DNA from: Clostridia bacterium
GTDB lineage: Bacteria > Bacillota > Clostridia > Oscillospirales > Acutalibacteraceae
Length of the DNA stretch: 50,912 nt
Assembly: GCA_017546665.1 (NCBI GenBank)
Contig: JAFYSE010000006.1
Span: 1 to 50,912, forward strand
Direction of reading: 5' to 3'
Below are positions 1 through 50,912 of the stretch, one piece after another. Position numbers and translations under genes: made by a program. The notes under the pieces were generated by a model. That model made no database searches. It worked only from the letters and a program-made list of their open reading frames with translations, and had not been told where the DNA came from. Each line of letters opens with the position of its first letter. Positions within the stretch are counted from its first letter, which is position 1.

Positions 1-924
1 GGTTGGTCAGACCAGCTCGGTTACGGTATCCGTGTTCCTGGTTCAAAATTCACACAGGCAAGTGGTGTTCCACTTTACCTCTTCAAGCACACTCAGGAAT
101 TCTTCCCAGGTGACCTTGAAGACCTCGAAAGAAAACTCTGGCTCAATCAGTTCAACGGCGGTACAGCTGCTGTATTTATTGAACCAATCGGTCCTGAAAG
201 TGGTACAACTCCACTTGATTACGACTTCAACAAGGGCGTTGAAAGACTTTGCCGTAAGTACGGTGCTCTTCTCGTATTCGATGAAGTTGTTACAGGTTTC
301 CGTATCGGTATGGCTGGTGCTCAGGGCTTCTTCGGTGTATCTCCTGACCTTACAATCTTCGGTAAAGTTATTGCTGGTGGATATCCAGGTGCCGGCGGTG
401 TTGGTGGTAAGAAGCAGTACATGAAGCACCTTGGTGCAGGTCTTGACGATTCAGGTATGAAGGTTAAGAAGGCATTCACAGGCGGCACAATGACAGCTAA
501 CCCACTTTCATGCTGTGCAGGTTACTTCACTCTTGAAGAAATCGACAAGCAGAACGCATGTCAGAAGGCTGGCGAAATGGGTGACAGACTTACTCAGGGT
601 CTTCAGGAACTCGTTACTAAGCATGGTCTTCCATTCGTTGTTTGGAACGAAGGTTCAGTTTGCCACCTTGAAACAGTTGGTACAATGCACTACTCAATCG
701 ACTGGTGCAAACCTTGGAAAATCCCAGGTGTTCTTTCAGCTACAAGCGAAAGAAAGAAAGAAATGCAGTACATGGGCGCTGCTTACATGGCAGAAGGACT
801 TGTTACTCTTGCTGGTAGCCGTCTCTACACATCAGCTGCATACACACCTAAGATGATTGACCAGGCTCTTCAGTGCTTCGACAAGGTATTTGCAAACGTT
901 GCAGTTAAGCCTTCAGCAAAATAA
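1..924 (+). CDS. Class III PLP aminotransferase, glutamate-1-semialdehyde aminomutase-like (5' end outside window)
   Basis: The reading frame is open from the first base, so the N-terminus lies outside the window and about 307 C-terminal residues are present. The stretch VFDEVVTGFR (bases 277-306) is the PLP-contacting Asp motif of class III aminotransferases, and FGKVIAGGYPG (358-390) carries the expected Schiff-base lysine. The closest type I recognise is HemL-like glutamate-1-semialdehyde aminomutase, but these motifs are shared with many class III enzymes. The next gene on the same strand, 72 bp downstream, is a class II aldolase and no other haem gene is nearby, so a catabolic transaminase acting with the aldolase is at least as likely as haem synthesis. 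The class is secure; the substrate is not. Confidence 0.85.
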   Translation, partial: GWSDQLGYGIRVPGSKFTQASGVPLYLFKHTQEFFPGDLEDLERKLWLNQFNGGTAAVFIEPIGPESGTTPLDYDFNKGVERLCRKYGALLVFDEVVTGFRIGMAGAQGFFGVSPDLTIFGKVIAGGYPGAGGVGGKKQYMKHLGAGLDDSGMKVKKAFTGGTMTANPLSCCAGYFTLEEIDKQNACQKAGEMGDRLTQGLQELVTKHGLPFVVWNEGSVCHLETVGTMHYSIDWCKPWKIPGVLSATSERKKEMQYMGAAYMAEGLVTLAGSRLYTSAAYTPKMIDQALQCFDKVFANVAVKPSAK

Positions 925-938
925 TTCTTAATTCATTC

Positions 939-970
939 GGGTGGATGAATTAAACCTCACCCACCCTTTT
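939..970 (+). terminator. Weak hairpin between aminotransferase and aldolase
   Basis: GGGTGG (939-944) can pair with CCACCC (961-966), followed by only four T residues. A second small hairpin (ATTCAT/ATGAAT) overlaps its left arm. This could attenuate transcription between the two genes, but the loop is 16 nt long and the T-tract short. Confidence 0.3.
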
Positions 971-996
971 ACTAATTCTAAGTTGAGGTGACAGTT

Positions 997-2217
997 ATGG
1001 AAATAATGCAGGCAAAAGAACTCGTAATTAAAGCCGGTAAAGAACTTATTGAAACTGGCCTTATTGCTCGTACTTGGGGTAACATTTCTTGCCGTATCAG
1101 TGATACACAGTTCGTTATTACACCAAGTGGCCGTGCTTATGAAACTCTCACTCCTGAAGAAATCGTTCTTGTAAATATTGAGGACCTTGAATATGAAGGT
1201 GAAATCAAGCCTTCAAGCGAAAAGGGAATTCATGCTGCTTGTTACAAGCTTCGTCCTGAAATCGGCTTTGTTATCCACACACATCAGGTAAACGCATCTA
1301 TCGTTTCTGCTCTTGGTATGGATATTGAAAATGTTGAAGGCGAAAATGCTGAAATCATCGGCAAGAATATTCCTCTTGCTTCTTATGGTCTTCCAGGCAC
1401 AAAGAAACTCCGTAAAGGTGTTATTGAGGCTATTACTCGTTCAGATGCAAAAGCAGCGGTTATGGCTCACCACGGTGCAGTTTGTATGGGTGTTGACTAT
1501 GATGATGCGTTCAACGTTGCAAAACGTCTCGAAGATGTTTGTGAACAGTTTGTAATGGATAAATACACATCTCTTACAGGTACAGTTGCAGAAAAGCTTA
1601 CAGCAATCAATGACTATGTTGTTGAGAAGTTTGTGAAAAAGCCATCTTCAGTTGCTGAATTTGAGCCTTGCAAGAGTGAACGTGATGGTCCTGTTTTCAA
1701 CATTTCTGTTATTGACGGTGACGGCACAATTACAAGAATCGACATTGACACAGGTGATGTTATCGCAGGTGATGCAAGTAACAGTTCAATCGAACTTCAC
1801 CGTGCAGTATATAAGAAGCGTGATGATGTTAACTTCATTTATCACACTAAAGACCCTTATGTTGTTGCTTGTTCAAAAATGGGCAAAACAATGAAGCCTC
1901 TTATTGACGACTTTGCACAGATTGTTGGTGTAAGCGTTAAGAGTGCAAAATATGACCCAAACAACACATTAAAGTCAGCAAAGAAAGTTGTTAAAAAACT
2001 TAAGGGCAGAAATGCTGTCCTTCTTGAAAACAACGGTGCTCTCTGTGTTGCAGGTAGTGAATATGATGCAGGTGCTATTGAATTTATCACTAATAAGGGT
2101 GCAAAAATTCAGGTAAGTGCAAAGATGTTTGATAAGGTTGAGCCAATCAACCCACTCGAAACAAGAATTATGAATCTTGTTTACAGACTCAAATACTCAA
2201 AGCAGGCAGGCAAATAA
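997..2217 (+). CDS. Tandem class II aldolase/adducin family protein with degenerate second domain
   Basis: This 406-residue protein holds two class II aldolase folds; L-fuculose-phosphate aldolase types have one, about 215 residues. In domain 1 (about 1-205) the usual zinc ligands are all visible: Glu75 in KPSSE, His94 and His96 in HTH, and His159 in AHHG, plus the TWGNIS and TPSG phosphate-binding loops. In domain 2 (about 230-400) the matching positions read Glu266, His283, Lys285 and Asn346, so two of three histidines are lost. I chose ATG 997 over GTG 988 because GAGGTG at 985-990 sits 6 nt before the ATG. Likely a cytoplasmic aldolase or epimerase on a phosphorylated sugar, with a structural second half. 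It follows the aminotransferase and ends at a strong terminator. Confidence 0.85.
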   Translation: MEIMQAKELVIKAGKELIETGLIARTWGNISCRISDTQFVITPSGRAYETLTPEEIVLVNIEDLEYEGEIKPSSEKGIHAACYKLRPEIGFVIHTHQVNASIVSALGMDIENVEGENAEIIGKNIPLASYGLPGTKKLRKGVIEAITRSDAKAAVMAHHGAVCMGVDYDDAFNVAKRLEDVCEQFVMDKYTSLTGTVAEKLTAINDYVVEKFVKKPSSVAEFEPCKSERDGPVFNISVIDGDGTITRIDIDTGDVIAGDASNSSIELHRAVYKKRDDVNFIYHTKDPYVVACSKMGKTMKPLIDDFAQIVGVSVKSAKYDPNNTLKSAKKVVKKLKGRNAVLLENNGALCVAGSEYDAGAIEFITNKGAKIQVSAKMFDKVEPINPLETRIMNLVYRLKYSKQAGK

Positions 2218-2232
2218 TTACATAAAAAATTA

Positions 2233-2264
2233 CCCCGAAGGATTTCTCCTTCGGGGATTTTTTT
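2233..2264 (+). terminator. Bidirectional intrinsic terminator
   Basis: A perfect 10-bp stem, CCCCGAAGGA (2233-2242) with TCCTTCGGGG (2247-2256), is followed by ATTTTTTT on the plus strand. On the minus strand the same stem is followed by TAATTTTTT, so it can also end the SPFH transcript. Confidence 0.9.
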
Positions 2265-2284
2265 GGTTTTTCGCTTAACTTATA

Positions 2285-3076
2285 TTATTCTAATGAGTCC
2301 ATACTCAAAAGAATATCGCTGTCACCCATTACGGTTGGTAACTTACCGTCCCACTTGCTCCACTTAACGTAATCAACATAATCAGGTGATTCTGCAAGTG
2401 CATCCTGAATAAGCTTAATGCTTTCTGCCTCAGCTTCCGCCTGAGTAATCTTTTGCTTTGCCTCAACCTCAATACGAGCAAGGTCCTGTTCAGCCTTCAA
2501 GGCATTCTGCTGTGCAGTTTGTTTTGCTTCAACTGCTGCATTAAATTCTTCAGAAAAATCAAAATCTACAATGTTAAAAATCTCAACTGTAATACCATAC
2601 GGATTGATTTTTTCTGATAAGTCAACCTTAATTTGGTCGCCTACGGTCTGACGTTTTGTAATAAGTTCTTCTGCGGTATATTGAGCTGTTACAGCCTTAA
2701 TGCTTTCCTGAATTGCAGGAACAATAATAACTGAACCATAATCAACACCAACATTCTTATAAAGAGTTGCAGAAGAATCGTTATTTACGTGATAGTTCAC
2801 TGCTACCACATAAGAGATAATCTGCAAGTCCTTTGAGGACGATGAACCTTCTGTTTCAATCTTTTGTGTACGATTATTCATCTGTATTACCCTTTGAACA
2901 AAAGGCGCTTTAAAGTGCAAACCCTCCTCAAGAACTGTGTCTTCAACAGCACCAAATGTAAGTACAACACCTGTATGACCTGCCGAAACAACTGTGAAGC
3001 AAGAGATTGCAACACCAATTACAAGAACTGCACACACAGCAATAATTGCTATTTTTATAATCTTTTTTGTATCCAT
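2285..3076 (-). CDS. SPFH/prohibitin (band 7) family membrane protein
   Basis: A 263-residue protein with one N-terminal membrane segment (about 8-30) followed by an SPFH/band 7 domain (about 30-190, including VSAGHTGVVLTFGAVE) and an Ala/Glu-rich helical region (about 180-235, many AEAE and KQTAQQ units) typical of prohibitin oligomerisation. Band 7 proteins form ring-like oligomers on membranes and scaffold other membrane proteins or proteases; the partner here is unknown. GGAGG lies upstream of the ATG. It is transcribed alone from a consensus promoter through a structured leader of about 170 nt, which suggests control by transcription termination. The family is secure, the cellular role is not. 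Confidence 0.88.
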   Translation of the reverse strand: MDTKKIIKIAIIAVCAVLVIGVAISCFTVVSAGHTGVVLTFGAVEDTVLEEGLHFKAPFVQRVIQMNNRTQKIETEGSSSSKDLQIISYVVAVNYHVNNDSSATLYKNVGVDYGSVIIVPAIQESIKAVTAQYTAEELITKRQTVGDQIKVDLSEKINPYGITVEIFNIVDFDFSEEFNAAVEAKQTAQQNALKAEQDLARIEVEAKQKITQAEAEAESIKLIQDALAESPDYVDYVKWSKWDGKLPTVMGDSDILLSMDSLE

Positions 3077-3110
3077 TTCCTTTTCCTCCGTTTCCTTTAC
3101 TATGAAGGAG

Positions 3111-3250
3111 TTATAATAGCAAAAAACTCATACATAGCGAAAAACCATGTATGAGTCTCATTTACTTATGACACACCGAAGAGAAATTCTCTTGTCCTGA
3201 CGATGATGTCTCGCATTATTTTGTTTTGCGGAATTACTCCCTCATATCAT
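3111..3250 (-). promoter_or_regulatory. Riboswitch-like leader with competing antiterminator and terminator strands
   Basis: Read on the minus strand, the leader starts with ATGATATGAG (3250-3241) and continues GGAGTAATTCCGC, CGTCAGGACA (around 3201-3192) and an AAGAGA/TCTCTT hairpin. It ends with a terminator: ACTCATACAT (3156-3147), an 11-nt loop, ATGTATGAGT (3135-3126) and a T-run. The first segment can pair with the left arm of the terminator (9 bp with one bulged A), so the two structures are mutually exclusive. That is the classic architecture of an ON riboswitch. The GGAGTA and CGTCA segments recall the yybP-ykoY manganese class from memory, but the match is partial and no covariance search was possible. 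Confidence 0.6.
3126..3156 (-). terminator. Leader terminator upstream of the SPFH gene
   Basis: A 10-bp perfect stem, ACTCATACAT with ATGTATGAGT, is followed on the minus strand by TTTTTTGC. It lies between the promoter and the ribosome binding site of the SPFH gene, so it must be bypassed for expression. Confidence 0.75.
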
Positions 3251-3255
3251 TGTTA

Positions 3256-3284
3256 ATTATAACACAGTTAATTTTCCTTGTCAA
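3256..3284 (-). promoter_or_regulatory. Perfect sigma-A promoter for the SPFH gene
   Basis: On the minus strand TTGACA (3284-3279), a 17-bp spacer and TATAAT (3261-3256) match the consensus exactly. Transcription would start near 3249, at the first nucleotides of the structured leader. Confidence 0.85.
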
Positions 3285-3324
3285 TAAACGGTGAAAAATG
3301 TAATAATTTGTAATGAATATACAA

Positions 3325-4056
3325 TTATGCTACTCTGTTTGGAAGCTGGAATTTAGTATAATCATAATATCTGATAACAGTAAAATGTCTGAGGAATTTA
3401 TATTTCGCATTAAGAACATGCTTTGAAATATTTCCGTCACAGAATGAAATTACTGGTCCCATAAAGAATGCTGTAACAACTGTGCCGATTCCGATTGGTC
3501 CACCAAGAAGGAATGCACCCAAAGTACAAGCAAGGTCTGTAACAACTCTGCTCCACTTATATTTAAGCTTGATATTATCTTCCATCACAAATCCAAGTGC
3601 ATCGTATGGTGAAACACCAAGATTACAGTTGAAATAGAGTGATGCTGAAAGACTTAAAAGGAAAACGCCTACTGCCATACATATAAGTCTTAATGCTAAT
3701 GTTTTTTCCTGTGGAAGAATTTCTTCATAGATGTTTGTAAAGAATTCGCACACGTAACCAACGCCAACCATATTTACTACTGTGCCGACGCTAATAAGTT
3801 TTTTTGCCAAAACTGCTACAAGAATTAAAACTAATCCGTTTACGCACATTTGGAAAAATCCAAAGCCTATTCCAAGTTTCGCACTAACACTCATATTAAG
3901 TGCTGTAAATGGGTCAACCCCCATACCGGAATAAGAAAAAATTGAAACAGAAAAACCCATAAGAATAATACTCATAATCATTATTGTCATTCTTTTTGTT
4001 CCGTTTTTCTGTGAAATGATACTAATTGGGTTCATGCTTTTGAGAATTTGTGTCAT
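3325..4056 (-). CDS. YczE/YyaS/YitT-type integral membrane protein
   Basis: A 243-residue multi-span membrane protein with two similar halves, each with a G-x-G/S-P-[FY]-D/T-A-L motif: GVDPFTAL near residue 46 and GVSPYDAL near residue 146. This internal duplication is typical of the YczE/YyaS/YitT family, proposed to be transporters of unknown substrate. Its own promoter lies upstream (4119-4147) with a 5' UTR of about 55 nt holding a small ACAAAGG/CCTTTGT hairpin. No strong Shine-Dalgarno is seen at the ATG, so the exact start is uncertain. It stands alone between the SPFH leader and the DUF1015 gene. Confidence 0.8.
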   Translation of the reverse strand: MTQILKSMNPISIISQKNGTKRMTIMIMSIILMGFSVSIFSYSGMGVDPFTALNMSVSAKLGIGFGFFQMCVNGLVLILVAVLAKKLISVGTVVNMVGVGYVCEFFTNIYEEILPQEKTLALRLICMAVGVFLLSLSASLYFNCNLGVSPYDALGFVMEDNIKLKYKWSRVVTDLACTLGAFLLGGPIGIGTVVTAFFMGPVISFCDGNISKHVLNAKYKFLRHFTVIRYYDYTKFQLPNRVA

Positions 4057-4118
4057 TTGTATTGTATTCGCCTTTTCTTTGTATGTTTTTCACAAAGGTT
4101 ATGCCTTTGTTTTGTCAT

Positions 4119-4147
4119 ATATTACTATAAAGAAAGGTTTAAGTCAA
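4119..4147 (-). promoter_or_regulatory. Promoter for the YczE-like gene
   Basis: On the minus strand TTGACT (4147-4142), a 17-bp spacer and TAATAT (4124-4119), placed 60-90 nt before the start codon. Confidence 0.6.
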
Positions 4148-4243
4148 TAAAAATGCAAACAAAAAAATGCATTTCTACCTTTGGCACAATTTTACAAACA
4201 AGAGCATAAGTTTTTGTGCAAGTTGCCCAAAACAATAAAAGAA

Positions 4244-4266
4244 AAGACGGGAACAAATCCCGTCTT
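4244..4266 (-). terminator. Terminator of the SBP-VanZ-DUF1015 operon
   Basis: Stem AAGACGGG (4244-4251) with CCCGTCTT (4259-4266); on the minus strand it is followed by TTCTTTTATTG. It lies 15 nt after the DUF1015 stop codon. Confidence 0.8.
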
Positions 4267-4281
4267 AATACTTTATATTCT

Positions 4282-5523
4282 TTATGAGAGCTTGTGTATG
4301 AATAAGCCTGATAATAACTTTGGTTCAAACCAAGTTGATTTTGGCGGCATAACCTTTCCTGCATCTGCAATATCCATAAGTTCGTTAAGTGATGTAGGAT
4401 ACATAGCGAACGCTAATTTCATACCCTCTGCACATCTTCTTTCTAATTCACCCAAGCCACGAATACCACCTACAAAGTCAATTCTCTTGTCAGTTCTTGG
4501 GTCTGTGATGTTAAGAATCGGTGTGATAAGATTGTTTTGAAGAATTGAAACGTCAAGACATTCAACAGGGTCGTTTTCATTGATAAATTCGGCTTTTGCT
4601 GTAACCTTGTACCATTTGTTATCAAGATACATACCGAAAGCATGGCGTTCTTTTGGTGCATAAGGACTTTCGTCTGCTTCTTCAACGATGAATTTCTCGC
4701 CCATTTTTGCAATAAATTCTTCACTTGTATTGCCATTAAGGTCAGCCATTACACGGTTATAGTCCATAATTTTAAGCTGGTCACAAGGGAAAATAACTGA
4801 AAGGAAAAAATTGAATTCCGCATTCTTGTCATATTCACCCTCACCGCGTCTTCTCTCGCCTACTCTAACAGCAGAAGCACATCTGTGGTGACCGTCAGCA
4901 ATATAGAGATATGGGATTTCCTTAAATTCATTAACAAGAGTGTCAATAATAGCGTCGTCATCAATTACCCAAACAGTCTGTGCAACACCATCATCACTTA
5001 TAAAATCATAACAAGGTGCGTGAGTATTTTTCCAGCTCTCTGTGATTTCAGTTACTGTTGCATTTTCACGATGTGTAAGAAAAATTGGCCCTGTGTTAGC
5101 ATCAAGAGTATCAACGTGACGAATTCTGTCTGCTTCCTTATCAGCACGGGTAAATTCGTGTTTTTTAATTACATTATTGATATAGTCATCAACCGCAGTA
5201 CAACCAACAATACCTGTCTGTTCCCTGCCATTCATAATCTGACGATAGATATAGAGCATCGGCTTTTCATCCTGTTTGCAGATACCATTCACACTTAATG
5301 CTTCAAGGTTTTCCTTTGCCTTCTCATAAACCTCTGCAGAATAAATGTCAATACCCTGTGGCAAGTCAACCTCTGCCTTATCAACGTGCAAGAATGAATA
5401 TGGTTTATCCTTTACCATTTCTCTTGCTTCTTCTGAGTTCATAACATCATAAGGCAACGCACCAACCTGACTTGCGTATTCATCCTTTGGTCTTACTGCC
5501 TTAAATGGTTTAAGAATTGCCAT
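4282..5523 (-). CDS. DUF1015 family protein (COG4198-type)
   Basis: A 413-residue soluble protein opening with MAILKPFKAVRPKDEYASQV and containing the ALPYDVM segment and IADGHHRCASA, hallmarks of DUF1015. Proteins of this type are distantly related to the ParB/sulfiredoxin-like fold that includes ADP-dependent free serine kinase (SerK/SbnI). A kinase role here is possible but inferred only from that relationship. The DGHHR motif is intact. The gene overlaps the VanZ-like gene by 14 nt, so the two are translationally coupled; it is last in the operon, before a terminator. Confidence 0.8.
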   Translation of the reverse strand: MAILKPFKAVRPKDEYASQVGALPYDVMNSEEAREMVKDKPYSFLHVDKAEVDLPQGIDIYSAEVYEKAKENLEALSVNGICKQDEKPMLYIYRQIMNGREQTGIVGCTAVDDYINNVIKKHEFTRADKEADRIRHVDTLDANTGPIFLTHRENATVTEITESWKNTHAPCYDFISDDGVAQTVWVIDDDAIIDTLVNEFKEIPYLYIADGHHRCASAVRVGERRRGEGEYDKNAEFNFFLSVIFPCDQLKIMDYNRVMADLNGNTSEEFIAKMGEKFIVEEADESPYAPKERHAFGMYLDNKWYKVTAKAEFINENDPVECLDVSILQNNLITPILNITDPRTDKRIDFVGGIRGLGELERRCAEGMKLAFAMYPTSLNELMDIADAGKVMPPKSTWFEPKLLSGLFIHKLS

Positions 5524-5971
5524 TTTTCTTCCCTCTTTCTATGATATAAAGTACAATTTTTAATATAATAAACGACGCTGTTACACCGATTAAAGCGCCT
5601 GTGCTATCAACAAGAATATCGCTAATTTGAAATGCTCTTCCCGGAACAAAAATTTGATGAATCTCATCAGTAACTGCATAAAGTACTGTACCCGCAAAAG
5701 CAATTATTGGCGTTAATTTCATCTCCCAAGTAGCATAGGTTGCATTGAATATAAGTAAGGAAAGTCCCATAAACTCAAGACAATGTGCAACTGTACGAAT
5801 GCCTTCTTGTCCGAGTTCAATTCCAATTAATTGAAAAATTGCACGAATGAACGAGCCACTCAGATTTGCTGACTCCGTAGCCGTCTGTGCAGAAAGGCAA
5901 AATATCACAACCATACAAGCCAAAACTAATATCCAAGATATTACAACATATATTTTTCTTGATTTTGTCAT
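5510..5971 (-). CDS. VanZ-like membrane protein
   Basis: A 153-residue protein with about four membrane segments and the VanZ-like signatures FCLSAQTA near residue 24, HCLEFMGLSLL near residue 64 and TDEIHQIFVPGRAFQISDILVD near 101-122. VanZ-like proteins are membrane proteins of poorly known function; the founding member gives low-level teicoplanin resistance. Nothing here suggests a van cluster, so resistance should not be assumed. The start overlaps the upstream lipoprotein stop by 4 nt, and the end overlaps the DUF1015 start. Confidence 0.82.
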   Translation of the reverse strand: MTKSRKIYVVISWILVLACMVVIFCLSAQTATESANLSGSFIRAIFQLIGIELGQEGIRTVAHCLEFMGLSLLIFNATYATWEMKLTPIIAFAGTVLYAVTDEIHQIFVPGRAFQISDILVDSTGALIGVTASFIILKIVLYIIERGKKNGNS

Positions 5972-7548
5972 TTGCTCTGTCCTTTATAAAAGTAAATATT
6001 TGAACTGTCAACCGCAAAGTAAACGCCACTTACATCCTTTGCCGTTGAAAAGATAGTGTTTTCATTTATGATTGGCATAATTACTGCATTTTTCAATAAA
6101 TATGTCTCACAGTCAATAGCCTTATTAAATGTAGGGGCAACCTTGAACTCGTTATACATTCTATCATATTCTTCAGAAGCATAACGGAAAATGTTTAAAG
6201 CGTTTTCAGATTTAAACATACCAAGAAAATCTACTGAACGATTTGAATCAATGGACAACGGATATATTGCAGTATCATAAGAGCCATTTTTAATCGCACT
6301 ATCAAAATCCTTTTGTTCAACAACCGTTATAGCACCATTAAGCTCAACACCGATATTCGCCTGCCAACAGCTTACAATGCCCTTAGCTATATCTTCATAT
6401 TCTTCCGTACACAAAACATTTACTGTCAGTGTATCTGTTTTAAGTTCATTAAATGCAGTTTTAAGCTTTTCTCTTGCACTATCAACATTAGTTGCAAGTA
6501 CGATATTTTTATCCGTACTTAAATCAAAAGCAGACGGAACAAGACTCTTTGCCGGTGTTTCAGTTACTGACGTAAAATTGATGCTCTCCACAAGTCCCGT
6601 TCTTAAATTAATATTCTGCATTGTTTCCTTTGATAAATTGAAAACAAGTGCAGTTGTTGTGTTTTGCAAATAAACCTTATTGACCTTTTTGTTAAGGCTT
6701 TCCTTTGCCTCTGTTGATGATAAGAATGCAACAGAATAATTTTTACCATTAATCTTTTTCGCAATATCCTTCTGGTCAGAATTCACATATAGTCTTACAG
6801 ATGTTGGAGTCGCAACAAAACTACCATTATACTCCGTATTTTTAGAAAATCTTACAGACTCGTCTTCTGCAATATCGGACAAATAAAAAGCACCATTGGA
6901 AATAGTATATTTTCTATCAAGGCCATATCTTCCCGATGTCAAATTGAAAAATTCTTCATCGCAAGGGAATGAAACCGGCTGACTAAGTGCAAATAGGAAA
7001 TCGTCAGTTTTTCTTTCAAGGGTAATTTCCAAGGTATAGTCATTCACAACACGAATTCCGAGAGAGGATGCTGTTTCAAGTCCATTATGTACATTTTCAG
7101 CATTTTTAATAACACTTACCAAACCATAGTCCGGTGCATTTGTTTCGGGTAGAATTGCTCTTGTAATACCAAATGCAAAGTCGTGAGCAGTAACCTTTGC
7201 CTCAATTTCAGTTTCCTTACTTTCTATAAACGATTTGGCTGATTTTGAAATAAAATATTTCATATCTTCACGAAGATAGAATGTATAAACTAAACCATCG
7301 GTAGAAACCTTATAGTCCTTTACTGCACATTTTTGTGGCTCACCATTTTCATCAAGCTTGAAAAGTCCGTCAAAGGTATTGACAGCAACAATTTTTTCAC
7401 CCTGACTTTTAGCAATCTGCGGGTCAAAATGCTGTGGCATTTCAGTTATCGGGCATGACAAATAAATCTCCTCATCGTCCGAGCAACCGCTGAAACAAGT
7501 CAGAAATAATATGAAAGCTATTAAAATGCATAATATTTTCTTATTCAT
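5968..7548 (-). CDS. Family 5 extracellular solute-binding lipoprotein (oligopeptide type), orphan
   Basis: A 526-residue protein starting MNKKILC with a lipoprotein signal peptide ending in the lipobox FSGC (Cys near residue 21). The body fits SBP family 5 (OppA/DppA type): a Tyr/Asp-rich opening (FDPQIAKSQGEKIVAVNTFDGLF), DGLVYTFYLREDMKY near residue 85 and the usual two-lobe length. The ATG at 7548 is preferred over the upstream in-frame start because a GGTG ribosome site sits about 10 nt before it and the signal peptide then begins correctly. No permease or ATPase genes of this system are adjacent; the next genes are VanZ-like and DUF1015. It may serve a transporter encoded elsewhere or act as a sensor. 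Confidence 0.82.
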   Translation of the reverse strand: MNKKILCILIAFILFLTCFSGCSDDEEIYLSCPITEMPQHFDPQIAKSQGEKIVAVNTFDGLFKLDENGEPQKCAVKDYKVSTDGLVYTFYLREDMKYFISKSAKSFIESKETEIEAKVTAHDFAFGITRAILPETNAPDYGLVSVIKNAENVHNGLETASSLGIRVVNDYTLEITLERKTDDFLFALSQPVSFPCDEEFFNLTSGRYGLDRKYTISNGAFYLSDIAEDESVRFSKNTEYNGSFVATPTSVRLYVNSDQKDIAKKINGKNYSVAFLSSTEAKESLNKKVNKVYLQNTTTALVFNLSKETMQNINLRTGLVESINFTSVTETPAKSLVPSAFDLSTDKNIVLATNVDSAREKLKTAFNELKTDTLTVNVLCTEEYEDIAKGIVSCWQANIGVELNGAITVVEQKDFDSAIKNGSYDTAIYPLSIDSNRSVDFLGMFKSENALNIFRYASEEYDRMYNEFKVAPTFNKAIDCETYLLKNAVIMPIINENTIFSTAKDVSGVYFAVDSSNIYFYKGQSK

Positions 7549-7642
7549 TTTATTCACCACAAACAAGTATATCAAAAAAACTCCGTTATGGCTATATTTA
7601 AATAAAAAATTTTACAAAAAACTATTTTTATTGTAATCATTA

Positions 7643-7651
7643 TGTTATAAT
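7643..7651 (+). promoter_or_regulatory. Extended -10 promoter for rmuC
   Basis: TGTTATAAT (TGn plus TATAAT at 7646-7651) lies about 30 nt before the rmuC start. No good -35 element is seen, as expected for an extended -10 promoter. Confidence 0.5.
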
Positions 7652-7682
7652 GCATATATACTTTTTTATTAAGGAGAAAATT

Positions 7683-8972
7683 ATGCCTTTCAACGACGTT
7701 TTATTAATAATTTCAGTTATTATGTCTGCACTTTCTGTAATATTGGTTGCAGGAGTCTTAAAAAATTCAAAGAATCAGTCACACGATTCTCTTGAACAGA
7801 GAATTGATATAATGAATAAAAATTTTGGCGATGAGTTTCATAGAATTCGTGTGGAAAATCAAAATGCCAACAAGGAAATTCGTGAAGATGTTAAAAAGAG
7901 CCTTGATGATATGTCAGGTCGAATTGACAATATGAATAAGGGCAATTTTGAGCATCGTGAAAAGGTTATTCAGATGCTTGTTGACCAAGGGGATAAGCAA
8001 AACAAAGCACTTGAAGGGTCAATCACTAAAATGCAAGAGTCAAACGAAAAGAAACTTGAAGAAATGAGAGTTACTGTTGACGAAAAGCTCACTGCAACCC
8101 TTACAACAAGACTTAATTCTTCTTTCAAAACAGTTTCCGACCAGCTTGAAAATCTGTATAAATCTCTTGGTGAAATGCAAAAGCTTTCAACAGGTGTTAC
8201 CGAAAATGTTACTGCACTTAATCGTGTGCTTACAAACGTTAAGGCTCGTGGCACTTGGGCAGAAGTGCAGTTAGAGGGCATTCTTAATCAGACTATTCCA
8301 AATATGTTCGAAAAGAATGTGGCAACTGTTCCAAACTCCCTTGACAGAGTTGAATTTGCGATTCGTATTCCATCAAGCGAAAAAGATGGCAACGATATTC
8401 TTCTTCCCGTTGACTCAAAATTCCCGATGGAAGACTATGTTCGTCTTTGTGATGCTGCCGACCGTGCAGATGCAGAAGCCGTAAAAATTGCACGAAAAGA
8501 ACTTGAAAACAGAGTCCTTGGTGAAGCAAAATCTATCGCAAAATATATTCACGTGCCTAATACAACACCTTTTGCGATTATGTATCTTGCAACTGAAGGG
8601 CTTTATGCAGAAATTGCATCCTCACGCACAGGCTTACCTGAAAAAATTCAGAATGACTATAATGTTATGATTGCAGGGCCTTCAACAATTACTGCACTTC
8701 TCAACTCACTTTCAATGGGCTTTAAGACTATTGCTATTAACGAAAAAGCCAACGAAGTTCGTGAAATCCTTGGTGCAGCAAAGGCACAGTATGAAAAATT
8801 CGGTGATTTACTCGCTAAGGCTAAAAAGAAGGTTGACGAAGCGGGCAAAACTCTTGAAGATGCCGAACGCAAAAACTTGTTCATTCAAAGAAAACTTAAA
8901 AACATTGAATCAATTGACACTGTTTCTGCCGATAAACTTTTATTTGACGAAACAGATAGTATTGATGTATAA
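7683..8972 (+). CDS. rmuC: DNA recombination protein RmuC homologue
   Basis: A 429-residue protein with an N-terminal membrane segment (about 4-24), a long coiled coil (about 35-180) and an RmuC domain (about 185-400) including RGTWAEVQLEGIL, LPVDSKFPMEDY and the helix-rich tail. RmuC proteins limit inversions at short repeats and are distantly related to restriction-type nucleases. Acting at the membrane is inferred from the anchor. I chose ATG 7683 because AAGGAG at 7671-7676 precedes it by 6 nt; the upstream in-frame ATG has no ribosome site. A promoter for the next gene overlaps its stop codon. Confidence 0.88.
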   Translation: MPFNDVLLIISVIMSALSVILVAGVLKNSKNQSHDSLEQRIDIMNKNFGDEFHRIRVENQNANKEIREDVKKSLDDMSGRIDNMNKGNFEHREKVIQMLVDQGDKQNKALEGSITKMQESNEKKLEEMRVTVDEKLTATLTTRLNSSFKTVSDQLENLYKSLGEMQKLSTGVTENVTALNRVLTNVKARGTWAEVQLEGILNQTIPNMFEKNVATVPNSLDRVEFAIRIPSSEKDGNDILLPVDSKFPMEDYVRLCDAADRADAEAVKIARKELENRVLGEAKSIAKYIHVPNTTPFAIMYLATEGLYAEIASSRTGLPEKIQNDYNVMIAGPSTITALLNSLSMGFKTIAINEKANEVREILGAAKAQYEKFGDLLAKAKKKVDEAGKTLEDAERKNLFIQRKLKNIESIDTVSADKLLFDETDSIDV

Positions 8973-8973
8973 T
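8944..8973 (+). promoter_or_regulatory. Candidate promoter for the GH3 gene inside the rmuC 3' end
   Basis: TTGACG (8944-8949), an 18-bp spacer and TATAAT (8968-8973) span the last codons and the stop of rmuC, about 45 nt before the GH3 start. Confidence 0.5.
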
Positions 8974-9016
8974 AGAAATGTTAATTTATTCCACTTTATG
9001 AGAAGGAGAAAATATT

Positions 9017-11458
9017 ATGGCACTTAAGCACGCTGACCTTATTGCACAGATGACACTTGAAGAAAAAGCAAGTATGTGCGACGGTCTTGACTACTGGCAC
9101 TCACAACCAGTTGAAAGACTTGGTATCAAGTCAATTAGCCTTAACGACGGACCTCATGGTATCCGTAAAAAGGGTGACCCGGGTGACACACCAAAGGGTG
9201 AAACAAATCTTTTGAAAGGTGTTCCTGCAATCTGTTTCCCAACAGCATCTGCAACTGCTTGTTCTTGGGACGTTGACCTTCTTTACAAAATGGGTCAGGC
9301 TCTCGGTGAGGAATGCTTAAAGGAAAAAGTTTCTGTTCTTTTAGGCCCTGGTACAAACATTAAACGTTCACCTCTTTGCGGACGTAACTTTGAATATTTT
9401 TCAGAAGACGGTGTTCTTGCAGGTGAAATGTCAGCTGCATTCGTAAATGGTGTTCAAAGCAAGGGTGTTGGTACATCTCTTAAACACTATGCTGCTAACA
9501 ATCAGGAAACTCGTCGTATGACAGTTAATGCAGTTGTTGACGAGAGAACTCTCCGTGAAACATACCTTCTTCCATTTGAAATCACAGTTAAAAAGGCTCA
9601 GCCTTGGACAATTATGAACTCATATAACAGAGTTAACGGCACTTATGCTGCTGAAAACAAGTGGCTCCTTACAGACGTTCTTCGCGACGACTGGGGCTTT
9701 GAAGGTGTAGTTATTACTGACTGGGGCGCAGAAAACGAAAGAGTACCCGGACTTATTGCAGGTCAGGAAATCGAAATGCCAACATCTTCAGGCATCGGCA
9801 CAAAGCTTATTGTTGATGCAGTTAAAGATGGTTCTCTTGATGAAGCTATTCTTGACGCAGCGGTTGACAAGATTATTGAACTTTCAAAGAAAGCTGAACC
9901 AGTGCTCGGCAAAGAGCATACATACGATAGTGATGCACACCACAACCTTGCTCGTGAAATTGCAGGTCAGTGCATGGTACTTATGAAGAACGATAATAAT
10001 GCTCTTCCACTTAAAAAGGATGCAAAAATCGCTCTTATCGGTGAAATGGCTCATACTCCTCGTTATCAGGGTGCAGGTTCATCACTTATTAACCCAATCA
10101 AACTTGATTCTGCATATAACACAATGAAGGAAATGGGAATTAATTTCACATATTCTGCAGGTTATACACTTAAGGGTAAAGCAAAGAAGGATATGGAACT
10201 TCTTCTCCAAGCCAAAGAAGCTGCAAAGAATGCTGATGTTGCTCTTGTATTTATTGGTCTTACTGACGAATACGAAACAGAGGGTAACGACAGAAGCCAT
10301 ATCAATCTTCCACCTTCACACAACACACTTGTTGAAGAAATTCTTAAGGTTAATCCTAACACAATCGTTGTTCTTTCAGGCGGTGCATCAGTTGCAATGC
10401 CTTGGGCAGACAAAGTTCCTGCAATTCTTAATATGTTCCTTACAGGTCAGGCTGGAGGTAGTGCAGTTTGTGACATCATCTTTGGTGATGTTAACCCAAG
10501 CGGTAAGCTCAGCGAAACATATCCACTTGCACTTGAAGACAATTCAAGCCACAACTATTTCCCAGGCACATCTGTTTCTGTTGAATACAGAGAAGGCGTT
10601 TATGTTGGTTACAAGTACTTTGACACAGCAAACAAGGCAGTTGCATTCCCATTTGGTCACGGTCTTTCATACACAACATTTGAATATAGCGATGTTAAGG
10701 TTTCTGCTGACAGCATAAATGATACTGACACAGTAACAGTTTCATTCAAGGTTAAGAATACAGGCGATGTTGACGGTGCTGAAGTTGCTCAGGTTTATGT
10801 TAACGACGTTGAAAGCACAATTTATCGTCCTGTTAAAGAGCTTCGTGGCTTTAAGAAGGTATTCTTAAAGGCGGGTGAAGAAGCAGAAATTTCAGTAGAA
10901 CTTGATAAACGTGCATTTGCTTACTACAATGTTGAGCTTGGTGATTGGCACGTTGAAAGTGGCGAATTCAAAATTCTCGTTGGTGCATCAAGCCGTGATA
11001 TCAGACTTGAAGCAACAGTTAATGTTGAGTCAACAGTTGAGGCTACTGTTCCTGATTACAGCAAAACTGCTCCATCATACTACGGTGCAAACATTATGAA
11101 TGTACCTGCAAACGAATTCGAAGCAGTTTATGGTAGAGAATTACCACCATCCGTAAGAGATAAGAACGCACCATTCACATTCCTTAACACTATTGAAGAT
11201 TCACAAGATAGCAAATGGGGTGGAAGAATTTACCGTCTTCTTATTAAGATGCTTGGTGCAGACACAATGGCTGGTGCTGTTGCTACTCAGCTTCCGATTA
11301 AGAACTTTATCTCAATGAGTTTTGGTCTTTTCAGTCCTGAAATGGCAGAAGGTCTTATTCTTATTCTTCACGAAGATAAAATGGGTAAGGGTCTTAAAGC
11401 TATCTTCAAGGGTATTCCAAACCTCATTAAGAATCTCGGCAAATTAAAGCAAATCTAA
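9017..11458 (+). CDS. Glycoside hydrolase family 3 beta-glucosidase-type enzyme
   Basis: An 813-residue cytoplasmic GH3 enzyme without signal peptide. The N-terminal barrel (about 1-290) carries the KH motif (SLKHYAA, 154-160) and the nucleophile Asp235 in VVITDWG. The alpha/beta sandwich follows (about 315-540) with NDRSHINLP, then a fibronectin III-like domain (about 590-660). The last 120 residues form a further tail ending in a Lys/Leu-rich helix. GH3 enzymes release terminal beta-linked glucose, xylose or N-acetylglucosamine; the sugar cannot be told here. A strong ribosome site (GAAGGAG) precedes ATG 9017. It sits 44 nt after rmuC, probably with its own promoter, and ends at a strong terminator. 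Confidence 0.92.
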   Translation: MALKHADLIAQMTLEEKASMCDGLDYWHSQPVERLGIKSISLNDGPHGIRKKGDPGDTPKGETNLLKGVPAICFPTASATACSWDVDLLYKMGQALGEECLKEKVSVLLGPGTNIKRSPLCGRNFEYFSEDGVLAGEMSAAFVNGVQSKGVGTSLKHYAANNQETRRMTVNAVVDERTLRETYLLPFEITVKKAQPWTIMNSYNRVNGTYAAENKWLLTDVLRDDWGFEGVVITDWGAENERVPGLIAGQEIEMPTSSGIGTKLIVDAVKDGSLDEAILDAAVDKIIELSKKAEPVLGKEHTYDSDAHHNLAREIAGQCMVLMKNDNNALPLKKDAKIALIGEMAHTPRYQGAGSSLINPIKLDSAYNTMKEMGINFTYSAGYTLKGKAKKDMELLLQAKEAAKNADVALVFIGLTDEYETEGNDRSHINLPPSHNTLVEEILKVNPNTIVVLSGGASVAMPWADKVPAILNMFLTGQAGGSAVCDIIFGDVNPSGKLSETYPLALEDNSSHNYFPGTSVSVEYREGVYVGYKYFDTANKAVAFPFGHGLSYTTFEYSDVKVSADSINDTDTVTVSFKVKNTGDVDGAEVAQVYVNDVESTIYRPVKELRGFKKVFLKAGEEAEISVELDKRAFAYYNVELGDWHVESGEFKILVGASSRDIRLEATVNVESTVEATVPDYSKTAPSYYGANIMNVPANEFEAVYGRELPPSVRDKNAPFTFLNTIEDSQDSKWGGRIYRLLIKMLGADTMAGAVATQLPIKNFISMSFGLFSPEMAEGLILILHEDKMGKGLKAIFKGIPNLIKNLGKLKQI

Positions 11459-11477
11459 TCTTAATAGACAAAGCAAA

Positions 11478-11510
11478 CCCACTACGGAAAATCCGTAGTG
11501 GGTTATTTTT
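11478..11510 (+). terminator. Terminator of the GH3 gene
   Basis: An 11-bp perfect stem, CCCACTACGGA (11478-11488) with TCCGTAGTGGG (11492-11502), followed by TTATTTTTT. Confidence 0.9.
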
Positions 11511-11512
11511 TA

Positions 11513-11950
11513 TCAACCTACGCCCGTTATTCTATATTCTACAATTTTACCATCTGCATAGTTTTGTGAGCCTACAATAATGTATTCTGCTGAGCCTGTA
11601 TATTTGCGTTTGAAAAAATACAGTCCGTCTCTTTCTCCAAGTCCCAACTCTTTCATTGCCTCTTTTTCGGTGTAGTCGTCATTCATATAGAAGTAACCGA
11701 TTGTACAGCCTTCTGTACAACCTCCATCACCACAGTATTCAGCAACTTTAAGATGGTGTAATTTCATTTGGCTTAAATCAACGCTCATGCTTTCGGCAAT
11801 TTCCACTCCGTCAATATGTTGGATGTTGAATTCTCCAGTAATATTAAGCATTTCCCTTGTAAATAAGCCCATAGGTGTCAGAAATACAAGAAGATAAAGA
11901 ATTACAACTATAACAAATATGATAGTTATGGTTTTCAATGCTCTTTTCAT
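11513..11950 (-). CDS. Small membrane-anchored hypothetical protein of the ABC operon
   Basis: I do not recognise a family for this 145-residue protein. It begins MKRALK and has one strong hydrophobic segment (about 7-27), then a polar domain that should lie outside the membrane. The domain contains a Cys cluster, YCGDGGCTEGC near residues 93-103, that could form disulphides or bind metal, and a beta-rich C-terminus. Its start directly follows the permease stop without a gap, so it belongs to the GntR/ABC operon and may be an accessory subunit of that transporter. Confidence 0.6.
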   Translation of the reverse strand: MKRALKTITIIFVIVVILYLLVFLTPMGLFTREMLNITGEFNIQHIDGVEIAESMSVDLSQMKLHHLKVAEYCGDGGCTEGCTIGYFYMNDDYTEKEAMKELGLGERDGLYFFKRKYTGSAEYIIVGSQNYADGKIVEYRITGVG

Positions 11951-14389
11951 TTATTTCACCACGCTCACGTTGGCTTCAGGAAGATAGTAACAAACCATTA
12001 CGCCTTCCTCATAGATAACATATACATATCTTCCGTTATCATTAAGTGCAAGGTATTGTGAAACTGTATTGTCAACTATCTCACGTGCCTTTTCTTTATC
12101 TGTCACTGAAATCAACGGATGACCTGCTTCGCTGTACATCTTCTTCAATAAATCGTATTCTGAAATAGGTTCTTGGATAAAGTAACCAATTGTATCATTT
12201 TCATACATTTGAAGATGTGTGTTATTGAACATTAAATCCTTATAATCCTCATAAACTTCAATCCTATTTTGATAACTGATTGAACCGGTATAGTTATTTT
12301 TATTTGCCTCAATAAATTTTCCTTTTGCAACAAAATAACTTAGCGGTGTGTCCGTGTAAAGAACTTCCTTGATTTCTAACTCTTCGTCAAGAGCGTCGTA
12401 TCCGTTAGCTTTAAGGAAATTGAGTGTGTTTGTCATTTCGGCATATACGGGAATTGTTTCAATAACAAGTGAATACTTAAATGCATTTTCATACAGAGGT
12501 TTATCCTCGTAATATATGGTACTATCTTCCCTTGGAATATATTTACGCTCGAAATAAGCTGGTGTTATACCCGCATAATCTGCATATACATTGTTTGAAT
12601 AAAGCACACCAACCGGACGATTACTGTTTTTAAACAACTGTTCAAAGGTCATATTTGAAAGGTCCTTGTAAAGTGCCTCGCAGAGTCCGTCAACATCTGA
12701 AATATAGTTAGGTTCTTTTTCAATTTCTAAAAGTAAATCACTATCTGTAAATGCCCATTTAAAGCCTTTAAGATATCCCGTTGAATCATATCGCGTATTT
12801 TCAGGCATATCGTCAATCAAATAGTTTTTAAGAATTGCATCAAGAAAATCGGAACCATAAATTGCTTGAATGTATTTCAAGTATGTTTCTTCTGTGTAAA
12901 TATCAAAACTACGATACTTAACATTATCATCCTTATCTCTGATTGCAAGTCTTACAGTTGCAAGTGAATACTGTCCGTATTTTTCTTTTTCATTCTTAAG
13001 AATCTCATATACAGAAAGAATTGTTTCTTTGCTTTCATCCGTTGAGCTTTCAACAAAATTCTCACCAGGTTGCCACGGATAGATATAATGAATGTAACAT
13101 GGAAGCTCGTGCATTTCTATGGAAACACTTTTCACGTCTGCTTTGTCAGGAATTTTATTAAATGTTCCGAAAAGTCCTGTGCCTATAACTATCAAATAAA
13201 CAGCCAGAACACCCATAAGTACTCCGCACCATTTAAGTGATTTCACAGATGTTTTAACTTTTCTTGTAAGAATAAGCTGAGCAACAAAATATGCAATCAA
13301 GGATGCAAGTGCGATAATTACAAACATAAAGAATGCATTCATCTCTCCGGCAAACATTTCGGAAACAATAAGAACAAGTCCTGTCACACCAAAAGTACAA
13401 ATAACTGCTCTTGAAACAGAGAATTTACCAAGAGAATTTGCGTGTTCAGCCTTTCTGCGATTGAACAATGCAACTGCCACGAAAAGCACTAAAACAGAAA
13501 TAACTGCCCAGAATATTACGGGAAGAGTGAAACCCAAATCAACGCTGTATTCTTCAGGAACTTTGAACTTATCAGGAGTTGTATTTCTCTCTAAAAGACT
13601 GAAAATAGTTGAACAATTAATATAACTAGAATAGTCGAACATGTCTTCCACAAAATAACGTCCATACTCACAGTCCAGATTATTGCCCATTGTCCATGGG
13701 GTAAAAAGATATATCCAATTCTGATTATCAAGCACTCGTACATATCCCTTAAGGTATGAATACATTAAAGAATCTCCCGAATAAACAGTAAAGAAAGGAA
13801 TAAAAGAAAGTGAAACCGTGGAAACGATAGCCTCAACAACATTACCTGATACCATTAACATCAATGATGTCAATGCAAAGCCTATAACACCGCCTACAAA
13901 AAGTAATGATGTGATGTACAAGAACAACTGCAATAAATGTGTTGAGTAACCAAAACAAACAGCATTGACTATAAAGATTATTAACATTGGGACTAACACA
14001 GCAACAAAAAGAGTGATAATCGCTGAAATCAGTCTGTTAACAAACATTGTTGTACGCTTAATTCCAAGGCTTAAAAACACATTAACTTGCTTTTTGGATA
14101 ACAAGAACCAAAAAGATTTAAGTGCTGTCAACATTCCGCACATAACCATACCGATTGGAAGAAGCTCAAACATAAACATAAATGTTGAACCTGGTGCCAA
14201 GAACATTGTATATTCATTATGCTCTTTAGCCAATAAAAAATCTTGACTCGTAACATACTGAATTACAGGGAATGTTACAAATAAAAAGAGCACAAAAAAT
14301 GCAATTGCAGGGAAAAGAATTGAACCCACAAAACTACGCTTAAAATCGTTAGAATTCACATTATTTTTCAAAGATTTTTGTGATGTCAT
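11951..14389 (-). CDS. ABC-2-type transporter permease with large extracytoplasmic domain
   Basis: An 812-residue polytopic membrane protein. Six or so hydrophobic segments fall in the first 250 residues, several more lie between about 310 and 410, and the C-terminal 400 residues are polar and probably face outside. This architecture is common for permeases encoded with YtrA-type regulators in Firmicutes. ATG 14389 is preferred to the longer frame because GGAGGAG lies 7 nt before it. The start overlaps the end of the ABC ATPase gene by 29 nt, which indicates coupling. The substrate is unknown; cell-envelope stress or antimicrobial export is the usual setting of such modules. Confidence 0.75.
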   Translation of the reverse strand: MTSQKSLKNNVNSNDFKRSFVGSILFPAIAFFVLFLFVTFPVIQYVTSQDFLLAKEHNEYTMFLAPGSTFMFMFELLPIGMVMCGMLTALKSFWFLLSKKQVNVFLSLGIKRTTMFVNRLISAIITLFVAVLVPMLIIFIVNAVCFGYSTHLLQLFLYITSLLFVGGVIGFALTSLMLMVSGNVVEAIVSTVSLSFIPFFTVYSGDSLMYSYLKGYVRVLDNQNWIYLFTPWTMGNNLDCEYGRYFVEDMFDYSSYINCSTIFSLLERNTTPDKFKVPEEYSVDLGFTLPVIFWAVISVLVLFVAVALFNRRKAEHANSLGKFSVSRAVICTFGVTGLVLIVSEMFAGEMNAFFMFVIIALASLIAYFVAQLILTRKVKTSVKSLKWCGVLMGVLAVYLIVIGTGLFGTFNKIPDKADVKSVSIEMHELPCYIHYIYPWQPGENFVESSTDESKETILSVYEILKNEKEKYGQYSLATVRLAIRDKDDNVKYRSFDIYTEETYLKYIQAIYGSDFLDAILKNYLIDDMPENTRYDSTGYLKGFKWAFTDSDLLLEIEKEPNYISDVDGLCEALYKDLSNMTFEQLFKNSNRPVGVLYSNNVYADYAGITPAYFERKYIPREDSTIYYEDKPLYENAFKYSLVIETIPVYAEMTNTLNFLKANGYDALDEELEIKEVLYTDTPLSYFVAKGKFIEANKNNYTGSISYQNRIEVYEDYKDLMFNNTHLQMYENDTIGYFIQEPISEYDLLKKMYSEAGHPLISVTDKEKAREIVDNTVSQYLALNDNGRYVYVIYEEGVMVCYYLPEANVSVVK

Positions 14390-15263
14390 ATTTCTTCTCC
14401 TCCATTTCATTTAAGAATACCTCTTCCATTGTAAGTCTGTATTCATCCATCGCCATAGGAAGAAGTGCGTTAAGCTTTTGTTTCTGGTCGGCAGTATTTT
14501 TATCAAAGATAATCATTGCAACTCTGCCGTCAATTTCAAGTGATTTATAACGGATATCCTTGAAATCATCCTCAGTAACCTCACGGTCAAAAATGAGTCT
14601 GATTTTACTGTAATTCTGTGAAATATCATATACAGAACAGTCCAATGTAAGCTTTTTGCCGTTAATAAGTCCCACATTATCACAAAGGTCGGAAAGCTCT
14701 GACAAATTATGAGACGAAATAATAAGGGATGCCTCTGTTTCTGCCATATACTCCATAAAAATCTTCTTTGTGATTTCTTTTTTCTGTGGGTCAAGTCCGT
14801 CAAATGTTTCATCAAGCAACAAGTATTTAGGACGGGATGCAAGAGCTAATATAATCTCTGCCTGACGTTGCATACCCTTGGAAAAGCCTCTGATTTTCTT
14901 CTTTCCGTCAAGCCCATAAACATCTAAAAGGTTATTAAGTGTTTTATAACTGAAATCGGGATGAAAATCAGCATAAAACTTTGCCATTGAATTAATTGAA
15001 GCATTCATTGGAAAATACAGGTCGTCAGGAATATAAAATAACTGCTTTCTCAAATCGTTATTATCATAAACATCCTGACCGTCTAAGCAGACCTTACCAC
15101 AATCCGCCTTGTATATACCTGCTGCTGTTTTTAAAAGTGTAGTTTTACCGGCACCATTATAGCCGATTAAACCGTAAATAGATGAGGGTTCAACTTTAAA
15201 TGATATTTCTTCTACTGCTGTAAAGTCACCAAATTTTTTGGTTACATTTGCAAATTCAATCAT
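14361..15263 (-). CDS. ABC transporter ATP-binding protein
   Basis: A 300-residue ATPase with Walker A GYNGAGKT (34-41), signature FSKGMQ (127-132, a variant of LSGGQ common in this subfamily), Walker B YLLLDET (147-153) and the switch His in IISSHNLSELSD. The C-terminal 90 residues form an accessory domain. An in-frame TTG 12 nt upstream touches the AAGGAG ribosome site, so I place the start at ATG 15263. It powers the downstream permease and is encoded just after the GntR regulator, as in the Bacillus ytr operon. Confidence 0.9.
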   Translation of the reverse strand: MIEFANVTKKFGDFTAVEEISFKVEPSSIYGLIGYNGAGKTTLLKTAAGIYKADCGKVCLDGQDVYDNNDLRKQLFYIPDDLYFPMNASINSMAKFYADFHPDFSYKTLNNLLDVYGLDGKKKIRGFSKGMQRQAEIILALASRPKYLLLDETFDGLDPQKKEITKKIFMEYMAETEASLIISSHNLSELSDLCDNVGLINGKKLTLDCSVYDISQNYSKIRLIFDREVTEDDFKDIRYKSLEIDGRVAMIIFDKNTADQKQKLNALLPMAMDEYRLTMEEVFLNEMEEKKYDITKIFEK

Positions 15264-15275
15264 TTCAATATTCAA

Positions 15276-15440
15276 CTCCTTAGTAACCGCTGATTAAGTC
15301 GGGTTACGATTATCAGCAAGATAGTTTTTTGTCAGAACCGTCAAAAAACGGAGGCAATACTTTGTGTATTGGCGAGTATTTTGGACGAGTTATGACGGAA
15401 AAGTAGCCGTTGAGAATTGTGACCTTGATTTACTCAGTGG
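15276..15440 (-). other. Intergenic gap inside the GntR-ABC operon, with small hairpins
   Basis: These 165 bp separate the regulator from the ATPase. On the minus strand I see CAATAC/GTATTG around a 5-nt loop, and GTAACC pairing with GGTTAC just before the AAGGAG of the ATPase gene. The second could influence translation of the ATPase. I see no promoter and no reading frame of note. Confidence 0.4.
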
Positions 15441-15806
15441 TTACTCTTTAAATATTTCGTTAATAAGACCTTCAATGCATTTTCGGTCAGCACCCATAGC
15501 CTTAGCGTTAACCAAAGACGCCCTCACAGCCTCCATAGACTGCTGAAGGTATAGATTTTGAGATTCTGTATCACCGCTTACGAATACACCTTTTCCTGCG
15601 ATTGTATAGATAACTCCCTGAGCCTCCAACTCCGACAACGCGCGCTTGACGGTGTTGATATTCAAGCCCAGTTGCGCTGAGAGTTGTCTTAAAGACGGTA
15701 GCTGGTCGTCCTTTTTCAGCACACCCCTTGAAATATCAAGAACAATTTGTTCCTTGATTTGTTCATAAATCGGGGTTCTGGAATGATAATCAAGAAAAAT
15801 ATTCAC
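15441..15806 (-). CDS. GntR family regulator, YtrA subfamily
   Basis: A 121-residue protein with an N-terminal winged helix-turn-helix (about 8-72: PIYEQIKEQI, DQLPSLRQLSAQLGLNINTVKRAL, GVIYTIAGKGVFV) and only about 45 residues after it. This short form is the YtrA subfamily, whose members usually repress neighbouring ABC transporter genes. The start codon is GTG, placed 9 nt after AGGAGG; no ATG fits. The promoter carries a perfect 10-bp inverted repeat over the expected transcription start, so it probably represses itself and the ABC genes that follow. The inducing signal is unknown. Confidence 0.88.
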   Translation of the reverse strand: MNIFLDYHSRTPIYEQIKEQIVLDISRGVLKKDDQLPSLRQLSAQLGLNINTVKRALSELEAQGVIYTIAGKGVFVSGDTESQNLYLQQSMEAVRASLVNAKAMGADRKCIEGLINEIFKE

Positions 15807-15833
15807 GGTGTATCACCTCCTGTTAACTGTACT

Positions 15834-15860
15834 AACTGTGCTATTTCAGTTAGCACAGTT
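15834..15860 (-). promoter_or_regulatory. Operator: perfect inverted repeat for the YtrA-type regulator
   Basis: AACTGTGCTA (15834-15843), a 7-nt spacer and TAGCACAGTT (15851-15860) form a perfect 10-bp palindrome. It covers the predicted transcription start just downstream of the -10 element, the ideal place for repression. Confidence 0.75.
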
Positions 15861-15862
15861 TG

Positions 15863-15891
15863 ATAATACATCAGTTTTTTTCGTTTGTCAA
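15863..15891 (-). promoter_or_regulatory. Promoter of the GntR-ABC operon
   Basis: On the minus strand TTGACA (15891-15886), a 17-bp spacer and TATTAT (15868-15863). Confidence 0.8.
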
Positions 15892-15905
15892 CACTTTTTT
15901 ATAAA

Positions 15906-15938
15906 AAACTCCGAAGACTTTCATCGTCTTCGGAGTTT
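15906..15938 (-). terminator. Terminator of the GH51-like gene
   Basis: A 13-bp stem, AAACTCCGAAGAC (15906-15918) with GTCTTCGGAGTTT (15926-15938), runs into TTTTTTAT on the minus strand. It insulates the GntR promoter from the upstream gene. Confidence 0.85.
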
Positions 15939-15948
15939 CGTTTTATCT

Positions 15949-18228
15949 CTATTCAGTTTCTTTGTCTTCTTTTTTCTTGTTACTCAAAACCTTTTTATAA
16001 TGTCTTATTCTTACAAGAAGAATTACTGCAACAGTTATTACTGCCATACCAAGAACTGAACCGGAAATTATCAAGCCTGCATTCGACGGAATGTATGGTG
16101 AAATGATGTCCATTGTAGGTAATTCATAAACACCTGAACCGTCATTTGAGCCATAAGGAATTCTAATAACGCTTATTGAGTATCCGCTAATTTCATAAGG
16201 AATAGTGTTATTGTCAACCTTAAGCTTTGCCTCCACAGGGGCAACATGCAATAACTGTCCCGGCTCGTTACAAGCAGATTTAAAGTTTTCAGACATATAT
16301 TGTACTGACGGATTTTTCACATTGTCAAAGCCCTCAATACTGATATTTACTTTCTGTGACTTCCGTGAATTATTGGCTATTTTAATATAGATGACCTTTT
16401 CTTTTTCATCAACCGACATGGAGTGATATATACCGTCTTCTTCCATATTAAAGTCGGAAGCAATATACTTTGTTCCCACATTGTTTGCAAACATCATTTG
16501 CATATAATAATCGGCAGTATAAACCACTTCGCTTGATGAAAACCATACTGCACTTGTATCAGTTGTCTGTGCATTAATCTTTGATAATAGGGTCTGGTAT
16601 GAAGCCATTTGAACTAAATCGGCATTTCTTTCAAGGCTGATTAAAAATGCTGCATTTTCAATCGCAGACCAGATATTATTTTTTGTGAGTGTATCTCCCA
16701 CAGTTGTATTTACACCATATTCCCCTACTGCAACCTTAGCACCGGCACGACCAAAATTATCGTATTTATATAAATCTTTGTATAGATTTCCGCCATTTGT
16801 GGAATTATTTTCTTCAAAAACCACATCAGGATATAAAGCGTTAACCTTTTCCAAGGCTTCCTTGTTCTTTTCCTTGTCTGTTTCTCCACCAAAATATGCG
16901 ATAATTTGTAATTCAGGATATTTTTCCTTAACAGCATTGTAAATGGCATCAAAATTACGCCAGTAAACTTCTCCGAACTCACCGTTTCCAATCGCGAGAT
17001 ATTGCAAATTAAATGATTCCGGATGTCCGTCGGCAATTCTTTTTGCTCCCCACTCTGTGCTCTCATCACCATTTGCATACTCAACTAAATCAAGTACATC
17101 CTGAACATAAACATCAAACTCTTCGCCTTCAGGATTCAAAGCAACCTTGTCGAGATATTCCTTCCAATTTTCTTCCAAAATAGCACCGTTAGCATATTTG
17201 TTTGCCATATCAACATATTCGCTTTTTGAAGATGCCAATATTCCACCATTTATCATTGGAATTGCAGAAGCACCAATATCTTCACAGAGAAGAAGATATT
17301 CATACATACCCATAAGATTTGAATTGATATAATATACATCCTTTTCAGTTTGAGTGTATGACTGCTTTCGTTGTTCACCTAAACCTAAGCTATCCTTCCA
17401 GCTACCTAATTCTTCAAGGGTTTCCCCATTGTCAAATTCACCTACTGAAAAACGAACAAAGGATGGTGACAAATCCTTCATAGCATATACAAGGTCCCTG
17501 CGAAGACTTGTATATGTCCACTTTTCAGAGTGGAAACCATAACTGTTATTGGAAGCCAATGTTACATAATCCATATAGAAGGTGCCAGTGCCATCGCAGG
17601 TAAGAAGCATTGAGCCGTCTGCAGTTACGTCGGATTTAATATCAAGCTTGATATTAGTCCATTCTTCACAATTATCTATATTAAACTGATATTTTTCCTT
17701 GTTTCCCTCAGCAGAAAGAGAGAGAGTTATTGTACCCTCATAATCCACATTTTTGAAAAATGCAGAAAAAGAATATGTTTCATTTGCTCTAAAGCCCATA
17801 TCCCCTGTTTTTGCAGTCTTTTGATTTATTTGGTATGTCTTGTAATTGTAGAATTCGTTGTATCCAATATTCTCAATAGTACCCTTTGTATCAACTGTCA
17901 CTGAAAGATAATTTGTATTGTTTTCATTCATCCCTTCTTCGGAAAGAAACTCAAATTCCTTTACATTGATATTCCAAGAAGTTTCCTGAGATGGTTCATA
18001 TTCAAATGAATTATTGTTAATAAGGTTTGAAACTAATCCACCGTCAATGGCATTTCCTGAATTCTCAAGGTTTATTCCATACAACCCCGTATTGATACCA
18101 TAGGAAATCTTATCCGCTGAAACAGTCATTGTTGGCAAAATCTTTTCTGTTGCTTTTCCACCTGTTAAGGTTAATACTGCAGATATAAGAATTAATATTG
18201 CCATAATAATGGATACTGCTTTTTTCAT
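15949..18228 (-). CDS. GH51-like alpha-L-arabinofuranosidase-related protein, membrane-anchored, altered active site
   Basis: A 759-residue protein with an N-terminal signal or anchor segment (about 4-22) and a C-terminal membrane segment (about 715-740) before a Lys-rich tail, so the body should be held outside the cell. A carbohydrate-binding-like beta region (about 85-225) sits within a GH51-type barrel: LVEYANG (381-387), DGHPESFNLQYLAIGN (400-415), YPELQII and VGEYGVN (501-507). The nucleophile-type Glu503 is present. However, the acid/base motif GNE reads GNG (414-416), with Glu417 one place later, and the usual RFPGG reads RFSVG (259-263). It may have changed activity or be a binding protein. 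A monocistronic gene, divergent from the GH38 operon. Confidence 0.72.
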   Translation of the reverse strand: MKKAVSIIMAILILISAVLTLTGGKATEKILPTMTVSADKISYGINTGLYGINLENSGNAIDGGLVSNLINNNSFEYEPSQETSWNINVKEFEFLSEEGMNENNTNYLSVTVDTKGTIENIGYNEFYNYKTYQINQKTAKTGDMGFRANETYSFSAFFKNVDYEGTITLSLSAEGNKEKYQFNIDNCEEWTNIKLDIKSDVTADGSMLLTCDGTGTFYMDYVTLASNNSYGFHSEKWTYTSLRRDLVYAMKDLSPSFVRFSVGEFDNGETLEELGSWKDSLGLGEQRKQSYTQTEKDVYYINSNLMGMYEYLLLCEDIGASAIPMINGGILASSKSEYVDMANKYANGAILEENWKEYLDKVALNPEGEEFDVYVQDVLDLVEYANGDESTEWGAKRIADGHPESFNLQYLAIGNGEFGEVYWRNFDAIYNAVKEKYPELQIIAYFGGETDKEKNKEALEKVNALYPDVVFEENNSTNGGNLYKDLYKYDNFGRAGAKVAVGEYGVNTTVGDTLTKNNIWSAIENAAFLISLERNADLVQMASYQTLLSKINAQTTDTSAVWFSSSEVVYTADYYMQMMFANNVGTKYIASDFNMEEDGIYHSMSVDEKEKVIYIKIANNSRKSQKVNISIEGFDNVKNPSVQYMSENFKSACNEPGQLLHVAPVEAKLKVDNNTIPYEISGYSISVIRIPYGSNDGSGVYELPTMDIISPYIPSNAGLIISGSVLGMAVITVAVILLVRIRHYKKVLSNKKKEDKETE

Positions 18229-18309
18229 TCCTTATCACCTTCCTGACAATTATATATACTATATTTTAACAATAATACATTATTATGTCGAGTGTTTTTT
18301 TATTTTTTA

Positions 18310-18338
18310 TTGATTTTTTCTCCGTCAAAATATATAAT
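18310..18338 (+). promoter_or_regulatory. Promoter of the GH38-symporter operon
   Basis: TTGATT (18310-18315), a 17-bp spacer and TATAAT (18333-18338), about 34 nt before the GH38 start. Confidence 0.65.
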
Positions 18339-18371
18339 CAATTTGTATATTGGTTTTGGAGGAAAATCTTT

Positions 18372-21300
18372 ATGGATAAGAAAAAGGTCTATACCATTTC
18401 AAACGCTCATCTCGACACTATCTGGAGTTGGGATTTTGAGACTACTGTCAGCAAATACATATACAGAACACTTACAGAAAATTTTGAGTTGTTCGAAAAA
18501 TATCCTGATTATAAATTCAACTTTGAAGGCTCATATCGTTATGAGTTAATGAAGGAATATTATCCTGAAAAATGGGAAAAGATGAGACAATGCATCGCAA
18601 AAGGACGTTGGAACGTTTGTGGAAGTGCCTTTGAAAATGGTGATGTTAATGTACCATCCCCTGAAGCACTTTTCAGAAACATTCTTATTGGTAACGAATA
18701 TTTCCAAAAGAATTTTGGCAAACGCAGTTGTGACATTTTCCTTCCCGACTGTTTCGGTTTCGGATATGCCTTGCCATCAATTATGCACCACGCTAATCTT
18801 AAAGGCTTTACAACACAGAAGCTTACATGGGGTTCAGCCTATGGAATACCTTTTGACCTTGGCAAATGGTATGGTGTTGACGGCAATTATGTTTATGGCA
18901 ACACAAATCCCGGCTCTTACGTGACAACCTTGCTCAAAGTAAGAGATAAGAAATTTGTCAAAGAAAAATTAGCAGATAACGAAAAATATGACCTTCCTAT
19001 GACTGCAGTTTTTCACGGTGTTGGTGACCGTGGTGGTGCTCCAAAAGAACCATCAGTTAAAACTGTTTGTGATGAAATCAAAAAGAATGATACAAGTGAT
19101 GTGGAAGTGTTATCTGCTCCTGCCGACCAGATTTTCCGTGATATTGATGCTTTACCTGAAGAAACAAAGCAGAAATTACCTGTTTGGAATAACGAACTTG
19201 TTATGACAAACCACGCAGTCGGTGGTTATACATCACGTGCTATCGGTAAGCGTTGGAACAGAAGAAATGAAGAAATTGCAGATATGGCTGAGCGTGCTTG
19301 TGTAACTGCAACAACTATCAACGGATATACATATCCTCAGGAAACACTTACAAAGGCTTGGAAACGAGTTATTGCTCACCAATTCCACGATGATTTGCCC
19401 GGCACATCAGTTCAACGTGCATACAGAAGAAGCTGGAATGACTATGCAATGTCCCTTAACCAATTCACAAACGAATATGAAGCAGCAGTTAAGTCTATTG
19501 CATCAAAACTTGATACATCTTTTGTAAAAGGTACAGCAGTTGTTGTTAACAACCCTATGGAATATGAACGCACAGGCGTTGTAACTGTTAAAGTTCCAAA
19601 ATTCTTTAGCAAGAATATAACTGTTCTTGATAAAAACGAGAACGAATATCCTGCACAGGTTACAGAAGTAAAGAATGGTGTTGCGACAGTTCTTATCTGT
19701 GTTACTGTTCCTGCTATGGGCTATAAAGTGTTTGACTTAAGAAGCAGAAAATGTCAAATTAAATCTAAGCTTTCTGCATCCATAACAAAACTTGAAAATG
19801 AAAAATACATTGTTACATTTAACAGTAACGGTGATATTTCTTCTATTTTTGACAAGGAATTAAAGAAAGAAATTCTTCAAAAGCCAATTACAACAGGTAT
19901 CTTTAATTATAACGGTAGTAGTTCTTGGCCTGCTTGGGAATTGAATTACGAAGAACTTCATCGCGAGCCACAGAACAAGACAAAAATCAAGACGATTAAG
20001 GTTGTTGAAAACGGTCCTTGCAGAGTTGCCCTTGAAATCGTAAAAACATTTGGTGACAGCACTTTTACATCCATCGTTGCTCTTAGTCGTGGTGGAAAAG
20101 TGGTTGAAGTTTATAACGAAACTGAATGGCGTAGTAAACGTCACCTTGCAAAAGAGTGTTTCTCATTCACTGCCGAAAGCCCCGTAGCTACCTATGACCT
20201 TGGTCTTGGTGCAATCAAGCGTGGTAATATGAATGACAAGCTTTTTGAAGTTCCTGCACAGAAATGGGCTGATATTTCAGATGAAGAAAAAGGCTTTGGT
20301 GTTTCTGTTATCAGTGAATGTAAATATGGTTGGGATAAGTTTGACAACAACACTCTCCGTCTTACTCTTATGCATACACCACTTAAAAACTACAAAGTTG
20401 ACAGTATGCAGTCAATGATGGAATTAGGTCTTAACAGATATTCTTATGCAGTTTATTCCCATAATGGCACAGTTGCACACGATACACAAACAGAGGCGAG
20501 AAATTTTGTGATGCCTTTGTCTTCCTTCATCGTTTCAAAGCACGAGGGTGAATATAGTGATTATTCTTTTGGCTCACTTTCAGGAAATGCTATTTTACGT
20601 GCAGTTAAGAAGGCAGAAAATAGTGATGAAATTATTATCCGTGTTGGCGAAAGCGAGAAGAAATCACAAAAAGGTGTTACATTCTCACTTGACTGTGGAA
20701 TTGTTTCTGCAAGAGAGATTTTCGCATCAGAAGAACATATTGACGATGTAGAACTTGTTGACGGAAAACTCGTATTCGACCTTAAACCTTACGAAATCAA
20801 ATCCTTTGCACTTACAGTTAACAAAGCGGATGCAAAAGAAACAAAATTCAAGGTTGATATTATAGGAAACATCAATGCATTCTCAACAAATGCAAAGCCA
20901 TCAGGCGAGTTACCTAAAATTAAAAAAACAATTCCTGCCGAAATCAAGCCTGACAATACATATTCTGCAGGTGTTAACTTTGAGTTGCCAAAAAACAACA
21001 AGGCTATGCTTTGTGGTGGGCAGAGTCTCCTTCTTCCCGAAGGAACAAAAAAGGTTCACGTTCTTATGGCATCTCTCAATGGCGACAAATACGTTAAAAT
21101 TAATGGTTGTGCATATAAGATTAACGATATTACTGAATACTATGCAGGTTGGGATTTATACGACTTCAAGGAAGTTGCATTTACAAAGCAAGGCAAGTTA
21201 GGTTATGAATTTACTCATTCTCACACAGAAAATGGTGACGCACAATGTCAGCAGCTGTTCTTCTGGCACGTTGAGGTTGATAATGAAGATAAGGGAATAA

Positions 21301-21527
21301 TCAGTTTCCCTGTTGACCACGATATTCTTGTACTTTCTGTTGTTGCAGATACAGATGACACAACTTGTGAGCTTAGTTGTGACCTTTATGACAGGATTGA
21401 AGGTCGTGTATTTGATTACCACGAAAATCTTAAAGAAAAATTTGTGTACCTCAACTGTAAAAATTCTTATCTTCTCAATGATAAGGGTGGAGCAATCAAG
21501 CATAGAAACAAGGGAAGGAGAAAATAA
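18372..21527 (+). CDS. Glycoside hydrolase family 38 alpha-mannosidase
   Basis: A 1051-residue cytoplasmic enzyme without signal peptide. The N-terminal GH38 domain has zinc ligands His13 and Asp15 in NAHLDTIWSW and the nucleophile Asp126 in FLPDCFGFG. The helical middle domain contains HQFHDDLPGTS, and the long beta-sandwich C-terminus fits the family. GH38 enzymes remove alpha-linked mannose. I start at ATG 18372, nine nt after GGAGG; the longer frame upstream would cross the promoter. It leads an operon with a GPH-type sugar symporter, which would supply its substrate. Unlike the second GH38 of this window, its catalytic domain starts right at the N-terminus, so the two are paralogues with different domain layout. 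Confidence 0.93.
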   Translation: MDKKKVYTISNAHLDTIWSWDFETTVSKYIYRTLTENFELFEKYPDYKFNFEGSYRYELMKEYYPEKWEKMRQCIAKGRWNVCGSAFENGDVNVPSPEALFRNILIGNEYFQKNFGKRSCDIFLPDCFGFGYALPSIMHHANLKGFTTQKLTWGSAYGIPFDLGKWYGVDGNYVYGNTNPGSYVTTLLKVRDKKFVKEKLADNEKYDLPMTAVFHGVGDRGGAPKEPSVKTVCDEIKKNDTSDVEVLSAPADQIFRDIDALPEETKQKLPVWNNELVMTNHAVGGYTSRAIGKRWNRRNEEIADMAERACVTATTINGYTYPQETLTKAWKRVIAHQFHDDLPGTSVQRAYRRSWNDYAMSLNQFTNEYEAAVKSIASKLDTSFVKGTAVVVNNPMEYERTGVVTVKVPKFFSKNITVLDKNENEYPAQVTEVKNGVATVLICVTVPAMGYKVFDLRSRKCQIKSKLSASITKLENEKYIVTFNSNGDISSIFDKELKKEILQKPITTGIFNYNGSSSWPAWELNYEELHREPQNKTKIKTIKVVENGPCRVALEIVKTFGDSTFTSIVALSRGGKVVEVYNETEWRSKRHLAKECFSFTAESPVATYDLGLGAIKRGNMNDKLFEVPAQKWADISDEEKGFGVSVISECKYGWDKFDNNTLRLTLMHTPLKNYKVDSMQSMMELGLNRYSYAVYSHNGTVAHDTQTEARNFVMPLSSFIVSKHEGEYSDYSFGSLSGNAILRAVKKAENSDEIIIRVGESEKKSQKGVTFSLDCGIVSAREIFASEEHIDDVELVDGKLVFDLKPYEIKSFALTVNKADAKETKFKVDIIGNINAFSTNAKPSGELPKIKKTIPAEIKPDNTYSAGVNFELPKNNKAMLCGGQSLLLPEGTKKVHVLMASLNGDKYVKINGCAYKINDITEYYAGWDLYDFKEVAFTKQGKLGYEFTHSHTENGDAQCQQLFFWHVEVDNEDKGIISFPVDHDILVLSVVADTDDTTCELSCDLYDRIEGRVFDYHENLKEKFVYLNCKNSYLLNDKGGAIKHRNKGRRK

Positions 21528-21529
21528 CT

Positions 21530-22996
21530 ATGGCACAAAACAATGGTGACATTCGTTATGTTGGTGTTAAGGAAACTCTTGCCTATGGTATTGCAAATGC
21601 CGGTCAATGCTTTGGTTATAACATTATCGCAGGTAGTTACCTTTCCCTATTCTTTGTAAAGGTTTTTGGTGTACCACCAACTGCAGTAGCATCTATGATG
21701 CTCTTCTTAGGTCTTTGGGATACGGTCAACGACCCACTTATGGGTACAATTATTGACAAAACGAGAACAAGATATGGTAAACTTCGTCCCTATCTTTTAA
21801 TTGTTCCCATTCCTTTAGGACTTGCAACTATTGCTCTTTTCGCAGGACCTCAAATTCTTGGCGAAAATGCAGAATCAATTTCTAAAATTATCTATATGTT
21901 CATTACCTACTTTATATGGGAACTTTTCTACACCTTGGGCGACGTGCCTTTTTGGGGATTAAGTGCGGCAATCAGTCCTTCTCCAAGTGACAGAACAAGG
22001 GTTATCTCATCTGCAAGATTTGTTTCAGGTCTTATCGGCGGACTTTCAACAACAATTCTCGTTGTACTTATGGACTTGAGTAACAATGGCACAATTCCAC
22101 TTTCGCTTTCTCAGGTATTCTTGCTTATGGCTGTGATTTCAGGCACATTCGGTATGGCTCTATTCTCACTTTCAGGCATCTGTACAAAAGAAAGAGTTGT
22201 ACAGACAATTAAAGAGCCAAGTGTTCTTGACGGATTTAAGGCACTTATTAAAAACAAGCCTTTGCTTTTAATTGTAATTGGTAATGTTCTTGGTGCTATT
22301 GGTGGTATTGGTGGTTTCTTCCAGACTTACTACTATTCCGAAGTTTTACAGATGAATTCAATTACTATTATTGTTTATCTTCCGGGTACAATTTTAGGCT
22401 TTATTACATATCTTCTCATTCCAAAAATCAAGCAGAAATTTGACAATCGTCAGATTATCTTCCTTAATGGTTTTGTAAGACTTGTTATGGGTGCTTTAGT
22501 ATTCATTGTTGGTCTTAAATGCTTCAAAAATGTTTGGGTTGTTGTACCACTTTTGATGATTCAAAACCTTCTTTTCAGTATGTTTAACACAATCAATATG
22601 GTTATTCCAACAGAAATGATTGGTGACACAATTGACTATATGGAATGGAAAACAGGCGAAAGAAACGAAGGGGTTTCATTCTCCGTACTTACCTTTGTCG
22701 GTAAACTTACAGGTTCAATTTCAGGTACAATAGGCAATTTACTTCTTCCAATAATCGGTCTTTCATTCGTTGAAATAAGTGCAACGGAAACAATGACTGT
22801 CAAAGCCTATGAGTACACCGATACTCTTATCTGGGGTATGTTCACATTAGCTCCTGCAATTTTAGGTCTTTTACCACTTATTCCATACATCTGGTATGAC
22901 CTTACAGGTGACAAGCTTCGCAAAGTTCGTGAAGAAATGGCAGAGCGTAGACAGGCGCTTTCAGCACAGGTTTCAGGAGGTAGCGAAAATGAGTAA
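21530..22996 (+). CDS. GPH family sugar:cation symporter (MelB-like, MFS)
   Basis: A 488-residue protein with about 12 membrane segments. It has the glycoside-pentoside-hexuronide symporter motifs: YGIANAGQCFGYNI in helix 1, WDTVNDPLMGTIIDKTRTRYGKLRPYL (about 64-90, with the helix 2 Asp cation site), and WELFYTLGDVPFWGL near residue 128. It should import an oligosaccharide or glycoside with Na+ or H+. The start lies 2 nt after the GH38 stop and the ribosome site GGAAGGAG is inside that gene, so both are co-translated. The likely cargo is a mannose-containing glycan, inferred only from the neighbour. Confidence 0.9.
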   Translation: MAQNNGDIRYVGVKETLAYGIANAGQCFGYNIIAGSYLSLFFVKVFGVPPTAVASMMLFLGLWDTVNDPLMGTIIDKTRTRYGKLRPYLLIVPIPLGLATIALFAGPQILGENAESISKIIYMFITYFIWELFYTLGDVPFWGLSAAISPSPSDRTRVISSARFVSGLIGGLSTTILVVLMDLSNNGTIPLSLSQVFLLMAVISGTFGMALFSLSGICTKERVVQTIKEPSVLDGFKALIKNKPLLLIVIGNVLGAIGGIGGFFQTYYYSEVLQMNSITIIVYLPGTILGFITYLLIPKIKQKFDNRQIIFLNGFVRLVMGALVFIVGLKCFKNVWVVVPLLMIQNLLFSMFNTINMVIPTEMIGDTIDYMEWKTGERNEGVSFSVLTFVGKLTGSISGTIGNLLLPIIGLSFVEISATETMTVKAYEYTDTLIWGMFTLAPAILGLLPLIPYIWYDLTGDKLRKVREEMAERRQALSAQVSGGSENE

Positions 22997-23594
22997 TTGT
23001 CCAAAATGCAACGAAAAACTCTCACCTTTCTATATGAAACAGAATTGTCCTAAATGTAATACAAACCTTGTGTATTATGACCTTGAAAACAGATTACAAG
23101 CAGACCACGAAAAGGCTATGAGAGAGCAAGAAGCAGTTGATAAAGCACTTAACAACATCAAAACATCTGCTTTTGGTGGAACCTTGCAGATTATTCGTTT
23201 TGTGTTGATGTTCTCTCCCCTTGCTTGGATGTGTTTGCCTGTGTTTAAGGCAAATGACGGTGTGGATATTACCCTCATAAGTGTTATTATGGGAATTATA
23301 AATGGTAATTTCGATTTTTCTAATCAATCTTATCTTTTCCCATTCATCACAATGGTGTGTATTATAGTTTTCTCACTTATTGTGATTATTTCTTCACTTT
23401 TTTCAGTTGGCAAAAAGGCATTTGTAAGAAATGAAGTTTTCAGTTTAATAAATACATTTGTATTTATAGTTGTATCAATTATCGCTTGTAAAGTGGGAGA
23501 GGCTCATCTCGGCATAGGATATTTCATGGTTTCAATCACTTATATCCTTGAACTTAAAATACATAAACTGGTTGATAAAAAACTTAATAAATAA
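22989..23594 (+). CDS. Zinc-ribbon membrane protein, unknown function
   Basis: A 201-residue protein that begins MSNCPKCNEKL and has two CPKC knuckles (residues 4-7 and 20-23), forming a small zinc ribbon. A charged helical stretch follows (about 30-60), then four hydrophobic segments (about 67-87, 107-130, 139-160 and 165-190). I do not recognise a named family; zinc-ribbon plus four-helix membrane proteins are common in Clostridia but uncharacterised. ATG 22989 overlaps the symporter stop by 8 nt and has GGAGG 8-12 nt upstream, so it is clearly coupled to the transporter and may regulate or stabilise it. A terminator follows. Confidence 0.75.
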   Translation: MSNCPKCNEKLSPFYMKQNCPKCNTNLVYYDLENRLQADHEKAMREQEAVDKALNNIKTSAFGGTLQIIRFVLMFSPLAWMCLPVFKANDGVDITLISVIMGIINGNFDFSNQSYLFPFITMVCIIVFSLIVIISSLFSVGKKAFVRNEVFSLINTFVFIVVSIIACKVGEAHLGIGYFMVSITYILELKIHKLVDKKLNK

Positions 23595-23600
23595 TTTCTC

Positions 23601-23630
23601 AAAAAGGGGCAAGAATTTGCTCCTTTTTTA
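23601..23630 (+). terminator. Terminator of the GH38-symporter operon
   Basis: AAAAAGGGGCAA (23601-23612) pairs with TTGCTCCTTTTT (23617-23628) with one G-U pair, followed by a T-run. Confidence 0.8.
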
Positions 23631-23658
23631 TTGCATTTTTTGAAAATTGTGGTAAAAT
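23631..23658 (+). promoter_or_regulatory. Candidate promoter of nagB
   Basis: TTGCAT (23631-23636), a 16-bp spacer and TAAAAT (23653-23658), about 30 nt before the nagB start. Confidence 0.5.
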
Positions 23659-23688
23659 AAAATCTCAAAAAATTGCGAGGTGGAAAGA

Positions 23689-24408
23689 ATGATACTTCAT
23701 ATTTTTAACAATGCTGAAGAAATCGGCAAGGCAGTAGCTAACTTAATCGTTGAACAGGTCAATGAAAAACCTGATTCTGTTTTAGGTTTTGCAACAGGTG
23801 CTTCCCCTGTCCCTACATACAAGAGTCTCATCAAAGCATACAATAAAGGTAAGGTTAGTTTTAAGGATATCACTACTTTTAACCTTGACGAATATTGCGA
23901 TTTACCAAAAGAAGATAAAAACAGTTATTATACATTTATGCACGAAAACCTTTTCAACCATATTGATGTTAAAGAAGAAAACATCAACTTCCTTAACGGT
24001 AATGCCGAGGATACTGATGCTGAATGTACTCGTTATGACGATTTGCTTACCGAAAACAAAATTGATATTCAGCTTTTAGGTGTTGGCAGAAACGGTCATA
24101 TCGGATTTAACGAACCATCAAACAGATTTACAAAGGGTTCTTTTAAAGTTCGTCTTTCACAAAGCACTATTGATGCAAACTCAATTTATTTTGATGAAAA
24201 CCCAATGCCAAACTATGCTCTTACAATGGGTACTGTTTCAATTATGAAATCAAAGCAGATTATTCTTATTGCGACAGGTCGTAGCAAGTCAGATGCTATT
24301 GATGGTCTTGTAAATGGCGACATTACACCATCTTGTCCTGCATCAGTTTTACAGCTTCATCCGAATGTACACATCTTCCTTGACAAGGCAGCAGCAGCTA
24401 GACTTTAA
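23689..24408 (+). CDS. nagB: Glucosamine-6-phosphate deaminase
   Basis: A 239-residue protein of normal NagB length. It shows the phosphate loop GFATGASPVPTY (33-44), the catalytic Asp-Glu pair in NLDEYCDL (65-72) and the signature LGVGRNGHIGFNEP (130-143) with the ring-opening His137. It converts glucosamine-6-phosphate to fructose-6-phosphate and ammonia, joining amino sugar use to glycolysis. The upstream GTG at 23680 is rejected because GAGG at 23677-23680 is the ribosome site for ATG 23689. It lies between terminators, so it is expressed alone. No nagA is seen nearby. Confidence 0.95.
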   Translation: MILHIFNNAEEIGKAVANLIVEQVNEKPDSVLGFATGASPVPTYKSLIKAYNKGKVSFKDITTFNLDEYCDLPKEDKNSYYTFMHENLFNHIDVKEENINFLNGNAEDTDAECTRYDDLLTENKIDIQLLGVGRNGHIGFNEPSNRFTKGSFKVRLSQSTIDANSIYFDENPMPNYALTMGTVSIMKSKQIILIATGRSKSDAIDGLVNGDITPSCPASVLQLHPNVHIFLDKAAAARL

Positions 24409-24424
24409 TTCAATCATAAAATAA

Positions 24425-24458
24425 GACCGAGTAGATTAAATCTGCTCGGTCATTTTTT
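24425..24458 (+). terminator. Terminator of nagB
   Basis: GACCGAGTAGA (24425-24435) pairs with TCTGCTCGGTC (24441-24451) with one wobble pair, followed by ATTTTTTATTTTG. The reverse strand is followed by TTATTTTATG and could also serve the convergent phosphodiesterase gene. Confidence 0.85.
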
Positions 24459-25290
24459 ATTTTGTTAACCTGTTTGTTGTAAAATTACGAATTCCTAAAT
24501 TATATAGGCTTTTGTATGTATCAGGATTATCAATAGTCCAACATCCTAATTCGATACCTAACTGTTGTGCTTTTTCAATTCCACCGTTTGGATTTTTCAG
24601 GTATTTATTTCCGTTAAAACCCATACCGTAATTATTTTCTGCACACATTTCTATACCCTCATCAGTAATCTCACTAGTGACATACCAAAGTTCGATTTCA
24701 CTATCCATTTCCCTGAGAGAAGCGAGAATTTCAGTATCAAAAGAAATGATAATAGCTTTTTCTCGCATACCTTTGTGCACATCAAGCGCTTCAAAAATCT
24801 TATCAAGGCACTTATTGTTTCCACCTTTAATTTCTATCTGTGGAATCACATCATATCTGTCACAGATTTCAAGATATTCATCAAGAGTTATAATCTTTTG
24901 GTCGCGATATTTAAGAAAATTGTGTCCGCTTGTTATCTTGTATTCTTTTATTTCTTCAAAAGTTAACTCTGACACAATTCCTCTGCCGTTTGTCATTCTG
25001 TTAATGTTATCATCGTGGTTGAGAATCCATATTCCGTCACTGGTAAGTTGAATATCACATTCTGCACCGAAAAAGCCTTTTTCCCCTGCTTCAACAAAAG
25101 CGGCAGCAGAATTTTCAGGTGCTATTCCTGAAAATCCACGATGAGCAAAAAGGTTAACATCCGTAGGCAATCCTTTTTCAGAAAGTGAAATAGCCTGACG
25201 TGGTCCGTTTAAAATCATAAACGCGACAGATGCAACCACTAACATAAGCGCAAGTGCTATTGCAACAATAATTTTAACTATTTTTTTCAT
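24457..25290 (-). CDS. Glycerophosphodiester phosphodiesterase family protein, membrane-anchored
   Basis: A 277-residue protein with an N-terminal membrane segment (about 4-27) and a GDPD barrel. Key residues are visible: His50 and Arg51 in AHRGFSG, Glu59 in APEN, Glu77 and Asp79 in ECDIQLTSDG, and His92 in NHDDNINR. The family hydrolyses glycerophosphodiesters from phospholipid or teichoic acid turnover to glycerol-3-phosphate and an alcohol. The anchor suggests action outside the membrane. The start abuts the GH38 stop with no gap, so it is the last gene of the mutase operon. Members of the family can have other phosphodiester substrates. Confidence 0.88.
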   Translation of the reverse strand: MKKIVKIIVAIALALMLVVASVAFMILNGPRQAISLSEKGLPTDVNLFAHRGFSGIAPENSAAAFVEAGEKGFFGAECDIQLTSDGIWILNHDDNINRMTNGRGIVSELTFEEIKEYKITSGHNFLKYRDQKIITLDEYLEICDRYDVIPQIEIKGGNNKCLDKIFEALDVHKGMREKAIIISFDTEILASLREMDSEIELWYVTSEITDEGIEMCAENNYGMGFNGNKYLKNPNGGIEKAQQLGIELGCWTIDNPDTYKSLYNLGIRNFTTNRLTK

Positions 25291-28230
25291 TTACTTTACC
25301 TTAATACCGATAGTAACAATTTCAAATGGCTTATATTCAACAACATCAATCTCGTCAATGACATCTTCAAGGAAGTTGAGAAGCTTAACCTCGCCACCAA
25401 GATTAATTCTTCCACGTCTGCCATTCTGCTCGGAAAGACGAACAACAATCATTGTACCATCTTCGCTCATTTTCATTGTCTGCATATAAAGTTCGCCGAA
25501 TGAGTTTTCGCAAGTAAGGTCAGCTTTACCTAATGGCACATTATATTCAAAAGCAATATTGTTGATTTCAGCCTTAACAAAATCATCACTATGTGGGTAA
25601 ATCATATATGCGAATTCGTGATGTCCAAGGTCACTTGTAACATCAGGACGGATTGTTGCACGAAGAAGACTAAGGCTCATTGAATTTTCTAAAAGCCCAA
25701 CGCCATATTTTGAATCGTTAATAAGGGCAATACCACCATCAGTTTCTGCCATATCAACCCATTTATGATGACAAACCTCAAAACGTGCCTGTTGCCATGT
25801 AGTGTTTCTGTGAGTTTCTCTCTCAACAAAGCCTGCACTTGTGTCGCAAATTGCTTTACGAGTAAGCACATTACAGTCAAACTGTGCTTTTGCAAGAACG
25901 TGTTTTTCATTCCAATCAACAATGTTTTCAACTTCGATACCACGGGACTGACGGAAAACACGGATAATGCGTTTCCAAGTACTCTTTTCCGTACCGAGAG
26001 TACAAGCAAATGACACAACTTCGGAATTCTTTTCAACAGTCTTTAATGGTGAAAGAATCTTGACTTCAACTTCTCTATCCTTGTAGTTAGGTAAGATGTC
26101 CCAAGCATCATAAACACCGGGGTTGTCTTTATAAAGTTTAAGTTTATTAAACTCACCATTTACCCATTCACGCTGTAATTCTCTGTCATAAAGACTCTCT
26201 ATACTACCATCCGTATTGAATTCAATTTCATAGAATGGAGTAACAACCTTTTCGCCTATTGAAAGCCATTCTTCACTTGTTTCATCAGGGAAAATATCAC
26301 CACAAGAAAGTGCAGGGAGATTTGGAATTACCCAATTACCCTTTTTGCCATAACGAGTGCTGTTACCAAATTCATTTTCAACGAAAGTCAAATGCTTTCT
26401 TGGAAAATTAAGTGAGTTGAAATACTGTTCGCCTGTGCCGATAATCTTATTAACACGTTTTTCGATTTCCTCATAATCTGCCATAGCATCACGATAAACA
26501 GGAGTTATATGGCTACCTGGGAGAATATCGTGGAATTGGTTAATAAGAAGTTTCTTATAAATGTCACGAATTTCTTCGTGAGGATACTCTGCACCCTTTA
26601 AATGACGGAGAGTTGAAACAATTTCTGCCTCACGAAGTTTATATTCAAGCTGACGGTTATAACGCTTCATCTTTGATTTTGTGGTAAATGTACCACGATG
26701 CATCTCAAGGTATAATTCCCCATCCCATTTTGAGAGATTTTTATTGTCTTTAAGATTCTTCTGTAGGAATTCCTGACCGCTGATATGCTCAGTCTTTGGC
26801 ATAATTGAGAGTTTATTGAAACGGTGCATAACCTCAATCATTTCTTCTGTGCAACCGCTACCACCATCACCGTAACCAAACATAGACATTGTCTGTCCGC
26901 CTTGGTTTTTATCCTGATATGCTTCCCAGTTTTCCTGAATCTGAGAAGGCATATTCCAAGTTATAAAGTGAGTTGGTGGCACACAAGCATAAACCTCACT
27001 GCCGTCAATACCTTTCCAAATAAAGTTGTTATGAGGGAATCGGTTTGTATCATTCCAAGTTGACATTTTGTTTGAAACAAAGTAGTCAACGCCACTCTTT
27101 TTAAGAATCTGTGGCAAAATCCATGAATTGCCGAAAACGTCGGGCAACCAACAGTTTTTAATGGTCTTACCAAATTTTTCACGGAAATAGTGCTGACCAT
27201 ACATAAACTGACGGATTAAGCTTTCAGCATTCGGAACATTACAGTCAGGCTCAACATACATAGCACCAACTGGCTCAAACTGACCATTTGCAATCTTCTC
27301 TTTAAGTTCTTCAAATACATCGGGATAATACTTTTCAAGCATTTCATAAGTATAAGCCTGAGTATGTGTGTATTTAAAGTCAGGATATCTGTCCATAAGA
27401 CGTAATTGAATAAGAATTGTTCTTAAATTCTTCTGGACAGAGTGAATTCTACGCCAATAATATGCAATATCAAGATGGGAATGGGCAATAAGAGCCACGT
27501 CACCATTACCCTTGTAATCATCATTAGCATAAATCACATCATCAACATATTTCTTTGCAGAAGCCACATCTTCGTTTCTCAAATCATCAAAATCAATGAG
27601 ATTAAGTGCATTGTTAATTTCTCTATTTAAGAAATTACGATAATCCTCATTGAAAAGTTCACTCTTTGCAATATCAAGTAAAAGTTCAAGGTCATAAACT
27701 AAATCAAGAACAGTATGATTGATTGTCGCAAGGTAAGCACCCTCAAAAATCTGACGACAACCACGAACTGAAAGTGACTCAGGGTTTCTCTCGTCGTCGG
27801 GCTTTGAACGGTTATAGCCTTCCATTTCAAAATGAAGCTCAGTTGAACCATTAAGATATGGAGTGAGCAAAATTCTGTCACGGTTAGGGTCAACACCACC
27901 GACATATTTGCCATTTACTTTAACGATAATTTCTGCAGCAGTTTTAAGTGAAAACCAAAGTTCTTTACCTTGAAGGTGTGATGGAATAGTCATATCTGCT
28001 TCAAAGAAAGCTGTTCCGTCAGGAGTAAAATACATATCACCCTTACGAAGATTTCTCCAACCCTCGGGATAATACTCATACTGCATTTCTGCAACCTGAC
28101 GTGCATCACGGACTTTGAGGTTTTCTATTTCAAACTTTTCGTCATATATGTATCTTTTAAGCCAACCGAAGCGTAAATCCGTCCATTCCTCAGGACGCAT
28201 ACTTCTTCTAACAACTTTAATATGTGCCAT
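25291..28230 (-). CDS. Glycoside hydrolase family 38 alpha-mannosidase with N-terminal beta domain
   Basis: A 979-residue enzyme, cytoplasmic. About 240 residues of N-terminal beta-sandwich and linker precede the GH38 domain, which begins with the zinc ligands His252 and Asp254 in AHSHLDIAYYW and has the nucleophile Asp364 in WLPDVFGNSW. The middle domain holds INQFHDILPGSHI and the C-terminal region is beta-rich. This longer layout is the one found in many bacterial enzymes acting on alpha-mannosides or short N-glycan fragments. It follows phosphohexomutase and a NifU-like gene in one operon and ends at the diesterase start. No transporter is encoded with it. Confidence 0.93.
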   Translation of the reverse strand: MAHIKVVRRSMRPEEWTDLRFGWLKRYIYDEKFEIENLKVRDARQVAEMQYEYYPEGWRNLRKGDMYFTPDGTAFFEADMTIPSHLQGKELWFSLKTAAEIIVKVNGKYVGGVDPNRDRILLTPYLNGSTELHFEMEGYNRSKPDDERNPESLSVRGCRQIFEGAYLATINHTVLDLVYDLELLLDIAKSELFNEDYRNFLNREINNALNLIDFDDLRNEDVASAKKYVDDVIYANDDYKGNGDVALIAHSHLDIAYYWRRIHSVQKNLRTILIQLRLMDRYPDFKYTHTQAYTYEMLEKYYPDVFEELKEKIANGQFEPVGAMYVEPDCNVPNAESLIRQFMYGQHYFREKFGKTIKNCWLPDVFGNSWILPQILKKSGVDYFVSNKMSTWNDTNRFPHNNFIWKGIDGSEVYACVPPTHFITWNMPSQIQENWEAYQDKNQGGQTMSMFGYGDGGSGCTEEMIEVMHRFNKLSIMPKTEHISGQEFLQKNLKDNKNLSKWDGELYLEMHRGTFTTKSKMKRYNRQLEYKLREAEIVSTLRHLKGAEYPHEEIRDIYKKLLINQFHDILPGSHITPVYRDAMADYEEIEKRVNKIIGTGEQYFNSLNFPRKHLTFVENEFGNSTRYGKKGNWVIPNLPALSCGDIFPDETSEEWLSIGEKVVTPFYEIEFNTDGSIESLYDRELQREWVNGEFNKLKLYKDNPGVYDAWDILPNYKDREVEVKILSPLKTVEKNSEVVSFACTLGTEKSTWKRIIRVFRQSRGIEVENIVDWNEKHVLAKAQFDCNVLTRKAICDTSAGFVERETHRNTTWQQARFEVCHHKWVDMAETDGGIALINDSKYGVGLLENSMSLSLLRATIRPDVTSDLGHHEFAYMIYPHSDDFVKAEINNIAFEYNVPLGKADLTCENSFGELYMQTMKMSEDGTMIVVRLSEQNGRRGRINLGGEVKLLNFLEDVIDEIDVVEYKPFEIVTIGIKVK

Positions 28231-28243
28231 TTACTACACCACC

Positions 28244-28477
28244 TTACTTATCCCAAAAGAATGGCTTTTTCTTCTGTGCAATTACTTTTACACTTTCGCC
28301 CATATCTCGCATTACTTCGCTTTCAATCCAAGAAAGACAACGGTCGACGATAAGGCATTTTGAACATTCGCCCTGTAAAAGCACAGTAAGTTCACCGTTT
28401 TCGTATGACACGAAATCTATTTCTCCACCATCGCCCTGAAGCTTTGGCTTGATTATATTATCTATGTATTCTTTCAT
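28244..28477 (-). CDS. NifU-like C-terminal domain protein (putative Fe-S carrier)
   Basis: A 77-residue stand-alone domain of the NifU C-terminal (Nfu) type: IIKPKLQGDGGEIDFV (9-24) and GECSKC (36-41), where the two cysteines in C-x-x-C would hold an Fe-S cluster shared across a dimer. Nfu proteins carry clusters to target enzymes. After the CxxC the usual sequence is altered (LIVDRC), so the cluster role is likely but unproved. It starts 3 nt after the mutase gene and ends 13 nt before the mannosidase gene, an unusual place for such a protein. Confidence 0.75.
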   Translation of the reverse strand: MKEYIDNIIKPKLQGDGGEIDFVSYENGELTVLLQGECSKCLIVDRCLSWIESEVMRDMGESVKVIAQKKKPFFWDK

Positions 28478-28480
28478 AAA

Positions 28481-30121
28481 TCAGCCCTCAATTTCTTTTT
28501 TGAGAATTGCTCTTATACTTTCTAATTTTTCTGTTGCTTGTGTCTTTGTTTCACCACAGATTGAGTAGTAAACCTTAAGTTTTGGCTCTGTGCCCGATGG
28601 ACGAACTGCAATCCAACTGCCATCTGTAAATGTATATTTAAGCACATTTTCCTTTGGCAAATCGTCGATTCCCTTTGAGTAGTCAAGAACAGTTTTAATA
28701 TTATTAAAGAGTGACTGACCATTTTCACGCATATTTGCCATAATGCTTTGAATTTTTTCTGCACCATCCTTGCCTTTAAGCACAAAAGTATCAAGTGCAT
28801 CAAGATAGAAACCGAATTTATCATAAATTGCATTAAGAGCATCAACAAGTGTTCTGCCATTGTTCTTGTGGTATGCTGCCATCTGACAGATAAGCATTGA
28901 TGAAACAACTGCGTCCTTATCCCTTGCGTGAGTGCCAACAAGGTAACCATAGGACTCCTCATAACCAATTACAAATTCCTTGTCACCATTGATTTCGTAA
29001 CGACCAATTTGGTCGCCGATATACTTAAAGCCTGTGAGGGTATCAACAATATGAAGTCCGTAACTTCTTGCAATATCTGCACCGAGTTCACTTGTAACAA
29101 TGGTCTTTACAAGTGTTGATTTTTCGTTGAGAGTATCTTTTTTGTATGAAAGCACAAAATCAACAAGCAAAGCACCAATCTGATTACCTGTCATAAGTAC
29201 ATATTCGCCATTGTGTAAAACTGCCGTACCAACTCTGTCACAGTCAGGGTCCGTACCAAGTACTAAATCTGCTTTTTCTTCCTTTGCTTGCTCAATAGCA
29301 ATAGTAAGAGCATCTTTTTCTTCAGGGTTTGGAGAACGGACTGTGCTGAAATTACCGTCAGGTAATTCCTGAGATTTTACTATTGAAACATTCATTCCGT
29401 CAAGAATTTTTCTTACTGGGATATTACCTGACCCATGAAGTGCTGTATAAGTGATTTTAAGGTCTGATTTTTCTTCATAAATAGACTGTTTCTTAACTTC
29501 CTTAAGAAATTCGTCAAGGACATTATCGCCGATTTCAACGATTTTTCCGTCACTGACTGCCTTTTGGAAATCATCAACTGCAATGCTCCTTAAATCTGTA
29601 ACTGCATTTACAAATTCAATAACCTGACTTGCAAACTGTGGCACTAACTGACAACCTTTTTCGTCATAGATTTTATATCCGTTATATTCCTTGGGATTAT
29701 GGCTTGCGGTAAGCACAATGCCACCATTACAACCTAAATACTTTGCAGTAAATGAAAGTACAGGGGTTGGCATAAGAGTATCATAGATATAAACTTTAAT
29801 TCCGTTTGCAGAAAGCACACCTGCAGCAACTTTAGAAAAATACTGTGAGTTATTTCTTGAATCATAAGCTATTGCAACGCTGATTTCACCGTCGAAACAA
29901 CTCTTTAAATAATCTGCATATCCCTTTGTCGCCTTTGCGATTGTGTATCTGTTCATTCGGTTAGGACCTGCACCCATAATGCCGCGAAGTCCACCTGTTC
30001 CGAATTCAACTTCCTTGTAAAATCTGTCTTCAATTTCCTTTTCGTCGGTAATTGCTAAAAGTTCATTTTTTGTATCATCATCAAATGTACACCAAAGGTC
30101 AAATTTCTCTTTTATTGTCAT
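28481..30121 (-). CDS. Phosphoglucomutase/phosphomannomutase (phospho-sugar mutase)
   Basis: A 546-residue alpha-D-phosphohexomutase of the PgcA type. The phosphoserine is Ser140 in TASHNPKEYNGYK. Further motifs are the metal loop GTDPDCDRVG, the sugar loop GYEESYGYLVG and the phosphate loop RPSGTEPKLK near the C-terminus. It interconverts hexose 1- and 6-phosphates. Beside a mannosidase it could handle mannose or glucose phosphates. I start at ATG 30121, which AAGGAG precedes by 8 nt, rather than 22 codons earlier. It is first in the operon and has a good promoter at 30159-30187. Confidence 0.93.
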   Translation of the reverse strand: MTIKEKFDLWCTFDDDTKNELLAITDEKEIEDRFYKEVEFGTGGLRGIMGAGPNRMNRYTIAKATKGYADYLKSCFDGEISVAIAYDSRNNSQYFSKVAAGVLSANGIKVYIYDTLMPTPVLSFTAKYLGCNGGIVLTASHNPKEYNGYKIYDEKGCQLVPQFASQVIEFVNAVTDLRSIAVDDFQKAVSDGKIVEIGDNVLDEFLKEVKKQSIYEEKSDLKITYTALHGSGNIPVRKILDGMNVSIVKSQELPDGNFSTVRSPNPEEKDALTIAIEQAKEEKADLVLGTDPDCDRVGTAVLHNGEYVLMTGNQIGALLVDFVLSYKKDTLNEKSTLVKTIVTSELGADIARSYGLHIVDTLTGFKYIGDQIGRYEINGDKEFVIGYEESYGYLVGTHARDKDAVVSSMLICQMAAYHKNNGRTLVDALNAIYDKFGFYLDALDTFVLKGKDGAEKIQSIMANMRENGQSLFNNIKTVLDYSKGIDDLPKENVLKYTFTDGSWIAVRPSGTEPKLKVYYSICGETKTQATEKLESIRAILKKEIEG

Positions 30122-30158
30122 TTTTAACGCTCCTTTTCGGGCATAAATATATATTCTA

Positions 30159-30187
30159 ATGATACACGAATTTGTTTTTAGTGTCAA
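30159..30187 (-). promoter_or_regulatory. Promoter of the phosphohexomutase-NifU-GH38-GDPD operon
   Basis: On the minus strand TTGACA (30187-30182), a 17-bp spacer and TATCAT (30164-30159). It diverges from the alpha-galactosidase promoter about 30 bp away. Confidence 0.7.
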
Positions 30188-30219
30188 ACAAAAATATTTA
30201 TATTTCCCCTTTTATTCTA

Positions 30220-30248
30220 TTGCTTTTTCCATATTATTAACTTATAAT
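30220..30248 (+). promoter_or_regulatory. Promoter of the alpha-galactosidase gene
   Basis: TTGCTT (30220-30225), a 17-bp spacer and TATAAT (30243-30248), about 32 nt before the start codon. Confidence 0.65.
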
Positions 30249-30279
30249 TTTTATATAGGGCAAAAGGAGGCTGACTCAT

Positions 30280-31914
30280 ATGAAACGATTTAAAATTAAT
30301 ATTGAATATATGGTTGACAAGGTTGTTTACAAAACTAACCTTTTTGAAACTGAGCACTTTGTTATTGATTATCTTGCAACTCAGGACCATATTAAGCTTA
30401 ATATTAATCCATGTGCAGAAATGGAGAATGTTAAGTTTAAAATGACAATTCCTTATGAATTCCAAAAGGATTCCCGTATCTTCCTTAATGGTTACCAATC
30501 CTGGACTGAATGTAAGGAATATTTTATCAATGATGAGCCTCTTAAATTAAATCTCCGTCAGGAAGCATTAAGAAAAGTTACACCATCGTCTTCCTATGGT
30601 GATTATAACTTTGTGAAATACGGTCAGCAGAAGGGCTATTTTCACGGTTTTTCTTATGGTTATGTCCGCAATGGTGAAAACTTTGACCTTTTCGGGTCAC
30701 TTAGTGAGCGTTGGGGCTATACAATTATCCGTGCGCTCGTTCCTGAAAACGAAATCACCTTTGAGCGTGAGTTAGAAGGCGTTACACTTAAAGATGAATA
30801 TGTACTCATTGACGTTGTTCATTTTAACGGCAACGAAAATGAGGTTTATGATAAATATTTCTCTGCAATGAGCATTCCTGCTCCACGAGTTGGCAGAACA
30901 AACGGTTACACAACTTGGTATAACTATTATCAGAACATTACAGAAAATATTGTTACAACTGACCTTGAATCCCTTTCAAAAGTTGATGCAAAAATTGATA
31001 TTTTCCAGATTGATGATGGTTACCAGACTGCTGTTGGCGATTGGTTGAGTATTGACAATAAGAAATTCCCTAACGGAATGAAATATATTGCCGACAAAAT
31101 CCACGAAAAAGGAATGAAGGCAGGTCTTTGGCTTGCTCCACTTTCTTGTCAGTTAACATCAAAGGTGGCAAAAGAGCATCCTGAATGGCTTATCCGTGAC
31201 AAGAATGGTAAAAAAATAGTTTGTGGCTTTAACTGGGGCGGATTCTACGGACTTGACATTGAGAAGGAAGAAGTACGCACGCACATAAAGAATTTCTTTA
31301 GTGTTGTTCTTAACGACTGGGGCTACGATATGGTAAAGCTCGATTTCCTTTATTCTGCCTGCGTTATTCCAAGAAACGGAAAGTCCCGTGGTCAATTAAT
31401 GTGTGAGGCGTTGGACTTTATCCGTGAATGTGTTGGTGATAAGCTTATTCTCGGTTGTGGCGTACCTCTCCATCCTGCATTTGGCAAGGTTGATTATTGC
31501 CGAATCGGTGCTGATATTGGTCTTGAGTGGGACAGAAAGAAAATGATTCTTGAAGATGTTTGCACAAAGACAACTCTTTGGAACACAATCTTCCGTCGTG
31601 GTCTTGACGGTAGAGCATTTGCTAATGACCCTGACGTATTCTTACTTCGTGATAACAATATGACAAGTAATTTTGACCAAAGAAAGATTTCTGCTTTTGT
31701 TAATCATATTTTCGGCAGTCTTCTCTTTACATCCGACAATGTTGGCGATTACAACGACGAAAAAATGGATGTTTTAATGCACGTGTTCAACAATACAAGA
31801 CCGGAACTTATTTCTGCTGAATTTATTACAAAAAACCTTATTGAGATTAAATATATTGAAAATGGTGAAGAAAAACGACTCTGCTACGATAGTAACACTG
31901 GTGAACTGTATTAA
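30280..31914 (+). CDS. Alpha-galactosidase (GH36-type melibiase)
   Basis: A 544-residue enzyme without signal peptide, shorter than the usual 700-730 residues of GH36. A shortened beta domain (about 1-200) precedes a barrel that has IFQIDDGYQ (241-249), the nucleophile Asp355 in MVKLDFLY and the acid/base Asp412 in CRIGADIG. These fit GH36/GH27 clan D. The likely reaction is release of terminal alpha-galactose, but alpha-N-acetylgalactosaminidase cannot be excluded. AAAGGAGG lies 9 nt before the ATG. Its stop codon overlaps that of the convergent gerC-like gene, with no terminator in between. Confidence 0.88.
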   Translation: MKRFKINIEYMVDKVVYKTNLFETEHFVIDYLATQDHIKLNINPCAEMENVKFKMTIPYEFQKDSRIFLNGYQSWTECKEYFINDEPLKLNLRQEALRKVTPSSSYGDYNFVKYGQQKGYFHGFSYGYVRNGENFDLFGSLSERWGYTIIRALVPENEITFERELEGVTLKDEYVLIDVVHFNGNENEVYDKYFSAMSIPAPRVGRTNGYTTWYNYYQNITENIVTTDLESLSKVDAKIDIFQIDDGYQTAVGDWLSIDNKKFPNGMKYIADKIHEKGMKAGLWLAPLSCQLTSKVAKEHPEWLIRDKNGKKIVCGFNWGGFYGLDIEKEEVRTHIKNFFSVVLNDWGYDMVKLDFLYSACVIPRNGKSRGQLMCEALDFIRECVGDKLILGCGVPLHPAFGKVDYCRIGADIGLEWDRKKMILEDVCTKTTLWNTIFRRGLDGRAFANDPDVFLLRDNNMTSNFDQRKISAFVNHIFGSLLFTSDNVGDYNDEKMDVLMHVFNNTRPELISAEFITKNLIEIKYIENGEEKRLCYDSNTGELY

Positions 31915-33056
31915 ACTACAAACTCGTGACCAATTCGCCTGATTTCTAAATTGACCTCGACTTCGTAATTGCTTTTTTGCAAAACGGAGTCGAGATTTTT
32001 TTCGTTTTCCTTAAAGAAATTCTTTTCGTTAATATAAATCAGTCTAGCTAACCCCAATGCATCACTATTATATCCGTTATACATTTTGTTAATCAATTTC
32101 GTTGATTCGGTTTTTATATATTCTTCACCTGTGCTATTTATCTTGTCAAGCTCCTTTACTTCCATTTTTGCTGAAACTCCACCTGTTATTTCTGCTATAT
32201 CAGCTTTTAACTTAATTGTTATTTTAAAGCTTGGCATACCATCTTTCATAACAATTTTTCTCTTTGTTTCTGCACCAACAATATTGAGAGACACTTTTTT
32301 CCCATCTTCATAATCATAGGACAATGCAGAGTTGTTGATTGTGTTATATAGCATATTAAGAAACACTGTTTCGCCTTTTGAAATCTTTTCACGATATCGG
32401 GTGTTATTAAAAACTGCAGTACCTATTATTTCAACACTTTTTTCCTTATCTTTTTCTACTACCGAAAGCATTGGTAGAGCAAAATCCTTTGTGCTTGAAT
32501 TATATCTGTTAATAAGCTCATAAAGTTGCAAACGAAATATTCTTCCGTCAAACTCATTTGAATTGATTGCAGTTTCAATGTTCCTTGCGCTGATATATTC
32601 ATCTCCATTTTTTGCTTCAAGGATTTCACCTGCTGTTTTTTCTGCTGCTGCAATACATACGGATGAACTATTTTCAACATCACGGACAAAGAAATCAATC
32701 ACATCATCCATATTTTCTTCCGTTATGCTTTTTCCAAGAATTATAACTCTGTTTTGTGAGTATAAGGGTACTTTACCTTCTAATTCTGTAACACTCTTTA
32801 GTGCTGTATATATGGTATTCCCTTCCGTTTTAAAGGTTTTAAGTGGTGGTTGAGAGGCATCATCAGAAGACGCTGCCGATTGAGCATTTGTGTCAATGGC
32901 TTGAATGGTAACAGAATAACTGCCATTATCATTCATATCTATCCCGATTCCTTGAATTACAAGGCGATTACGGATATCCTTGCGATATATTTCGTTCTCA
33001 TTAAATATAAAAACAGAAAGAAGAATAACCAATACACCTATAATTGCTTTTCGCAT
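31911..33056 (-). CDS. gerC: Ger(x)C family spore germination protein without lipobox
   Basis: A 381-residue protein with an N-terminal hydrophobic segment (about 3-19), then a GerC-type body including RLVIQGIGIDMND (32-44), PLYSQNRVIILG (about 96-107) and the C-terminal domain with GVSAKMEVKELDK. In characterised receptors GerC is a lipoprotein with a Cys at the end of the signal peptide, often in CWD. Here that region reads IFNENEIYRKD without Cys, so lipid attachment looks impossible and the segment probably anchors it. AAAGGAG precedes the ATG. The start lies inside the last 19 nt of gerB. It is the third gene of a gerA-gerB-gerC operon. Confidence 0.85.
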   Translation of the reverse strand: MRKAIIGVLVILLSVFIFNENEIYRKDIRNRLVIQGIGIDMNDNGSYSVTIQAIDTNAQSAASSDDASQPPLKTFKTEGNTIYTALKSVTELEGKVPLYSQNRVIILGKSITEENMDDVIDFFVRDVENSSSVCIAAAEKTAGEILEAKNGDEYISARNIETAINSNEFDGRIFRLQLYELINRYNSSTKDFALPMLSVVEKDKEKSVEIIGTAVFNNTRYREKISKGETVFLNMLYNTINNSALSYDYEDGKKVSLNIVGAETKRKIVMKDGMPSFKITIKLKADIAEITGGVSAKMEVKELDKINSTGEEYIKTESTKLINKMYNGYNSDALGLARLIYINEKNFFKENEKNLDSVLQKSNYEVEVNLEIRRIGHEFVV

Positions 33057-34129
33057 TTTTTCTTCTCCTTTCTTCTAAAAACCAACACTATTAATGGAGT
33101 TACCACAACAGTAATAAAGGTTAAAACAATCTTAATCATACTGTTATCAACGAAAGTAAATCTCTTGATTTGTCCCGAAATCAGAATATTTCCGATTATG
33201 GTCAAAAAACCTATGGCAATAATATAGGTTGTCCTTTTTAGTTTACCAAAATAGGTTGTGAGAATATCGCTTTGAAGGTAAATAAGCAAACCCGCTTTAA
33301 TAAAGGCACACATAATCCACACACTTGTAAAAATTGCGTCAAGACGACCAAACATAGCAAACTCTGCAAGACTTGCAAGAGTATGAAAGGGGAAAAGCTG
33401 GGTAGATGCGAAATTCCCCATAACTGTACAAGCAAAAAAGAACATAACTGCCATTAAGAACGTTTGAGAAACCAGCCAAATAAAAAAGCCTTTCTTTATA
33501 TTCCCCTTTACTCTCGGTAATGCAAGGGCAATTATTGCATATTCAACTGTTTGTCCCACGGAATCAACGGACACCTTTAATACAGAGTCCACGCCATTGT
33601 AGAAAATGGGTGTAAGATTTAAAAAATCCACCTTTTTTGTAAGTGTGAGCATTATAAAAATTAATGCAGGAATAACGAACACAGCCGAAAGCACAGAACT
33701 TCTTCCCAATGTTTCAAATCCTAAAAAGGCGCCGTAACAACAAAGAATAATAGCAAAAATCAAAATATATGTCATATCTGTTTCAGGAAAAACTATTGTA
33801 CCTGCAAAAAGGTCAAGCCTTGCGATTGTTACAACTGTAAAATAGAAAAAGAAAATAACATAAACCAATGAGATTATTCTTGCAAGAATTTTTGATTTTC
33901 TTATTGTCATATCCAAGAGATTTTCACTTGTACTACTTCTATAAAGCAAATACAAGGGTAGCATTATTACTATGCCTATTCCAATTCTGAAAATTGGTTG
34001 TATAAGCATATCGGAAAGTCGAATGTTTTCTGTGTATGATGACAGATAAGTTACTGTTGTTAAGGTTCGGCTTAAAAATAGCATTGTAAAAAATTGAAAT
34101 GTGCTTATTTTCCCTTTTGTAAGTTCCAT
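33038..34129 (-). CDS. gerB: Spore germination receptor subunit B (GerAB/APC-type permease)
   Basis: A 363-residue integral membrane protein with about ten hydrophobic segments. The N-terminal KGKISTFQFFTMLFLSRTLTT and the GFETLGR segment near residue 138 fit the GerAB/ArcD/ProY family of APC-superfamily permeases. GerAB binds the nutrient germinant in the inner spore membrane. The start follows the gerA stop by 1 nt and its end overlaps the next gene, in the normal operon order. The ligand cannot be predicted. Confidence 0.87.
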   Translation of the reverse strand: MELTKGKISTFQFFTMLFLSRTLTTVTYLSSYTENIRLSDMLIQPIFRIGIGIVIMLPLYLLYRSSTSENLLDMTIRKSKILARIISLVYVIFFFYFTVVTIARLDLFAGTIVFPETDMTYILIFAIILCCYGAFLGFETLGRSSVLSAVFVIPALIFIMLTLTKKVDFLNLTPIFYNGVDSVLKVSVDSVGQTVEYAIIALALPRVKGNIKKGFFIWLVSQTFLMAVMFFFACTVMGNFASTQLFPFHTLASLAEFAMFGRLDAIFTSVWIMCAFIKAGLLIYLQSDILTTYFGKLKRTTYIIAIGFLTIIGNILISGQIKRFTFVDNSMIKIVLTFITVVVTPLIVLVFRRKEKKKCEKQL

Positions 34130-34130
34130 T

Positions 34131-35636
34131 TTATTTCTCCAATTTGTTTACTTGCATTCTTCTCTTACCCATAGTTTTCCACCCTACACGAAAAACCAAA
34201 TCCCTGAATGCTCCCATTTTTGTTGGGGATAGTGGGGACGTAAACGGTACTCCGTAAGGGTTTATTGCTGATGCATTTATGAGTACTGCCGAAAAGCACA
34301 GCATTATTCCGTAAAGTCCCGAAATCCCACCCACAATAATAAAGGTAAATCGCAAAATTGCCACCGGCTCGTAAAGAGTTGAAACTACAAAAGAGCTTAC
34401 TGCAGTAAGTCCCACAACTATAAGCATTGGTGCAGATAATATCCCTGCCGTTACAGCAGACTCACCAATTACCAATGCCCCGACTATGGAAATCGCGTGG
34501 CCCACACTCTTTGGCATTCTCAGTCCTCCTTCACGAACAATTTCATATATCAAATGTATTAACAGGGCTTCAAACATAACGGGTAAGGGTGTTCTGCTCT
34601 CCTGACCTGTTATTCCGAAAATCATTGTTTCAGGTATTATTTCCTGATGAAAAGTACAAATTGCAACATAAAGCCCCGGGAGAAACACGCTGAAAAGAAA
34701 TGATACTATTTTAAGCACTCGGATAAAAGTTGCATAATAAGGTCTTTTAAGATAATCATCAAGGGAATAAAAATGCTCCACAAAAAGATATGGCACGATT
34801 AAGGCATTCGGTGTACCATCAACAATTATGCAAACTTTTCCTTCACTTATTTTCGCAGTAAGCACGTCGGGTCTTTCCGTAAAGCCCACACCGCTGAAAA
34901 TAGAAGGATACTTTGTATCGAGGAATGGTTGCAAATATCCTGAACCTAAAACTGTATCAAGGGTGGAACTTTTTAACCTTTCAACAACACTTTCAAGCAT
35001 CTTTTTATCCACTCTGTCGGACATATAGCACACACAAGCACGAGTTTTTGTTGTGTTACCCACTTCCACAATCTGTGTTTTAAAAACAGGACTTCGCACA
35101 CGACGACGAATCATAGTTACATTATCTTTAAAACTCTCAACAAAAGCCTCTCGTGAGCCTCTTTCCTGCATCTCTGTTGATGGTTCAAGAACTGCTCTTT
35201 TTGGAAATCCCTGAACACCAAACATCACCACAAAATGTGAGTCTTCCGTAAGCATTAAAATACTTCCATAAATAGCCTCACGGATTGCTTCGTCAATATC
35301 ATTAGTTATGGCTTTATCAATACTTGCCGAAACTCTGTCAGCAGCAGAATAAATGAGTTTATCCCCACTCTCATCACTAAAATCTGCTTCAATAATAGGC
35401 AAAATCACTTGTTCGGTAGCAAGTAAACTATCACACATTCCGTCAACCATAACGAAATAGACTTTTTTACCAGACGCATTGTATTTTCTGTATTTAACAT
35501 CAAAAGCATCTCCAAATTGCTGTTTGACATAAATCATATTTTTCTGCAAGTCTGTATCCACAAATCTCTTTTCTGTACTGTTATTATCCTTTATAGTTAT
35601 CTCATCTATCTTTCTATCAAACCAATTTTCACTCAT
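34131..35636 (-). CDS. gerA: Spore germination receptor subunit A (GerA family)
   Basis: A 501-residue protein: a soluble N-terminal half (about 1-270) with the GerA hallmarks TRACVCYMSDRVD near residue 185 and FLDTKYPSIFSGVGFTERPD near 240, then a membrane domain with about five segments from residue 280, including VFLPGLYVAI, TPLPVMFEALLIHLIYEIVREGGLRMP and the tail. GerA subunits assemble with B and C as the germinant receptor ion channel in the spore inner membrane. Two GTG codons precede ATG 35636 in frame; the ATG is preferred with a GGTGA site upstream. Divergent from the DUF421 gene. Confidence 0.9.
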   Translation of the reverse strand: MSENWFDRKIDEITIKDNNSTEKRFVDTDLQKNMIYVKQQFGDAFDVKYRKYNASGKKVYFVMVDGMCDSLLATEQVILPIIEADFSDESGDKLIYSAADRVSASIDKAITNDIDEAIREAIYGSILMLTEDSHFVVMFGVQGFPKRAVLEPSTEMQERGSREAFVESFKDNVTMIRRRVRSPVFKTQIVEVGNTTKTRACVCYMSDRVDKKMLESVVERLKSSTLDTVLGSGYLQPFLDTKYPSIFSGVGFTERPDVLTAKISEGKVCIIVDGTPNALIVPYLFVEHFYSLDDYLKRPYYATFIRVLKIVSFLFSVFLPGLYVAICTFHQEIIPETMIFGITGQESRTPLPVMFEALLIHLIYEIVREGGLRMPKSVGHAISIVGALVIGESAVTAGILSAPMLIVVGLTAVSSFVVSTLYEPVAILRFTFIIVGGISGLYGIMLCFSAVLINASAINPYGVPFTSPLSPTKMGAFRDLVFRVGWKTMGKRRMQVNKLEK

Positions 35637-35715
35637 AAAAATCACCACTCTTATCTTTTACCAAATGATACAGAATATTACTGCTGTTTAAGGTCAAGAT
35701 AACAATGGTGATGAT

Positions 35716-36390
35716 ATGTTTGTAACTTTAATAAGAACTGTGATTTTATATATTTTCGCAATTATCAGCATCCGTGTTATGGGCAAAAGACAAATTGGTG
35801 AATTGCAACCATCGGATTTAGTTGTGACACTATTAATTTCGCAGATTATTTCCATTCCCATTCAGGATACGGATATCCCCCTTGTAAACACCATTATTCC
35901 AATTTTATTGCTTGTGGGATTTGAGATTTTAACATCAGTTTTGAATATGAAAAGTATTAAATTTCGTTCTTTTATGCACGGACATCCCGTAGTTATTATT
36001 AATGACGGAAAACTTAATCAAAAAATGCTAAAGGAACTTCGGTTTACCCTTGATGATTTGCTTGAAGCGCTACGCCAAAAGGATGTTTTTGATATTTCGC
36101 AGGTGCAGTATGCCATTGTAGAAACCAACGGACAAATCAGTGTGCTTTTAAAGTCACAATATGATACCGTCACCAAGGAGGATTTGAACATTAAAACCCA
36201 GCCACAAGGATATAAATGTCCCGTTGTTATTGACGGCAAAATTGTTAATAAAAATTTTAGAATATGCAATATGACAAACCAAAAGGTTTCTAAGATTATC
36301 AAAAAAGAAAAGCTTCAGATAAAAGAAGTTCTTTTAATGACAGTTGATGCAACAGGTAATCATACAATTATAAGAAAGGATAAAATATGA
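35716..36390 (+). CDS. DUF421 (YetF-type) membrane protein
   Basis: A 224-residue protein with three N-terminal membrane segments (about 3-20, 33-52, 58-77) and a cytoplasmic domain of about 140 residues. IRVMGKRQIGELQPSDLVVTLLISQI (19-44) and GHPVVIINDGKLNQKMLKELRFT (about 88-110) are the DUF421 core. DUF421 proteins have been linked to spore resistance in Bacillus, which fits the neighbouring germination operon, but their biochemistry is not settled. The next gene starts inside its stop codon (4-nt overlap). Confidence 0.85.
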   Translation: MFVTLIRTVILYIFAIISIRVMGKRQIGELQPSDLVVTLLISQIISIPIQDTDIPLVNTIIPILLLVGFEILTSVLNMKSIKFRSFMHGHPVVIINDGKLNQKMLKELRFTLDDLLEALRQKDVFDISQVQYAIVETNGQISVLLKSQYDTVTKEDLNIKTQPQGYKCPVVIDGKIVNKNFRICNMTNQKVSKIIKKEKLQIKEVLLMTVDATGNHTIIRKDKI

Positions 36391-36767
36391 AAAGAATAAT
36401 AATTGCCATTTCTGCAATTTTAGGTGCCTTTATCATATCTTTTTCAGGGTTCTTTTCAGTTGATAATGCTTGTAAAAAACTTGAAAGCCATCTGTTAAAT
36501 ATCTGCTCGGTTGCCCAACAGCAGAATACTGAAAAGGCTACTGACTTATCCAACAGTGCAGTATCTATGTGGGAAGATGTGCACGGACTTATTGAAAGCT
36601 TTATCCGTCACGAAGAAACTGACAAGCTTGAGGAATTAATAAAAAGTCTCCCCGTATATGCCCAACAGGGCAATATGGAAAGACTTGAACAACAAGCAGA
36701 TTTAGCCATCGACGAGTTACACCACCTAATCCGTAGCGAAAAGCCTATTATTAGTAATATTTTTTAG
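36387..36767 (+). CDS. DUF4363 family protein
   Basis: A 126-residue protein with a hydrophobic N-terminus (about 3-22) and a helical body (about 27-120) that should lie outside the membrane. The SNSAVSMWEDVHGLIESFIRH segment near residue 50-72 fits DUF4363, a family seen next to DUF421 proteins in Clostridia. The 4-nt overlap with the DUF421 gene argues that the two products work together. The function is unknown. No terminator is visible before the ctsR promoter region. Confidence 0.75.
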   Translation: MKRIIIAISAILGAFIISFSGFFSVDNACKKLESHLLNICSVAQQQNTEKATDLSNSAVSMWEDVHGLIESFIRHEETDKLEELIKSLPVYAQQGNMERLEQQADLAIDELHHLIRSEKPIISNIF

Positions 36768-36795
36768 TTATTGATAAACGACCCATAAAAATAAA

Positions 36796-36812
36796 TTTGA
36801 CCTTTTTTGACC
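36796..36812 (-). promoter_or_regulatory. CtsR box upstream of the ctsR promoter
   Basis: On the minus strand this reads GGTCAAA-AAA-GGTCAAA, a perfect match to the known CtsR heptad repeat (A/G)GTCAAA-NAN-(A/G)GTCAAA. It lies just before the -35 element. Confidence 0.85.
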
Positions 36813-36819
36813 TTTCCTA

Positions 36820-36847
36820 TTGACAAACAAAAAATAAAGGCTATAAT
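36820..36847 (+). promoter_or_regulatory. Promoter of the ctsR operon
   Basis: TTGACA (36820-36825), a 16-bp spacer and TATAAT (36842-36847), flanked on both sides by CtsR boxes. Confidence 0.85.
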
Positions 36848-36859
36848 AAGAATTGTAAA

Positions 36860-36876
36860 AGTCAAAGAAAGTCAAA
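36860..36876 (+). promoter_or_regulatory. CtsR box downstream of the ctsR promoter
   Basis: AGTCAAA-GAA-AGTCAAA matches the CtsR consensus and is followed at once by a third AGTCAAA (36876-36882). It covers about +6 to +22 of the transcript, where binding would block transcription. Confidence 0.85.
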
Positions 36877-36896
36877 GTCAAAAAGGAGTTGACTGT

Positions 36897-37343
36897 ATGA
36901 ATATAAGCAATATAATCGCATCAATGATTTCCGATATGCTTGAAGATGAAGGCTACACAGAAATTCAGCGAAACGAGTTGGCACAGAAAATCGGATGTGT
37001 CCCAAGCCAAATCAATTATGTTATTTCTTCCCGATTTACCCCCGAGCACGGCTATATTGTTGAAAGCCGTCGTGGCGGTGGCGGGTATATTAAAATCACA
37101 AGGGCAAGTTACGACACCGACTCTTTAAAAATGCACCTGATTAATTCAATCGGTCAATCCATGAATGAAAATACCTGTCGTGCCCATCTTAAAAACATGT
37201 ATGACAGAGATATTATGGATGAAAAAACAGTAAAAATATTTTTGTCGGCCCTGACTGGAAACGCCTATCGTGATATTCCAAGAGAATACGGTGACATTCT
37301 TCGTGCATCAATTTTCAAACAAATGATACTTAATATAATGTAA
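36897..37343 (+). CDS. ctsR: Transcriptional repressor CtsR of class III stress genes
   Basis: A 148-residue CtsR. The N-terminal helix-turn-helix (about 5-75) includes QRNELAQKIGCVPSQINYVISSRFT and the conserved Gly-rich wing SRRGGGGYIKI (63-73), the element that senses heat in Bacillus. The C-terminal dimer domain is about 80-148. It represses clp genes until heat stress or arginine-kinase signalling relieves it. AAAGGAG lies 8 nt before ATG 36897. It heads the ctsR-mcsA-mcsB-clpC operon, whose promoter it must bind through two boxes. Confidence 0.95.
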   Translation: MNISNIIASMISDMLEDEGYTEIQRNELAQKIGCVPSQINYVISSRFTPEHGYIVESRRGGGGYIKITRASYDTDSLKMHLINSIGQSMNENTCRAHLKNMYDRDIMDEKTVKIFLSALTGNAYRDIPREYGDILRASIFKQMILNIM

Positions 37344-37355
37344 GGAGTGAAAAAT

Positions 37356-37859
37356 ATGTTATGTCAGAATTGTGGTAAATATGAGGCTACAACTCATGTT
37401 AAAAGAATTATAAATGGTGAAAGTGCCGAGGCACATCTTTGTTCGGACTGTGCAAAGGCTCTTGGTTACAACGATGTTTTTGGTGGTTTTGGCAACACCT
37501 TTGGTGATTTGTTAGGTTCATTTTTTGGAGAGCCTCAGGTAGGTGCAATTAGTTCAAGAACAATTCATTGTGAAAAATGTGGAAACACCTTCAACGACAT
37601 TGTAAATAGTGGAAAAATCGGTTGTGCCGATTGCTACACAACATTTTACGATAAACTTCTTCCGTCCTTACAAAGGATTCACGGAAAAACACGTCACGAG
37701 GGTAAAAATCCAACAATAATTAAGACGGAAGTAACAAATTCTCAAAATCCTATTGAAGAATTAGAAGAACAATTAAGAATTGCAATAAACGAACAAAATT
37801 TTGAAAAAGCTGCACAGCTTCGTGACAAAATCAACGAGTTAAAGGAGGGACAGAAATGA
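37356..37859 (+). CDS. mcsA: Protein-arginine kinase activator McsA
   Basis: A 167-residue protein with four CxxC knuckles (C3/C6, C29/C32, C72/C75, C90/C93) that bind zinc, and a C-terminal UVR domain (about 130-165, NEQNFEKAAQLRDKINELKE). McsA activates the McsB arginine kinase and links it to ClpC. The upstream GTG 9 nt earlier is rejected because AAGGAG fits ATG 37356 at 8 nt. Its stop overlaps the mcsB start (ATGA). Confidence 0.93.
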   Translation: MLCQNCGKYEATTHVKRIINGESAEAHLCSDCAKALGYNDVFGGFGNTFGDLLGSFFGEPQVGAISSRTIHCEKCGNTFNDIVNSGKIGCADCYTTFYDKLLPSLQRIHGKTRHEGKNPTIIKTEVTNSQNPIEELEEQLRIAINEQNFEKAAQLRDKINELKEGQK

Positions 37860-38866
37860 GTAACAGATGGTATTTAGGCGTCGGAGAACAAAGTGATATT
37901 GTTGTAAGCACCCGTATTCGTCTTGCAAGAAATTTAAATGAATATCCATTCCCAAATAAATTAAATACTAAAAGCCGAACTGCACTTAATAATATAATTA
38001 AAGATGCAGTTGAAATGGACAATAAATTTGACCTTCGCTTTGTGGAAATGAAGTCCCTTGCCCGATTTGAGGCAGCTTCTATGGCAGAAAGACACATTAT
38101 CAGTCCCGAATTCGCATCTGACCACGACGGTAGAGCCTTGATGATTTCAAAGGACGAGGATATTTGTATAATGCTCAACGAAGAAGACCATATTAGAATA
38201 CAGATAATGAAATCCGGCTTCGCACTTGATGAGGCTTATGAAGTTGCCGACGAAATCGACGATTTATTGGGCAGTAAATTAGAATATGCCTTCGACGAGA
38301 GAATTGGCTATTTAACACAATGTCCAACCAATTTGGGTACGGGTATGCGTGCATCTGTTATGCTCCATCTCCCTGCCCTTACAATGAATGGACAAATACA
38401 CAAGCTTATTAACACAATATCAAAATTAGGTCTTACATTCCGTGGTGCATTTGGTGAAGGCACAAAGGCTACCGGGGATATGTACCAACTTTCCAACCAA
38501 ATTACTCTCGGTATTTCCGAGGAATTTGCAATAAAAAATTTAAAAGCCATCACATTACAACTCTGTGCAAATGAACGTGCAGCAAGGGAAGAATTACTTA
38601 AATCCATTGACACAGAAGATGCTATTTTCAGAGCATTTGGAACTCTAAAATGGGCAAGACTTCTCTCAACACAAGAACTTATGGATAACCTTTCCCTTGT
38701 TCGACTCGGCTCTGTGGCAGGGAAAATCAGCGTACCCATTGAAACCCTTAACGAGCTTATGATTTCAATGCAACCTGCAAGTATCAATGTTTTAGCACAA
38801 CAAAAACTGGAAGAAAAAGAACGTGATACAATAAGGGCAACAAAAGTACGAAACAGATTGAGTTAA
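37856..38866 (+). CDS. mcsB: Protein arginine kinase McsB
   Basis: A 336-residue member of the phosphagen kinase-like family. VVSTRIRLARNLNEYPFPN (16-34) forms the ATP phosphate-binding region, NEEDHIRIQ (about 117-125) carries the catalytic Glu loop, and QCPTNLGTGMRASV (about 155-168) is the conserved nucleotide loop. McsB phosphorylates arginines on misfolded proteins, marking them for ClpC-ClpP, and inactivates CtsR. The gene overlaps mcsA by 4 nt. A terminator-like hairpin follows the stop codon, before clpC. Confidence 0.94.
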   Translation: MSNRWYLGVGEQSDIVVSTRIRLARNLNEYPFPNKLNTKSRTALNNIIKDAVEMDNKFDLRFVEMKSLARFEAASMAERHIISPEFASDHDGRALMISKDEDICIMLNEEDHIRIQIMKSGFALDEAYEVADEIDDLLGSKLEYAFDERIGYLTQCPTNLGTGMRASVMLHLPALTMNGQIHKLINTISKLGLTFRGAFGEGTKATGDMYQLSNQITLGISEEFAIKNLKAITLQLCANERAAREELLKSIDTEDAIFRAFGTLKWARLLSTQELMDNLSLVRLGSVAGKISVPIETLNELMISMQPASINVLAQQKLEEKERDTIRATKVRNRLS

Positions 38867-38871
38867 TAATG

Positions 38872-38914
38872 AAAACGGTGGCTTTGAAAAAAGCTACCGT
38901 TTTTAATTTTTTGT
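38872..38914 (+). terminator. Intra-operon terminator or attenuator between mcsB and clpC
   Basis: A 14-bp stem, AAAACGGTGGCTTT (38872-38885) with AAAGCTACCGTTTT (38890-38903) and one wobble pair, GAAA tetraloop, then TTTTAATTTTTTG. It meets the criteria of a strong intrinsic terminator, yet clpC follows 43 nt after the stem without a convincing promoter. Confidence 0.75.
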
Positions 38915-38945
38915 TGTAATCATATTATAATTTGAGGTGAATACA

Positions 38946-41363
38946 ATGTATAATTTTACAGGTTTTAGTGAAAAAGCAAACATAGCCCTTAACAAGGCAG
39001 TAGAATGTGCCGAAGATTTAGGACACACATATATCGGTAGTGAACATATACTTTTAGGGCTTTTGGAGTCTGCCGATTCCGTCGCAGGAAAACTACTCCT
39101 TTCCAAAGGTGTGACAGGCAAAAAGGTATATGACATAATTAGGGAAACAGTAGGTGCTGGAATTCCAACTGAACTGACTCCATCGGATTTCACCCCACGA
39201 AGCAAACACATAATTGAAACTGCTCTTTATCTTGCAGTTTCAACAAATCAGTCTCTTGCAGGGACTGAACATCTTCTTATTTCAATTTGTCGTGAAGGCA
39301 ACGGCTACGGATGTCAGTTGCTCACAAGAATGGGAGTTAACATTCAAAATCTCATAAGGGAATTGGCAGTAAGCCCGAAGCAACAGTCAAAGCCTTTCTC
39401 CCAACAAAAAAATAATAATTCCCAACTTGAAAAATACTCACGTGATTTAACTGCCCTTGCAAAGGAAAATAAAATCGACCCTGTAATCGGCAGAGAAAAG
39501 GAAATTGAACGTGTTATTCAAATTTTGAGTCGTCGCAGTAAAAACAACCCTTGTTTAATTGGTGAACCCGGAGTTGGTAAGACTGCGATTGCCGAGGGCT
39601 TGGCACTTAAAATTGCCAATGGTACTGTTCCCGAACTTTTAAAGGAGAAACGTATTCTTTCCCTTGATTTAACAGGTATGGTGGCAGGTACAAAATACCG
39701 TGGTGACTTTGAAGAACGAATCAAAGGTATTATTGACGAGGTGAAAAACTCGACTGATATAATTCTTTTTATTGACGAAGTGCATACTATTATGGGTGCG
39801 GGAAGTGCCGAGGGTGCAGTTGATGCAGCAAATATTTTAAAGCCATCTTTGGCTCGTGGTGAATTGCAGTTAATCGGTGCTACAACTATTGACGAATACC
39901 GTAAGAATATTGAAAAGGACGCTGCTCTTGAAAGAAGATTTCAACCTATTATTGTTGGTGAGCCAACTCCTGAGGATACCATTGAGATTTTAAAGGGAAT
40001 TCGTGATAAATATGAGGCACACCACAAGGTAAAGATTACTGATGATGCTGTTAAATCTGCCGTAATTCTTTCCCACAGATATATCTGTGACAGATTTTTA
40101 CCTGACAAAGCCATTGATTTAATTGACGAGGCTTGTTCAAAGGTAAGACTTATGTCTTTGACTCCACCTGACGAAATCAAGGAAATTGAAAAGAAAATTG
40201 CCACTCTCTGTGCAGAAAAAGAGTTGGCTGTAAACAGGCAGGATTTTGAAAGAGCTGCAAAGCTTCGTGATGAAGAAAAGGAATTGCAACAAAAATACAA
40301 TTCCGAAAAAGCCAAGTGGCAATCGGAAGATAAAGCACGAGAAAAGCAAGTAACAGAAACCGAAATTGCAGAAATCGTGTCAGGTTGGACGGGTGTGCCG
40401 GTAAGTCAAATGACGGAGGAAGAAAGTCAAAGACTTTTAAGAATGGAAGATGAACTTCACAAGAGAATTGTGGGACAGGATACAGCAGTTACTGCTATCG
40501 CAAAGGCAATCCGTCGTGGCAGAGCAGGACTTAAAGACCCAAAACGACCAATCGGCTCATTCATTTTCTGTGGCCCAACAGGTGTTGGTAAAACTGAACT
40601 TACAAAGGCTCTTGCCGAGAGTATGTTTGGTGATGAAAACGCTATGATAAGACTTGATATGAGTGAATTTATGGAAAAACACACCGTTTCAAAACTCATC
40701 GGCTCACCTCCGGGCTATGTAGGATTTGATGAGGGTGGTCAACTGACAGAAAAAATTCGTAGAAAGCCTTATTCCGTAGTACTTTTTGATGAAATTGAAA
40801 AGGCTCATCCCGATGTATTCAACACGCTATTGCAAATTCTTGACGACGGTATTTTAACTGACTCACAAGGCAGAAAAGTTGACTTTAAAAATGCAGTAAT
40901 CATAATGACCTCCAATGTTGGTGCAAGACTCATTAACGAAGAAAAAGCCACGTTCGGCTTTACTGCAAACGAAAATAACCACTCTGAAGAAAAAATCAAA
41001 GAGGCTGTTATGGGCGAACTAAAAAACACTTTCCGTCCTGAATTCTTGAACAGAATTGACGATATAATTGTATTTTCCAGACTGAATGAGAACGACATCA
41101 TGGAAATTGCAAAACGCCTTTTAAATGGATTGGAAAAACGAATGGAAAGTCTTGAAATAGGTATAACCTTTGACGATAGTGTTGTCCATTTCATTTCTAA
41201 AGCAGGATATGACAAAATCTATGGTGCACGACCATTAAAAAGAGCGATACAAACGAAAATTGAAGACGTACTCTCCGAAAAAATTCTTGAAAAAATAATC
41301 GAAAAGAACAAAAATTATGTTTGCTCAATGGCAGATGGCGAGTTGAAGGTCGAAAGCAAATAG
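38946..41363 (+). CDS. clpC: ATP-dependent Clp protease ATP-binding subunit ClpC
   Basis: An 805-residue class I AAA+ unfoldase. Two N-terminal Clp repeats (about 3-140), Walker A1 GEPGVGKT (207-214), AAA1 Walker B ILFIDEVH, a middle domain with a UVR-type motif RQDFERAAKLRDEEKEL (about 421-437), Walker A2 GPTGVGKT (about 543-550), VVLFDEIEKAHPDVF, and the C-terminal D2-small domain. It unfolds arginine-phosphorylated and other proteins for ClpP. ATG 38946 follows GAGGTG by 6 nt; the GTG within that site is rejected. It ends the CtsR-controlled operon, behind a terminator-like hairpin. Confidence 0.95.
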   Translation: MYNFTGFSEKANIALNKAVECAEDLGHTYIGSEHILLGLLESADSVAGKLLLSKGVTGKKVYDIIRETVGAGIPTELTPSDFTPRSKHIIETALYLAVSTNQSLAGTEHLLISICREGNGYGCQLLTRMGVNIQNLIRELAVSPKQQSKPFSQQKNNNSQLEKYSRDLTALAKENKIDPVIGREKEIERVIQILSRRSKNNPCLIGEPGVGKTAIAEGLALKIANGTVPELLKEKRILSLDLTGMVAGTKYRGDFEERIKGIIDEVKNSTDIILFIDEVHTIMGAGSAEGAVDAANILKPSLARGELQLIGATTIDEYRKNIEKDAALERRFQPIIVGEPTPEDTIEILKGIRDKYEAHHKVKITDDAVKSAVILSHRYICDRFLPDKAIDLIDEACSKVRLMSLTPPDEIKEIEKKIATLCAEKELAVNRQDFERAAKLRDEEKELQQKYNSEKAKWQSEDKAREKQVTETEIAEIVSGWTGVPVSQMTEEESQRLLRMEDELHKRIVGQDTAVTAIAKAIRRGRAGLKDPKRPIGSFIFCGPTGVGKTELTKALAESMFGDENAMIRLDMSEFMEKHTVSKLIGSPPGYVGFDEGGQLTEKIRRKPYSVVLFDEIEKAHPDVFNTLLQILDDGILTDSQGRKVDFKNAVIIMTSNVGARLINEEKATFGFTANENNHSEEKIKEAVMGELKNTFRPEFLNRIDDIIVFSRLNENDIMEIAKRLLNGLEKRMESLEIGITFDDSVVHFISKAGYDKIYGARPLKRAIQTKIEDVLSEKILEKIIEKNKNYVCSMADGELKVESK

Positions 41364-41382
41364 ACAAAATATAATTAACAGA

Positions 41383-41411
41383 AAAAAGAGAGTGGAATCC
41401 ACTCTCTTTTT
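41383..41411. terminator. Bidirectional terminator between clpC and the LURP-one-like gene
   Basis: AAAAAGAGAGTGG and CCACTCTCTTTTT pair perfectly around an AAT loop. A-rich and T-rich flanks let it work on both strands for the two convergent genes. Confidence 0.85.
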
Positions 41412-41412
41412 G

Positions 41413-41910
41413 TTATGAACCTATTACAAAACTTACTTTTGCATTGTTTTGTGCGAGAATTGCATCAATAATCAACACCACCGATATAATTGGCACCGGG
41501 TCAACTCCATCGGCAATATCCACAGAATACGCATCGCCCCATGTAAACCATTCCTTTGAAATTGTTGCGATTGTATAATCTCCGTGGTAAATCTCATATT
41601 CGTGGGCAAGAAAATCACCCTCAACATCCCAATCGTAGCCTGTGACGGTAAATTTCTGTTTGAAAAGTGTGATGTGTTTCACAACCTCGGCAACATCCTC
41701 ACCGTTAATCTTTATGAAAAAACGTGGCAGAAAAGATAATACTTTCTGGTGAATATGTGCTTTGTGGTTATTATCCTTATCAAAAATGTCAAGCTTTTTA
41801 CCAATGCTGAAAAGCTCACCTTCAACCCAGTATGCTTCGTTTTCACGTTCATCATAGATTTTGAATTTATCAACAAAACTCAAAGCCTTTTGTTTCATAT
41901 AGAATTTCAT
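41413..41910 (-). CDS. LURP-one-related family protein
   Basis: A 165-residue protein that reads as a LURP-one/YxjI-type (Tubby-like) fold: KFKIYDERENEAYWVEGELFSIGKKLDIFD (about 14-43), then paired strands HIHQKVLSFLPRFFI and YEIYHGDYTIATISKEW, and a C-terminal hydrophobic helix (about 140-155). The function of bacterial members is unknown; relatives bind membrane lipids. ATG 41910 is preferred to a GTG three codons earlier, with GGTGA 5 nt upstream. It stands between the clpC terminator and the phosphoribosyltransferase gene, on the same strand as the latter. Confidence 0.72.
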   Translation of the reverse strand: MKFYMKQKALSFVDKFKIYDERENEAYWVEGELFSIGKKLDIFDKDNNHKAHIHQKVLSFLPRFFIKINGEDVAEVVKHITLFKQKFTVTGYDWDVEGDFLAHEYEIYHGDYTIATISKEWFTWGDAYSVDIADGVDPVPIISVVLIIDAILAQNNAKVSFVIGS

Positions 41911-41937
41911 ATTCGTCACCCAACATCCATTGTTAAC

Positions 41938-42489
41938 TTATAAGGCTTTCCCCTCTTTTGTGAACAATGGCAATTCTTCAAGGAAGATGATGTCATCACG
42001 CTTTGCGGCATCTCCCTCGGCAAGAATAAACATTCTGCCACAAACGATGCCACCTGCATCATTAACTAATTTCTCAACTGCTGCAAGTGACTGTCCAAGG
42101 GACACAACATCGTCAACAATGAGTATTTTTTTACCTTTCATTAACTCAGCATCTGCCATATCCAAATAGAGTTTCTGTTCACCCTCAGTTGTGATTGAGT
42201 TAACTGTTGACTCGAAAACGCCACTCATATAGAGCTTTGGTTTTTTTCGAGCAACAAAATATTTCTGATTCCCCTGTAATCTTGCCATTTCGTGAGCAAG
42301 AGGGATACCCTTAGCCTCCGCTGTGATTATGTAATCATATTCGGGGGCTTTTTTTAGCAATTCTTCGGCACAAGCAGTTGTTATTTCCGGGTCACCGAAG
42401 ATTACAAAACCTGCAATCATAAGTTCATCATTAAGTGGACAGAGTGGTAAATCTCTCTGTACCCCTGCAATATTCATTCTGTGAAACAT
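41938..42489 (-). CDS. Purine-type phosphoribosyltransferase family protein
   Basis: A 183-residue type I phosphoribosyltransferase. The PRPP-binding motif is ILIVDDVVSLGQSLAAVEKLV (about 121-141), and the N-terminal part TAEAKGIPLAHEMAR (about 56-70) fits adenine or xanthine phosphoribosyltransferase-like proteins. It would join a base to PRPP, or act as a PRPP-sensing regulator; the substrate cannot be assigned. AAAGGAG precedes the ATG by 7 nt. It is downstream of IreB and a small protein, with a weak hairpin in between. Confidence 0.82.
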   Translation of the reverse strand: MFHRMNIAGVQRDLPLCPLNDELMIAGFVIFGDPEITTACAEELLKKAPEYDYIITAEAKGIPLAHEMARLQGNQKYFVARKKPKLYMSGVFESTVNSITTEGEQKLYLDMADAELMKGKKILIVDDVVSLGQSLAAVEKLVNDAGGIVCGRMFILAEGDAAKRDDIIFLEELPLFTKEGKAL

Positions 42490-42513
42490 AATAACTCTCC
42501 TTTAAATGCAAAA

Positions 42514-42537
42514 GAGGACGGAAATCCTTCCATCCTC
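42514..42537 (-). terminator. Possible terminator between the IreB pair and the phosphoribosyltransferase gene
   Basis: GAGGACGGAA (42514-42523) pairs with TTCCATCCTC (42528-42537) with one wobble; the minus strand continues TTTTGCATTT. The T-tract is short, so partial read-through is likely. Confidence 0.5.
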
Positions 42538-42548
42538 CATTTCGCTAA

Positions 42549-42839
42549 TTATTCAGCCAATGCACGATTGAGCCATACTTCTGCAATATCCAATGCGGCA
42601 TAAAGGCCTTTTTTCTCGCTTGATTTTACGATTTTCTCACGAATACTTACATTAGGGTCAGTATTAATTAACTGAACTGAAACCTTTGAAGCAACTTCAA
42701 CATCATCAACCGGCTTTGTTGCAAGAATTTGCATCATAATAACATATTTTTCATTTGGGAAGCCGTAGTAAATTGTGTTGCCGTTTCTTACTAATGGTTT
42801 GCCTTTATAAGTGAGAAACTTTTCGTTATCTTTTGCCAA
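42549..42839 (-). CDS. Small conserved-looking protein downstream of ireB, unknown
   Basis: A 96-residue acidic/basic soluble protein, beta-rich at the N-terminus (FLTYKGKPLVRNGNTIYYG) and helical at the C-terminus (KGLYAALDIAEVWLNRALAE). I do not recognise a named family. The start is uncertain: a GTG at 42848 lacks a ribosome site, whereas TTG 42839 has TAGGTG 6 nt upstream, so I use the TTG, giving MAKDNEKF. It begins shortly after ireB and is surely co-transcribed; its size and place suggest a partner in the same housekeeping cluster. Confidence 0.6.
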   Translation of the reverse strand: MAKDNEKFLTYKGKPLVRNGNTIYYGFPNEKYVIMMQILATKPVDDVEVASKVSVQLINTDPNVSIREKIVKSSEKKGLYAALDIAEVWLNRALAE

Positions 42840-42852
42840 AACGAACACCTAC

Positions 42853-43113
42853 TTATCTCTTTGAGTTTTTGAGATAATCCTTTACAAGGTCCTGTAAAAG
42901 TTCATCTCTGTCAAGGCGACGAATAAGGCTTCTTGCATTGTTATGAGTTGTAATATAAGTTGGGTCCTCGGAAAGAATATATCCAACAATTTGGTTAATT
43001 GGGTTGTATCCCTTTTCAACCAACGCATCATAAACAGTAACAAGAATCTGACGTGTTGTTTCCTCACGTTCATCCTTTAAGGAAAATTGAATTGTCTTGT
43101 TAGGGTCAAGCAT
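42853..43113 (-). CDS. ireB: IreB family regulatory phosphoprotein (UPF0297)
   Basis: An 86-residue protein that closely fits the IreB/YrzL family: [12 protein letters not shown] at the start with phosphorylatable Thr7, then [39 protein letters not shown]. In Enterococcus IreB is a substrate of the Ser/Thr kinase IreK and modulates cephalosporin tolerance. AGGAGG lies 7 nt before the ATG. The common partner ruvX is not next to it here. Confidence 0.93.
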
Positions 43114-43142
43114 TTCGCCACCTCCTGATAATAATTATATTT

Positions 43143-43171
43143 ATTATATACTTCTTTTCTATAAATTACAA
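43143..43171 (-). promoter_or_regulatory. Promoter of the ireB operon
   Basis: On the minus strand TTGTAA (43171-43166), a 17-bp spacer and TATAAT (43148-43143), about 30 nt before the ireB start. Confidence 0.7.
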
Positions 43172-43231
43172 TACCAAAATTGAATAATTTCACATTTGAA
43201 CACTATCCACACAGTACGAACAAACACAAAA

Positions 43232-43258
43232 ACTGTCGGTTAAATTATAACCGACAGT
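43232..43258 (-). terminator. Terminator of the ROK-sialidase-like operon
   Basis: A perfect 11-bp stem, ACTGTCGGTTA (43232-43242) with TAACCGACAGT (43248-43258); the minus strand continues TTTTTGTGTTTG. Confidence 0.85.
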
Positions 43259-43264
43259 CTCTCA

Positions 43265-44548
43265 TTATATAAGTTTTTCAACATCCGAAAGCTTAATTCG
43301 TTTTGACACGATAAAGGTTTTGCGTTTTTGCTTGCCTTTATCTGTATCATATTTGCCGTTTTCTTTTTCTTCAGGTGAAAAAATGCCATAAGAAGATGTT
43401 ACAATTGTGCCGTCTTTCAGCACAACATTACCACAATAGCCCGTATCTGCATTGGCAACTATTGACGGCTTGTTCTGATGTGGTAAATATGTATGAGCAA
43501 TTTTAATTCTATATTGACCTTCATTCCTGTTTTTAAGGTCATCATAAGTGCCGACCCAAGCAATCCAACCCTCAGAATACCATTTCTTTTCGCCACCGAG
43601 TTTTCTCATTCTCTTAACTCGTTTACTCTCACGCTCAATAGAGCGGAAAGTGATGAAAAGTCTGCCGTCGGGCAACCATTCTGCCTTATGGCGTTCACCA
43701 TTAAGGGAAACCGGTGCTTCTTGGGGCTTTGACCAAGTTTCGCCCTCATCAGTTGAGAAAATCAAAAGACTTGTACATGTCTTTTTATTACAACGAGCAA
43801 TAAGACAAAGTTCGTCGCCCATTCCCCTGCCCGAACGGACACACTCAACCTCGCAAATACCAGCATAAGTTTCAATATCACGATACTGTGAAAGATATGG
43901 TTCAGGTTTAGACCATTGTTCATTACCGTTTTCTTGGAAGGTGAGAATGGTTTTGTAGTTTACAAAGTCACTATCGTGGAAAACACCCATCCATTTATCT
44001 ACAAATTCACCATTTTCTTTAAGGCGGGTCAAAGAAGCCATTGCAACGATTGGAATAAGTGGCATTTCACTATCATTATCCCAAAAGCGTTTGAATTCTG
44101 TCCAGGTTTTGCCCTCATCAAGAGAGATTGAACTATTAAAGCCCCCCGGTGTTGACATACCCGGCCATTTTGAGTTTGCAGAAATGAGAATCAGTTTTTC
44201 GTCACCATTTTTAAACTGTAAACGATAAACTGTTGGTGTTTCAAGGGATTTTTCCCATGATGTTGGTTGATTTTCTATTGTCTTATTATATGTCAATCCG
44301 CCATCATCACTGATTTTTGAAAGCACCGCCCCTTTGCCGTGTCCCTTGGGATAAAATGTAAGAATATCGCCATTATTTAAAATCACTGAATCGGGATGTC
44401 CCAAATATGCCGCACTATCATCAACAATGGAATACTCAAACAAATACCCCAGATTTTCTGGGGTATTTTCAGGTTTAACACTTAAATCTACAAGTGGTAT
44501 TTTATAATAATCAACTTTTGTAGGAAAAGGTTTCTTCTTGAATAACAT
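43265..44548 (-). CDS. Sialidase-like BNR/Asp-box repeat protein
   Basis: A 427-residue protein with three readable Asp boxes (S-x-D-x-G-x-T-[WY]): 80-87, 142-149 and 265-272, spaced as in a six-bladed beta-propeller. No signal peptide is present, so it is cytoplasmic. Near the N-terminus YKIP (15-18) stands where sialidases have [FY]RIP, the Arg that binds the sialic acid carboxylate; with Lys there, true sialidase activity is doubtful. The gene starts 2 nt after a ROK sugar kinase, so a role in glycan use is likely. It could be a glycosidase of another specificity or a phosphorylase-like propeller. Confidence 0.72.
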   Translation of the reverse strand: MLFKKKPFPTKVDYYKIPLVDLSVKPENTPENLGYLFEYSIVDDSAAYLGHPDSVILNNGDILTFYPKGHGKGAVLSKISDDGGLTYNKTIENQPTSWEKSLETPTVYRLQFKNGDEKLILISANSKWPGMSTPGGFNSSISLDEGKTWTEFKRFWDNDSEMPLIPIVAMASLTRLKENGEFVDKWMGVFHDSDFVNYKTILTFQENGNEQWSKPEPYLSQYRDIETYAGICEVECVRSGRGMGDELCLIARCNKKTCTSLLIFSTDEGETWSKPQEAPVSLNGERHKAEWLPDGRLFITFRSIERESKRVKRMRKLGGEKKWYSEGWIAWVGTYDDLKNRNEGQYRIKIAHTYLPHQNKPSIVANADTGYCGNVVLKDGTIVTSSYGIFSPEEKENGKYDTDKGKQKRKTFIVSKRIKLSDVEKLI

Positions 44549-44550
44549 AA

Positions 44551-45456
44551 TTATTTATTCCAATTCTTAAGTCTTTCGCTTGCAAGATAAGCTGCACCGA
44601 GCATACCAGCTTTATTGCGAAGCTGTGCTTTTTCAATTCTTACATGCTTGTAGTTAGGCTCAAGCTGTGCGTCAACCTTTTCGCGAATATCTTTGATAAG
44701 CATATCTTCTGCCATAATGCCACCGCCAAGCACAATAAGACTTGGGTTAAAGATGTAGCAAAGGTTACGAAGACCCAATGCGATTTCGTCTTCCCACTTA
44801 TCAATTTCTTCTTTGATGATTGGATTCTGAAGATTTTCTTCCATAAAAATCTCTCTGCCATTCATTGGCTTGCCCATTCTCTCTGAAACTGATGTTGTGA
44901 AAACACGACAAGCGGCATAAGCTTCATAGCAACCAATTCTGCCACAAGTACAAGGTCTGCCGTCTTTGTGAGTTGCCATATGACCGAATTCGCCACCAGC
45001 ATATTTTGAGCCACGGTAAACGTCGCCATTGATATAGATGCATCCGCCAACACCTGTGCCATAAGTAAGGCAAAGGAAGTCACTTTCACCCTTAGCAGCA
45101 CCGAATTGTGCTTCACCAATTGCTGCACAGTTTACATCATTATCAACTGCAACAGGAACATTGAACTCTTTTTCAAAAACACCACGAAGGTCTGAATGGT
45201 TATAATTTGGAATATTACCAACACCATCATGAATAACACCGTTTGCAAAGTCAACCTGACCTGCAGTTGAAATGCCGATAGCGTCATACTGACCTTCATA
45301 CTCTTTGAGCTTTGCTTCCATAGCTCTTAATACCATATTGTCAGTATCTTTATATGTGTTTGTTGGGAATTCTTCTGAAAAAAGAACATTGAAATTCTCA
45401 TCAACAAGACCAAATTTAATAGCTGTTCCGCCTACATCAAATGCGATAATTTTCAT
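44551..45456 (-). CDS. ROK family sugar kinase
   Basis: A 301-residue ROK protein without DNA-binding domain. The phosphate loop DVGGTAIKFG (7-16), the catalytic Asp in VAVDNDVNCAAIGE (about 102-115) and the zinc motif CTCGRIGCYE (about 164-173) are intact. ROK kinases phosphorylate glucose, N-acetylmannosamine, allose and related sugars. With a sialidase-like partner, N-acetylmannosamine kinase is an attractive guess, but no aldolase or epimerase of sialic acid use is nearby. AAGGAG precedes the ATG, and a good promoter lies at 45511-45539. Confidence 0.9.
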   Translation of the reverse strand: MKIIAFDVGGTAIKFGLVDENFNVLFSEEFPTNTYKDTDNMVLRAMEAKLKEYEGQYDAIGISTAGQVDFANGVIHDGVGNIPNYNHSDLRGVFEKEFNVPVAVDNDVNCAAIGEAQFGAAKGESDFLCLTYGTGVGGCIYINGDVYRGSKYAGGEFGHMATHKDGRPCTCGRIGCYEAYAACRVFTTSVSERMGKPMNGREIFMEENLQNPIIKEEIDKWEDEIALGLRNLCYIFNPSLIVLGGGIMAEDMLIKDIREKVDAQLEPNYKHVRIEKAQLRNKAGMLGAAYLASERLKNWNK

Positions 45457-45510
45457 ATTAGCATCTCCTTGTGAACTAAATTATTTATATCTGTATATAT
45501 AATCAAAATA

Positions 45511-45539
45511 ATTATATAGTATTTTTCCTTTATTTACAA
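45511..45539 (-). promoter_or_regulatory. Promoter of the ROK-sialidase-like operon
   Basis: On the minus strand TTGTAA (45539-45534), a 17-bp spacer and TATAAT (45516-45511). The surrounding 282-bp gap to the foldase gene is very AT-rich and otherwise holds only the foldase promoter and hairpin. Confidence 0.65.
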
Positions 45540-45622
45540 TAACATTTTTAAAAAAGTTGTTTGCATTCCGTTCAATTATTGCAACAAATATTTGTATAAT
45601 TTGTTAATTTTCATTTTTACTC

Positions 45623-45651
45623 TTGTATATTTTTTTAAAATAGTATAGAAT
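45623..45651 (+). promoter_or_regulatory. Promoter of the foldase gene
   Basis: TTGTAT (45623-45628), a 17-bp spacer and TAGAAT (45646-45651). The predicted start, near 45658, falls just before the long hairpin at 45662-45706. Confidence 0.55.
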
Positions 45652-45661
45652 ATATTCGTTA

Positions 45662-45706
45662 TTGTAGAAAAGTATGTGTTTAATTTCACAGTCATTTATT
45701 CTACAA
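45662..45706 (+). promoter_or_regulatory. 5'-terminal hairpin in the foldase mRNA leader
   Basis: TTGTAGAA (45662-45669) pairs perfectly with TTCTACAA (45699-45706), enclosing a smaller TGTG/CACA hairpin (45675-45690). It lies within a few nt of the predicted mRNA 5' end and 32 nt before the start codon, so it could stabilise the mRNA or shape translation. Confidence 0.45.
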
Positions 45707-45738
45707 CGAAAAAAATGTTCGTAAAGGTGGTTTTTCCC

Positions 45739-47487
45739 GTGGAAAACAACAAAAAAACTCAAGCCGAGCTTTATCGTGAAGAACGTAAAGAGCGTCTTGC
45801 AAAGGCTGCTGAAAAAAGCGCAAAAAAAGCACCTAAAACAATGAAAGCAAAAAAACTTGCTAAAAAAATAATTGCTATTGTTCTTGCAGTTGTAGTTGGT
45901 CTTGGTGCAGTTTATGGTGTTCTCAGTTTCTTTGATGTTCCTGAAAAGGTAATTAAAGTATCTATTGATAATGCCGACAATACAAAAACTTACAAATTCA
46001 GTGTTGGCGAATACAATTATTACTATTTCACAACATGGCTCAGCTTCTATCAACAGGCTGCACAGTATGAACAGTATATGGGCACTGGTGCCGGTCTTAT
46101 GTACACAGGCTTTGATTATTCAAAAGCTCCTTCTGACCAGGAATTTACAGAAGATACAGCAAAAATGCTTGGTGTTACAATGGAAGAATTGGGCAATCCT
46201 AAGAACCCAACATGGGATGATGCAATTAAATTCGCTGCAGTTAATAACATTGTTTCTGTAAAATATGGCTCTGATATGGCAAAAGAAAACAACCTTACTC
46301 TCACAGATGAAGAAAAGAAGGACATTGAGAGCAATATTACTCAACTTGAAGAAACTGCTCACAAGAGTGATTACAGTGTTAACAGATGGCTTCGTGCTCA
46401 GTATGGTAAGGGTGTTACTGAAAAGGTAGTTCGTCAGGTTCTTGAAGAAAACTATCTTTCATCAAAATACTTTGAACATGTAAGTAATAAAATCACAGAA
46501 GCTGTTACAGATGCTAACATCAATGAAGAATACAACAAGGATAAGGATGCCTTTGACCTTGTTGATATCAGATTGTATTCTTTTAAAACAACTATTAAAG
46601 AAACAGACCACAAAGACCTTTCAGATGAAGAACACGAAAAGCTTCACGAAGAGGAATATGCAAAGACAAAGAAACTTGCTGACGAATTCCTTGCAAGTGT
46701 AAAAGATGAAGATTCTTTCATCGCCGCTGCAAAGAGAGCAATTCTTACAGCTGATAATAAGAGCACAAAGGACCCTGATGAAACAACATTAGTTGAAAAG
46801 ACAACAAAGGCTTCACTTACTTCTTCATCAGAAGAACTTGCAAAATGGGTTTATGACGATGCTCGTCAGGTTGGCGACGTAACAGTTATCGACGGTGGCG
46901 AAGGAACATATTATGTTGTAATGATTAAGACTCTTCCTTATCAGGATTTGTCGTTTGCTTCAGCTAACGTAAGACACATTCTTGTTAAATTCCCAACTGA
47001 CAGTTCAACAGGCAAGACCACTATTAAGGACGAAGAAAAGCCTACATACAAAGCAAAGGCACAGAAGATTCTTGATGATTTCCTTGCAAATGAACCAACA
47101 GAAGATAAGTTTGCTGCTCTTGTAAAGGAAAAGACAGAGGATACAGGTTCTAAGTCAACAGGTGGTCTTTACGAAAACGTTGCAGATGACGGACAATATG
47201 TTCAGTCATTTGTAGATTGGACTGTTGATGCAAGCCGTAAGCCAGGCGATACAGGAATTATTGAAACAGAATACGGTTACCATATTATGTACTTTGTTAA
47301 AGCAAACGAAGGTCTTAAATGGCAGACAGATGTTAAGGCAAAGATTGTTTCTGACCAGTACAATGCTCAGGTTAACGAAGTTATCGAAAACGAAACAAAG
47401 AATATCAAGCTTGATACTGCTCTCCTTAACTACATGACAAAGAACATCGAAAAGACAATTAAAAAACTTATTGTTGCTAATTCATAA
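45739..47487 (+). CDS. Membrane-anchored peptidyl-prolyl isomerase/foldase (PrsA/SurA-like, parvulin)
   Basis: A 582-residue protein. A Lys-rich cytoplasmic N-terminus (1-42) leads to one membrane segment (about 43-65), a SurA/PrsA-like N-domain (about 85-260), a charged linker region and a parvulin domain (about 405-520: ASANVRHILVKF, GGLYENV, GYHIMYF). Parvulins speed folding of exported proteins at the outer face of the membrane. There is no lipobox, so unlike PrsA it is held by a transmembrane helix. The start is GTG 45739, 8 nt after AAAGGTGG; the upstream ATG has no ribosome site and would add 21 residues encoded by the leader. Confidence 0.86.
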   Translation: MENNKKTQAELYREERKERLAKAAEKSAKKAPKTMKAKKLAKKIIAIVLAVVVGLGAVYGVLSFFDVPEKVIKVSIDNADNTKTYKFSVGEYNYYYFTTWLSFYQQAAQYEQYMGTGAGLMYTGFDYSKAPSDQEFTEDTAKMLGVTMEELGNPKNPTWDDAIKFAAVNNIVSVKYGSDMAKENNLTLTDEEKKDIESNITQLEETAHKSDYSVNRWLRAQYGKGVTEKVVRQVLEENYLSSKYFEHVSNKITEAVTDANINEEYNKDKDAFDLVDIRLYSFKTTIKETDHKDLSDEEHEKLHEEEYAKTKKLADEFLASVKDEDSFIAAAKRAILTADNKSTKDPDETTLVEKTTKASLTSSSEELAKWVYDDARQVGDVTVIDGGEGTYYVVMIKTLPYQDLSFASANVRHILVKFPTDSSTGKTTIKDEEKPTYKAKAQKILDDFLANEPTEDKFAALVKEKTEDTGSKSTGGLYENVADDGQYVQSFVDWTVDASRKPGDTGIIETEYGYHIMYFVKANEGLKWQTDVKAKIVSDQYNAQVNEVIENETKNIKLDTALLNYMTKNIEKTIKKLIVANS

Positions 47488-47500
47488 TTAAGCATAATTT

Positions 47501-47531
47501 AAGCCTTACCGATTGGTAAGGCTTATTTTTT
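47501..47531 (+). terminator. Terminator of the foldase gene
   Basis: A perfect 10-bp stem, AAGCCTTACC (47501-47510) with GGTAAGGCTT (47515-47524), GATT loop, then ATTTTTTT. Confidence 0.9.
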
Positions 47532-48670
47532 TACTTTATTTTCTTTTTTATAATTGAACCAACAGTTGCAACTGTTGCCACAGCACCTGCTATTGGTAAG
47601 ACGTATTTCTTTGCAATTAGTTTTACTGCATCCACACTTGTTGGTGCGTAAGTATAGAAACCGTGCTTTATTTTTTTAGTAATCTTAAAATCATCAAGGT
47701 CATCAACAGTTAATGTCGTAGTTGTGAAATCAATGGGATTGGTTTCTTGGAAATCAAAAATTCTAACTCCCCTTTTTCTGCCCGGACCATATACATTAAA
47801 TCCACAACCCTGAGTATAACCCATTTTCATTCCCTTATATTCACCCACAAAGGAATTGTTGTGGTCGTGACCGAAAAACATAGCCATTACATCGCCTTTT
47901 TCATTCATCACATCAAACTGACCACCATTTTCTTTTGGTACACTTGGTGTTTCACCGATAAATGTGCGATTATCAATTTTGACTCTTTCAGGATTGACGG
48001 AGAAGAATTTACCTTCCCACTGCCTAAAACCTCTTGCACTATTCGGTGTCCCCTGTGGCACTTCCATAAGCAATTCGTAAATTTCTTCAACAGGAATATG
48101 TTGGAAAACTATTGATGGCACATAGTCACCGTTTTCTTCTTTAAGTTTATCTCTCGTTTTCTTATACCATTCAAGTTGATTTTCGTGAACGTGGTCACAA
48201 GTACCGTCAAGAGTTGCTGTAAGACTATCTACAAGATAAATATTGAGCTTTGTTTTGCCATCTTCACCCTTAACTTCAAGGTTATGGTTGCAATATCCGT
48301 CAATTTCATCATCAGCATTATACGCTACGCAGTTTTCGTGCGATGAATATATCTCAAACTGTTCTTTCTTAGAAATTGAAAAAGCCTGATCATCATGATT
48401 ACCAAATACAAAAGTAAATGGAATCCCCGTTTCATCAAGTGGCACAAGTAATTTATTTATACATTCTGTGACCTTCTTTTTGTTGTCGCCACCCATTAAA
48501 TAAAAACCATAGCCCTTAATCTGGTCACCTGTAAATACAACTAAATCAGGTTTTGCCATTTTTAATGCTTCACGGATAAAACGAACAGTATCGTGGGATG
48601 TGTTCTGCGTATCCTGAACATCGGCAATCTGCATTATACGAAATTTTCCATTGTTAAATTTAAGCTCCAT
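47531..48670 (-). CDS. Calcineurin-like metallophosphoesterase with C-terminal anchor
   Basis: A 379-residue protein. Metal-binding motifs in order: IADVQD with Asp17 (the usual D-x-H reads D-x-Q), GDQ with Asp49, GNHDDQ with Asn91 and His92, FQHIPVE and GHDHNN. The last about 25 residues are a Gly/Ala/Val helix ending in KKKIK, so the protein is probably tail-anchored with the enzyme domain in the cytoplasm, as no signal peptide is seen. The substrate is unknown. ATG 48670 is chosen over a GTG three codons earlier because that GTG is part of the GAGGTG ribosome site. Confidence 0.85.
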   Translation of the reverse strand: MELKFNNGKFRIMQIADVQDTQNTSHDTVRFIREALKMAKPDLVVFTGDQIKGYGFYLMGGDNKKKVTECINKLLVPLDETGIPFTFVFGNHDDQAFSISKKEQFEIYSSHENCVAYNADDEIDGYCNHNLEVKGEDGKTKLNIYLVDSLTATLDGTCDHVHENQLEWYKKTRDKLKEENGDYVPSIVFQHIPVEEIYELLMEVPQGTPNSARGFRQWEGKFFSVNPERVKIDNRTFIGETPSVPKENGGQFDVMNEKGDVMAMFFGHDHNNSFVGEYKGMKMGYTQGCGFNVYGPGRKRGVRIFDFQETNPIDFTTTTLTVDDLDDFKITKKIKHGFYTYAPTSVDAVKLIAKKYVLPIAGAVATVATVGSIIKKKIK

Positions 48671-48691
48671 AGTATTCACCTCATGAACATT

Positions 48692-48720
48692 ATTTTATCA
48701 TAATAAAATATAAATAACAA
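48692..48720 (-). promoter_or_regulatory. Promoter of the metallophosphoesterase gene
   Basis: On the minus strand TTGTTA (48720-48715), a 17-bp spacer and TAAAAT (48697-48692), 20-50 nt before the start codon. Confidence 0.55.
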
Positions 48721-48743
48721 CATAAGATTTTCGACAAAAAAGA

Positions 48744-48763
48744 CGGAGTTGAAATCAACTCCG
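48744..48763 (-). terminator. Terminator after the tetR cluster
   Basis: CGGAGTTGA (48744-48752) pairs with TCAACTCCG (48755-48763); the minus strand continues TCTTTTTTGTCG. It ends the transcript of the small membrane protein, tetR and the membrane remnant. Confidence 0.75.
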
Positions 48764-48804
48764 CCAAATCTGTTTTTATTAAAATTATACTTTGCGTTTT
48801 GCAA

Positions 48805-48942
48805 TTATCCTGAAAATCCCATTCCTAACAGGACAAACCACCAGGAGTGTGTTATTGTGCCAAGTGCTATATTGTAAATACTGTATGCAATATTTATAAG
48901 CAAACTGAATATTGCAATTTGAAAAGATTTAATTTTCACCAT
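48805..48942 (-). pseudogene. Short membrane protein, probably a truncated remnant, downstream of tetR
   Basis: A 45-codon frame starts at an ATG that overlaps the tetR end by 14 nt and reads MVKIKSFQIAIFSLLINIAY, then SIYNIALGTITHSWWFVLL and stops soon after. It has a tidy amphipathic start, one membrane segment and the start of a second. Similar openings (a helix with N-I-A-Y-x-I-Y-N, then SHSWWF) belong, as I recall, to longer clostridial membrane proteins encoded beside TetR regulators. In another frame the next bases give RNGIFRIIAKRKV, a plausible continuation, so an internal deletion with frameshift is likely. It may alternatively be a genuine small membrane protein. Confidence 0.5.
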
Positions 48943-49531
48943 AGATTTTTGCCTTGCCTACAACGCAATTAATAATAATTTTGCTTATATCCTCAATAGA
49001 ATCCTGACATTCCTTGTTAATCCATTCTGTAACAACAGCAGTAATGCCTGTAAGATAGAATTTCAGGATATATCCTCTCTCATTTTCGGGAAAATTAAAA
49101 CGACCTAATAAAGGGTTGAAAATCGCCTGAAACATATCATTATACATTGAATTAAAATTCAAAGAATTAAGGTGTTTAAGGCATGTTTTGAAAATCCTTT
49201 GATTTTCCTTAACATAAGTAAGGTAGGGGGTTAAATATTCAGGTGTGATAAACAACAAATCTTCTAACTTACTGTTTTGGTAGTCAATAATAACCTTGCT
49301 TCGGTTTGCTGAAAAATAGCTAAGAAAGTTGTCGATAATATAGTCAGACGCTTCCTTTAATAAGTCGTTTGTATTTTCGTAATGAAGATAGAATGTTGAA
49401 CGATTAACACCTGCTTCTTTGCAGATTTCCTTAATGGAGATGTACTCAAAATCCTTCTTTTCAAGAAGTTTAAGAAGTGCGTTGTCCATTTTTACTGCTG
49501 TATTAAAGTACTTGCTTTCATTCTTATTCAT
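48929..49531 (-). CDS. TetR/AcrR family transcriptional regulator
   Basis: A 200-residue regulator with an N-terminal helix-turn-helix (about 10-60: LLKLLEKKDFEYISIKEICKEAGVNRSTFYLHYENTNDLLKEA) typical of TetR_N, and an all-helical C-terminal domain that resembles the TetR type found with clostridial membrane proteins. It probably represses its neighbours: the small membrane protein 30 nt upstream and the remnant that overlaps its end. The ligand is unknown. AGGAGG lies upstream of the ATG. Confidence 0.9.
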   Translation of the reverse strand: MNKNESKYFNTAVKMDNALLKLLEKKDFEYISIKEICKEAGVNRSTFYLHYENTNDLLKEASDYIIDNFLSYFSANRSKVIIDYQNSKLEDLLFITPEYLTPYLTYVKENQRIFKTCLKHLNSLNFNSMYNDMFQAIFNPLLGRFNFPENERGYILKFYLTGITAVVTEWINKECQDSIEDISKIIINCVVGKAKIYGEN

Positions 49532-49561
49532 CTGACAACCTCCTTCCTAATATTTAGCTAA

Positions 49562-49915
49562 TTATTTTTCTTCGCTGATTTCACGAGCGAGCTGTACTAT
49601 TTCAAAAGCGTATTTTTTCTTGCCTTTTTCAAGAATTTTCTTGTAAATCGGATAGTTGATACCACAACAAGCAAAGCCAATGATACCAATTACAATTCCA
49701 AGTACCATAAACGCTGTTGTTCCACCGATAACGTTCATTGCAAGGCTCATTCCAAGACCTGCAACAAGTGAAGAAATAATGCCGAAGGTAAAAGCAAATA
49801 TATTTGCCGGTTGTTTTGCCTTCTGGTCAAGTTTTTTAAGTGCTAAAATTTTTGAATCTTCCTTTGGTGCATATTCCTTTGCGATTGATTCTGCGTAAAT
49901 TTTGTCTGTGTTCAT
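49562..49915 (-). CDS. Small membrane protein upstream of tetR, unknown function
   Basis: A 117-residue protein starting MNTDKIYAESIAKEYAP, with a charged helical region (about 1-38), two membrane segments (about 40-62 and 66-90) and a basic cytoplasmic tail (KKILEKGKKKYAFEIVQLAREISEE). I recall similar proteins in gut Clostridia, sometimes labelled dihydropteridine reductase, a name nothing in this sequence supports. ATG 49915 is chosen because AAAGGAGG lies 8 nt upstream; the longer frame would include the ribosome site. It is co-transcribed with tetR. Confidence 0.7.
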   Translation of the reverse strand: MNTDKIYAESIAKEYAPKEDSKILALKKLDQKAKQPANIFAFTFGIISSLVAGLGMSLAMNVIGGTTAFMVLGIVIGIIGFACCGINYPIYKKILEKGKKKYAFEIVQLAREISEEK

Positions 49916-50011
49916 TATTATAACCTCCTTTTGATTACAAGACAATTATAAATAATGAGAAACACAAACTGAACAACAAGTTTTTGATTTTTTGTTGATT
50001 TAAAAATAAAA

Positions 50012-50035
50012 AAGACGGAGTCGAAACTCCGTCTT
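50012..50035 (-). terminator. Terminator of the PEP carboxykinase gene
   Basis: A perfect 10-bp stem, AAGACGGAGT (50012-50021) with ACTCCGTCTT (50026-50035) and a 4-base loop; the minus strand continues TTTTATTTTT. Confidence 0.88.
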
Positions 50036-50050
50036 AATTTATTTGTTTGA

Positions 50051-50912
50051 TTATTTAAGGTTAGCCTTAAGTGTTTCAAGTTCTGTAACGAGTGCTTCAG
50101 GAAGCTTGTCACCGAATTTACCATAGAATTCTGCGATACCTTCTGCTTCTGCTGCCCAAAGGTCCTTATCAACGTCAAGGATGCTTTCAAGTGATTCAAC
50201 TGAAACTTCACCTTCAAGACCTTCAAGGTTGATGTCCTTAGCGTATGGAAGGTAACCGATTGCTGTTTCCTGAGCATCTACTTCGTTTTCGCAACGCTTG
50301 ATAATCCATTCAAGAACACGGAGGTTATCACCGAAACCTGGCCACATGAAGTTGCCTTCGTCGTCTTTTCTGAACCAGTTAACATTGAAGATTTTTGGAG
50401 CCTTGTCAGCATCAAGAGTCTTACCAATGTTAATCCAGTGCTGCCAGTAGTCACCCATATTGTAACCGCAGAATGGAAGCATAGCCATTGGGTCACGACG
50501 AACAACACCTACTGCACCTGCTGCAGCTGCTGTTGTTTCAGAAGCCATGATTGAACCTACGAATACACCGTGATTCCAGTCACGTGACTGATATACGAGT
50601 GGAGCAAGTTTTGCACGACGGCCACCGAATACGAAAGCAGAGATTGGAACACCTGCTGGGTTTTCGAATTCTGAGCTGATGCATGGGCAGTTTTCAGCTG
50701 GAGCTGTGAAACGGCTGTTTGGATGAGCAAGGTTTTTGCCTTCTGCTTTCCATTCAACACCATTTGTTTCGATACCTGTCCATTCAACTGCATTTACTGG
50801 AGGATTCTTGTCAAGACCTTCCCACCAAACTGTATTGTCGTCAAGGTTACGAGCAACGTTTGTGAAGATTGTGCCCTTCTTTGTTGAAGCAAGAGCATTT
50901 GGGTTTGACTTA
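50051..50912 (-). CDS. pckG: Phosphoenolpyruvate carboxykinase (GTP), C-terminal part
   Basis: The frame is open to the window edge, giving about 287 C-terminal residues; the N-terminal half with the P-loop lies outside. Signatures of the GTP-dependent type are clear: GTIFTNVA, the VWWEG segment, AENCPCISSEFENPAGVPISAFVFGGRR in pieces from about 50725 to 50610, SRDWNHGVFVGS, then ASETTAAAAG and the PMAMLPFCGYNMGDYWQHW stretch. It interconverts oxaloacetate and phosphoenolpyruvate with GTP or GDP. In a fermenting anaerobe it may run toward oxaloacetate, fixing CO2 on the way to succinate or aspartate. The ATG at 50548 is internal, not the true start. Confidence 0.93.
   Translation of the reverse strand, partial: KSNPNALASTKKGTIFTNVARNLDDNTVWWEGLDKNPPVNAVEWTGIETNGVEWKAEGKNLAHPNSRFTAPAENCPCISSEFENPAGVPISAFVFGGRRAKLAPLVYQSRDWNHGVFVGSIMASETTAAAAGAVGVVRRDPMAMLPFCGYNMGDYWQHWINIGKTLDADKAPKIFNVNWFRKDDEGNFMWPGFGDNLRVLEWIIKRCENEVDAQETAIGYLPYAKDINLEGLEGEVSVESLESILDVDKDLWAAEAEGIAEFYGKFGDKLPEALVTELETLKANLK

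What the first reader, a model, noticed from the sequence alone, without database searches (positions are those of the whole stretch)
3111..3284. Riboswitch-like antitermination leader in front of an SPFH/prohibitin gene
On the minus strand a perfect sigma-A promoter is followed at once by ATGATATGAG, about 85 nt of structured sequence, and a terminator whose left arm CTCATACAT can pair either with the terminator right arm (10 bp) or with the 5' segment (9 bp, one bulged A). These alternatives are exclusive, the hallmark of a ligand-controlled ON switch. The internal GGAGTA and CGTCAGGACA pieces resemble the yybP-ykoY manganese aptamer only in part. SPFH genes are not a usual target as far as I know, so this may be a divergent manganese switch with a new target or an unnamed class.
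Basis: partly seen in the sequence, partly recalled or inferred. Interest (0 to 1): 0.8.

Follow-up and report, generated by a model that had tools for sequence, protein, structure and literature searches.

The report
Manganese switch for a membrane scaffold
The RNA in front of this bacterial prohibitin-like gene looks like a genuine manganese riboswitch of the known yybP-ykoY type, which suggests that some gut Clostridia turn on membrane-scaffold proteins, and not only metal pumps, when manganese is high.

Summary
A consensus promoter (12 of 12), an aptamer of about 98 nt and an overlapping terminator lie where stated. The leader is conserved before 17 orthologous SPFH genes (window plus 16 of the 40 loci), with strong covariation. 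Rfam RF00080 misses it. But a covariance model built from these 17 leaders plus one other (R1) gives 100 matches in 95 of 394 genomes of the order. The genes behind 98 of these were read: mostly P-type cation ATPases, MntP manganese exporters and Na/Ca exchangers. Conversely, a model built only from 65 such transporter leaders (R2) finds the window leader at 69.6 bits and all 17 SPFH leaders, and nothing in 48 SPFH loci without a leader (46 testable). Loop L3 (UCANNAC) matches the L. lactis manganese switch; its metal-sensing adenosine is invariant. A genome with an SPFH leader carries the same aptamer before mntP. Best reading: a Mn2+ ON riboswitch, three-way-junction form, with an unusual target: prohibitin-like SPFH genes, and flotillin-like genes in other families. 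Ligand and SPFH function are inferred, not measured.

The parts
3256..3284 (-). sigma-A promoter TTGACA-17-TATAAT
   Evidence: 12 of 12 consensus positions; the best -35/-10 pair upstream of each of the 19 leaders scores 9 to 12 of 12
3241..3246 (-). P1 (switch helix) 5' strand UAUGAG; extended to 3250 by AUG with a bulged A
   Evidence: pairs with 3150-3155; invariant inside the SPFH set for 5 of 6 pairs, changes on both sides at 4 of 6 pairs in 65 transporter leaders
3235..3240 (-). L1 5' side GGAGUA
   Evidence: nearly invariant in the 18 leaders and in 65 transporter leaders
3232..3234 (-). P1.2 5' strand AUU, pairs with 3160-3162
   Evidence: AU:15 GC:3 at its first pair; GC:40 AU:19 GU:6
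3212..3230 (-). P2 hairpin (CGCA/UGCG in the window)
   Evidence: 5 of 5 pairs change on both sides
3170..3210 (-). P3-L3-P3.1 arm; L3 UCAGGAC at 3194-3200, inferred Mn2+-sensing adenosine at 3198
   Evidence: C and A of L3 invariant; aligned with UCA41AUUC of L. lactis and ACA48UACU of X. oryzae quoted in PMC6754395
3163..3169 (-). junction strand; no P4 hairpin here
   Evidence: sequence; also missing, by eye, in the relatives' mntP and P-type ATPase leaders
3156..3159 (-). L1 3' side GAGA
3150..3155 (-). P1 3' strand CUCAUA, also inside the terminator left arm (exclusive pairing)
3123..3159 (-). intrinsic terminator hairpin followed by a T-run
   Evidence: present and overlapping P1 in all 19 leaders and in 92 of 98 leaders of the order
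3085..3090 (-). ribosome-binding site CGGAGG
   Evidence: sequence
2285..3076 (-). SPFH/Band 7 protein, 263 aa, prohibitin-like, probably transcribed alone
   Evidence: PF01145 E 1.4e-36; best solved relative prohibitin-2 E 1.7e-37; terminator-like site at 2233-2256

Best explanation
The leader is a transcriptional Mn2+ ON riboswitch of the yybP-ykoY structural family, in the three-way-junction form used by this bacterial group. Without Mn2+ the P1 3' strand (CUCAUACAU) is taken into the terminator and transcription stops before the SPFH gene. With Mn2+, L1 (GGAGUA/GAGA) docks on L3 (UCANNAC) around the metal, P1 is held, the terminator cannot form, and the prohibitin-like protein is made. Shown here: anatomy, conservation, covariation, overlap of P1 with the terminator, homology to leaders of Mn exporters. 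Inferred: Mn2+ binding, direction of the switch, and a role of the SPFH protein in coping with manganese, possibly as a scaffold for membrane-protein quality control or metal handling.
For: Covariation in the 18 leaders aligned without structure. R1, built from 17 SPFH leaders plus L014, gives 100 matches in 95 of 394 genomes of the order. Of 98 matches whose downstream gene was read (classes by sequence motif and by eye), 54 precede P-type ATPases, 18 MntP, 11 Na/Ca-exchanger types and 1 a GDT1/UPF0016 protein; examples of each confirmed by Pfam. Reverse test: R2, built from 65 transporter leaders only, scores the window leader 69.6 bits (E 1.5e-13; next best in the window 13.3) and finds all 17 SPFH leaders and L014, and nothing in 48 leaderless SPFH loci, of which 46 hold enough upstream sequence. 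R1 matches 26 of 30 loci that RF00080 located independently, 25 on the same strand. R2's match in the E. coli mntP locus lies in the mntP leader (23 bits, E 0.013). G017 has the aptamer before SPFH and before mntP; G232 before SPFH and before a P-type ATPase. L3 and its adenosine agree with the L. lactis Mn2+ structure. The antitermination mechanism through P1.1 is described in passages of PMC6754395 and, for the L. lactis RNA, PMC11087558.
Against: No binding or expression data exist here. RF00080 gives no match in the window leader even at E 10, and none over its cut-off in 394 genomes. P4 and the four-way junction of the solved structures are absent. 9 of 26 close SPFH orthologues (window plus L052-L076) lack the leader. 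R1's E. coli matches (E 0.72 for alx, 3.7 for mntP) are not significant alone, and R2 did not report alx. R1 missed 4 of 30 RF00080-located loci and matched one on the opposite strand. The predicted fold of the window RNA alone does not show P1.2. E-values of R1 and R2 are rough because calibration was short.
Confidence: 0.86

Rival explanations
1. Same fold, different ligand: the SPFH leaders are a specificity variant that senses another ion (for example Ca2+ or another divalent metal) or a small molecule.
For: The target is not a metal pump; L3 differs from the ACA form of most transporter leaders of the order; RF00080 misses it. A review says that the S. pneumoniae mgtA member responds to Ca2+ as well as Mn2+ (PMC9495176, passage).
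Against: The same L3 type (GUCANN followed by AC or UC) occurs before 8 of the 52 motif-called P-type ATPases and 3 of the 7 motif-called exchangers and in the Mn2+-bound L. lactis structure; the sensing adenosine is invariant in 18 of 18.
Confidence: 0.1
2. Unnamed riboswitch class unrelated to yybP-ykoY.
For: No Rfam family matches the leader over its cut-off.
Against: Two-way model matches with leaders of mntP and P-type ATPases, and overlap with RF00080-located sites.
Confidence: 0.02
3. A plain attenuator or protein-bound leader without a metal ligand.
For: Terminator and antiterminator alone do not prove a ligand.
Against: Conserved unpaired L1 and L3 and a conserved multi-branch aptamer.
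Confidence: 0.02

Closest known systems
yybP-ykoY Mn2+ riboswitch (Rfam RF00080), e.g. L. lactis yoaB, X. oryzae, E. coli mntP and alx
   Same: P1 switch helix, L1 GGAGUA/GAGA, P1.2, P2, P3 with L3 and invariant adenosine, P3.1; terminator overlapping P1; Mn-exporter targets in the same order and in one of the same genomes
   Different: no P4 (three-way junction); below Rfam's cut-off; target is a prohibitin-like SPFH protein
S. pneumoniae mgtA Mn2+/Ca2+ riboswitch
   Same: [quoted passage not shown] the primary paper is not held)
   Different: target is a P-type ATPase; its sequence was not compared here
Clostridial mntP and P-type ATPase leaders found here (L094/L134, L092, L260, L116, L199)
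   Same: same aptamer architecture; L116 and L199 also share the GUCANNAC L3
   Different: targets are transporters; most such leaders have the ACA form of L3

Membership tests
yybP-ykoY Mn2+ riboswitch | L1 loop GGAGUA opposite GAGA between P1.1 and P1.2 | tested here: met
yybP-ykoY Mn2+ riboswitch | L3 loop with the invariant Mn2+-sensing adenosine (A41 Llac, A48 Xory) | tested here: met
   invariant in 18 of 18 leaders; sequences quoted in PMC6754395
yybP-ykoY Mn2+ riboswitch | P1, P1.2, P2, P3, P3.1 helices | tested here: met
   covariation, (58 and 59 on alignments fitted to the structure)
yybP-ykoY Mn2+ riboswitch | P4 and four-way junction of the solved structures (not taken as defining, because mntP leaders of the same order and the S. 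pneumoniae member lack it) | tested here: not met
yybP-ykoY Mn2+ riboswitch | score over Rfam RF00080's gathering cut-off | tested here: not met
   but 0 of 394 genomes of the order reach it, including those with mntP leaders
yybP-ykoY Mn2+ riboswitch | family members control Mn2+ efflux and related cation transport genes | tested here: met
   for the family in this order, not for the window gene itself
yybP-ykoY Mn2+ riboswitch | expression platform in which P1 competes with a terminator | tested here: met
yybP-ykoY Mn2+ riboswitch | Mn2+ binding and Mn2+-dependent gene expression | not testable with these tools
   none

The most novel reading that the evidence does not exclude
Manganese sensing is wired directly to SPFH membrane scaffolds as a separate arm of manganese homeostasis, acquired more than once: by prohibitin-like proteins in one set of Clostridia and by flotillin-like proteins in others. 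The scaffold would organise FtsH-type quality control or metal handling in the membrane when Mn2+ is high, rather than pump the metal.
Probability: 0.45. Interest if true: 0.75.

Novelty: new member of a known kind. Interest (0 to 1): 0.56.

Why it matters
Known targets of Mn2+ riboswitches are mostly metal transporters. A Mn2+ switch on SPFH and flotillin-like genes would tie membrane scaffolds, whose bacterial roles are poorly defined, to a concrete signal that can be tested. There are outside hints: flotillins FloA and FloT and the protease FtsH are in the table of membrane proteins that co-purify with the B. subtilis TerC proteins MeeF and MeeY, and MeeY is itself under a Mn riboswitch (PMC10550928, passages). 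[quoted passage not shown] that paper's text does not hold 'SPFH' or 'prohibitin'). In L075 a gene with MgtE domains lies downstream of the switch-controlled SPFH gene, and similar reading frames lie there in L057 and L063. The work also shows that Rfam's current model overlooks a large clostridial branch of this riboswitch.

Tried and rejected
Rfam at gathering threshold on the window gave nothing; at relaxed threshold the leader stretch gave only weak miRNA, trpB, sRNA, folP and snoRNA matches, taken as chance; in 11 related loci the leaders gave no riboswitch match, while 5S rRNA and tRNA elsewhere in these loci were found. A search of 59 relatives with the DNA as query gave three clear relatives (G030, G017, G015) and many short matches, a few of them pieces of true leaders (G055, G057). 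A MAFFT alignment of 65 transporter leaders put P2 out of register in some rows, so the model-guided alignment was used for R2; that alignment leans towards R1's structure, whereas rests on a plain MAFFT alignment. The 65 were chosen from the 74 listed by leaving out nine long, truncated, odd or near-duplicate rows. Distant SPFH homologues carry no leader (0 of 39: L028-L051 and L077-L091, of which L045 and L085 hold too little upstream sequence), so the switch belongs to one orthologous group and not to SPFH genes in general. The tree shows presence and absence of the leader mixed (7 changes, at least 4 forced by starred branches, 33 of 500 shuffles as low); the order of gains and losses was not resolved. 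Of 24 downstream genes that the motif script left open, I reclassified 8 by eye (listed in the script); reading all frames later showed that L106 is a P-type ATPase, L157 an exchanger and L160 a broken P-type-like piece, and confirmed L125, L134 and L167 as MntP. Papers by Dambach 2015, Price 2015 and Martin 2019 are not held (the DOI tried differs from the one later seen for Price 2015 in reference lists), so I could not check whether an SPFH target was listed there. Searches pairing 'manganese riboswitch' with flotillin and 'Mn2+ riboswitch' with SPFH found 0 papers; none of the 30 listed of 89 papers holds 'SPFH'; none of the 15 listed of 765 holds 'yybP-ykoY'.

Full report
The observation. 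On the minus strand a promoter matching 12 of 12 consensus positions (3284-3256) is followed by AUGAUAUGAG (3250-3241), an arm-rich stretch, and a terminator (3159-3123) whose left arm contains CUCAUACAU. Folded without the terminator's right arm the RNA gives P1 plus three hairpins, one of which (GGA/UCC) is not in the consensus structure found later; folded whole it gives the terminator. The two states are exclusive: in the window the full minimum is -37.0 kcal/mol, and -25.3 with P1 forced, so the unliganded default is termination.

Conservation. A protein search gave 40 loci encoding relatives of the SPFH protein. A pattern search of the loci then held found 18 distinct leaders: 17 before SPFH genes (the window and 16 of those 40) and one, L014, before a membrane protein without a Pfam match. 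A plain MAFFT alignment shows invariant or nearly invariant GAGGGAGUA, CGUCA, CGG and AGACUCAU. Counted on this alignment, 94.3% of cells pair (87.1% in shuffles), 11 of 28 pairs change on both sides (7.0 in shuffles, 2 of 500 as high), and the covariation score is 0.289 against 0.164 (0 of 500). The number of further pair types was not above shuffles (21 against 21.9). Helix P1 is nearly invariant there and says nothing by itself. All 19 leaders (these 18 plus L195, found later) have a promoter-like pair upstream and a terminator overlapping P1.

Which family. Rfam gives no match over a cut-off in the window, and RF00080 is not among the matches up to E 10 in this stretch nor found in the own genome. 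In 98 relatives RF00080 gave three weak matches, none over its cut-off. Reading these three loci showed the same P1, L1, P1.2 and P2, by eye before a P-type ATPase start (L092) and before MntP-like starts (L093, L094); L094 is in the window's own genus, and its gene was confirmed as Mntp by Pfam through the overlapping locus L134.

Forward test. R1, built from the 18 leaders, matched 95 of 394 genomes of the order at E <= 0.01, 100 matches in all. RF00080 on the same 394 genomes matched 28 at that level and none over its cut-off. I collected the downstream genes of 98 of the 100 matches; the window and G057, both before SPFH genes, were known already. Assigned by motif, by eye and, for the doubtful ones, by reading all frames they are: 54 P-type ATPases, 18 MntP, 11 Na/Ca-exchanger types, 1 GDT1/UPF0016, 4 CitMHS/ArsB-like, 2 Na/Pi cotransporters, 3 Band 7/SPFH (L195, L126, L191), 3 flotillin-like (L111, L114, L168), 1 unknown (L099, the same place as L014) and 1 broken P-type-like piece (L160). 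Pfam confirmed at least one example of each named kind; for the flotillins, L111 passes the Flot cut-off, L168 falls below it (22.3 against 27 bits), and of L114 only the Band 7 part was scanned. With the window and G057 counted, 8 of 100 matches precede SPFH or flotillin-like genes; L168 and L191 have weak leaders (40.5 and 29.7 bits with R2). R1 also matched 26 of 30 loci that RF00080 had found independently, 25 of them on the same strand.

Reverse test. R2 was built from 65 leaders of transporter genes only. In its alignment 24 of 28 pairs change on both sides, covariation 0.608 against 0.209 (0 of 500 shuffles); this alignment is fitted to the structure. The 98-row alignment, likewise fitted, gives 25 of 28 pairs, where 11 of 500 shuffles reach that number, and covariation 0.670 against 0.223. 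R2 scores the window leader 69.6 bits (E 1.5e-13 over 225 kb; the next window match has 13.3 bits). It finds all 17 SPFH leaders and L014, and the E. coli mntP leader at E 0.013; it does not report E. coli alx. It finds nothing in 48 leaderless SPFH loci (9 close and 39 distant); two of the distant ones, L045 and L085, hold only 3 and 137 nt upstream, so 46 are a fair test. R1 had placed its best match of each E. coli locus in the alx and mntP leaders, at non-significant E 0.72 and 3.7.

Ligand. In the L. lactis Mn2+ structure L3 reads UCA41AUUC, and in X. oryzae ACA48UACU, the A binding Mn2+ through N7 (PMC6754395, passages read). The 18 leaders have UCANN followed by AC (UC in one) with that A in 18 of 18, thus the L. 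lactis form; most transporter leaders of the order have the X. oryzae form (ACA), but 8 of 52 P-type ATPase and 3 of 7 exchanger leaders, as first called, have the SPFH form. G017 carries the aptamer before SPFH and before a gene that Pfam names Mntp; G232 before SPFH and before a P-type ATPase. Mn2+ is therefore the likely ligand by homology. It has not been measured.

Form. P4 is missing, giving a three-way junction. This is not special to SPFH: the mntP and ATPase leaders read here lack it too, and a review describes the S. [quoted passage not shown] RF00080's cut-off is not reached by any of the 394 genomes, so I take that failure as a limit of the model and not as evidence against membership.

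The gene. The 263-aa protein is Band 7/SPFH. Its closest solved relatives by sequence are prohibitins, then HflK/HflC and QmcA; NCBIfam HflK and HflC models match far below their cut-offs. The leader is restricted to one orthologous group, present in 17 of 26 close orthologues (window plus L052-L076) and in none of 39 distant ones, 37 of them testable; L195, found through the RNA, is a further carrier. Presence and absence alternate on the tree (at least 4 changes forced). In L055, L059 and L062, by eye, a promoter-like site lies close to the start codon with no aptamer between. Flotillin-like genes of other families carry the same aptamer (L111, L114, L168). In a sample of the class, 153 of 391 genomes matched R2 at E <= 0.001. 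I read the genes of 71 matches: 65 from that sample (among the best of a list that was capped; two of them, L236 and L240, repeat places already read) and 6 sites in genomes seen before (L225, L260-L264). Motif counts gave 37 MntP, 19 P-type, 5 ABC ATPases, 3 exchangers, 6 other and 1 without a gene, and no SPFH gene. So SPFH control looks like a local invention, not a general rule.

Function, inferred. The table of membrane proteins co-purifying with B. subtilis TerC proteins MeeF and MeeY lists FloA, FloT and FtsH, and meeY is under a Mn riboswitch (PMC10550928, passages). FtsH with YqgP removes MgtE, with cleavage potentiated by high manganese or zinc and low magnesium (PMC7231995). In L075 an MgtE-domain gene lies about 414 nt behind the SPFH gene, with similar frames in L057 and L063. 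In L076/L126 the SPFH gene is followed by a Na/Pi cotransporter with its own aptamer. The likeliest role is a membrane scaffold that helps to adjust transporters or membrane proteins under manganese load; this step has no direct evidence.

Literature. No paper in the library joins 'manganese riboswitch' with flotillin or 'Mn2+ riboswitch' with SPFH; the founding yybP-ykoY papers were not readable here, so the claim that the target is new is limited to these searches of this library.

Verdict. A Mn2+ riboswitch by homology, with an unusual target. The RNA is a new member of a known kind; the interest lies in the target and in the overlooked clostridial branch.

Noticed in passing
order-wide sample: Rfam RF00080 reaches its cut-off in 0 of 394 genomes of this order, while R1 matches 95 of 394, mostly before Mn/Ca-type transporters: a large branch of the Mn2+ riboswitch is overlooked by the current model.
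   Followed up: partly
L269:135-226 and 279-366 (G450:C60): Two aptamers of this kind in series before one P-type ATPase gene, a tandem arrangement.
   Followed up: no
L261:135-231 and L266 minus strand 1503-1596: The same leader before a membrane protein that Pfam names OAD_beta (Na+-transporting oxaloacetate decarboxylase beta subunit) in L261, and a similar frame in L266: another unexpected target.
   Followed up: partly
L126:196-333 and 1272-1377 (same contig as L076): SPFH gene followed by a Na/Pi cotransporter with PhoU domains, each with its own aptamer; the same genome has a third aptamer before an unknown membrane protein (L014).
   Followed up: partly
L057, L063, L075, behind the SPFH gene: A gene with MgtE domains (Pfam-tested in L075 only) lies some 370-410 nt downstream on the same strand.
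   Followed up: partly
L055, L059, L062 compared with L058 and L073: Close SPFH orthologues that lack the aptamer, with a promoter-like site close to the gene; apparent recent loss or gain of the switch.
   Followed up: partly
L275, L280, L281, L296, L299: ABC-transporter ATP-binding subunits (by motif) behind the same kind of leader in other Clostridia.
   Followed up: no
window 3325-4056 minus: The gene upstream of the leader encodes a YczE-like membrane protein (Pfam DUF6198; NCBIfam YczE below its cut-off).
   Followed up: no
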